28,948 bases of DNA, taken from positions 1-28,948 of IMG/VR virus record IMGVR_UViG_3300031952_000104. The stretch is one strand, 5' to 3'. Position numbers and translations under genes: made by a program. Source of the DNA: a virus. The notes under the pieces were generated by a model. It did not search any database. It was not told the origin of the DNA and worked only from the letters and a program-made list of their open reading frames with translations. Position 1 is the first letter of the stretch, and each line of letters opens with the position of its first letter. Of the stretch, positions 1-28,948 are shown piece by piece.

Positions 1-2
1 CT

Positions 3-647
3 ATCGAAAGGTCTTTGCCTCTTCTCACTCCAGAGTCGCAAGACCTGGCGCAATCTGAATTGGAACAGTGCCTGGCGCTACGTTCGGAAAAGATTGATCG
101 TCTTTACTACGCATGGGCGCACCACGAAGATGCAATAGAACGTGCCAAGAAAGAACAAGAGCTTCTTGCAGCAGCAAGGAAACACCATGAATCTCAAGTC
201 ACACAGATCAAAGCACTGATCAACTGGCTGAGGAGGTCAGCACCTATTGATGACAACAAGATCAAAGGTAAAGACTATGAGTTTACCTTAAGCAAAAAGA
301 AAACACCTACAGTACTAGTTTCTTCTGAGGTCCAAGATTGGACGGAAGAAGAGCAACAGAAATACTGTATTATCGAAACAGTTACTACAACCAAACATAC
401 TGTGGTAACTTCAATTGATGGGAAGATTCTTGAAGAAGATACCAAACCATCGATTAAGACTGAAACCATCCCTAATCTCAATGCCCTCCTCAATGCTTAT
501 CAAGAAGGACAACACATCCCATCCGGTGTCAAGATCCAGCAAGACTACAACATCAGGAGAGCGCGAATCTTGGTCAAGCGATCAGTGGAGTTATCTCCAT
601 CCGCATATCCAAGCGAGTTTCTACCAGAACCTGATCCCGCCTGCTGA
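3..647 (+). CDS. Gp157-like phage protein, 5' end outside window
   Basis: The frame is open to the window edge; the first possible start inside is a TTG at 15, so the gene is probably truncated at its 5' end. The order of parts matches the phage Gp157 family: a charged helical N-terminal half (about residues 10-75) with Leu/Glu/Lys spacing of a coiled coil, then a conserved-looking stretch around KIKGKDYEFTLSKKKTP, then a C-terminal part ending near SGVKIQQDYNIRRARI. Gp157 proteins are phage early proteins linked in streptococcal phages to phage resistance; the biochemical role is not established. The last 25 or so residues are Pro/Ser-rich and look like an out-of-frame tail overlapping the next gene, so the true C-terminus or a frameshift near 550-560 should be considered. 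Confidence 0.6.
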   Translation: MERSLPLLTPESQDLAQSELEQCLALRSEKIDRLYYAWAHHEDAIERAKKEQELLAAARKHHESQVTQIKALINWLRRSAPIDDNKIKGKDYEFTLSKKKTPTVLVSSEVQDWTEEEQQKYCIIETVTTTKHTVVTSIDGKILEEDTKPSIKTETIPNLNALLNAYQEGQHIPSGVKIQQDYNIRRARILVKRSVELSPSAYPSEFLPEPDPAC

Positions 648-888
648 CTTGGATGACGCACATATCTTGTGCCGTTGCCATGAGCAGGCCATTGCAGACT
701 TCCAGATGCAAATCGAAATGATTGAATTGGAACTTGCAATGCTCACTGATGATGGTGACGTGCTCCCATACAATGAGAGTAAAGCACAAGAGCTGGAAGA
801 GCGCAAGCTTAAGTTGATGACAGGCAAACGCTTTCAAACTAACGCACGTAATGCTTACTGGTATTACTTGATGAAAGCTAAAAACTGA
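493..888 (+). CDS. hypothetical protein, start uncertain, overlaps Gp157-like gene
   Basis: From about 550 to 888 this frame reads as a convincing protein, with SGERESWSSDQWSYL followed by helical segments and NARNAYWYYLMKAKN at the end. The problem is the start: there is no ATG, GTG or TTG close to that segment. The nearest upstream ATGs (481, 493) lie deep inside the Gp157-like gene and lack a ribosome binding site, and the residues they add look like a shadow frame. Either the gene begins inside its neighbour, or it is joined to it by a frameshift, or one base is wrong. I recognise no family. The coordinate 493 is a placeholder for the start; the stop at 888 is firm. Confidence 0.55.
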   Translation: MLIKKDNTSHPVSRSSKTTTSGERESWSSDQWSYLHPHIQASFYQNLIPPADLDDAHILCRCHEQAIADFQMQIEMIELELAMLTDDGDVLPYNESKAQELEERKLKLMTGKRFQTNARNAYWYYLMKAKN

Positions 889-921
889 TAGCTGTAAACT
901 TAAGTAAAGACAAAGGGTTCC

Positions 922-1185
922 ATGACTGAAGACAATCAGCTTATCAATTTGATTGCTGGTTTCACCAGTGGTGGAACTCCTTTACAAGCAACAGTAGGTA
1001 GTAAGGCTGAGTGGATGGTGACCATCTTGACAGCATCTATGCTGGCGAATGAAACGCTAGCAGCATCCATGGTGCCAGAAGAGATGGTAGATGCTGCCAT
1101 CAACTACATGAATGTGATACAAGAGCGCCTCTCGTACTACGAAGGTGCCAAGCTACATTCTCTTGAGCGTTTACTAAATAGCTAA
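922..1185 (+). CDS. hypothetical small phage protein
   Basis: An 87-residue protein with an AAAGGG Shine-Dalgarno-like sequence just before its ATG, 33 bases after the previous gene. It is Ala/Met/Leu-rich and mostly helical in appearance, with one moderately hydrophobic stretch (VTILTASMLANETLAASMV, about residues 33-51) too polar for a clear membrane span. No family was recognised. It continues the run of small same-strand genes at the left of the window, a layout typical of early phage genes. Confidence 0.65.
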   Translation: MTEDNQLINLIAGFTSGGTPLQATVGSKAEWMVTILTASMLANETLAASMVPEEMVDAAINYMNVIQERLSYYEGAKLHSLERLLNS

Positions 1186-1234
1186 CCAAGTCCAGGCATT
1201 GGTGCTAAGGTACCTATGTTCTTCTTTTCCGATA

Positions 1235-1435
1235 ATGGAACCGATTCCCACTCCAACCATCACAGTTTCTTTTGCAATCGATCTTGAATTAAAGTACGAT
1301 CCCTTTAAAGGCAAGTCTCCCGTGCAGTTTGCTGCCTTGGTAGAAGATGATTTACATGATGCATTAATGGACTTTCGTCCTGAAACCCTTAGCGCATACA
1401 CCTCAATCACCGCAATCAACGAAGACAATGTCTGA
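1235..1435 (+). CDS. hypothetical small phage protein
   Basis: The ATG at 1235 gives a 66-residue acidic protein beginning MEPIPTPTITVSF. A longer version from a TTG at 1199 adds residues that look non-coding, so the ATG is preferred. Its 3' end overlaps the next gene by 8 bases, which suggests translational coupling. Sequence such as FAIDLELKYDPFKGKSPVQF suggests a small alternating strand/helix fold. The wording FKGKSPVQFA is reminiscent of small conserved cyanophage proteins, but I cannot name a family. Confidence 0.6.
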   Translation: MEPIPTPTITVSFAIDLELKYDPFKGKSPVQFAALVEDDLHDALMDFRPETLSAYTSITAINEDNV

Positions 1436-1670
1436 TCACAACCAAGGCAGCACTCTATTTAATTGGGATGTAAAAAAAGAGCAGCGCAAAGCTGACTTTA
1501 TGGAACATCTTTTTGACGTGTACAGGCCAAGTAACAATTGCTACACAGGGTTGTGGCAAAAGTTTTGCATGGGTGAAGCTGGTGAGTACTGCAAAAACAT
1601 GTATTACGAACAGCTAGAAGCAATACAAAACTACTTGGAAACAATCAAAGCTAAGGAAACAAATGAGTGA
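1428..1670 (+). CDS. hypothetical small phage protein
   Basis: An 80-residue protein rich in aromatic and charged residues (for example VYRPSNNCYTGLWQKFC and EYCKNMYYEQLEAIQNYL). It overlaps the previous gene by 8 bases and the following Zn-finger gene by 8 bases, so the three genes are probably translated from one transcript. Three cysteines are present but do not form a CxxC pair. No family was recognised. Confidence 0.65.
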   Translation: MSDHNQGSTLFNWDVKKEQRKADFMEHLFDVYRPSNNCYTGLWQKFCMGEAGEYCKNMYYEQLEAIQNYLETIKAKETNE

Positions 1671-1902
1671 AGAAACCAATAAATCTCAACGTCCTAACTG
1701 GATATGCGATCCGTGTGGGCAACTATACGGCAGGTGGTACCAGGGGAATTACAGCGGCCCATTAAAGCATTGTGCTACGTATCACAAAGGCACATGCGAT
1801 ATCTGTTTAGACAAAACATCAGTTACAGAACCGCGGGACTATGGTCACGTGGTTCGTGATTGGAAATACAGATACGAGGTAGATAGTAAGCGAAGCCAGT
1901 AA
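1663..1902 (+). CDS. small zinc-finger-like phage protein
   Basis: A 79-residue protein with an AAGGA ribosome binding site before its ATG. It carries a CDPCG pair near the start, then CATYHKGTCDIC, then VTEPRDYGHV. Two Cys pairs with an intervening His are consistent with a single zinc ribbon-like finger, and the VTEPRDYGH signature resembles a widespread small phage family of unknown role. I infer zinc binding; DNA, RNA or protein binding cannot be separated from sequence alone. It is the last gene of the leftmost + strand run and converges on the gene ending at 1907. Confidence 0.65.
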   Translation: MSEETNKSQRPNWICDPCGQLYGRWYQGNYSGPLKHCATYHKGTCDICLDKTSVTEPRDYGHVVRDWKYRYEVDSKRSQ

Positions 1903-1906
1903 ATAT

Positions 1907-2251
1907 TTAATTGCCAGCAGCAATTGAAAACAATACTGTTGCTGCTGTGCCACCTGATTCAGAAACAAAAATAGGTTGAATATACTTTACAGGATGATTA
2001 GTTATGTTGTAATGAAAAGTTCCGTTTGCAGTAATAGTCTGGTTAGCAATTATCTTTGACCAGTTTGTACCATCAATTGAACCGTTTAACGCCACAACCA
2101 CGTTAGTGTTAATGTCTGCTACCGTAGCAAACAAACTAAAGTTCTTTGAGACAATAGAAGGCGGCAAGTAAACAGATGTGGACTCGCCAGAAGCAGGCGC
2201 TGATAATACAGGATAATTATTGAAAAGAATATCTGGAGGACGTACTGACAT
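1907..2251 (-). CDS. putative virion-associated beta-rich protein
   Basis: A 114-residue protein dominated by Ser, Thr, Ala, Val and Asn in alternating beta-strand patterns, including NVVVALNGSIDGTNWSKI. The phrase GSIDGTNW is common in small phage and bacterial beta-sandwich proteins, and cyanophage structural proteins often have this make-up. There is no signal peptide or membrane segment. It lies alone on the minus strand between a convergent and a divergent neighbour. Assignment as a virion or decoration protein is inference from composition only. Confidence 0.6.
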   Translation of the reverse strand: MSVRPPDILFNNYPVLSAPASGESTSVYLPPSIVSKNFSLFATVADINTNVVVALNGSIDGTNWSKIIANQTITANGTFHYNITNHPVKYIQPIFVSESGGTAATVLFSIAAGN

Positions 2252-2342
2252 GTTTTTGTTTTTTCTGTTTTAATTTTACTGCATAAAACTATAGCCAACT
2301 TTCAATCAACTTCTGATAAACTAGAAGTATTGATACGGCGTT
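2252..2342. promoter_or_regulatory. divergent intergenic promoter region
   Basis: About 90 AT-rich bases separate two genes that point away from each other (starts at 2251 minus and 2343 plus), so promoters for both should lie here. On the minus strand CTATAGTTTTAT resembles a -10 element. On the plus strand a short hairpin (CTTCT and AGAAG around 2310-2328) precedes the start. No strong Shine-Dalgarno sequence is visible for the + gene. Confidence 0.35.
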
Positions 2343-2900
2343 ATGTACACAGCATATCCAACGCAACCACCCCAGATGGGGGTAGGGGTACCCCAGGTTG
2401 GGGTGGTGCCAGAACAACAAGCCAAACCTAAAGCACCAGCTAAATCAAAAGAGAATGATATTGGTAGTTTTATCCAGCAGTTGATTGGCCTTGCTTCTTA
2501 TGTTCATCAGTTGCAAATGCAAGCACATCTAATGCACTTTAATTATGAAGCTGGTAATTTTTTGGGTGTACATAAATTTCTTGGCAAGCAATATGAAAAA
2601 CACCAAGAGCAGTTTGACAAGATCGGTGAGTTTATCCGATCAATGGACTACTATCTTCCCATGTGTCATAACGGGTTGATGAGTGCCAGTCCTGAGTTTA
2701 AACATTCAACTTCTTACAAAGCAAGTGAAATGCTTGGTGTGTATTACAAGAACCTTGAAGAGCTTGGTATGAAAACCAAAAAAATAGAAGCAATATCAGC
2801 TAAGGTTCATGCTCTTGATATTCAAAACTACATGGCTGAGTTGTGCGGTGATGCATTTAAAGATGCCTGGATGGTTAAGGCGACTATGCGGAATGGCTGA
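2343..2900 (+). CDS. Dps/ferritin-like protein
   Basis: A 185-residue protein. Residues 1-40 are a Pro/Gln/Lys-rich extension; from about 43 it is all helical. The segment from AHLMHFNYEAGNF through VHKFLGKQYEKHQEQFDKIGEFIR follows the Dps pattern in which HWN...H...YE...D.IAERIR supplies the di-iron ferroxidase ligands: His, His, Asp and Glu are present at matching spacing, with Trp replaced by Met/Phe. Dps proteins store iron, detoxify peroxide and may compact DNA as 12-mers. The stop overlaps the start of the next gene (TGATG), so the two are coupled. A phage copy could protect DNA during infection or be packaged. A ferritin-like fold without ferroxidase activity is the main alternative. 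Confidence 0.62.
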   Translation: MYTAYPTQPPQMGVGVPQVGVVPEQQAKPKAPAKSKENDIGSFIQQLIGLASYVHQLQMQAHLMHFNYEAGNFLGVHKFLGKQYEKHQEQFDKIGEFIRSMDYYLPMCHNGLMSASPEFKHSTSYKASEMLGVYYKNLEELGMKTKKIEAISAKVHALDIQNYMAELCGDAFKDAWMVKATMRNG

Positions 2901-3769
2901 TGGGAGATTTTTTTCAACAATTTTTAAATACAGCAAGAGCTAAATACAAAGAAGCTGATAGGGCTACGGGTGGTTGGCTGCCAGGGGGCGGTGTTGCGTC
3001 TCCTTTAACGCGGGCAAAACAAGAAGGAGAACGTAATATGGCTAATCAAATCCGGCAACAATCTCAACAATATGTAGGTCAACCAGGGCGACTTGCTGGA
3101 AAAGGACAACTTTTAAATGTCATTATGGCAGCTACACAAGCAGGTGCTAACCCCGTTTTGGTTGCGTTAGGTAATCCAAAAGCAGTTAAAAAAGTAAGTC
3201 AATATTATGCGCAGTATCCAGAAATGCAAAATGAATTTGATCTTAATACAAATATGTTTTTGCGTTATCTTTCAGGTACTGGAGCAGACGGTTTAAAGAT
3301 TGCACCTGAAGTTGGTAAGCAGCTTTATTCAGATATTCAACAACGAGAAAAACAGTTCCTTGACCCGCAATATCGAGAGTCTGTAATTAATAACCCAGAT
3401 AACTATTCATATGTAAAACAAAATCTTCTTGCGGGGCGCACTCCTGTTCTTTACGGAGGTGTTTCAGATGCTGTTGCTCCGAATAAAGCTCTATTGCCTA
3501 CAGATAAAGGTGAACGTTGGCAACTTGACAAATCACTGGGTAGTTATTGGGCTGAACCAACTGATAATGGTTATTTAATTAAAGATGAACTTTATAACTT
3601 TAGTTATGCACCAGTAAATAAAGGAGGTATTAAAGGCGCATCATCTGGTGTTTCTATTCCTGGAAGTGTTGCGGATTTAGGACGCAACCTTGTAAGACAA
3701 GGATTTGGCAATCCTTTTACATACACTTTAAATGTAAATCCATCTGGCGCTGTAAAAGCTTATCCCTAA
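2900..3769 (+). CDS. hypothetical protein, possible virion or ejected protein
   Basis: A 289-residue protein whose ATG overlaps the stop of the Dps-like gene by one base. The N-terminal half is Gln/Ala/Gly-rich with helical character (for example RNMANQIRQQSQQYVGQPG). The C-terminal part (about 195-289) has DNGYLIKDELYNFSYAPVNK and then ADLGRNLVRQGFGNPFTYTLNV, a compact domain that reads like a conserved module of larger phage structural proteins. No catalytic motif was seen. The gene is clearly more AT-rich than the minus-strand genes further right. Pairing with a Dps-like protein makes an internal virion protein plausible, but this is speculation. Confidence 0.55.
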   Translation: MGDFFQQFLNTARAKYKEADRATGGWLPGGGVASPLTRAKQEGERNMANQIRQQSQQYVGQPGRLAGKGQLLNVIMAATQAGANPVLVALGNPKAVKKVSQYYAQYPEMQNEFDLNTNMFLRYLSGTGADGLKIAPEVGKQLYSDIQQREKQFLDPQYRESVINNPDNYSYVKQNLLAGRTPVLYGGVSDAVAPNKALLPTDKGERWQLDKSLGSYWAEPTDNGYLIKDELYNFSYAPVNKGGIKGASSGVSIPGSVADLGRNLVRQGFGNPFTYTLNVNPSGAVKAYP

Positions 3770-4014
3770 GCATTCCAGTGTTCAAGCCTATGACAGTTGC
3801 AGCATAAAGGAATACATTTAACTATCTCTTCCTCAATGCGTTTCCATGCGTAGCCATGGTTAACCATGTTGGAAATGTTATGGTCTTTATCTCCCAGGTG
3901 GTGGAACTCTAGGATGCGGTGATCATCTATGCTGCAGTGCTGACATTTTAAAGTCTTTTTGTACTCAAGGAATTTTTTTCGATGTGCATCGATACGTTGT
4001 TTGACTTTTGACAA
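3766..4014 (-). CDS. small HNH endonuclease
   Basis: An 82-residue protein with a basic helical start, CQHCSIDDHRILEFHHLG in the middle and CIPLCCNCHRLEH at the end. CxxC, DH..EFHH and CxxCH are the signature of the HNH family: the first His pair forms the metal-dependent nuclease centre and the Cys pairs hold a structural zinc. Free-standing small HNH proteins in phages act as homing endonucleases or in DNA packaging. It is a lone minus-strand gene converging on the 289-residue gene with 4 shared bases, a typical insertion of a homing endonuclease between genes. Confidence 0.78.
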   Translation of the reverse strand: MSKVKQRIDAHRKKFLEYKKTLKCQHCSIDDHRILEFHHLGDKDHNISNMVNHGYAWKRIEEEIVKCIPLCCNCHRLEHWNA

Positions 4015-4043
4015 CTATTCCAATGTCTTACTACGCCACTAAT

Positions 4044-4051
4044 TATAAATA
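4044..4051 (+). promoter_or_regulatory. TATAAATA box, T4-like late promoter candidate
   Basis: An exact TATAAATA lies in the 174-base gap between two minus-strand genes, pointing to the + strand. T4-like phages and T4-like cyanophages use this octamer for late transcription. It is followed 37 bases later by a 10-bp hairpin (4089-4112), so a short untranslated RNA is possible. The sequence is AT-rich and the match may be chance. Confidence 0.25.
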
Positions 4052-4088
4052 AATTTGTTACGAAGTAGGTTATGAAAACTATTGTTCG

Positions 4089-4112
4089 GATGCTGGCCAC
4101 TAGGTCGGCATC
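4089..4112 (+). terminator. 10-bp hairpin with short T tract
   Basis: GATGCTGGCC and GGTCGGCATC pair over 10 bp (two G-T pairs) around the loop ACTA, followed on the + strand by TTTATCTT. The stem is strong but the T tract is short, so this may be a terminator or simply a structured RNA. The rest of the gap 4015-4188 shows no convincing gene. Confidence 0.35.
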
Positions 4113-4188
4113 TTTATCTTGGTGTGATGCCTTCTCTCCTAATGCAAGAGCCCATAGCTTCCAAAGTTTTGCTGCATTCAGCATTCGA

Positions 4189-4389
4189 TTACTTAAAGCC
4201 TTTAACAGCATTTTGAATTTCAGCAATTATAGCCATTGCTTGAGCAACTTCTGGAGAACCAGGTTGACCAGAGCGTATAATATTTAATTGTTTATTTAAT
4301 TCTTGTTGTAAAGTTGGATACTGGCCGCCTGTTGCCTCAGGTGTCTCTGACCACTGTTTTAAATTTTCATACTTACCCGCTATTTTCAT
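4189..4389 (-). CDS. hypothetical small protein
   Basis: A 66-residue hydrophilic protein with helical segments, among them LQQELNKQLNIIRSG and AQAMAIIAEIQNAVKGF. It has no transmembrane segment and no cysteine. Upstream is an AT-rich divergent gap (4390-4464) that can hold its promoter. A different, longer frame on the same strand (to 4226) has shadow-like composition and was rejected in favour of this one. No family was recognised. Confidence 0.55.
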   Translation of the reverse strand: MKIAGKYENLKQWSETPEATGGQYPTLQQELNKQLNIIRSGQPGSPEVAQAMAIIAEIQNAVKGFK

Positions 4390-4440
4390 TGATTAGTTTT
4401 AAACATGTATACACAATCTAAATGATTTCATTTTACATAG

Positions 4441-4448
4441 AATAAATA
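4441..4448 (+). promoter_or_regulatory. AATAAATA late-promoter-like octamer
   Basis: AATAAATA sits 16 bases before the ATG of the gene at 4465. It fits the NATAAATA form reported for T4-like cyanophage late promoters. The gap 4390-4464 is AT-rich, so a chance match is possible. Confidence 0.3.
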
Positions 4449-4464
4449 CAAGTGTTTTAAGTAT

Positions 4465-4776
4465 ATGCGTCAACGTCCCTGTATTGGCATCGACATTAAT
4501 TTACTAAATGACTACGGTGACATCTTTGTAGGACCACTTGAAGTTTCTTGGTGTAACTCAGAGTATAGGGAAGCTGGCTCTTTCGGTATTAGCTGGGGAT
4601 TTAGAGGACACTTATATATGACATACCATGAACCATATGACCCATTCACAGGTAAACCGGATTGTGGTCCTGGTTTTGTGGATTGGGAGTTATTCATACA
4701 CAAGAAAGACAAACCATTAATTATTAACTGGGGTTGTCTCGTAAAGAAAGTGATTAGACGTTTCTATCATCCGTGA
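4465..4776 (+). CDS. hypothetical protein
   Basis: A 103-residue protein beginning MRQRPCIGIDINLLNDYGD. It is rich in Gly and aromatic residues (FGISWGFRGHLYMTYHEPYD), suggesting a small beta-structured domain. The wording GPLEVSW...GFRGHLYMTYH resembles conserved cyanophage proteins with no assigned role. The last 60 bases overlap the convergent gene 4717-5349 on the other strand, an unusually long tail-to-tail overlap for this window; the basic C-terminus (KKVIRRFYHP) lies there. Confidence 0.6.
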   Translation: MRQRPCIGIDINLLNDYGDIFVGPLEVSWCNSEYREAGSFGISWGFRGHLYMTYHEPYDPFTGKPDCGPGFVDWELFIHKKDKPLIINWGCLVKKVIRRFYHP

Positions 4777-5349
4777 GTTCTCTACGGTGTACTCAGTTAA
4801 ATCAATTTCGTACCCAGGATTTTTTTTAATCCGATCCTTGATCCATGAATCGTCGTACCAGATGATTCGGTTATTGGGATACGCGTAGAAATTGCCGTCA
4901 TCCATACGAAAGAAGTGCGCACATTTGTGCTCAGGTGTTTCACTGAAATTAGTATTGAGAGTTGATTTAGATTCCCACGACCAGTCAAGAGTGAACATGT
5001 AGACACCACCCTTCTTCTCGCCTTTGTAATTAATCAGTTCTGCGCGTAAGTTTGCAAGGCGAGACCTAACTTGTACATCGATATACGGAGAGAAACAATC
5101 CCACCACATGCACTCATTAAGTTCAGGCTTAGGGGCATCTGGCTTCCAGCAGAGAGCATGGATTGGACGCCTTGTCCAGTTCACACCATTTTCAAGGAAC
5201 ACCTCAAACAATGGGACGTGTTTCTCTAGGGAGGCCACGGAGTGTACATCACATAACGTCGCATCACCATGCCCCTGCTTGTGGTTGTATAGGAATTCGT
5301 TTCGGATGTAGCAAGTAAATGTAGGTAGGTTGTGATTCAAGTAACTCAT
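4717..5349 (-). CDS. conserved hypothetical phage protein
   Basis: A 210-residue protein with many aromatic residues and several motifs that look strongly conserved: RNEFLYNHKQGHGDATLCDVHS, ENGVNWTRRPIHALCWKPDA, SETPEHKCAHFFRMDDGNF and YPNNRIIWYDDSW. I recall very similar wording in hypothetical proteins of cyanophages and other aquatic phages, but know of no function. The scattered His, Cys and Asp residues could form a metal site, which is inference only. The tRNA-like sequence 5379-5449 lies just upstream on the same strand and could share its transcript. Confidence 0.72.
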   Translation of the reverse strand: MSYLNHNLPTFTCYIRNEFLYNHKQGHGDATLCDVHSVASLEKHVPLFEVFLENGVNWTRRPIHALCWKPDAPKPELNECMWWDCFSPYIDVQVRSRLANLRAELINYKGEKKGGVYMFTLDWSWESKSTLNTNFSETPEHKCAHFFRMDDGNFYAYPNNRIIWYDDSWIKDRIKKNPGYEIDLTEYTVENSRMIETSNHFLYETTPVNN

Positions 5350-5378
5350 TTAGCTTGCCTGTGTCCGCTTACTATAAA

Positions 5379-5449
5379 GCACCCAGGTAGGATTCAAACC
5401 TACATCGCCCTGCAGTGCAGTGGCCGTACTATCCAATTGTCTCGGACCA
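5379..5449 (-). tRNA. tRNA-like sequence, possibly degenerate
   Basis: On the minus strand a perfect 5-bp T arm is present (GTAGG, loop TTTGAAT, CCTAC), with D-loop-like CAATTGGATAG upstream at normal distance and a total length of about 71. The acceptor stem pairs at only 5 of 7 positions with G-U pairs, and the anticodon region around GCACTGCA does not form a normal 5-bp stem with a 7-base loop; a GCA (Cys) reading is possible but not secure. This is either a decayed phage tRNA or a tRNA mimic. No CCA is encoded. Confidence 0.4.
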
Positions 5450-5488
5450 GATAAATCAATTTATGATTGTAATAGACACAGCAACAAA

Positions 5489-6286
5489 ATGTTAGGTGCA
5501 ATAAAAAATATTTTAAAACAAAAACAACCTGTTCGGCCAGGGGTAAGCCCAGAGGAAGTACGTGCAATGGCTGCCGAAGCGGCTAGGCGAGCACAGCAAA
5601 GAATAGGAGGTGGATAATTTGGACAAGTATATGAAGCATCTCCTGGTTTTGTAGTTAAAAAAATCGCCTTAGAAAATAAACAAAACTTATTAAATGAAAT
5701 TAATACGCAAGCAAGAGCGGCAGAATTAGGACTTGCGCTTAAAATTCAAAGCGCTTCTTTAGATCTCCCAAAAATTGGAGATAGGGTTATTCCTTTAGAG
5801 TCTGGTCCAAACCCTAAAATGCGTGGAGATATTGTGATGCAAGACTTAAGAGAAAACTATAATCAAGCAGAAGTATTTACAAACCAACAACAGCTAGATC
5901 AAGCAAAGCAAATGGCCAGGCTTAGTTTAAATAATATCGGCTTAGGTGATCGTCATAGCGGGAATATCATGTTTAATAAAACAACAGGAAGGCCTATACA
6001 ATTAGATTTTGGCGGAACTTCAATACTTAAAAATGATAGACAAAAAGCATCTAATTTATCTTTATCAGTAGCACAGGGTTTGCATGCTGCAGGATTAAAA
6101 GAAGAAGCTTTAATATTTAGAGGGACTGTTCAAGATCTTTTATATACAGATCCTGCCATGGCATTAGATGTTGCCAAGCAAGGTTTATCAAGATTACAAA
6201 AAATTAAAGCACCTATTACACCTGATAAATACAGTTATGCAACTGTTGACAATCCACAAGATTTCATGTCTTTTCTGGGTAATTAA
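5489..6286 (+). pseudogene. protein-kinase-like gene interrupted by in-frame TAA
   Basis: One frame runs from the ATG at 5489 to a TAA at 6286 and is broken by a single TAA at 5615-5617 (codon 43). Across the break the translation reads RIGGG, stop, FGQVYEASPGFVVKKIA, a textbook kinase glycine loop followed by the VAIK-type Lys. A Glu in LLNEINTQ fits the alpha-C helix, GDRHSGNIMF (5945-5974) fits the catalytic loop in the PI3K/atypical style, and LDFGG (DFG at 6005-6013) fits the metal-binding motif. Without the stop the product would be about 265 residues, a minimal kinase. Initiation at the internal ATG 5819 would drop the ATP-binding lobe. Other genes here end normally at TAA, so general recoding is unlikely. 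It is either a recent nonsense mutation or stop readthrough. The region is AT-rich and flanked by tRNA-like sequences, which suggests acquired DNA. Confidence 0.72.
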
Positions 6287-6289
6287 AAA

Positions 6290-6361
6290 TCAACTGTACT
6301 GGAATCGAACCAGCTATCTAACTCCCTTGTCGGGGTGTCCTTACCAATGGACTACCAGTTG
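6290..6361 (-). tRNA. tRNA or tRNA-like sequence, anticodon arm irregular
   Basis: The minus strand shows an acceptor stem CAACTGG/ACAGTTG (6 of 7 pairs), TA, a perfect D arm (GTCC, ATTGGTAA, GGAC), and a T arm GCTGG TTCGATT CCAGT (last pair G-U), with a total of 72 bases including the discriminator A. This is strongly tRNA. The anticodon region CCCCGACAAGGGAG gives only a 3-bp stem and lacks the usual U33, so the identity is unclear (GAC, Val, is one reading). It lies 3 bases after the interrupted kinase gene on the opposite strand. CCA is not encoded. Confidence 0.55.
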
Positions 6362-6483
6362 AGCGACCCACAGATTTGAACATTAGTAGCGCGAGGCTTG
6401 CCAAGAGGCTTAGTGGGTGTTGCTGTATGTTGCCAAGTTGCAAAACCTGGCTGGCTTCAGGGCTTTACATACTAAAACATCAT
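6362..6483. other. intergenic stretch without a gene
   Basis: No supported gene lies between the tRNA-like sequence and the terminator. The + strand contains ACCCAC and GTGGGT about 40 bases apart and a GATTTGAAC block (minus GTTCAAATC, the T-arm consensus), which may be a relic of a further tRNA, but no cloverleaf could be formed. Confidence 0.3.
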
Positions 6484-6515
6484 AACAGAAAACCCTAGGT
6501 TCTTAGGCCTAGGGT
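6484..6515 (-). terminator. rho-independent terminator of the KilA-N gene
   Basis: ACCCTAGG (6492-6499) and CCTAGGGT (6508-6515) form an 8-bp GC-containing stem with an 8-base loop. On the minus strand the stem is followed by TTTCTGTT, giving a usable intrinsic terminator 52 bases beyond the stop of the KilA-N gene. Confidence 0.6.
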
Positions 6516-6567
6516 CGAGACCATATCCGTTCCATCTGGGATGGACTTTTGTAGTCTACGTTACTTC

Positions 6568-7317
6568 TTATTCCTTAAACAACTTTAAAGTTTCTAGCAA
6601 CCAACTTTTTTTGTAACTCTTTACTTTCCTTGGCGCACCATCAACATATTGAATACGTGTGGGTGGTTCTTCGTCAAACTGTTTTCGGTAGCTGTTTGCT
6701 ACAAACTTCCCGACTATACTTGCTTTGTTACGCTCCAGGCGTCCTTGAAACAGTTCCATATAGGCATCGCTAATGGTCATCTCTTCATCTCCTGGAGGCA
6801 AGAGAAAATCAGAATTGACACGCATTGCATTGTTGCGAGCAAGATCTGAAAACAAAATCTTGTCGCGATCATCAAAACATCCAAGATCCTTAATAAAATC
6901 AACTGATTCTCTGAGAAGATTCAGTACGTTTGTACCAGAAATTTGTGGTTGCGGTGCTGAAAGTGTGGTTGCTTGGCGATTAAGTTCACCCAAGAACCAT
7001 TTATCCATCCATACCCTAAATGGTGTTGATATCCAGCGAGCTAGATCAACCGCGATTAAGGGATGAATCCATGTTTCACCGCCCTCGCTACCGCCAATTT
7101 TAGACTCAACCAAACCGTAGACCGGGATTCGGTCTTCGGTCGACAGCGTCTCTAGGTACTCGTTGGTTTGATTTAATTCTCGGTATTTAGTCCAACGTTT
7201 GCCATTTGCCTTGCACATGGCGGTGGCATTGACGTAGCCATCTGTGGTGCGCCGAGAAATGGGCGTACCGTTCCAGGAACGAACATCAAGCGCGTCTTGT
7301 GATGCTAGAATTTCCAT
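6568..7317 (-). CDS. KilA-N domain protein
   Basis: A 249-residue protein. Residues about 15-115 match the KilA-N domain: GTPISRRTTDGYVNATAMCK, KRWTKYRELNQTNEYLETLS, LVESKIGGSEGGETWIHPLI and VDLARWISTPFRVWMDKWF. KilA-N is a DNA-binding domain common in phage and large DNA virus regulators and anti-repressors. The C-terminal half is charged and unrecognised, and may be a partner or oligomerisation domain. The gene is monocistronic in appearance, with a terminator-like hairpin upstream (7331-7354) and another downstream, so it is likely controlled separately. A role as regulator of phage transcription is inferred from the family. Confidence 0.85.
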   Translation of the reverse strand: MEILASQDALDVRSWNGTPISRRTTDGYVNATAMCKANGKRWTKYRELNQTNEYLETLSTEDRIPVYGLVESKIGGSEGGETWIHPLIAVDLARWISTPFRVWMDKWFLGELNRQATTLSAPQPQISGTNVLNLLRESVDFIKDLGCFDDRDKILFSDLARNNAMRVNSDFLLPPGDEEMTISDAYMELFQGRLERNKASIVGKFVANSYRKQFDEEPPTRIQYVDGAPRKVKSYKKSWLLETLKLFKE

Positions 7318-7330
7318 GATGCGTTAACTA

Positions 7331-7358
7331 AAGGACGGGGTAACAGCCGTCCTTTTTT
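7331..7358. terminator. intrinsic terminator, possibly bidirectional
   Basis: AAGGACGG and CCGTCCTT form a perfect 8-bp stem with an 8-base loop. On the + strand it is followed by TTTT; on the minus strand by TTAGTT. It lies between the minus-strand Lys-rich gene (stop 7411) and the KilA-N start (7317) and most likely ends the transcript of the basic-protein cluster. A second GC-rich hairpin (CCGGG...CCCGG) lies at about 7373-7388. Confidence 0.55.
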
Positions 7359-7410
7359 CATGGTAGCAGAGTCCGGGGGCAACCCGGCCCTGGAAACACC
7401 GTAGTGCAGA

Positions 7411-7584
7411 CTATTTTTTCTTGGCAGCAGCTTCTTTTTTCTTAGCAATCATCTCTTTAAACTTGTCACGTGCTGCAGTTTGCTTAGCTGATGCACCACC
7501 TTTTCCTTTAGGGGGAACTGGCTTGCCTTTAGGCGGTACGGCTTTGCCTTTGGCAACGGGCGGTTTCTTGGCAGGCATGATCAT
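7411..7584 (-). CDS. small Lys/Pro/Ala-rich basic protein
   Basis: This minus-strand frame gives 57 residues starting MIMPAKKPPVAKGKAVPPKG and ending in EAAAKKK. The N-terminal half is a Pro/Lys/Gly repeat (VPPKGK occurs twice) that resembles histone H1-type or nucleoid-binding tails; the second half is helical and Lys-rich. The second Met (codon 3) is an alternative start. It is the last gene of three neighbouring Lys-rich genes. DNA or RNA binding, or binding to packaged DNA, is inferred from charge only. Confidence 0.6.
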   Translation of the reverse strand: MIMPAKKPPVAKGKAVPPKGKPVPPKGKGGASAKQTAARDKFKEMIAKKKEAAAKKK

Positions 7585-7610
7585 TACTGGATTGTCTTCT
7601 TTATTCTAGA

Positions 7611-7811
7611 TTACTTCTTCTTAGGAGTTCTAGCTTTCTTACTAGCTTTCTTTGCTGCTTCTGTATTAGGTACAAACTGTTTACCTTGTTTGCTACCGGC
7701 TTTTTTCTTTGCGTCAGTCTTGGCGCGTTCCTCTTTGGACAGGGAAGCCCAAGCCTTCTCAGGTAAGTAGCGTTTAGTGCCTCCAGGTTGAACGGCTTTG
7801 TCGGCTGGCAT
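7611..7811 (-). CDS. basic protein, C-terminal part of split DUF5872-type protein
   Basis: A 66-residue basic protein containing KRYLPEKAWASLSKEE, then KKKAGSKQGKQFVPNTEAA and a Lys-rich tail. In the bacterial and viral DUF5872-type proteins I recall, this RYLP...AW..LS and GKQFV.NT.AA block follows directly after the WSARKSQ...GGGY block that is encoded here by the adjacent upstream gene. The two frames meet at TAATG with a 1-base overlap, so the single protein is split here, with likely termination-reinitiation. Function unknown; a nucleic-acid-binding role is inferred from the charge. Confidence 0.68.
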   Translation of the reverse strand: MPADKAVQPGGTKRYLPEKAWASLSKEERAKTDAKKKAGSKQGKQFVPNTEAAKKASKKARTPKKK

Positions 7812-8095
7812 TACTTTGACTCCTTGTATTTTTTAGCCGCAGACTTTGCTTTGGCTCCTTTTTCATACTCATCTTTAGTGCCCCACTTCTCTTTACTCCA
7901 TTTACTTAAATCTTTTTGTGCTTTACTCTTTCCACCCTTGTATCCACCGCCCGCCTTCTCATACTCCTGGGCTAGTAATTGACTTTTCCTAGCACTCCAT
8001 TGACCTTTTTTGGCTCCTCGATCACCAGCCATGATGCGATCTTTGATTCGCTCACGGAGTTCAGGTTTTGAATACTTACTTGCATCTTGCGCCAT
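7811..8095 (-). CDS. DUF5872-type protein, N-terminal part
   Basis: A 94-residue basic protein with YSKPELRERIKDRIMAGDRG, then GQWSARKSQLLAQEYEKAGG, then KDLSKWSKEKWGTKDEY. This is the N-terminal half of the DUF5872-type family as I remember it. The usual second half is in the next ORF (7611-7811), which starts on the last base of this stop codon in a shifted frame. The C-terminal KAKSAAKKYKESK is Lys-rich. The family is found in bacteria, phages and large DNA viruses with no established activity. Confidence 0.72.
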   Translation of the reverse strand: MAQDASKYSKPELRERIKDRIMAGDRGAKKGQWSARKSQLLAQEYEKAGGGYKGGKSKAQKDLSKWSKEKWGTKDEYEKGAKAKSAAKKYKESK

Positions 8096-8140
8096 AGTAA
8101 AACCTGTGGGATAAATATTTAATTATCTACTAATTTGTTG

Positions 8141-8677
8141 CTAAGGTGGCATCCCAATTGACGGCATTCCCATAGGTGGCATTCCCATAGGTGGCATTCC
8201 CATCATTGGCATCCCTGAAGGTTGTTTGTTAAGGTTCACTCCATAAGAATATTTGTCTCGGTTGGGATCGTTAAGTCCTAGCTGAAGAGCGGCGGTACTT
8301 GGATCACTAGAAACATTACGTTTGCGGAATCCAAGGAAACCTTCTGGTTGTCTGGTATTAGCGTTATAAGCACCTGAGGCTTCAAGATAAAGTGCGTTCC
8401 TAGCGTCACCAATAGGAATAGTTGCTGAACCGCGAATAGATTGAGTGGTTGGATCTACGCTTGCGTTAATATCAGTACCATAGACATTACTATACCCAAT
8501 GCCAAGATTTAAAGGGGGTGGTGGCATGCCCATTGGGTTAAAACCCATGGACATTCCCCCACCAAGAGCTCCTGCTCCGCCAGGGGGAAAGGCGGGTGAA
8601 GGAGTGATAGGTTGATCAGTAGTTGATAAATTGCGAGCGCGATTTAAATGCTTCTGAAATAAAGAAGGATCAGCCAC
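8141..8677 (-). CDS. putative virion protein with Met-Gly-Pro repeats
   Basis: A 178-residue protein from a GTG start that overlaps the end of the previous gene by 8 bases. Residues 1-55 are Pro/Gly/Met-rich (for example SMGFNPMGMPPPP). The middle (about 58-150) has a beta-rich outer-barrel-like pattern (GIGYSNVYGTDINASVDP, SATIPIGDARNALYLEASGA). The end is a tandem MPPMG-type repeat. Low-complexity tails of this sort are common in phage structural proteins, so a virion role is possible. No signal peptide was seen. Confidence 0.55.
   Translation of the reverse strand: MADPSLFQKHLNRARNLSTTDQPITPSPAFPPGGAGALGGGMSMGFNPMGMPPPPLNLGIGYSNVYGTDINASVDPTTQSIRGSATIPIGDARNALYLEASGAYNANTRQPEGFLGFRKRNVSSDPSTAALQLGLNDPNRDKYSYGVNLNKQPSGMPMMGMPPMGMPPMGMPSIGMPP
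8148..8214. repeat. 15-bp tandem repeat encoding MPPMG units
   Basis: GGCATTCCCATAGGT occurs exactly at 8163-8177 and 8178-8192, with diverged copies before and after. Each unit encodes five residues (MPPMG) near the C-terminus of the minus-strand gene. Units divisible by three can expand or contract without breaking the frame. Confidence 0.7.
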
Positions 8678-8819
8678 TTTTATTTTGTCTTTCTTTAATT
8701 ATACGCTCCCACTTACACGGACGAACAGCCTTAGCCCAATCTTTGTAAGGATTGGGGATTAGTTCTTCTAGCTTCCAGAAGTAATCCTGGAGGCGTTCTT
8801 CGTTAGAAGAGTGGGTCAT
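8670..8819 (-). CDS. hypothetical small protein
   Basis: The ATG at 8819 gives 49 residues: MTHSSNEERLQDYFWKLEEL, then a Pro/Tyr segment and a Lys/Arg-rich end (CKWERIIKERQNKSG). A longer frame to 8867 exists but its extra 16 residues lie inside the upstream gene. With this start the gene overlaps its upstream neighbour by 17 bases and its downstream neighbour by 8, as is usual in this block. No family was recognised. Confidence 0.5.
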   Translation of the reverse strand: MTHSSNEERLQDYFWKLEELIPNPYKDWAKAVRPCKWERIIKERQNKSG

Positions 8820-9036
8820 CTGCTGGATGTGCGGGCATGTTGCCGCTACCCTTAGGGGAACCGGCAAATTTATTCATCATCTCATCCATGCACTCTAGGG
8901 ATTCACAGCGCACTAGGAGGTCGGCTAGTGTATTGATCGTCAGGCTGTGCTCAGACCGTGCCGCAAAGGCCAGGGCATCACGCAAGCTGCTCGTTGCTTG
9001 ATTCACTGACTCCTTCACTTGGGTACTGAGAGCCAT
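8803..9036 (-). CDS. hypothetical small helical protein
   Basis: From the ATG at 9036 (GGAA about seven bases upstream) the protein is 77 residues: MALSTQVKESVNQATSSLRD, then LAFAARSEHSLTINTLADLL and a C-terminal PADDPLF. Starts at 9042 and 9081 are alternatives in the same frame. The pattern is amphipathic helical. It overlaps the 67-residue gene upstream by about 59 bases. The wording is like small phage helical-bundle proteins, but no family name can be given. Confidence 0.55.
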   Translation of the reverse strand: MALSTQVKESVNQATSSLRDALAFAARSEHSLTINTLADLLVRCESLECMDEMMNKFAGSPKGSGNMPAHPADDPLF

Positions 9037-9181
9037 CTGCATTTCCGTTGGTTGTCTCAGTATAGCTATTGTCGGCGACATTTTGTTTAGATAGTAAAAA
9101 ACTTTGGAGAAGCTGGGTGTGAGTATTAAGAAACTCTTTGTTTTGGTCGATAATACCAATGTATTCTGAAGGGCTAGCCAT
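8978..9181 (-). CDS. hypothetical small protein
   Basis: A 67-residue protein beginning MASPSEYIGIIDQNKEFLNT. The N-terminal half is helical with regular hydrophobic spacing; the C-terminal half is Asn/Ser/Glu-rich and probably unstructured. It leads the minus-strand run of small genes from 9181 to 7411, with a 38-base gap to the methyltransferase stop upstream. No family was recognised. Confidence 0.5.
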   Translation of the reverse strand: MASPSEYIGIIDQNKEFLNTHTQLLQSFLLSKQNVADNSYTETTNGNADGSQYPSEGVSESSNEQLA

Positions 9182-9219
9182 GGTTTGTAAATACGGTTGA
9201 CACTAATAAAGAGTAGGGT

Positions 9220-9810
9220 TTATTCCCAAGGCTCCTCCCAAAGCCATCCAATTTGATAACCAAAGATGTAGGGTGCAATGTCAAGGGATTCCATTAGTTC
9301 ATTGATGAGTCGCCCTTTGCCTATCAAGTTACCGTTTAGGGTTTGAAAGTTGTCATCAACAACGATTAAAGTCCCAGGGCGGATGATGTTTTTGGCGGCA
9401 CATAACTCCTTGAGATGATGGGCTGCTGGTGCCCAATCATTGTTCCAATCTTCAATGTTGTAAGAGTCCAGGTAAAGGAGGTCAACGCGACCTTCCATTT
9501 CACCTAAGGCTTCTACAGAATCACGCTCGATGACCAGAGCTTCTGTTGTTGCATTACGTGCTAGCTGGCATGCTTTTGGATCATTGTCAATTGATATTAG
9601 GTTACCACCATGACATTCGATGTACTTGTCAAAGAGAAGGGTGGAGCAGCCGTCGCCTTCATAATTGTTTTCTTCCCGGTACGTACCTGTTTCTATGATT
9701 GTTGGATGTTTAATTTCACCCAAAAATTCAAACATAGTTTCAAACGAAGTCCTCCTCTTGTTTAGGCGTGGAGAAATATCGTCAAAATATTTACGCCAAG
9801 TACTAGTCAT
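9220..9810 (-). CDS. class I SAM-dependent methyltransferase-like protein
   Basis: A 196-residue protein with the Rossmann-type methyltransferase order: IIETGTYREENNYEGDGCST (motif I, SAM-binding loop, with an insertion between Gly-rich parts), LISIDNDPKACQLAR (motif II acidic residue), then VDLLYLDSYN (motif IV position), and GTLIVVDDN. This resembles the Methyltransf_24 type, which methylates small molecules or sugars, rather than a DNA methylase, because no NPPY or PC motif is present. Its ATG overlaps the stop of the 51-residue gene (TGATG). Substrate unknown; the glycosyltransferase on the other strand makes glycan modification one possibility. Confidence 0.7.
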   Translation of the reverse strand: MTSTWRKYFDDISPRLNKRRTSFETMFEFLGEIKHPTIIETGTYREENNYEGDGCSTLLFDKYIECHGGNLISIDNDPKACQLARNATTEALVIERDSVEALGEMEGRVDLLYLDSYNIEDWNNDWAPAAHHLKELCAAKNIIRPGTLIVVDDNFQTLNGNLIGKGRLINELMESLDIAPYIFGYQIGWLWEEPWE

Positions 9811-9965
9811 CAGATGTCAGTCCGTATGTAGGGAAGATTTTCTGCCTTAAGTGTAGCTTCAAAATCATCGGCATCAATCGTTTCAACATCCTCAATTACA
9901 CGATATTTGAAATCAGCACCCCTGATTTCAGAATCAATGTAGAAGCGGGTTAAGTTAATGGACAT
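9810..9965 (-). CDS. hypothetical 51-residue protein in the hli operon
   Basis: This short frame starts at the ATG that overlaps the hli stop (TAATG) and ends at a TGA that overlaps the methyltransferase start (TGATG). The product begins MSINLTRFYIDSEIRGADFK and is acidic overall, with IEDVETIDADDFEATLKAEN in the middle. The two single-base junctions are the best evidence that it is translated. No family was recognised; it has no membrane segment or cysteine. Confidence 0.65.
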   Translation of the reverse strand: MSINLTRFYIDSEIRGADFKYRVIEDVETIDADDFEATLKAENLPYIRTDI

Positions 9966-10165
9966 TAGTTGAAGAGGCCAATAATTTCAAAGATTGATTT
10001 CTTGGTTGCAAACTCTGCCATCAAGACAGAAATAATGGTGAGCATGGCAATGCGTCCATTAACGCGCTCAGCGTACCAGAGAAAATCATCTGGGTGAGTT
10101 GGGATGTCAAGCAGGTTGAGATCGGGGCAATATTCTTTGGTTAGTTCAACAAAAAATTCTTTCAT
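9965..10165 (-). CDS. hli: high-light-inducible protein (HLIP)
   Basis: A 66-residue protein whose C-terminal half is the chlorophyll a/b-binding-like helix of HLIPs: ERVNGRIAM at residues 33-41, then a hydrophobic run and Glu51, ending EIIGLFN. In the family, the ExxNGRxAM motif supplies chlorophyll ligands (Glu, Asn) and HLIPs act in the thylakoid membrane to quench energy and protect photosystem assembly under stress. Cyanophages commonly carry hli to keep photosynthesis going during infection. Here the usual TGxxxG near the end is ATKKSIFEIIG, a divergent form. It lies second in a coupled minus-strand operon. Confidence 0.9.
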   Translation of the reverse strand: MKEFFVELTKEYCPDLNLLDIPTHPDDFLWYAERVNGRIAMLTIISVLMAEFATKKSIFEIIGLFN

Positions 10166-10166
10166 T

Positions 10167-10259
10167 TCAATGGGATGTGAACGCCAGAACTAATTCTATA
10201 ACAATTACCAGTACAAGGATGGATACCATGACCTGAGAAAGGCTAGTTAATTCGTCCAT
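10167..10259 (-). CDS. small single-span membrane peptide
   Basis: A 30-residue frame directly upstream of hli, with one base between its TGA and the hli ATG. It reads MDELTSLSQVMVSILVLVIV and continues IELVLAFTSH, that is an acidic start followed by a single hydrophobic helix of about 18-20 residues. Size and shape are those of the tiny photosystem or cytochrome b6f subunits (for example Psb or Pet peptides), and an HLIP partner would be another option, but no sequence match to a named subunit is claimed. Confidence 0.45.
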   Translation of the reverse strand: MDELTSLSQVMVSILVLVIVIELVLAFTSH

Positions 10260-10305
10260 AAAAACTAGAAACCTACTAGAATATACGTAATATACTCGTC
10301 TTTTC
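10260..10305. promoter_or_regulatory. divergent promoter region of hli operon and exonuclease
   Basis: The 46 bases between the divergent starts are very AT-rich and contain ATATACGTAATATAC, near-palindromic. They must hold the start signals of both transcripts unless these lie inside genes. No Shine-Dalgarno sequence is visible on either side. Confidence 0.35.
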
Positions 10306-11157
10306 ATGGCGGCGACTGCAACTACAGAAGATCCGCTTTACGTACAAATCAAACAACATCCTGATTTGTTGGCGGAACTTAATGCTCAGCCTGCCAGGGT
10401 AACGATCAATGGTAAAAGGCACTACAATACTCCGTTTTATACGGGGCCAGTACCGTCAGTAACCACCATAATTTCTGAGACTGCATCAGAGGCCAACAAA
10501 AAAAAATTGGAGATGTGGGCAAAGAATAATCCGGGGGTGAAGGAGGCTGCTGCTGAGCGCGGCACTTGTATTCACTCTTGTATGGAGCACTATCTCAAGA
10601 AGGAAGAGTTTGAGGTGCCCGAAGAGTATTCCGAATTTTGGGGTGGTATGCCCCAGATGTTGGACTTGTTTGAGGAAGTGATCTGGGCTGAGACACCACT
10701 ACAAGAGAAGCATCAATTTGCTTTGTCTTCTGATGGTGTAGGCAGAGTGTGGGGCTGGGATAAGGAAGACAGGGGTTGGTGTGGATCTCCTGACATTATT
10801 GGTGTGGCAAGTGGCAAACTTACGCTCGCAGATTTGAAGACCTCTGTCAAACCTTACTCTCGCTACTGGCCTAAGAACTTGGAGAAAGGTTCGCCTGAAT
10901 GGCGGAACTTACTTGCAGGCAACATGAAATTTAATAAGACGTGTCTCCAGCTTGGTGCGTACGATCTAGGTATCGAGCAGAGCTTAGGTATGACAGTCCA
11001 GCAGGCAGCCATCCTTGTATCGACGCCGGAACGCACTCAACTCTTTAAGATCACCAGGAATCACCTTAATATTATGAGGGAGAAATGGTTGAAAGTAGTA
11101 GAGGAGTACTACAGCCAGATTGAGCGCTGCGGTATGTACGACGCTGATTTGGTATAA
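10306..11157 (+). CDS. PD-(D/E)XK exonuclease (Cas4/RecB-like)
   Basis: A 283-residue protein with the ordered motifs of RecB/Cas4-type nucleases: ERGTCIHSCMEHYL (His90), GSPDIIGVASG (Asp163), LADLKTS (Asp176-x-Lys178), and CLQLGAYDLG. His, Asp and D-x-K form the Mg-dependent nuclease centre and the Gln/Tyr motif follows it. Phage enzymes of this type resect DNA ends for recombination or degrade host DNA. No four-Cys iron-sulphur set was seen, which separates it from Cas4 itself. It opens the + strand replication block that leads to the primase-helicase. Confidence 0.82.
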   Translation: MAATATTEDPLYVQIKQHPDLLAELNAQPARVTINGKRHYNTPFYTGPVPSVTTIISETASEANKKKLEMWAKNNPGVKEAAAERGTCIHSCMEHYLKKEEFEVPEEYSEFWGGMPQMLDLFEEVIWAETPLQEKHQFALSSDGVGRVWGWDKEDRGWCGSPDIIGVASGKLTLADLKTSVKPYSRYWPKNLEKGSPEWRNLLAGNMKFNKTCLQLGAYDLGIEQSLGMTVQQAAILVSTPERTQLFKITRNHLNIMREKWLKVVEEYYSQIERCGMYDADLV

Positions 11158-11268
11158 AAATATCAACAGGAAATGAGACTAATGAGACTTGCTAATCTCA
11201 AGGAAATAAACCTTGTTGGAGTGGTTTACCAGGCGTAGGATAAGAAGACAAGAAAAACAAAAACCTCG
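11158..11268 (+). other. intergenic leader with TGAGAC repeats
   Basis: The 111 bases before the 61-residue gene contain two adjacent ATGAGACT units (11173-11188) and a partly pairing CTCA at about 11196. A 21-codon frame starts at 11173 with AGGA just before it and ends at 11238; it could be a leader peptide but has no other support. The TGAGAC/GTCTCA word recurs in the repeat region after 15842. Confidence 0.3.
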
Positions 11269-11454
11269 ATGGAGATCTCGGTCTCGGTCGGAGAGTGGAT
11301 CCAGGCACTGTCCTGCCGCATGTCTAATGCGGTAGATGGTGACTGTTTTTTACTCCCTACCCACATGCACTTACATGCTTTTGAAACCCTAAAAGATCAA
11401 GAGCAATTTGCTGGTAAAAAGTTTAGAGTAAAGTTAGCTTCCGGTAATCACTAG
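11269..11454 (+). CDS. hypothetical small protein upstream of primase
   Basis: A 61-residue protein beginning MEISVSVGEWIQALSCRMSN. Its stop is two bases before the primase-helicase ATG, so the two are almost certainly cotranslated. It contains LPTHMHLHAFETL, a His-rich stretch, and a basic end (GKKFRVKLASGNH). No family was recognised. Position suggests a role in replication. Confidence 0.55.
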   Translation: MEISVSVGEWIQALSCRMSNAVDGDCFLLPTHMHLHAFETLKDQEQFAGKKFRVKLASGNH

Positions 11455-11456
11455 AA

Positions 11457-14117
11457 ATGACAAGCAAAAATTCAATGGTTTTGCTGCCAGGGCAGATAAG
11501 GCTTGATTACCTTTCGATTGACTGGCCTCTCACTCCTTTGGGAGCACACAAAAATCCATATGTACAGGGCTGGCAAAACAAACCGCACACCCCACAAGAA
11601 ATTGAAATTGAGTTGGGTGAGGGCCAGTGTAAAGCAGTTGGCTTGATTAGTGGACCAGCCTTTAACAAACCCTATGGCTACGTATGGGTTGATGTCGATG
11701 GTGCAAGCGTATATCCGTTAGTCGAAAAGATTTCGGGGCAATCATTTAGTGAGGCCTTGCCACCAACATTGACAATTTGTAGTGGTAAGGAGGGCCGCGA
11801 ACGTAAGTTATATAAACTTCCTAAAGACACATGGAAGGTGTTTGTCAGGAACAAATACGTCTGGTATGCCGATGGTGATAAGGAAAAATTAGAAATTTTA
11901 TGGGGTAAGCACCAGGGTGTCTTGATGGGGTCTCACCCTGAGACTGACGGTTATTTCACGGCACCCGACCAGGGATATGAGTGGGTAAACAAATTACCTA
12001 CGTTGCCTAGTTGGATTTTGTGTGGCATTACTGAGAAAAACGAACGGCAAGGGAAACCCAATACTGATATCGCTCGTGTTGTTGGCCCAGGATTTGCGTT
12101 GAATACCCGTATCCCAGTGGAACGGGATATGAAGATTGCACGGGAAGCAATGTGGGCCATGCCACCGGAAGCAACTGATGACTATGACATCTGGATCATG
12201 GTTGGTCAGTCGCTTCATGCATTGGATGAAACAATGCTTGACGAGTGGGATGAATGGTCCAGGCAGTCGGACAAGTATCGGGAAGGTGAATGTTTAAAGC
12301 GTTGGCGTTCCTTTACTAAGGGCGGTGGGCGCAGCATGGGATCTTTGATTCATATGGCGCAGCAAAATGGTTGGCAGCCACCAAGTGAGCACCAAGGTAT
12401 GAATGTCGATGATGACATGCTTGAGCATGTATCCAAACAACTAGATCAAATCGCAGAGGAATTTGAAGTGCCTATTACTGAACACGAACGCACCACGGTA
12501 AACAAGAAGCCGATCAAGCGGAAGACTACTGTTAAGCAGTCGGGGGAAGGAGGTTCCGATAAGGAAGATAACAAGAAGAACAGGAACAAAGATAACGACT
12601 CTTCTGATGTTATTACTGGGGTTCTTTTACAAACGTACAAAGGTAACCTGCGCTATAGCCGGATGCACAACCAGTTCTTTATGTATGGAGCTAAGCATCC
12701 AGGGCTTTGGTCTTCGTTGGGAGAGTTAGATATGAAGGGACGCATACGTGAAGAACTAGAAGCAATCAAAATAACTTTTCTGCCTAATGGCTACACAATC
12801 CATACAATTAACGATGTTTTTGCGCAGTTAAAAATCACGTTAATGTTTGAGGATTGGCACGAGGGATCTGACTACTTGTTGTTTTCCAATGGAATCTTGG
12901 ATGTTCAAGGACGTACTCTGTTGCCTTTTGATAGGGAAATGTATATGACACAACGCTTTCCTTATGAGTACAATCCTGCCGCTGAATGTGAAGAAATTGT
13001 TAAATGGCTAAAGCAGACACAGGATGGTGACTGGGGTAGGGTCCAGGTGTTGAGAGCTTGGTTGAGGGCTGTACTGCTGGGTTGTTCTGATATTCAGAAG
13101 TTTGTAGAGATTGTTGGCCCTGGTAAATCAGGTAAGTCAACCTATGCAAACCTGGCTCATGCTTTGGTTGGTGATGAGAATGCAACCATCTCAAGTCTGG
13201 AGCACCTTGAAAAGAATAGGTTTGAGACCGCCAACCTGTATAAAAAGAAGCTACTGCTGTTTAATGATGTTGAGCGGTATGGCGGTTCGGTATCAGTGTT
13301 GAAGGCGTTGACGGGTGGTGACCTTTTGCGTAATGAACAGAAGTTTCAAACGGATGCACAAAAGCCTTTTAAATTTGGTGGCCTTGTGATGATTACGGCT
13401 AACGAGCCGATCCAAACTACAGATCCAACGTCGGGACTTGCTAGGCGTCGGTTAACAATTCCTTTTAACAACCCATTTAAAGGTACGGCTGCTCAGCAGC
13501 ATGTCCTTATTGATATGGATGGGAAGGGTAATGCATACGGTAAGTTTGCCCCTCTGTTACCAGGGCTGGTCAACTGGGTCTTGGATTTGTCTCATGTTGA
13601 GATGAAAGAACTGTTGATGGAGACTGCAAAGACAGTACCTTTCTACGTTGGGTATCAGACAGAGCAGGTGCTTAAATCCAACCAACTACTGGATTGGATG
13701 CATCACTCAGTTGTGTTTGAGTTCAATGTGGCAAGTGCAGTGGGCTTTGCAAAGCCTGCACCACAAGGAAGCTCAGGTGTTTATGTCAACCATGACAAGT
13801 GGTTATATGCTTCGTACTGTGAGTTTTGTAAATATTCAAATACAAATATCTTGGGTCGTAGTCGATTTGAAAGCCTGCTGATGGACGTATGTGTGCATCA
13901 GTTGGGATTAAATGTCTATCGACTTAAGAACTCAAGGGGTATGCGAGTTGTCAACTTAATGATTCGCAGCAATGACCCACGCATGAAAGAGTACCCCTCC
14001 ATTGTTGAGCTGGGATTAAACAAAGCTAAATACCGAGACTTTTATGGTCCCAAGTCACAGATAGAATATGCAAAAGGTGATGCGACAATGGAAGATAATA
14101 TCCAATTAAACGAATGA
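11457..14117 (+). CDS. primase-helicase, D5-like SF3 type
   Basis: An 886-residue replication protein. Residues about 10-190 resemble a prim-pol-type primase region (GLISGPAFNKPYGYVWVDVD, with an acidic DVD). Residues about 220-305 match a PriCT_2-type domain (AMWAMPPEATDDYDIWIMVG). A charged linker follows (about 335-385). The C-terminal half is a D5-type SF3 helicase: Walker A GPGKSGKST at 554-562, Walker B LLLFNDVE, motif C LVMITANEP, and SGLARRRLTIPF with the arginine finger. It would unwind and prime phage DNA. Its stop overlaps the speD start (ATGA). Only one such gene is visible; no DNA polymerase lies in the window. Confidence 0.9.
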   Translation: MTSKNSMVLLPGQIRLDYLSIDWPLTPLGAHKNPYVQGWQNKPHTPQEIEIELGEGQCKAVGLISGPAFNKPYGYVWVDVDGASVYPLVEKISGQSFSEALPPTLTICSGKEGRERKLYKLPKDTWKVFVRNKYVWYADGDKEKLEILWGKHQGVLMGSHPETDGYFTAPDQGYEWVNKLPTLPSWILCGITEKNERQGKPNTDIARVVGPGFALNTRIPVERDMKIAREAMWAMPPEATDDYDIWIMVGQSLHALDETMLDEWDEWSRQSDKYREGECLKRWRSFTKGGGRSMGSLIHMAQQNGWQPPSEHQGMNVDDDMLEHVSKQLDQIAEEFEVPITEHERTTVNKKPIKRKTTVKQSGEGGSDKEDNKKNRNKDNDSSDVITGVLLQTYKGNLRYSRMHNQFFMYGAKHPGLWSSLGELDMKGRIREELEAIKITFLPNGYTIHTINDVFAQLKITLMFEDWHEGSDYLLFSNGILDVQGRTLLPFDREMYMTQRFPYEYNPAAECEEIVKWLKQTQDGDWGRVQVLRAWLRAVLLGCSDIQKFVEIVGPGKSGKSTYANLAHALVGDENATISSLEHLEKNRFETANLYKKKLLLFNDVERYGGSVSVLKALTGGDLLRNEQKFQTDAQKPFKFGGLVMITANEPIQTTDPTSGLARRRLTIPFNNPFKGTAAQQHVLIDMDGKGNAYGKFAPLLPGLVNWVLDLSHVEMKELLMETAKTVPFYVGYQTEQVLKSNQLLDWMHHSVVFEFNVASAVGFAKPAPQGSSGVYVNHDKWLYASYCEFCKYSNTNILGRSRFESLLMDVCVHQLGLNVYRLKNSRGMRVVNLMIRSNDPRMKEYPSIVELGLNKAKYRDFYGPKSQIEYAKGDATMEDNIQLNE

Positions 14118-14476
14118 GCAAAGGCAGGCACTTGATCCTGGATCTCTATGATTGTGATCCAGGTATCCTTGATGATTACGATGAGTTAACGCGCCTGCTT
14201 GAAGCAGCTTTAAATATGGCGGGGGCCACTATCCTTCGCATCTTTGGAGAAAAGTTTGAGCCGCAAGGCGTAACTATATTGGCGTTGCTTGCTGAGTCGC
14301 ATGCGTCTATCCATGCGTGGCCTGAGTTGTGCTATGCGGCAGTTGATTTATATACATGTGGTGCTGCAACCGCAACCGATAAGGCTGCGGAATTTTTAAT
14401 TTATAAACTTGGCAGCAAGCACCATGTGCAGCAAGATCTTGTTCGAGATTCTGTAAAAGAAAAAACCGCTGTATAA
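14114..14476 (+). CDS. speD: S-adenosylmethionine decarboxylase proenzyme
   Basis: A 120-residue protein of normal length for the bacterial/archaeal class. LLAESHASIHAWPE gives the self-cleavage site between Glu61 and Ser62 (Ser62 becomes the pyruvoyl group), His67 and Cys82 (in YTCGAA) match the known processing and proton-donor residues. The enzyme makes decarboxylated SAM, the aminopropyl donor for spermidine. speD is a recurrent cyanophage auxiliary metabolic gene. It overlaps the primase-helicase stop by 4 bases. All residues needed for activity appear to be present. Confidence 0.93.
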   Translation: MSKGRHLILDLYDCDPGILDDYDELTRLLEAALNMAGATILRIFGEKFEPQGVTILALLAESHASIHAWPELCYAAVDLYTCGAATATDKAAEFLIYKLGSKHHVQQDLVRDSVKEKTAV

Positions 14477-14479
14477 ATA
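14472..14479 (+). promoter_or_regulatory. TATAAATA box, T4-like late promoter candidate
   Basis: An exact TATAAATA overlaps the speD stop codon, 29 bases before the glycosyltransferase ATG. This is the T4-type late promoter octamer in the right place and direction. Only three such boxes were noticed in the window, so a T4-like late transcription system is suggested but not proven. Confidence 0.4.
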
Positions 14480-14488
14480 GTTATACTA

Positions 14489-14507
14489 AGTTCAGTTTCT
14501 CTGAACT
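14489..14507 (+). promoter_or_regulatory. hairpin directly before the glycosyltransferase start
   Basis: AGTTCAG and CTGAACT form a perfect 7-bp stem with the loop TTTCT, one base before the ATG at 14509. It occupies the place where a ribosome binding site would be, and none is otherwise visible. It may regulate translation or mark the 5' end of the late message. Confidence 0.4.
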
Positions 14508-14508
14508 A

Positions 14509-15777
14509 ATGACTAACAAACCTAAGCTCTTGTGGATTGCAGACTTTGCTGCAATGACGGGATTTGGACGGGTAAGTGGTGCAATCTTGCCACGTATTAA
14601 AGATAAATATGACATCACGGTGTTGGCATGCAACTGGCATGGGGACCCAACGCCTGAGCAGAAAGATTTCAGGATGTTCCCAGCGGCTAATCGTTTTCAA
14701 CAAGCACCGTTTGGCGAAGATCGCATCCGTGAGATTGTTGAGCGTGAACAACCGGACATTATTTTTACGTTGAATGATCCTTGGATTGCTTCGGAGCAGT
14801 ACCGACGCATTCAAGATTTGCATCAACAGAAAAAATTTAAGTTCTGTGGTTACATGACCATGGATTCTTACGACTGGCTAGGTGGTATCGATCCACATAT
14901 CAGTCAGTGGGACTCGCTTATTACTTTCACGGAATTTGGTGCGTACGAATTCCTTAAAGCAGGCATCAACAAACCTATTACTGTTATTCCCCATGGCTTG
15001 GATAGTTCTGTCTTCTATCCCAAGGACAAAAAGGAGGCACGTAAAGAGTTGGGGCTATCAGAAGACATCTTTATTTGTTTTAATGGGCAACGTAACCAGC
15101 CGCGTAAGCGAATGGATATTACGATTGCTGCCTTTGCATTGTTTGCGGTGGGTAGGCCGGATACTCAGTTGTACATGCATTGCGGGCTTAAAGATCAGGG
15201 TTGGGATCTGATGCCGTTGTTCGCACGTGAAATGAAGCGTAATGGACTGGATCCAAACCATCGCATCATCATGACAGCTAATACGCCACAGCCTCCGAAC
15301 GTGTCAGTGGAGATGCTGAATACCATCTACAACGTTGCTGACGTTGGTATCAATACAACCAAAGGAGGGGGCTGGGAGCTTGTCAACTTTGAGCATGCCG
15401 CCTGCTGTGTGGCGCAGGTGGTACCAAACCATACGAGTACCAAGGAGATCTTTGAGGGCCACGGAGAGCTGATTCGTTGTGATCATATCGATGTTGACCC
15501 AAACTATGGACGAGATATGCCGTGTCCTTCGGTTGAGCACCTCGCTGAAATTTTGGCGAATTTGTATGAGGATCGGGAGCACCTCGATCAAGTTGCTCAG
15601 TCTTGCTACGACCGAGTGACGGAACCCCAGTTTGAGTGGGACAACATTGCTGATCAATTTGATGTGGAGTTCCAGGAGGTGTTGCGGGCTGAACCTTTGG
15701 TGAGTGCAGAGTCTGTCTCATCGGAGAAAAAGGGGAAGTGTAAGAAGAAGAGGAAGAAAGTATTGGTTGGTGACTGA
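14509..15777 (+). CDS. GT4-like glycosyltransferase
   Basis: A 422-residue protein with a GT-B layout. The N-terminal half has LLWIADFAAMTGFGRVSGAI, a typical acceptor-side Rossmann start. The C-terminal half has VIPHGLDSSVFYPKDKKEAR, GQRNQPRKRMD and INTTKGGGWELVNFEHAACC, where the Glu residues near the end match the nucleotide-sugar binding EX7E-type motif of family GT4. The last 20 residues are Lys-rich and probably disordered. Phage glycosyltransferases modify DNA, virion proteins or host surface glycans; the target cannot be told. It has its own putative late promoter and a strong terminator after it. Confidence 0.82.
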   Translation: MTNKPKLLWIADFAAMTGFGRVSGAILPRIKDKYDITVLACNWHGDPTPEQKDFRMFPAANRFQQAPFGEDRIREIVEREQPDIIFTLNDPWIASEQYRRIQDLHQQKKFKFCGYMTMDSYDWLGGIDPHISQWDSLITFTEFGAYEFLKAGINKPITVIPHGLDSSVFYPKDKKEARKELGLSEDIFICFNGQRNQPRKRMDITIAAFALFAVGRPDTQLYMHCGLKDQGWDLMPLFAREMKRNGLDPNHRIIMTANTPQPPNVSVEMLNTIYNVADVGINTTKGGGWELVNFEHAACCVAQVVPNHTSTKEIFEGHGELIRCDHIDVDPNYGRDMPCPSVEHLAEILANLYEDREHLDQVAQSCYDRVTEPQFEWDNIADQFDVEFQEVLRAEPLVSAESVSSEKKGKCKKKRKKVLVGD

Positions 15778-15802
15778 AAACCAAAGCTATGACTGAGTTT
15801 TT

Positions 15803-15827
15803 ACCCTGGCGAAAGCTGGGGTTTTTT
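15803..15827 (+). terminator. strong rho-independent terminator
   Basis: ACCCTGGC, GAAA, GCTGGGGT form an 8-bp stem with a GNRA tetraloop (two G-T pairs), followed directly by a run of T. It lies 25 bases after the glycosyltransferase stop and closes the + strand replication/metabolism block. Confidence 0.85.
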
Positions 15828-15841
15828 GCTGGAAAGCTAGT

Positions 15842-16159
15842 CTTAAAGTGAGACAGGTACAGAGATTGCTGCGAATAGGCCTAATTTCTCTTTAAGTAAT
15901 GGAACAGCCTTATCCCAGATTTATATTTAGGGATGTGTAAGATTTTTGAGACACATGTGAGTCTCATGAGATTCATCTTACACATCCACTTCTTACACAT
16001 CGGATGAGGCTGTTCAATTAGTACTAGAGTAATAGGGGGGTTTAAGTCCATACTCTGCACTTAAAAAGGCAATTCTCATACCCTGTCTCAAATGAGAAAC
16101 ATAAGACACCTTTTGTACCAAGGCTTTTAGCGAAATCTTACACATCCACTTTTTTCTCT
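15842..16159. repeat. repeat-rich intergenic region with nested inverted repeats
   Basis: No convincing gene is present. An outer inverted repeat (AACAGCCT at 15903-15910, AGGCTGTT at 16007-16014) encloses a perfect 13-bp inverted repeat (GGATGTGTAAGAT at 15931-15943, ATCTTACACATCC at 15975-15987), which encloses TGAGAC/GTCTCA (15947-15952, 15961-15966). CTTACACATC recurs at 15992-16001. ATCTTACACATCCACTT (15975-15991) is repeated exactly at 16135-16151, eight bases before the next gene. A further GTCTCAAATGAGAAAC hairpin lies at about 16084. It could be an operator cluster, a replication origin with iterons, or a structured RNA. Confidence 0.7.
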
Positions 16160-16837
16160 ATGGCAAACGTAATGCGTGGTTACAAACCAGTAAAAGAACA
16201 AGTCAACTTTCGGTACTTACGCTCCACGGATGCCAAGGCACTGGAAAGGTGGGGTTACTACCGGGGCTTTCCCTGTGCTTTTGGTCATACCATTCGCGAT
16301 TCAACCAATCACTGGTGTTATGAGTGCGTATTAAAAATCAAAAGTAATTTCTGTGGGTTCGATCTAAACTATTTACACCTGGACTACAAGGCTTCAATGC
16401 ACCGGTTGTGGAAGCGTGTTCAGATCGGTAATTGGGATGAGTGCTGGGACATCTCGGACCCTGGTACCAAGAGGCTCAAGCGTGTCTGGATGCCTTCTCA
16501 CCGCTCCTTTACGGACAATACACTCGGTAATAACATTACCGTTCAGAAGGCCATCTATGCTTGCACCTGGGGGGATGTAGGTAGTCTTAGGGTAAGTCGC
16601 ACGTGCAACAATCCAAGATGCTGCAACCCACTTCACATGGTTAGTAGCTGGAATCGCAAGACACCACCTAAAGTTGTCTCACCTTTCTGTACTGAGTACC
16701 AGGTTGAGAAACTAATGTTGCTTGCTGACCTGGAACGTAAAGGCATGGATGCCAATAAAGTGATCCAACGCGAGTTCAGGGTTAGCATCACTGCTCCTAA
16801 AGATGCTCAAATTGACCCCAAGTACAATGAAGAGTAA
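16160..16837 (+). CDS. zinc-loop HNH-like protein
   Basis: A 225-residue protein. The N-terminal part holds GFPCAFGHTIRDS and WCYECVLKI, a zinc-ribbon-like pair. The middle holds RSFTDNTLGNNITVQKAIYA and VSRTCNNPRCCNPLHMV, the Cys-rich loop ending in NPxH seen in phage HNH/zinc-binding-loop endonucleases of the homing type. The end is helical with ADLERKGMDANKVIQREF, perhaps a DNA-contacting helix. Metal-dependent DNA cleavage is inferred from the family; some of these proteins may be transcription regulators instead. It follows the repeat region, whose last repeat copy ends eight bases before the ATG. Confidence 0.7.
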   Translation: MANVMRGYKPVKEQVNFRYLRSTDAKALERWGYYRGFPCAFGHTIRDSTNHWCYECVLKIKSNFCGFDLNYLHLDYKASMHRLWKRVQIGNWDECWDISDPGTKRLKRVWMPSHRSFTDNTLGNNITVQKAIYACTWGDVGSLRVSRTCNNPRCCNPLHMVSSWNRKTPPKVVSPFCTEYQVEKLMLLADLERKGMDANKVIQREFRVSITAPKDAQIDPKYNEE

Positions 16838-16857
16838 CCCCAGATACTGGCAGTGAA

Positions 16858-17796
16858 GTGGCAAGAAGCCAGGAAATCCAACGTCAACGTACACAAAATA
16901 ATCCTCTTGTTTTAGGCAGCTTTGATACGACCACGCTTAAATACTTGAAGGGAAGCCTGGGACCGCTGAATCAACTTGTAGGTAAAGCTGACACTAGCCA
17001 ACAATCAAACGGCGGATTTGGCGGCGGGGCTTACAATCATTGGTTCCAAATTAATTTAGAGGCTAGTGCCTGGATAATTGTTGTTAAATCTGGGCCAAAA
17101 CCAAATTATATTCAGACTTCTGTTTATGATTTAGATAAAAAACCTATTGAAGGCAGGGGAATATTTCAAGGAGATTCTATTATTACTGATACTGGCACTG
17201 CTCTTTTTTACCCCTATTTAAATACGGTAATGGGGGCCCAGTCTGATCTTTATAATACATTTGATCCGGCACGTTTAGATCGTGGCGACGAAAGATATTA
17301 TCCCTTGGAAGCCGGTAGATACTTGCTTTGCGTGTCAACAACCAGGAATGAAATTATAAGTTATGAAGTTGGACTAATAATTGAATTTCCAATAGATCAA
17401 ATATTTTTTGCTTTAGAAGATGAAGGCGAGATTTCTTTGCTTTTAAAAGAAACAGCGATTGATTTTTCACGTACTATTAATATTATTTCTCCAATTACTG
17501 TTGATACAATTATTAACACAGATAGCAATCGACCCAACGGTTTTACCGAAGATATAAGTCAAATAAATGCAGGTGTTACTGTGACTATTTTATTTGGATC
17601 GGAATGGTTTATTGGTGCCCCCGTGCCCTCGAGTCAAGAAAATGAATTCACTGTTATCTTAGAGCCCGGCAGCAATCTGTATTATGATACCATTCATGAT
17701 CATTCCCTTGAAGAATGGCAAAGCAGCTGGGAATCTACTCATCAAGATACGGATAAATTCCCAGAAGTATTTATCCCTTTAACTAATAGGTTGTAA
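16858..17796 (+). CDS. putative virion protein
   Basis: A 312-residue protein from a GTG start 20 bases after the previous stop. It begins with a basic helical tail (MARSQEIQRQRTQNNPLVLG), then GGFGGGAYNHWFQINLEASA, and continues as repeated beta strands with many Asp, Thr and Ile (for example IFQGDSIITDTGTALFYPYL). The pattern is that of bacterial pre-peptidase C-terminal-like or jelly-roll domains and of phage structural proteins. No catalytic motif was seen. Assignment to the virion is by composition. Confidence 0.6.
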   Translation: MARSQEIQRQRTQNNPLVLGSFDTTTLKYLKGSLGPLNQLVGKADTSQQSNGGFGGGAYNHWFQINLEASAWIIVVKSGPKPNYIQTSVYDLDKKPIEGRGIFQGDSIITDTGTALFYPYLNTVMGAQSDLYNTFDPARLDRGDERYYPLEAGRYLLCVSTTRNEIISYEVGLIIEFPIDQIFFALEDEGEISLLLKETAIDFSRTINIISPITVDTIINTDSNRPNGFTEDISQINAGVTVTILFGSEWFIGAPVPSSQENEFTVILEPGSNLYYDTIHDHSLEEWQSSWESTHQDTDKFPEVFIPLTNRL

Positions 17797-17861
17797 TATA
17801 TTCTTTGTAAATCGTACATATAGGGATCTAAAATGTTTATAGGATTTTAAATAGTTTGCTC

Positions 17862-18002
17862 ATGGATTTCCTCTATCATCCTGCCTTTTGGATTATTGTA
17901 TCTGCTGCTTCTGAGTTAATTGCTCTGTCTCCTTTAAAAAGCAACAGCATTATTCAATTGGTATTACGTGCCATTTATTCAGTTAAACTGGGAAAGTTCT
18001 GA
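17862..18002 (+). CDS. 46-residue membrane protein, cyanophage-type
   Basis: This short frame reads MDFLYHPAFWIIVSAASELI, then ALSPLKSNSIIQLVLRAIYS and VKLGKF. It has one hydrophobic helix at residues 8-22 and a second weaker one at 30-40. Near-identical short proteins (MDFL..P.FW...AASEII.L.PLK.NS) are, as I recall, conserved in cyanophages and picocyanobacteria with no known role. It lies in a 300-base gap otherwise without genes, at the end of the + strand run. Confidence 0.68.
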   Translation: MDFLYHPAFWIIVSAASELIALSPLKSNSIIQLVLRAIYSVKLGKF

Positions 18003-18018
18003 CTAAACTTGTGGGCAG

Positions 18019-18037
18019 CAGTATTAATTAAATACTG
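18019..18037. terminator. AT-rich hairpin between convergent genes
   Basis: CAGTATT and AATACTG form a perfect 7-bp stem with a 5-base loop, followed by TTTA on the + strand. It lies between two convergent genes (stops at 18002 and 18099), the right place for a two-way terminator, but the stem is AT-rich and weak. Confidence 0.35.
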
Positions 18038-18098
18038 TTTACTACTGGGTCTCAAAATGCTATTACCTAATAACAATAACAATGTTAGAGAGCTAAAT

Positions 18099-18635
18099 CT
18101 ATTTAGATGTTAGGATTAACCAGCCAGTGTTGCGGCCATCAACCTCCCAACGTGGGAGCCAATTTTTTTTAGTGTATTGAATATTTTTACCTGCAGTGGA
18201 GGAATTGCTGACGTATCCACCAGATGACATATTACCTTCCCCAAAGGGATCATGTAATACCAAATGGGTAGGTGTAAAACCACACACTACGCCCCAATGA
18301 CCACCACCTGTTGGTTTAGCTGCCGTGCCATGATGCAACCATCCGCAAGCAACAGGTCTGTTGTTACGTATCTCATTTTCCAATAGAGTTAAATTTCCAT
18401 TAGTTACAAATTTTACTTTAAGTCCCAGAGATTGAAGTGTTTTTAACTGTGCGGAACTATCCGTGGTATCTCCAAATTTTTGTCTTATTGCATTGTATTC
18501 ATCATCTGTTTTTATCTTTCCATAAAAAGCGGCAACCATTGCGCAAGAAGAAGAAAAGCACTCACGATTTCCCTGCCCTGATTTATTGTCAAGCTGATAA
18601 AAATAAGGAACCACTAAAGTTTGCGTGGTAGTCAT
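18099..18635 (-). CDS. C39-like cysteine peptidase
   Basis: A 178-residue protein with the peptidase C39-like layout: QLDNKSGQGNRECFSSSCAM (oxyanion Gln and catalytic Cys26), GGGHWGVVCGF (His113) and LVLHDPFGEG (Asp129). The C-terminal NTGWLILT strand completes the papain-like fold. C39-like proteins of this length in phages are thought to act on peptide bonds, perhaps in the cell wall or in virion protein maturation. The ATG overlaps the stop of the preceding gene (ATGA), so it belongs to the late minus-strand block. No signal peptide was seen. Confidence 0.8.
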   Translation of the reverse strand: MTTTQTLVVPYFYQLDNKSGQGNRECFSSSCAMVAAFYGKIKTDDEYNAIRQKFGDTTDSSAQLKTLQSLGLKVKFVTNGNLTLLENEIRNNRPVACGWLHHGTAAKPTGGGHWGVVCGFTPTHLVLHDPFGEGNMSSGGYVSNSSTAGKNIQYTKKNWLPRWEVDGRNTGWLILTSK

Positions 18636-19177
18636 GGCTGCGTAAGGGTTACGCGCAAGCGTGTTTCTGGGACACCTGGCAATGCGCTATTGCGCACGTC
18701 TTCGTAACCGTACTTGCGGCCTTGAAGGATGATTTCATCTTCGCGCCCGAAGTTTTTGATTGTTACTTGCTGAAGGTGGTTGAGGGGATGACACTGGAAG
18801 CCATGCTTTTCGGAGCACTTCGCCACGTCAATCTTGTTGGTGAAGGTAAAGACATCTTTGGCAGTGTCTTTCTTAAAGTCCACGATGCCGCCATCGCGCT
18901 TGCTGATGATGACGCCTTGAGGACCAAAGGTCAGGGAGTCGGAGCCGGTGCTGCCGTTGAAGCGCCAGGAAGTGTAGATGCCACGGTCGAGGTAGAAGCC
19001 AGTGACGCCTTCTTTGCCTGTTTTCATTTGCAGGCCCGCTAAGTGATTAGTGGGGGCGCTGGTGGCAATGCGGACAATGCCTTGCTTGACAGTGAAAGTA
19101 GAGTAGGCACGTTGCGCTGGAATCAAGGCGTTCCAGTTGAGCGTAGCGACTAGGACTGAAAGGAGTGCGGGGTTCAT
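18632..19177 (-). CDS. hypothetical protein, GC-rich gene
   Basis: A 181-residue protein. The first 30 residues are moderately hydrophobic (MNPALLSVLVATLNWNALIP) but lack a basic start or a clear cleavage site. The rest is beta-strand-like, with GKEGVTGFYLDRGIYTSWRF and a Cys/His segment (KCSEKHGFQCHPLNHL). No family was recognised. The gene is visibly more GC-rich than its neighbours and keeps this with the next gene (19184-19651), suggesting that both were acquired together. It sits between the fibres and the C39 peptidase, so a tail or adsorption role is possible. Confidence 0.55.
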   Translation of the reverse strand: MNPALLSVLVATLNWNALIPAQRAYSTFTVKQGIVRIATSAPTNHLAGLQMKTGKEGVTGFYLDRGIYTSWRFNGSTGSDSLTFGPQGVIISKRDGGIVDFKKDTAKDVFTFTNKIDVAKCSEKHGFQCHPLNHLQQVTIKNFGREDEIILQGRKYGYEDVRNSALPGVPETRLRVTLTQP

Positions 19178-19183
19178 GGTCGT

Positions 19184-19651
19184 TTACGCCAGTGTGTAGA
19201 TGTCATCTAGATTCCCGGCCGCCAGTGCGGCGCCTAGCTCAACCAACTGCGCCTCAGTGAAGGTGCCAACAGTGAGGATGGCGTCCATGCTGGCTTGGAT
19301 AGCGGGCTCACTGGGCCGCCCTGCCTTGGCATCACCGATGAGGGCGATGAACTCAGTGGCGAGTGCGTTCATGGGCAGGCTGACGAACGACTGCTCGCGG
19401 ATGGCGGCGTAGACGGTGCTAACTATCAGCGCATCCCAGAATGCCAGGTAGTCGGGGGCTGGGGGAGCGTAGACGGGGGTGCCTGGATTAGACACTTCAG
19501 CCAGCTCAGCTTCGGTGAGAGGAAAATCTTCAGGCAGACCGATCTCGTCGCCGTAGCCGATTGTGCCGTCCGGGTAGATGCTGTGTAGTAAGCCACTGAA
19601 TTTGGGGGCTTCAACAGTGGTTTCTTCGGTGTCCAAGGGGAGGTCAGTCAT
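19184..19651 (-). CDS. hypothetical protein next to tail fibre
   Basis: A 155-residue acidic protein, starting two bases after the fibre stop. The N-terminal part has SIYPDGTIGYGDEIGLPEDF; the C-terminal part is a helical bundle with FWDALIVSTVYAAIREQSFV and FIALIGDAKAGRP. I recall similar helical domains in cyanophage and picocyanobacterial proteins next to tail genes. A tail-fibre assembly role is suggested by position, in line with many phages where a small gene follows the fibre. The gene is GC-rich like its downstream neighbour. Confidence 0.55.
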   Translation of the reverse strand: MTDLPLDTEETTVEAPKFSGLLHSIYPDGTIGYGDEIGLPEDFPLTEAELAEVSNPGTPVYAPPAPDYLAFWDALIVSTVYAAIREQSFVSLPMNALATEFIALIGDAKAGRPSEPAIQASMDAILTVGTFTEAQLVELGAALAAGNLDDIYTLA

Positions 19652-19653
19652 GC

Positions 19654-22071
19654 TCAGGCTATTCTATAGGTGATAAAGGTATTGGTCGTTGTCTTGCGAG
19701 TGAGAAAACGACCGGAGGAAGCGGGCCCTGTTACCATGTTGCCGAATACGGTGTGATTGGTGTTCGCAACAACTGTGATATTAAAAGTAACGGATGCGCG
19801 GTTGATTACGCTCCATTCAAAGGATTGGCCGGTTTGCAGGTCTTGGAATGCTGCATCTAAGTTGGTGCCTGTTGGCAGGGTGTAGTTAATGCTTGCAGTG
19901 GGCGTACCAGAGCGGATGCCGTCGATGATAGAAGCGGCAGTAAGCGTAACCGCCGTGGCGCTGTCTGTGGCGACAGTGTTTTTAGTAGATGCGCCATTAG
20001 TGCGGATGTCACCTGCGAAGTAGCTAGGGGCGGTGCCAGCGGCGTAGAAGTTCCAATCGTTTGCGGAGGAAGCGAGGTTGCTGAAGAAGCCGTAGTTGTT
20101 TGTAGCTTGATCTAAGGAACTGAATGCCTGGAATCCATACTGGTCAGTGATTGTCGAGCCTGCACCTTTTGTTGCTCCTGAAGCTGCGTAGTGGGATAAA
20201 TCTGCGCAAGTAAAAGCTGCGGCTGCTGTGGTCAATAGCGTTCGATAACCGTATGCAGTGGCGGTTACGTCACTTTGGACAGTTGTGTTTGTGAAGTTGC
20301 CGTATGCAGTGGTTGCGCCTGTAATTAACCCTTGGTTATACAGAGTGACAACAATAGAGCCACTGCCCCCAATCGCGACATTCCCGTTGCTGCGGATTCG
20401 CATCCGCTCAGCGTTGTTAACCCTAAACAGCAAAGCGTCATCTGTATTGCTGTATATAATCCCTCCAACGTCGCCGTCTGCAGTGTCACCAAAGAAGAGG
20501 CTGCAATCTGACGCAGTGCCACCAGCCAGGGTGATCGCTGTGCCGCTGGTAGTTGTGCCGCCGCCTGCTGTAACGAGAACAGCCGTGTTTGCATCAGCGC
20601 CGGTTATGACTTGGTCAGTGCCAAGCCTTGCCACTTCTAGCCTGTGGGTGGGGAGATTAGTGCCTATGCCAAGGCCGGTGCTATTGAGACGCGCTTCTTC
20701 AGCGTTTGCAATGTTCCAGCGGTGAGCTGTGGCGCCGCTTGCATCAGTGTCTATTGTGTAATCCGTAGAAACAGAAACATCAGCATTGCTTCTAGTTCGT
20801 ATTGAAAATGCGTTGCTATCCCTAAGCAGTATAGTTCTGTTATGTGTGGCAGTGCCGTCAGATTCTTCTAGCTTGATAGTAGGACTAGTAGAATCCACCA
20901 GAATGTTGCTGGTGGTGGTAATACTTCCGCTTGTGACAATATTTCCGCTTGTAATTGCCGTGCCACTTACCTTGCCGGCAGTAGAGATGGTGTCGAGCTT
21001 GGTGTCAACAATTCCAGCACCGGCGTTTATATCAGCATTAAGAATTGTGCCGTCAAGAATCATCGTGCTCGTAACAGAGCCCGTGTCGCCTGTCGTGACC
21101 ACGGTGCCGGTCACATCCGGCAAAGTGATCGTCTTGTCTGACGACACCGAGGCCGGAGCCTGCACCGCAATGAAGTTGGTGCCGTTAGCAGTGGTTTCAC
21201 GGAAACGCACTTGCTGCTGGTTATCCATTACCAGCGCACCAGTAAAAACACCAGACACAAAGTTAGCTGTTACACCTGTAACAGTAACTCCCGTAAGACT
21301 TGTAAAGTTTCCGGTTACTGAGTTTACAGTGGTTCCATTTACAGTGGTTCCGGTAATTGTTGTACCAGTAAGACTTGTAAATGTTCCAGTGGTTGAACTG
21401 ATAGTTGTTCCACTAATAGTTGTTCCGGTAATTGTTGTACCAGTAAGGGAAACAAAAGTACCGCTAGTAAAACTTGCTTGGGTACCCGTTACTGTTAATC
21501 CAGATACTTGAGTTGTAAAAACACCAGACACAAAGTTAGCTGTTACACCTGTAACAGTAACTCCCGTAAGACTTGTAAAGTTTCCGGTTACTGAGTTTAC
21601 AGTGGTTCCATTTACAGTGGTTCCGGTAATTGTTGTACCAGTAAGACTTGTAAATGTTCCAGTGGTTGAACTGATAGTTGTTCCACTAATAGTTGTTCCG
21701 GTAATTGTTGTACCAGTAAGGGAAACAAAAGTACCGCTAGTGAATTGGGCCGTAGTGCCAGTGATGGTCGCGCCTGATACTTGAGTTGTAAAAACACCAG
21801 ACACAAAGTTAGCTGTTGTTCCTGTTGTAGTTGTTCCCGTAAGAGACGTAAATGTGCCGCTGACACCTTGAACTGTGGTTCCCTGAACGGTATTTCCCGT
21901 AACAGTAGCCCCAGAGACTGTAAAGTTTCCGATCAAAGTGGCTCCGGAGATTACACCACTTACCGCAACACCGCTAGTAATAGCTCTATAGATACCAGAT
22001 GCAGTTACATTCTGATCAGCGCCGCCGTTATCAAAAGTAATATTATCAACTTTTACGGTACCGTACGGCAT
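19654..22071 (-). CDS. tail fibre protein with TGT-type repeats
   Basis: An 805-residue protein. It starts MPYGTVKVDNITFDNGGADQ, a cyanophage virion-protein type N-terminus. Residues about 50-270 are degenerate repeats of 20-28 residues with TGTT, VSG and FTSLTG units, a likely beta-helix or beta-spiral shaft. The C-terminal half (about 270-805) has KTITLPDVTGTVVTTGD, SNGNVAIGGSG-like and GLGIGTNLPTHRLEV segments common in phage fibres. No S74 autocleavage chaperone was recognised. A 227-bp exact duplication lies inside the shaft. It would mediate attachment to the host surface. It is paralogous in shaft composition to the next fibre upstream. Confidence 0.82.
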   Translation of the reverse strand: MPYGTVKVDNITFDNGGADQNVTASGIYRAITSGVAVSGVISGATLIGNFTVSGATVTGNTVQGTTVQGVSGTFTSLTGTTTTGTTANFVSGVFTTQVSGATITGTTAQFTSGTFVSLTGTTITGTTISGTTISSTTGTFTSLTGTTITGTTVNGTTVNSVTGNFTSLTGVTVTGVTANFVSGVFTTQVSGLTVTGTQASFTSGTFVSLTGTTITGTTISGTTISSTTGTFTSLTGTTITGTTVNGTTVNSVTGNFTSLTGVTVTGVTANFVSGVFTGALVMDNQQQVRFRETTANGTNFIAVQAPASVSSDKTITLPDVTGTVVTTGDTGSVTSTMILDGTILNADINAGAGIVDTKLDTISTAGKVSGTAITSGNIVTSGSITTTSNILVDSTSPTIKLEESDGTATHNRTILLRDSNAFSIRTRSNADVSVSTDYTIDTDASGATAHRWNIANAEEARLNSTGLGIGTNLPTHRLEVARLGTDQVITGADANTAVLVTAGGGTTTSGTAITLAGGTASDCSLFFGDTADGDVGGIIYSNTDDALLFRVNNAERMRIRSNGNVAIGGSGSIVVTLYNQGLITGATTAYGNFTNTTVQSDVTATAYGYRTLLTTAAAAFTCADLSHYAASGATKGAGSTITDQYGFQAFSSLDQATNNYGFFSNLASSANDWNFYAAGTAPSYFAGDIRTNGASTKNTVATDSATAVTLTAASIIDGIRSGTPTASINYTLPTGTNLDAAFQDLQTGQSFEWSVINRASVTFNITVVANTNHTVFGNMVTGPASSGRFLTRKTTTNTFITYRIA
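21242..21741. repeat. exact 227-bp duplication within fibre gene
   Basis: Positions 21242-21468 and 21515-21741 are identical by eye over 227 bases, with a period of 273 bases (91 codons). A third partial copy of the left edge begins near 21786. The unit is in frame, so each copy lengthens the fibre shaft by about 91 residues. Confidence 0.88.
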
Positions 22072-22107
22072 GTCTTCACTGCTTTTTTCTTATTCTAACT
22101 TAACTAA

Positions 22108-24189
22108 TTAAGGAAGGATAATTAATGGTCCTTGGATTATAAAACCAGAAGTACCACCGGACACAACTCCTGAACATACTATAGCGGCAGTCGCACCAGA
22201 AGGAGTAGTAAGTGTGATTGTTGCACCTGTAATTGAAGTAAATAAACCACGGGTACCCGTTACGGTATCTCCACTTACACTTGTCGTAAAGGTACCAGAA
22301 ACACCAGTTACATTTGAAAAAGATCCCGTATTACCTGTTACTGTAGACCCACTAACTCTAGTCGTAAAGGTACCGGAGACTCCCGTTATATTTGAAAAGG
22401 AACCTGTGTCGCCAGTAATAGTTCCCCCGCTGACCCTAGTAGTAAAAGTACCTGATACACCAGTTAAGTTTGCAGCATTTACGGTATTACCTGTTAAAGC
22501 TGTCCCCGAAACTAATGTTGTAAATACGCCCGAAACAAAATTGGCAGTAGTACCAGTGGTGGTTGTGCCTGTAAGAGATGTAAAAGTACCTGTGACAAAA
22601 CTCGCGGTAACACCCGTGGTCGTCGTGCCTGTAAGGGAAATAAAAGTACCTGTTGTAAATTGAGCAGTCGTTCCAGTTACTGTGCTTCCACTTATTGTTC
22701 CTGTAACAGTTAAACCAGAAGAAATAATTGCGTTGCCTAGTGTTTCCGTATTTCCTGAGAAAGTTAAATTACCACCAAATGTTTGGTTTACGGCGAATAA
22801 ATTTTCAAAAACTCCGCTGAGGCCTTGTATTGTATTGCCTGTTATTGTGGCGCCGCTTAAGTTTTGAAATACACCTGACGTAAAACTAGCCGTAGTACCT
22901 GTTGTAGTTATTCCTGTTAAAGAAGTAAATACTCCAGTTATATATGTTGCAGTTATGCCTGTAGTTGTAGTTCCTGTTAATGAAGTAAAAGTACCTGTTG
23001 TGGCACTAACCGTAGTACCAGTAAATGTAGTTCCAGTTAAGGAGCTAAACGTTCCCGTTGTTCCTTGAACGGTTAATCCAGATACTGTTGTAGTTCCAAC
23101 TACTGTTGCACCAGTTACAGATTGAAAGTTACCGGTGGTTGCGTTAACAGTAGTGCCAGTTATTGTGGCACCAGATAGCGAAGTAGTGAAAGTACCAGTT
23201 ACACCGGTAATACTTTGAACGTTACCTGTTGTGAAGTTAGCGGTTGTACCCGTTACCGTAGTACCACTTAGATTTACAAACTGACCAGTAATGCCTGTTA
23301 CCGTTGTCCCGGTTAAAGACGTAAAGCTTCCTGTTGTTGACGTAACTGTTACTGCAGTAATTGTTGTGCCGGTAACGGTGGTTCCTGTGAAGGATGTAAA
23401 AACACCAGTAGCAAATCTGGCGGTTGTACCTGTTACCGTAGTGCCGCTTAGGGTTCCCGTTACATTAACACCAGCCGCAAAAATAGCTGCACCGCTTACT
23501 CCCAGTGTACCTGTAACTGTTAAGTTTCCGCTTATGTTTTGCGTTGTCGCATTAACAACTTGAAAAGTACCAGTGGTGAAGTTTGCGTTTGTTCCAGTGA
23601 TGGTTGCGCCTGAAACGCGGTCAGTAAAGGTGCCGCTTACACCAGTAATATTGGAACCCTGGATGGTATCTCCAGTTACTGTTGTACCACTTACCTTGAC
23701 AAAATTACCGGAGGTACCATTTATGATGTTTCCTGTTACCGTTGCACCAGACACAACCGTCGTGAAAATACCACTAGCGTAAGTAGCTGTTGTACCGGTT
23801 AACTGTGTTACTCTTCCTGAGATTGCATCGATTGTTGTTGCTGCAACCAGTGTGCCAGTTAACGTGACACCACTCAGTGTCCCATTGAGCCTTAAATCAT
23901 TCTGAACAAAAACGCCACTAAAAGTAGCAAGATCAGAACCTGTAATACTTGTGAAGTTACTGGCACCTGAAACCGTCAGGCTTCCGTTGATTACTATGTT
24001 TCCACTAAAAGTATCACCGGAAATACTGGGATAATATATGTCTAAATAATTTCTAAACTCTGTAAACGTAATTTTTTTATTACGTAAAACAGGGTCAACT
24101 TCAAATACGTGAACAAGTGTCAATAGATCCTGGTCAACGATATCCGCTGCAGGAATACTAGGAAATTCAGAAATCCTTCTATTAGCCAC
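22108..24189 (-). CDS. second tail fibre protein with TGT-type repeats
   Basis: A 693-residue protein from a GTG start. The N-terminus (MANRRISEFPSIPAADIVDQ, then DPVLRNKKITFTEFRNYLDI) is the attachment-type domain of many cyanophage virion proteins. From about residue 70 to the end it is a long run of Thr/Gly/Ser repeats (FTSLTGTTTTGTTANF and variants), with occasional breaks such as NLFAVNQTFGGNLTF. The C-terminus ends in a hydrophobic GFIIQGPLIILP. Like the next gene it is expected to form a trimeric beta shaft. It may be the shaft joining a distal fibre, or an independent fibre. Confidence 0.8.
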   Translation of the reverse strand: MANRRISEFPSIPAADIVDQDLLTLVHVFEVDPVLRNKKITFTEFRNYLDIYYPSISGDTFSGNIVINGSLTVSGASNFTSITGSDLATFSGVFVQNDLRLNGTLSGVTLTGTLVAATTIDAISGRVTQLTGTTATYASGIFTTVVSGATVTGNIINGTSGNFVKVSGTTVTGDTIQGSNITGVSGTFTDRVSGATITGTNANFTTGTFQVVNATTQNISGNLTVTGTLGVSGAAIFAAGVNVTGTLSGTTVTGTTARFATGVFTSFTGTTVTGTTITAVTVTSTTGSFTSLTGTTVTGITGQFVNLSGTTVTGTTANFTTGNVQSITGVTGTFTTSLSGATITGTTVNATTGNFQSVTGATVVGTTTVSGLTVQGTTGTFSSLTGTTFTGTTVSATTGTFTSLTGTTTTGITATYITGVFTSLTGITTTGTTASFTSGVFQNLSGATITGNTIQGLSGVFENLFAVNQTFGGNLTFSGNTETLGNAIISSGLTVTGTISGSTVTGTTAQFTTGTFISLTGTTTTGVTASFVTGTFTSLTGTTTTGTTANFVSGVFTTLVSGTALTGNTVNAANLTGVSGTFTTRVSGGTITGDTGSFSNITGVSGTFTTRVSGSTVTGNTGSFSNVTGVSGTFTTSVSGDTVTGTRGLFTSITGATITLTTPSGATAAIVCSGVVSGGTSGFIIQGPLIILP

Positions 24190-24240
24190 TTAACTCGTAC
24201 AAATACCCTTAAAAGAATTATAGGCGTCCCTTACTCAGTC

Positions 24241-24555
24241 TTATTTCATCTTAATCTCAATGCGTGGCAAGGTATTGGTAATAAAATTAACAGCAAACTG
24301 AGTTCCAAATACAATGCCACAAGACAAGGCAAGAATAAGAATTATTTCAGCAACAGTCAGAGGACGCTTGACGTATACAACTTGTTCTAGCGGCCTTCCA
24401 GGGGGGATAGGTTGTGCTTGCTGTTGTTGATATACCTGCATCATTGCGGCCTCCCTTGCACGAGCTTTCATTTGCTCTAGTTGTTCAGGCGTGATCTGCC
24501 CAACCAAACCCTGTGAAGCTGGAGGAAAATTACTAGCGGGAATTTGTTCTTCCAT
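24241..24555 (-). CDS. single-pass membrane protein
   Basis: A 104-residue protein with a Gln/Pro-rich soluble N-terminal half (EQLEQMKARAREAAMMQVYQ is helical) and one clear membrane helix near the C-terminus (about 69-91, VAEIILILALSCGIVFGTQF), followed by a short basic end. Size and position ahead of the fibre genes would fit a late membrane protein; a holin or spanin-like role cannot be supported from one helix alone. I recall similar proteins in cyanophages listed as virion-associated. Confidence 0.6.
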   Translation of the reverse strand: MEEQIPASNFPPASQGLVGQITPEQLEQMKARAREAAMMQVYQQQQAQPIPPGRPLEQVVYVKRPLTVAEIILILALSCGIVFGTQFAVNFITNTLPRIEIKMK

Positions 24556-24609
24556 GGATCATGCAAAACGCTTAATAAAACTGTAGCATTTAATTAAACG
24601 GATTGGATT
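24556..24609. promoter_or_regulatory. divergent intergenic promoter region
   Basis: 54 AT-rich bases separate the minus-strand membrane protein and the + strand HTH operon; both promoters are expected here. No box strong enough to name was seen. Confidence 0.3.
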
Positions 24610-25086
24610 ATGACCACACCTTTTAAAAAAAACCTAGAAGACATTGCTTTTGAATTGCGTGGCATCAAGCATGTTTTATCAAGTATGTGGCACTCGCGTT
24701 ATAAAAACGAAGATACCGACCAAGTAAGTCCTGAGTTTTTTGCTGATGAATATGTATCCACTGAAGAATGTGCCCGCCGCCTGGGCGTAACAGACCAAAC
24801 GATTCGCAACTGGATTCTTGTAGGTCGAAAGGAACCGGATAAAGGGTGGATCCAGGGTGTGCACTATATTATGATCAATCCTTTGAGCAAAAAACAAATC
24901 ATCCGAATCCCTTGGAATCGTTTGATTCTTTCTTATTCAAAAGGAGAAGAGCCGACACTGAGGTCTTTTGATAAAGGGCATGCTTTGTACCAAGATCACC
25001 GTGGCAAAAAAGCTGATCACATTCCAGATCCAACAAAGCCACGCATTGATATGGAAGATGATGAGGACGAGGCAACTGCGCAATGA
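24610..25086 (+). CDS. helix-turn-helix (MerR/excisionase-like) protein
   Basis: A 158-residue protein. Residues about 49-70 (VSTEECARRLGVTDQTIRNW) are a winged-helix excisionase/MerR type helix-turn-helix, followed by a wing-like strand region (GWIQGVHYIMINPLSKKQII, then RIPWNRLI). The N-terminal helix and acidic C-terminal tail (DMEDDEDEATAQ) are extra. It probably binds DNA as a regulator of its operon or of late genes. Its stop overlaps the next ATG (ATGA). No integrase is visible in the window, so an excisionase function is less likely. Confidence 0.75.
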   Translation: MTTPFKKNLEDIAFELRGIKHVLSSMWHSRYKNEDTDQVSPEFFADEYVSTEECARRLGVTDQTIRNWILVGRKEPDKGWIQGVHYIMINPLSKKQIIRIPWNRLILSYSKGEEPTLRSFDKGHALYQDHRGKKADHIPDPTKPRIDMEDDEDEATAQ

Positions 25087-25577
25087 TAGTAACTAGATTT
25101 TCTACGTTTTCAATTGAAGACATAACTATTGAAAACATTTCTAGTATCTTGCCTGAATCGCTTTACTTACAAGTCGAAATGTTCCTGCCTCCCAGTGGTT
25201 CATTTGACGACGAGTGCTTGCAACGATACTTAAAAAATCTAAAGGATTACGAAGAGGAAGACCCACACTCTTCTATGACTTTGGCGAATCGATTGCGATT
25301 GGCTTTTGTGGATATGGACCCCGATACGATATGTGGTAAATTTCCCACAGCAGACTTACCTTTAAAAAGGAGGCTTCGTTGTGTTGCCGAGTATCTAATT
25401 CGGGCCGGGGAATTTGATAAGCTAAGGGATGAAAACGGAAAGCTTGTCAAGAAAAGAGGTGTACTAGGCAAGTTAGTTGTTTTGTACCAGCCACTTCCAA
25501 GACTCCAAGAAAACTTACAACGGCAGGGATTGTTACCTCATGAATCGAAGAGAGCAGTTAATCAGCAAAACCCTTAG
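25083..25577 (+). CDS. hypothetical protein
   Basis: A 164-residue protein, overlapping the HTH gene by 4 bases and the following gene by 38. It has an acidic N-terminal half (FSIEDITIENISSILPESLY, and SFDDECLQRYLKNLKDYEEE) and a basic C-terminal half (LKRRLRCVAEYLIR, KLVKKRGVLGKLVVLYQPLP). The shape suggests a helical DNA- or protein-binding factor, but no family was recognised. Confidence 0.65.
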   Translation: MIVTRFSTFSIEDITIENISSILPESLYLQVEMFLPPSGSFDDECLQRYLKNLKDYEEEDPHSSMTLANRLRLAFVDMDPDTICGKFPTADLPLKRRLRCVAEYLIRAGEFDKLRDENGKLVKKRGVLGKLVVLYQPLPRLQENLQRQGLLPHESKRAVNQQNP

Positions 25578-25923
25578 CCCTTCACTAGACGAGAAGGAGG
25601 CCAAGATGCTGGACACTACCATGCGCCTGATTTTGGGCGACATGGGAGAAATGTACATGAAATTCTGGGAGACGGAAGGCCCAGGAGTTATGTGCTTTCA
25701 GCCAGACTCTGATCGCTCTATGTTCTTTTTGACACTAGAAGAATTACACTCCGCAAAAGAAAAGGAAGAACGTGATAACAATGGAGACCTTGCAGAAAGT
25801 TTCCGCCGCATCTTGGAAGCCGCACAAAAAATCAATCCAGCAGAAAAAGCTGGCTACATAATCAATGATTCAGATGGCATTCGCTATTTGGAAATAGACT
25901 ATAACCAAGGGATTAAGAAGTAA
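25540..25923 (+). CDS. hypothetical protein
   Basis: The ATG at 25540 gives 127 residues beginning MNRREQLISKTLSPSLDEKE. An upstream in-frame ATG at 25477 adds 21 residues that lie inside the previous gene and look like its shadow. The protein is helical and acidic with several Met (MLDTTMRLILGDMGEMYMKF). The stop overlaps the next ATG by one base (TAATG). No family was recognised. Confidence 0.62.
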   Translation: MNRREQLISKTLSPSLDEKEAKMLDTTMRLILGDMGEMYMKFWETEGPGVMCFQPDSDRSMFFLTLEELHSAKEKEERDNNGDLAESFRRILEAAQKINPAEKAGYIINDSDGIRYLEIDYNQGIKK

Positions 25924-26516
25924 TGCCTGCTTTTGTTGGTAACAAACAAGTCGAAGCTTACGAGTGGATTACCAATCGTGACTTAGTTGATTCCGCCCAT
26001 CTTCTGATGGGTGGCATTGATCTTGACCCAGCCAGTTCCCAGATGGCTAACACGTATGTAAATGCAAAAAACTTTTACACAGTAATGGATGATGGCTTGA
26101 ATGACCAAGATTGGCACGGAAGTGTTTACTTGTTTCCTCCGAATAAAACATATTTTTGGAATGCAAAATCTTATAGGTGGAAAGCAACTAGAGGTCTGTC
26201 GCCTACGTTGATATCAGGTCACGCCCTCTGGTGGCAGACACTGAAAAGGAAATGGTTGAGTGGCGAAATTGACCAAGGACTTTATTTTTCTAATTGTCCT
26301 GATATGTTTCAATATTGTCAAGATATTTTTGACCATCCGGTATGCATCTTGCGTACACGCCCCGTACTCCTTCAACATTTCTTAGCAAGTGACGAAATCA
26401 AATCTCGAAACACTTGCATCTCTTTTGTGGTATACCTCCAGCCTAAGGAATATACCTCTGATGCTACTCAAAATTTTATTGATATTTACGGTGATAAGGG
26501 CAAGCTCCTTTGCTGA
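25923..26516 (+). CDS. phage Dam-like DNA adenine methyltransferase, altered active site
   Basis: A 197-residue protein with the phage N6-adenine methyltransferase (Dam, DNA_N_6 type) pattern: GGIDLDPASSQMAN, AKNFYTVMDDGLNDQDWHG, and then VYLFPPNKTYFW where active members have a NPPY/DPPY-type motif (usually LNPPYG). The SAM-binding LDPAS part and the WHG part are conserved, but the catalytic N/D-PPY is changed to FPPN. The C-terminal domain (ILRTRPVLLQHFL) fits the family. Either the catalysis uses different residues or the protein is inactive and kept for DNA binding. It is translationally coupled to the gene before it. Confidence 0.65.
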   Translation: MPAFVGNKQVEAYEWITNRDLVDSAHLLMGGIDLDPASSQMANTYVNAKNFYTVMDDGLNDQDWHGSVYLFPPNKTYFWNAKSYRWKATRGLSPTLISGHALWWQTLKRKWLSGEIDQGLYFSNCPDMFQYCQDIFDHPVCILRTRPVLLQHFLASDEIKSRNTCISFVVYLQPKEYTSDATQNFIDIYGDKGKLLC

Positions 26517-26548
26517 GTAGGTTAAACTGATCAAGCTTGACTGACGTT

Positions 26549-27136
26549 ATGAGCATTCTTTCCGACCGCGAAATCAAACACCTGGCACTTGAGCAGGGAA
26601 TGATTCAACCCTTTCAGGACCGTCTCATTAGTGAGGAAGGTGGGAGGCGCCTTCTCAGCTATGGGCTTAGCTCCTATGGATACGATATCCGACTTTCGCC
26701 TAAGCAGTGTTTAATTTTTGGTGGTGTCCAGAGGGGGGATTGCGATCCTAAAGCTTTTGATCCGGAGATTTTAAAGCCTGCCGACTTACTAGAAGATGAG
26801 AAGGGCCAGTATTTTTTGATTCCACCCTATGGCTACTGCTTGGGCGTAGCCGAGGAGTATTTGGAACTACCTGCTGATGTAACCGTTGTCGCTGTAGGCA
26901 AGAGCACTTATGCACGTTCCGGTATTCTTGCTAATATCACACCGGCCGAATCCACTTGGAGCGGCCACTTGACACTTGAAATTAGTAATTGCACTGCCTT
27001 GTTTAATCGTATTTACGCCAACGAAGGGATCTGTCAACTCCTTTTCTTTCGCGGCAATCCTTGCGATGTAACTTACAGTGATCGTAAGGGTAAGTACAAT
27101 GATCAGCCAAAGGAAGTGGTCTTCAGTCAGGTTTAA
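26549..27136 (+). CDS. dcd: dCTP deaminase
   Basis: The ATG at 26549 gives 195 residues beginning MSILSDREIKHLALEQGMIQ, the standard start of the family; a TTG at 26537 is unlikely. YGLSSYGYDIRLSP, VVAVGKSTYARSGILANITP (substrate-binding Ser/Arg) and AESTWSGHLTLEISN (catalytic Glu in PAE) are conserved, followed by EGICQLLFF and KYNDQ. The enzyme converts dCTP to dUTP, feeding dTMP synthesis. A bifunctional dCTP deaminase-dUTPase cannot be excluded. It converges on the next gene with a shared stop region. Confidence 0.9.
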   Translation: MSILSDREIKHLALEQGMIQPFQDRLISEEGGRRLLSYGLSSYGYDIRLSPKQCLIFGGVQRGDCDPKAFDPEILKPADLLEDEKGQYFLIPPYGYCLGVAEEYLELPADVTVVAVGKSTYARSGILANITPAESTWSGHLTLEISNCTALFNRIYANEGICQLLFFRGNPCDVTYSDRKGKYNDQPKEVVFSQV

Positions 27137-27522
27137 AAACCTCTGAAGGTACCAGAGAAAGCACCAGGCTTTCGTGCATAGTTGGTACTTCCTACTGTAC
27201 CAATAGCATCTCCCATGCTCGGAAGCTGTGTCCCATCAATCACAGCTTCTGTTCTTGGGGTTTTACCACGAATAGTAGGCTCAGCAATTTGAGTTCTCTG
27301 TCGGTATTCTCCTGCTGTCCTGGCAGCGGCCATAAATTTCTTTACACGGTTCTGTTGAACCTCGTTGCCGGTATCTGCGCGATCTGCAAAACCTCTTTCA
27401 GTTTCATCCAGGTGCCGTGTATCAGTTGCGTAAGCACGTTCCGGATGTAAATCTGAATTATCCCCGCCAGAACTACCTGCGTCCTGACGGGGATCGTAAG
27501 TGGGCTCAAAGAATCTTGCCAT
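27133..27522 (-). CDS. hypothetical protein
   Basis: A 129-residue hydrophilic protein rich in Asp, Arg, Gly and Thr, beginning MARFFEPTYDPRQDAGSSGG and ending YARKPGAFSGTFRGF. The middle has a short helical stretch (RVKKFMAAARTAGEYRQRT). Most of it appears unstructured, as in small virion or scaffold-type proteins. Its stop overlaps that of dcd on the other strand. It shares a short divergent AT-rich gap (27523-27563) with the gene at 27564. Confidence 0.55.
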   Translation of the reverse strand: MARFFEPTYDPRQDAGSSGGDNSDLHPERAYATDTRHLDETERGFADRADTGNEVQQNRVKKFMAAARTAGEYRQRTQIAEPTIRGKTPRTEAVIDGTQLPSMGDAIGTVGSTNYARKPGAFSGTFRGF

Positions 27523-27563
27523 GATAATATTGTAATTGAAAGAATTTAAACCCAGATATCTTC

Positions 27564-27926
27564 ATGATGCATTCCGCCCCATCTCCGGATGCGTTTTTAG
27601 ATCATTTTATTGTTAGCGACAGCGAAGTCAAGAATCGTTGCTTAAGCCCACTTGATTTTGGTGGTGAGCTAGATAATGAAAACAATGACGTCCCACTAAA
27701 TGACATGTATAATCGAGGTTTGGCACTGACCCAACAAGGTCGCGAGCGCCAGAATCTCCAAATTGAAGGTGGACCACGATGCGGACTAACGGGTTTAATT
27801 CCGAGTGCGGAGGAAGGAATGATGATGGGTGCTCAACCACAACCCCGCAGCTTGATCTTGGAGTTGGATGGACCGGACTCGAATCAGATCGAAATGTCGA
27901 AAAAACGCCGTGGTTTAACCCGGTAG
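27564..27926 (+). CDS. hypothetical protein overlapping DUF3310 gene
   Basis: A 120-residue frame beginning MMHSAPSPDAFLDHFIVSDS, acidic in its first half (FGGELDNENNDVPLND) and ending in a basic KKRRGLTR. The first 70 residues read like a real protein. The last 50 overlap the DUF3310 frame for 148 bases, an overlap far longer than elsewhere in the window, and one of the two frames may be non-coding there. No family was recognised. Confidence 0.45.
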   Translation: MMHSAPSPDAFLDHFIVSDSEVKNRCLSPLDFGGELDNENNDVPLNDMYNRGLALTQQGRERQNLQIEGGPRCGLTGLIPSAEEGMMMGAQPQPRSLILELDGPDSNQIEMSKKRRGLTR

Positions 27927-28195
27927 AGGGAGAGTGTAAAGATGGGTTTTGTCCCATGCCACAACGTAAAGTTGACATGGTAAATCACCCACCACACTAT
28001 TCCAATCCAAATAAAAAACTTGAAACTATCGATAAGATAGAGGATGCGGTTCAGTTTGCACCTAATCCTGTTCTTGGTGGTCTCCAGTGGCAAGTGCTGA
28101 AATATATGGACAGACTCTGGGATAAAGAAAACCCTAAGCAGGATGCTCAAAAAGCTCTCTGGTATCTTGAAAGACTAATCGCCAAGCTTGACTAG
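27779..28195 (+). CDS. DUF3310 (SaV-like) protein
   Basis: A 138-residue protein. Its second half contains VNHPPHYSN, then KIEDAVQFAPN, VLGGLQWQVLKYMDRLWDK, and DAQKALWYLERL, the hallmark of DUF3310, a small phage family sometimes listed as nucleotide kinase-like without proof. GAAGGTGG 8-10 bases before the ATG at 27779 supports this start, which adds a Thr/Gly-rich region of about 59 residues; a shorter protein could start at 27956 (MPQRKVDM). It converges on the NblA-like gene with 4 shared bases. Confidence 0.78.
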   Translation: MRTNGFNSECGGRNDDGCSTTTPQLDLGVGWTGLESDRNVEKTPWFNPVEGECKDGFCPMPQRKVDMVNHPPHYSNPNKKLETIDKIEDAVQFAPNPVLGGLQWQVLKYMDRLWDKENPKQDAQKALWYLERLIAKLD

Positions 28196-28512
28196 AAGGG
28201 ACTCAGTTCCTTTCTTAACTCGTCATTGTCGTCATCTTCGTCATCATCGTCGAACTCGTCAGCACACATCAATGCCAACTCAGTTAATTCAAGCTGGGTT
28301 GGCATGTCCCACTCAAGTTCGATACTTTCATCTGCCAAAATATCTTTGATTGCTGCCCATTCAATCATTCGACGATGATAGAGGTTCAGAAGGGCAGCAT
28401 ATAGCTGATCCCAAGTCATTTCTTGGGCCTCCAGCTCTGCCTTACGCATAGCAAACTGCAGTTGCAGAGGGAGTTCTAGCTCTCTTGGATTGACTGTTTC
28501 TTCCATTTGCAT
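28192..28512 (-). CDS. NblA-like (Ycf18 family) protein with acidic tail
   Basis: A 106-residue protein. Residues about 10-60 (RELELPLQLQFAMRKAELEA, then MTWDQLYAALLNLYHRRMI, then EWAAIKDIL) follow the NblA pattern of an ELxLEQQF-type start, two helices and a Met/Tyr-rich end. NblA binds phycobilisomes and recruits Clp protease for their degradation; phage copies are known in freshwater cyanophages such as Ma-LMM01. Here the protein is longer than usual (about 60 residues) by an Asp/Glu-rich tail (EFDDDDEDDDNDEL). The alternative is a related small helical protein of cyanobacteria without phycobilisome activity. Confidence 0.55.
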   Translation of the reverse strand: MQMEETVNPRELELPLQLQFAMRKAELEAQEMTWDQLYAALLNLYHRRMIEWAAIKDILADESIELEWDMPTQLELTELALMCADEFDDDDEDDDNDELRKELSPF

Positions 28513-28519
28513 GCGAATA

Positions 28520-28538
28520 ACCTAGAAATATTCTAGGT
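28520..28538. promoter_or_regulatory. perfect inverted repeat between lysozyme and NblA-like genes
   Basis: ACCTAGAA and TTCTAGGT form a perfect 8-bp inverted repeat with the spacer ATA. It may be an operator for the NblA-like gene 8 bases downstream of it, or a weak terminator for the lysozyme gene. Confidence 0.45.
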
Positions 28539-28549
28539 CCTGTTATCGA

Positions 28550-28948
28550 TCACACCAGTAGCCTATCACTTTCCAGGTAATCGATGTGGTACTCATCTAA
28601 GATAAATTTATTGGCAAACGCTGCTAGAACATAAGGATTTAACTGCTCTTCAAGCTGCCTAATAGCATTGAGCTGCCTGGGAGAAGCTGTGTAGTTACGG
28701 AAAGCTTTGAGAAGAATATCACTAGAAACCAGAACGGTATTTTTAATTTCGCTTAAAAAGAGCAAGGATTCTTCTCGCCGCCTGTCAATAAGGCCTCCAA
28801 TCGTGCAGTCATAGTCGTCAAAAATCCAACGAGATATTTCTGCTGTCGCACCAGGCCAGTTCTCTCCTTCAATAAGATCAATGAGGTTACTGTACAAAAA
28901 AGAATCCCATCCAACAGAGTGGATAAATGAAATCAATGCTTCTCGCAT
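28550..28948 (-). CDS. GH24-like phage lysozyme, 5' end outside window
   Basis: The frame runs to the last base and most likely continues beyond it. The 132 residues visible begin REALISFIHSVGWDSFLYSN, then LIDLIEGENWPGATAEISRW and GGLIDRRREESLLFL. This is the C-terminal half of the T4-type/GH24 lysozyme, which in intact proteins reads QFDALVSF..NVG, STLL..LN.GD, A..E...W and GL..RR..E..L. The catalytic Glu-Asp-Thr part must lie in the missing N-terminal half. The last 60 residues are an extension beyond the usual domain. Lysozyme cleaves peptidoglycan for lysis or for entry if virion-borne. Confidence 0.72.
   Translation of the reverse strand: MREALISFIHSVGWDSFLYSNLIDLIEGENWPGATAEISRWIFDDYDCTIGGLIDRRREESLLFLSEIKNTVLVSSDILLKAFRNYTASPRQLNAIRQLEEQLNPYVLAAFANKFILDEYHIDYLESDRLLV

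What the first reader, a model, noticed from the sequence alone, without database searches (positions are those of the whole stretch)
5489..6286. Kinase gene broken by one in-frame TAA inside its glycine loop
Reading through codon 43 gives RIGGG-X-FGQVYEASPGFVVKK, then a catalytic loop GDRHSGNIMF and LDFGG. All kinase motifs on both sides of the stop are intact and nothing else is damaged. So either the mutation is very recent, or the stop is read through. CAA (Gln), AAA or GAA to TAA would explain a point mutation. A phage kinase with a readthrough-controlled active form would be novel.
Basis: partly seen in the sequence, partly recalled or inferred. Interest (0 to 1): 0.82.

Follow-up and report, generated by a model that had tools for sequence, protein, structure and literature searches.

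The report
Broken kinase gene in freshwater cyanophage
A virus of freshwater cyanobacteria carries a protein-kinase gene cut short by one early stop signal; sister viruses hold intact, otherwise damaged, mostly deleted or no copies of it, so this looks like an optional gene being lost rather than a new kind of gene control.

Summary
In detail: codon 43 of the frame 5489-6286 (+) is TAA (5615-5617), and it is the only stop before the end. Seven other copies were found in viral contigs. Six are intact single frames with a sense codon there (Q, M or A), so the two halves are one gene. The protein is an atypical protein kinase (motifs; predicted fold, VIA Z about 12 to DAPK1/MK2).

Readthrough is not supported. 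The stop is not conserved, it is UAA followed by U, no UUA-anticodon tRNA lies in the window, and the following RNA folds no better than shuffles. Dispensability is visible in relatives: L130 has a frameshift about 5 codons upstream, L005 keeps only the last 36 codons, and phage S-EIV1 lacks the gene at the same site. The window lineage has dN/dS 0.20 against 0.056 elsewhere (2dlnL 9.9), so constraint relaxed late on its branch.

Best reading: a recently broken accessory phage kinase (about 0.75). A base-call or assembly error cannot be excluded without reads. The kinase family is unnamed but of a known kind. Of more interest nearby: an abiF-type antitoxin RNA motif with a tRNA-like domain, in cyanophages with no detectable AbiF gene.

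The parts
5489..5617 (+). 5' fragment of the kinase gene: 42 sense codons and the premature TAA
   Evidence: N-terminal helix PEEVRAMAAEAA(K/R)RAQ shared with L129, L130, L135
5615..5617 (+). in-frame TAA at codon 43, inside the glycine loop (GGG-*-FGQVY); next base T
   Evidence: homologues have Q, Q, Q, M, Q, A, A at this column
5618..6286 (+). rest of the kinase frame to the natural TAA: K57 (5657-5659), E70 (5696-5698), GDRHSGN catalytic loop (5945-5965), DFG (6005-6013)
   Evidence: invariant columns; Pfam PF00454 31.6 bits
6289..6362 (-). tRNA-like RNA whose 3' end abuts the kinase stop codon; no normal anticodon arm
   Evidence: ARAGORN tRNA-???; Rfam tRNA-Sec 27.2 bits, below threshold; conserved in L005, L129, L130, S-EIV1, S-RIM8, S-PM2
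6366..6417 (-). abiF-RNA-like hairpin directly upstream of the tRNA-like domain
   Evidence: Rfam RF03085 28.4 bits, below the curated 37 (E 6.4e-5); the copy in L129 reaches 49.7 bits

Best explanation
An accessory protein-kinase gene of an S-EIV1-like freshwater cyanophage was inactivated by a single nonsense mutation. The ribosome makes a 42-residue stub that ends inside the glycine loop and lacks the whole catalytic domain. No ATG, GTG or TTG in frame restarts translation until 5819, beyond the ATP-binding Lys and Glu, so no active kinase is made. Shown: the stop, the single-gene nature, the intact homologues, the kinase fold and motifs, the presence/absence/decay pattern in relatives, and the relaxed constraint. 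Inferred: that the intact kinase phosphorylates host or phage proteins during infection, as T7 gp0.7 does (own knowledge), and that the mutation is in the phage genome and not only in the assembly.
For: Intact homologues: L129 272 aa, L133 276 aa, L135 279 aa, L141 and L143, L151, all with a sense codon at the column. Independent losses: L130 lacks one base in an A-run just upstream of the glycine loop; L005 keeps only the last 36 codons; S-EIV1 has the two flanking tRNA-like elements side by side with no kinase between them. Constraint: omega 0.20 on the window branch against 0.056 elsewhere, 2dlnL 9.9, while omega = 1 for the whole branch is rejected (2dlnL 7.3), which fits long function and late loss. 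The 36-codon tail differs from L005 by 4 silent and 1 amino-acid change. No other homology-covered gene of the window was seen with a break inside its own frame. Fold: AF2 pLDDT 74, VIA Z 12.1 to DAPK1, 11.9 to MK2.
Against: There is only one lesion and all catalytic residues remain, so the break could be so recent that it is polymorphic, or an error. The raised omega rests on 5 sequences with long, partly saturated branches, and a one-branch test can reflect other changes of constraint.
Confidence: 0.75

Rival explanations
1. Base-call or assembly error, or a minority variant in the consensus: the phage gene is intact.
For: A single substitution in a metagenome contig; all other kinase motifs intact; the overall dN/dS of the branch is below 1.
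Against: The window-specific rise in dN/dS and the independent losses in relatives fit real decay; no other gene of the window was seen disrupted. Substitution errors are rare in well-covered short-read contigs (own knowledge).
Confidence: 0.16
2. Programmed readthrough: the UAA is leaky and a little full-length kinase is made.
For: The frame is open on both sides and the branch omega is still below 1; the stop sits where readthrough would switch kinase activity on.
Against: The stop is not conserved in any of 7 homologues; UAA followed by U is an efficient terminator (own knowledge); no tRNA with a UUA anticodon in the window; the 83 nt after the stop fold no better than shuffles (z +1.0); constraint is looser on this branch, not equal.
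Confidence: 0.04
3. The N-terminal peptide is kept for its own role and only the kinase domain is discarded: the breaks in the window (codon 43) and L130 (about codon 38) both fall just after the conserved helix.
For: The helix is among the most conserved stretches; two independent lesions lie about 5 codons apart in a 265-codon gene.
Against: In codons 1-42 the window branch shows more, not fewer, amino-acid changes than background (2dlnL 8.2, few sites, unstable estimate); L141 and L143 have a shorter N-terminus; only two events, and the L130 lesion is in a homopolymer, a common spot for indels.
Confidence: 0.05

Closest known systems
Putative Ser/Thr kinases of cyanophages S-CBWM1 and S-TIM5
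   Same: Phage-encoded kinases of cyanophages with the same fold by Foldseek
   Different: No detectable sequence relationship: tblastn of three family members finds nothing in 50,697 phage records
PI3/PI4-kinase (PF00454) and ABC1 (PF03109) atypical kinases
   Same: DRHxxN catalytic loop and DFG; the window protein passes PF00454's cut-off, aligned over residues 89-175 only
   Different: Homologues fall below both cut-offs and the structure neighbours are Ser/Thr kinases, so this is motif resemblance
Accessory phage gene loss (pseudogenes, presence/absence)
   Same: Intact, frameshifted, truncated and absent copies in related phages
   Different: Nothing essential
Stop-codon readthrough or reassigned-stop phages (own knowledge)
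   Same: In-frame stop with continuing homology
   Different: One gene only, stop not conserved, no suppressor tRNA in the window, the same codon TAA also ends this gene

Membership tests
Protein-kinase-like superfamily | Glycine loop GxGxxG | tested here: met
   G-x-G-x-(F/Y)-(G/S) in all 7 homologues; in the window the TAA lies inside it
Protein-kinase-like superfamily | Beta3 Lys and alphaC Glu | tested here: met
   K57 and E70 invariant in A4
Protein-kinase-like superfamily | Catalytic loop Asp/Asn and DFG | tested here: met
   DRHxxN invariant; D-F-G in seven of eight copies, DWG in L151
Protein-kinase-like superfamily | Bilobal kinase fold | tested here: met
   AF2 of L129 with A4; VIA Z 12.1, 175 residues, 3.8 A to 3zxt_B
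Protein-kinase-like superfamily | Phosphotransfer activity | not testable with these tools
   needs an assay
PI3/PI4 kinase (PF00454) | Score above the curated cut-off | tested here: inconclusive
   Window 31.6 vs 27.1 bits; L129, L133, L130 below it
Programmed readthrough | Stop conserved in homologues | tested here: not met
   Sense codon in all 7 homologues
Programmed readthrough | Matching suppressor tRNA | tested here: inconclusive
   None in the 28.9-kb window; the rest of the phage genome is not held
Programmed readthrough | Stimulating structure 3' of the stop | tested here: not met
   z +1.0; pseudoknots not tested
Pseudogene | Disabling lesion with intact relatives | tested here: met
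Pseudogene | Relaxed selection | tested here: met
   omega 0.20 vs 0.056, 2dlnL 9.9
Pseudogene | Lesion confirmed by reads | not testable with these tools
   no reads available

The most novel reading that the evidence does not exclude
A cyanophage kinase whose active form is made only by occasional recoding just before or in the glycine loop: readthrough of UAA in this phage, and -1 frameshifting at an in-phase A_AAA_AAA heptamer in L130, with the intact relatives being constitutive forms.
Probability: 0.03. Interest if true: 0.8.

Novelty: new member of a known kind. Interest (0 to 1): 0.25.

Why it matters
It adds an undescribed kinase family to the accessory genes of freshwater cyanophages and shows it turning over by several independent losses at one site between two tRNA-like RNAs. 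For the scan, it shows that an interrupted frame with perfect motifs on both sides is best explained by looking for intact and otherwise-broken relatives. The neighbouring abiF-type RNA, in phages with no AbiF gene found, may deserve more attention than the kinase: it could be a phage decoy against a host RNA-antitoxin defence (untested).

Tried and rejected
Full-length single-sequence search of viral contigs found nothing; a sub-query with the catalytic motifs worked. Two searches of 84,980 prokaryote genomes found no relative, and none in 50,697 phage records. Alternative genetic code: rejected, since TAA also ends this gene. Internal restart: the next in-frame ATG/GTG/TTG is 5819, after the ATP-binding residues. 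An AGGAGGU Shine-Dalgarno-like run lies just before the TAA, but no start codon in this frame follows nearby and it encodes the glycine loop. A hairpin around the stop (5560-5680, z -1.8) was not pursued. Conserved programmed frameshifting: L129 and L133 lack the A-run of L130. First AF2 model with 4 sequences was poor (pLDDT 48) and was not used. One search also listed stops in wrong-frame or upstream-extension alignments; these were judged not to be broken genes by inspecting coordinates against the frame list, which is a judgement, not a test.

Full report
What is there. The frame 5489-6286 (+) has 264 sense codons, a TAA at codon 43 (5615-5617) and a natural TAA at the end. The window is one virus record of 28,948 bases, and its DNA matches the Synechococcus phage S-EIV1 over 42% of the first 25 kb at 80% identity.

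One gene, not two. The first full-length search found nothing, but a sub-query with the catalytic motifs found two relatives, and later scans more. L129 is an intact 272-residue frame, 69% identical from end to end across the stop. L133 (276 aa), L135 (279 aa), L141 (L142 is the same protein) and L143 and L151 are intact too.

What the protein is. K57, E70 and DRHxxN are invariant in the alignment; the DFG is kept in all but L151, which has DWG. AlphaFold2 on L129 with seven sequences gives pLDDT 74. Its closest solved structures are Ser/Thr kinases, VIA Z 12.1 to DAPK1 and 11.9 to MK2, and viral neighbours include kinases of cyanophages S-CBWM1 and S-TIM5. Pfam PI3_PI4_kinase is passed by the window protein but not by three homologues, so I file it as an atypical protein kinase without a named family. 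No relative was found in 50,697 phage records or 84,980 prokaryote genomes.

Dispensable gene. L130 is frameshifted: one base too few in an A-run just upstream of its glycine loop. L005, whose neighbouring gene is 97% identical to the window's, keeps only the last 36 codons, joined to a truncated upstream gene. In S-EIV1 the two tRNA-like elements that flank the kinase lie next to each other and no kinase is found in the genome. Counting the window, that is two broken copies, one remnant and one empty site against six intact copies.

Selection. A codon model on five sequences gives omega 0.20 on the window branch and 0.056 on the rest (2dlnL 9.9); values from about 0.1 to 0.55 fit, and 1.0 is rejected by 2dlnL 7.3. 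The branches of L129 and L130 show no rise. This fits a gene that worked for most of its history and lost constraint late. If a part of the branch ran at omega 1, about 15% of it would be enough (inference). In the 36-codon tail the window and L005 differ by 4 silent and 1 amino-acid change.

Readthrough. Nothing speaks for it beyond the open frame. The stop is not shared, the context is UAA-U, there is no UUA-anticodon tRNA in the window, and the RNA after the stop folds no better than shuffles. L130's run offers an in-phase A_AAA_AAA heptamer, the classic -1 slippery site, but L129 and L133 lack it, and a homopolymer is also where indels and assembly errors arise.

What cannot be decided. 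Without reads an error or a polymorphism at 5615-5617 stays possible (0.16). The raised omega favours real decay but rests on few, distant sequences.

Neighbourhood. The kinase lies tail to tail against a minus-strand RNA: an abiF-like hairpin (6417-6366; 28.4 bits, below the curated 37) followed by a tRNA-like domain (6362-6289). In L129 the abiF motif passes the threshold (49.7 bits). The tRNA-like part recurs, unannotated, in S-RIM8, S-PM2 and S-EIV1 with changing acceptor stems but a nearly fixed middle CCCGACAAGG that seems to form only a 3-bp, 5-nt hairpin (pairing read by eye). abiF RNA is the antitoxin of the AbiF system (PMC12373285) and was reported in cyanophage S-CREM1 (PMC9964418, 51.6 bits). 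No Abi_2 gene was found in the eight records searched (several are fragments).

Verdict. Observation confirmed; the gene is an accessory phage kinase most likely broken by a late nonsense mutation; readthrough not supported.

Noticed in passing
window 6417-6289 (-); L129 5612-5500 (-); L130 5586-5514 (-); L135 8909-8838 (-); L005 7096-7169 (+): abiF-RNA-type hairpin plus a tRNA-like domain without a normal anticodon arm, apparently one conserved RNA of cyanophages; no AbiF (Abi_2) gene found in the eight records searched, so possibly an orphan antitoxin-like decoy.
   Followed up: partly
S-RIM8 (L003 1575-1502, -), S-PM2 (L004 1568-1496, -), S-CREM1 OP535465.1 9971-10028: The same tRNA-like element recurs in marine and estuarine cyanomyoviruses, in tRNA clusters of S-RIM8 and S-PM2, where ARAGORN calls it tRNA-??? 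with a 2-base anticodon.
   Followed up: partly
window about 5449-5376 (-); L130 about 4646-4566 (-); L002 about 13965-13896 (-): A second tRNA-like element upstream of the kinase: good T arm and, in L130, a full acceptor stem, but an odd anticodon region; not called by ARAGORN. Read by eye.
   Followed up: no
L130 4783-4792: A8 run with in-phase A_AAA_AAA heptamer where the kinase frame breaks; indel, error or -1 frameshift site.
   Followed up: partly
L002 13976-14000: S-EIV1's empty site reads cagcagATGTAATTAGaaatcaacc, which resembles the start and the last codons of the kinase joined; possibly a deletion scar, too short to be sure.
   Followed up: no
window 6175-6363 vs L005: This stretch is 96% identical to L005 while window 1-4170 is 88% identical, which suggests a mosaic or recent recombination here.
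   Followed up: no

Follow-up and report, generated by a model that had tools for sequence, protein, structure and literature searches.

What is the function of the nested inverted repeats and repeated short words that lie between a glycosyltransferase (GT) gene and the gene beginning at 16160 in this viral DNA? The window, meaning the whole stretch analysed (a record of 28,948 bases), is part of an S-EIV1-like cyanophage. Over 15400–17800 it matches Synechococcus phage S-EIV1 (KJ410740.1) at 76%, and apart from KJ410740.1 no other record of that collection matched this interval. The initial annotation had described nested repeats here, and direct reading of the sequence bears out each of them. 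A 13-bp perfect inverted repeat (GGATGTGTAAGAT at 15931–15943, ATCTTACACATCC at 15975–15987) encloses a 6-bp repeat (TGAGAC at 15947–15952, GTCTCA at 15961–15966) and is enclosed by an 8-bp repeat (GAACAGCC at 15902–15909, GGCTGTTC at 16008–16015) that belongs to a longer imperfect arm. The word CTTACACATC occurs four times, three on the plus strand and one on the minus strand, and is absent from the rest of the window. The exact 17-mer ATCTTACACATCCACTT is found at 15975–15991 and 16135–16151, ending 8 bases before the ATG at 16160. TGAGAC/GTCTCA occurs at 15849, 15947, 15961 and 16085, and also at 11174 and 11183, ahead of the gene at 11269. The element follows a terminator (stem-loop 15803–15822 plus a T run). 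Overlooked until now was that the entire interval 15849–16090 forms one long imperfect palindrome. The features of the locus are as follows, with the strand given where one was assigned.

15803–15827, plus strand: intrinsic terminator of the GT gene, stem-loop plus T run, forming the upstream border of the element; a homologous one is present in S-EIV1
15840–15854: GTCTTA-N3-TGAGAC dyad, whose TGAGAC is the outermost matched word of the palindrome; the spacer-3 dyad is enriched in nine genomes
15849–16090: whole imperfect palindrome, proposed replication origin (repeat scoring, folding)
15897–15915: outer arm, 5′ side, containing GAACAGCC (sequence; compensatory changes)
15919–15929: A/T-rich TTTATATTTA between outer and inner arms, candidate unwinding site; TATA-like stretches lie at the same place in relatives
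15931–15943, minus strand: word copy 1, inner arm, 5′ side, GGATGTGTAAGAT (sequence; compensatory changes)
15947–15966: centre with the TGAGAC/GTCTCA inverted repeat (sequence); absent from S-EIV1
15975–15987, plus strand: word copy 2, inner arm, 3′ side, ATCTTACACATCC (sequence; compensatory changes)
15992–16001, plus strand: word copy 3, CTTACACATC (sequence)
16002–16020: outer arm, 3′ side, containing GGCTGTTC (sequence; compensatory changes)
16085–16098: GTCTCA-N2-TGAGAA dyad, outermost 3′ match of the palindrome (sequence)
16135–16151, plus strand: word copy 4, which includes the exact 17-base repeat and stops 8 bases short of gene B; retained in L004, L057 and S-EIV1
16160–16837, plus strand: gene B, HNH/His-Me-like predicted DNA-binding protein with Arg where the catalytic His is expected (alignment, model)
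11457–14117, plus strand: primase-helicase (PrimPol/SF3) gene (domain search, P4-alpha-like stretch, C-terminal model)

The palindrome at 15849–16090 has a nested inverted-repeat score of 23.2, whereas none of 200 dinucleotide shuffles exceeds 14.2, and ranks first of 477 sliding windows of the record (runner-up 15.1). The 10-mer CTTACACATC is present in four copies, compared with a maximum of three in 60 shuffles, and the element folds as single-strand DNA with z = -5.4. We compared it with 52 IMG/VR loci (labelled L0xx) recruited by a search with the GT, and with long genome records (labelled G0xx). In contigs of sufficient length the gene order exonuclease, primase-helicase, GT, element, optional gene A, gene B, next gene is kept, the only exceptions being two distant loci (L054 and L055). 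At least one extra gene is inserted between GT and element in some loci, and the element always lies directly upstream of gene A or gene B.

Lack of conservation of the repeats in related phages had been named as evidence against the feature; we found the architecture kept across relatives while the letters differ. The letters of the element vary from phage to phage, and both arms change together. All 200 shuffles were beaten by 41 of 46 element regions, many of which are near-duplicates; in the five others the shuffle counts were 11/200 (L028), 54/200 (L032), 164/200 (L046), 2/200 (L036) and 27/200 (L036b). The failure to find a significant nested palindrome in L046, L032 and L028 counts against an origin. 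The homologous stretch of S-EIV1 tops that whole genome (score 21.8, next 14.5, 1314 windows), the element is the strongest inverted repeat in all nine long related genomes scanned, and 26 of 28 elements fold as single-strand DNA at z < -2. The recurrent anatomy is a terminator, often a GTCTCA/TGAGAC dyad, an outer arm, an A/T-rich TATA stretch, an inner arm (in relatives often with a core like ACACTTT or ACATTTT), a centre, the mirror image of these parts, and then gene A or B.

Among four close relatives both sides had changed in 4 of 38 pairs, one pair passing through G-C, C-G and T-A; the six cells with both sides changed were matched by 1 of 500 shuffles, which for only four sequences is modest support. 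In L057 the two paired word copies are changed and copies 3 and 4 are not, and in S-EIV1 all four are changed; 14 of 30 elements have a word whose copy number exceeds that of every one of 60 shuffles. As far as sequence comparison can tell, both pairing and word recognition have support, and the constant feature in relatives is the long palindrome, of which the repeated words are the variable part. The close relatives L018 (7252–7536) and L028 (7279–7546) differ in that one has closely matching arms and the other a different 5′ arm. This suggests that one arm may be rewritten from the other, and such copying would explain the concerted change of the arms.

Paired changes suit RNA as well as DNA, and a transcribed leader or small RNA with a fold kept by such changes was one of three guesses made in the initial annotation. 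We now regard it as highly improbable: Rfam gave no match at the gathering threshold in the window, the element follows a terminator with no promoter-like site in the window's stretch, and its exchangeable partner, as set out below, is a DNA-replication protein. Promoter scans were at chance level throughout, and in L040 and L048 the genuine -35/-10 word pairs that follow the palindrome do not rise above shuffles. The guess of an iteron-type origin largely stands, with the palindrome as the constant and the words as the variable component; an operator remains as a rival, particularly for the separate GTCTCA-N3-TGAGAC dyads.

A natural experiment is provided by eight near-identical phages (L039–L045 and L048) that carry three unrelated element types. 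The GT is 93–99% identical in all 28 pairs, and the exonuclease 87–100% in 21 of the 28 (L039 being without an exonuclease). In the nine pairs that share an element type the primase is 95–100% identical, A 89–99% and B 91–100%; in the 19 pairs with different elements these values are 63–80%, 42–67% and 49–52%. The element, the C-terminal half of the primase-helicase and the HNH-like genes therefore switch together despite the conserved GT between them, and primase divergence is greatest beyond about residue 300. At the DNA level L041 and L040 are about 90% alike over the GT and little alike in the C-terminal half of the primase; no similarity was detected between them from the element until past gene B. 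The gene after B does not track element type in the eight phages. Across 43 pairs with GT at 88% or more, element similarity correlates with primase (rho 0.95) and not with GT (rho 0.04); as the pairs lack independence, their p-values should not be read literally. Taken over all pairs of the 38 loci, the association is far looser (primase 0.39, GT 0.19), since divergence prevents most elements from being aligned. If the GT were instead the mobile piece, primase and element would still form one unit, because these phages also have the exonuclease, the N-terminal part of the primase and the downstream DNA in common. A and B track the element no less closely than the primase does, so either of them could be what reads it.

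The primase contains Prim-Pol, PriCT_2, D5_N and DUF5906 domains above cut-off, and residues 476–837 are 26.9% identical to P4 alpha. The last 200 residues were modelled with a mean pLDDT of 77.6, and structure comparison of the model ranked the P4 origin-binding domain (1ka8) first (Foldseek E 3.4e-3, probability 1.00; Z 9.1, rmsd 2.4, 89 residues aligned), followed by RFX and the C-terminus of African swine fever virus PrimPol (Z 7–7.7). A PDB profile search with the primase C-terminal alignment returned no match. The best match for the predicted domain is thus a P4-origin-binding-like winged helix. The phages that carry the element are freshwater cyanophages and it is probably their replication origin, since the sequence of this large and rapidly changing DNA stem-loop shifts in step with the primase-helicase in otherwise near-identical viruses. 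We consider it likely that the origin of S-EIV1-like cyanophages lies here and is recognised by the PrimPol-SF3 helicase, on the grounds of a helicase with an origin-binding-like domain, a stem-loop that changes with the primase, and the precedent of pRN1; initiation itself we infer.

That precedent is already in print. An intact stem-loop is required for replication of pRN1, its letters are little conserved and a displaced copy still works, and the same kind of stem-loop origin has been proposed for phage BIP-1 (PMC4234260). In pRN1 (ORF904) and in BIP-1/BPP-1, as here, a PrimPol is joined to an SF3-type helicase and a C-terminal winged helix, with a large stem-loop downstream in non-coding DNA whose structure is kept while its letters change, and PriCT_2 is common to BIP-1 and the present protein (PMC4234260). 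We found all of these in our phages: an AEP PrimPol, a helical/PriCT domain, an SF3-type helicase, a C-terminal winged helix, and a large downstream non-coding stem-loop with structure but not letters conserved. The present element differs in lying about 1.7 kb further on, separated from the replication gene by SpeD and GT, rather than directly after it as in pRN1. This counts against the origin, although pRN1 tolerates such a displacement; the element is also longer, contains repeated words and has HNH-derived A/B attached, and the co-segregation of element and protein is seen through natural swaps. Phage P4 resembles our system in the predicted winged-helix origin-binding fold of the putative initiator, in the sequence of the helicase part and in having repeated words at the site. 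It differs in its bacterial-type primase domain and iteron origin (PMC4234260), in place of which we find a PrimPol and a long palindrome. The PrimPol of phage NrS-1 recognises short ssDNA words (PMC8718748).

One genome contains a second copy of its own element (L092, 9729–9951, from the G008 record, the same phage as L027), 75% alike over 211 bp and with the same arms. In the record some 50 kb separate it from the first copy, and it lies near what, read by eye, is an apparent GIY-YIG-like endonuclease gene. Phage P4 has two cis sites per genome, ori and crr; here a clear second copy was found in one of nine genomes only, which is not that pattern. A second copy such as that in the L027 phage is expected for a trans-acting initiator.

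The HNH-derived genes were examined by profile and by model. The gene B profile matches I-PpoI weakly (E 0.29), yet in register over the His-Cys box, with the CxNxxCxNPLH motif aligned; unlike I-PpoI, 27 of 28 proteins have Arg in the column of the catalytic His, so that by motif gene B appears nuclease-dead. The Pfam zinc-binding loop of homing endonucleases is matched by 10 of 28 B members at E up to 0.1. In a fold search gene B gave no Foldseek E below 0.001; in a second look at 50 chains its model matched NFI, Smad MH1 and I-PpoI at Z 3.6–5.1, low enough to reflect a common arrangement only. Homing endonucleases are regarded as the likely source of Smad MH1 domains, and MH1 and NFI are degraded relatives of I-PpoI. 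Of the 22 gene A members, 16 are HNH_3-like (E up to 0.1), 20 keep the His and all keep DNR. A and B form one open frame in L042 (7114–8145) and in L005, L032, L041 and L052, which suggests that the two proteins work together.

Because HNH-like genes adjoin the palindrome, the locus might be a homing or mobile cassette that inserts and replaces like with like, the palindrome being its target or end. Two phages, L044 (about 7418–7730) and L039 (about 4802–5110), keep an extra gene A with no palindrome before it, followed by an element, A and B of the L040 type, and this foreign neighbourhood would suit a mobile cassette; the extra gene is likely a remnant of cassette exchange. We nevertheless think a mobile cassette very unlikely. 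The element occupies one fixed position in the gene order, the catalytic His is missing from nearly all B proteins, and mobility of A/B leaves the linked change of the primase unexplained.

When a single mismatch is allowed, the 725,409 bases of nine genomes contain 15 GTCTCA-N3-TGAGAC dyads, 8 of the 15 coming from two genomes, S-EIV1 and a near-twin of the window. At other spacers up to 12 there are at most 5 each, and a control word at spacer 3 gave none. The dyad looks like the target of a dimeric protein, and our guess is that the gene B protein could bind it. We rejected TGAGAC as a universal part of the element: it is missing from the elements of L030, L027 and L038, three of the nine long genomes, and is therefore treated as a separate dyad. 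The same dyad also lies inside the primase gene at 11930–11944 and, with one mismatch, at 13589–13603, and likewise in S-EIV1 and G001. Such dimer-like targets, together with the position of the element next to A or B in all loci, word copy 4 just ahead of gene B and the co-segregation of A and B, would fit an operator or enhancer bound by the HNH-derived proteins or the primase and controlling A/B, with co-segregation reflecting a regulatory circuit. We judge this unlikely: a palindrome of 240–300 bp is large for an operator, control of A/B alone leaves the primase C-terminal linkage across the conserved GT unexplained, the second element copy in the L027 genome adjoins other genes, and promoter-like sites are at chance level.

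The initial annotation had also pointed to GC skew. The GC3 skew of co-directional genes does fall at the element, from +0.18 (exonuclease), +0.13 (primase) and +0.065 (GT) to -0.115 (A), -0.166 (B, negative in 24 of 28) and -0.083 (next gene), but the change is only local and its sign is opposite to what the leading-strand rule usually gives. Skew was thus rejected as a direct origin test and is not used as support, the sign being contrary and the extremes of the long genomes lying off the element. Within the window about 6 kb of co-directional genes (10306–15777) have G raised over C, with near-zero values past the element, and most relatives are alike. A packaging (cos/pac) or partition site is a further reading that the palindromic repeats would allow. 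HNH genes are known to lie near cos sites in other phages, which favours packaging. We give this reading hardly any weight: the annotated terminase gene of S-EIV1 (54,080–56,620) is far from its element at 7.7–8.0 kb, and the scanned proteins included none recognisable as the product of a partition gene.

For a replication origin, the data support the architecture, its conservation without letters, the paired changes, the co-segregation and the P4-origin-binding-like domain. The origin would be an imperfect palindrome of about 240–300 bp with nested arms, short repeated words and an A/T-rich stretch. The PrimPol/SF3 helicase encoded at 11457 would bind it through the C-terminal winged-helix domain, assemble on the two mirrored halves and open the A/T-rich part or an extruded hairpin, after which the primase domain could lay the first primers for two forks, in directions that the model likewise presumes. 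Gene B, and A where present, may be co-inherited accessory or regulatory DNA-binding proteins, and word copy 4 could allow repression of gene B by a protein bound at the element. More tentatively, S-EIV1-like phages may possess exchangeable replication-specificity cassettes, in which the origin palindrome, the helicase/origin-binding half of the PrimPol and two HNH-derived proteins make up a co-adapted set that is exchanged whole within otherwise near-identical genomes, giving replicon types. Gene B would then be a homing endonuclease that has lost its catalytic His and been taken over as an origin factor that binds the palindrome, which would parallel NFI and Smad MH1 in a bacterial virus; GTCTCA-N3-TGAGAC is a possible target. 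In the literature searched, which did not extend to the original description of S-EIV1, we did not meet this family, the co-segregation evidence or a nuclease-dead HNH partner.

If correct, the origin is placed for a widespread, little-studied cyanophage lineage, with natural matched and mismatched initiator-origin pairs for studying how PrimPol-helicases choose a start site. It would also back the idea, put forward in 2014, that phages of the PrimPol type begin replication at a stem-loop, and suggest that replication specificity diversifies by cassette exchange, which could shape phage co-infection and competition. Elsewhere in the window, ARAGORN calls a tRNA-like gene on the minus strand (6289–6362) whose anticodon has two bases, and two long proteins encoded on the minus strand at 19654–24189 are rich in TGTT-like repeats and, to judge from their translation, are perhaps tail fibres.
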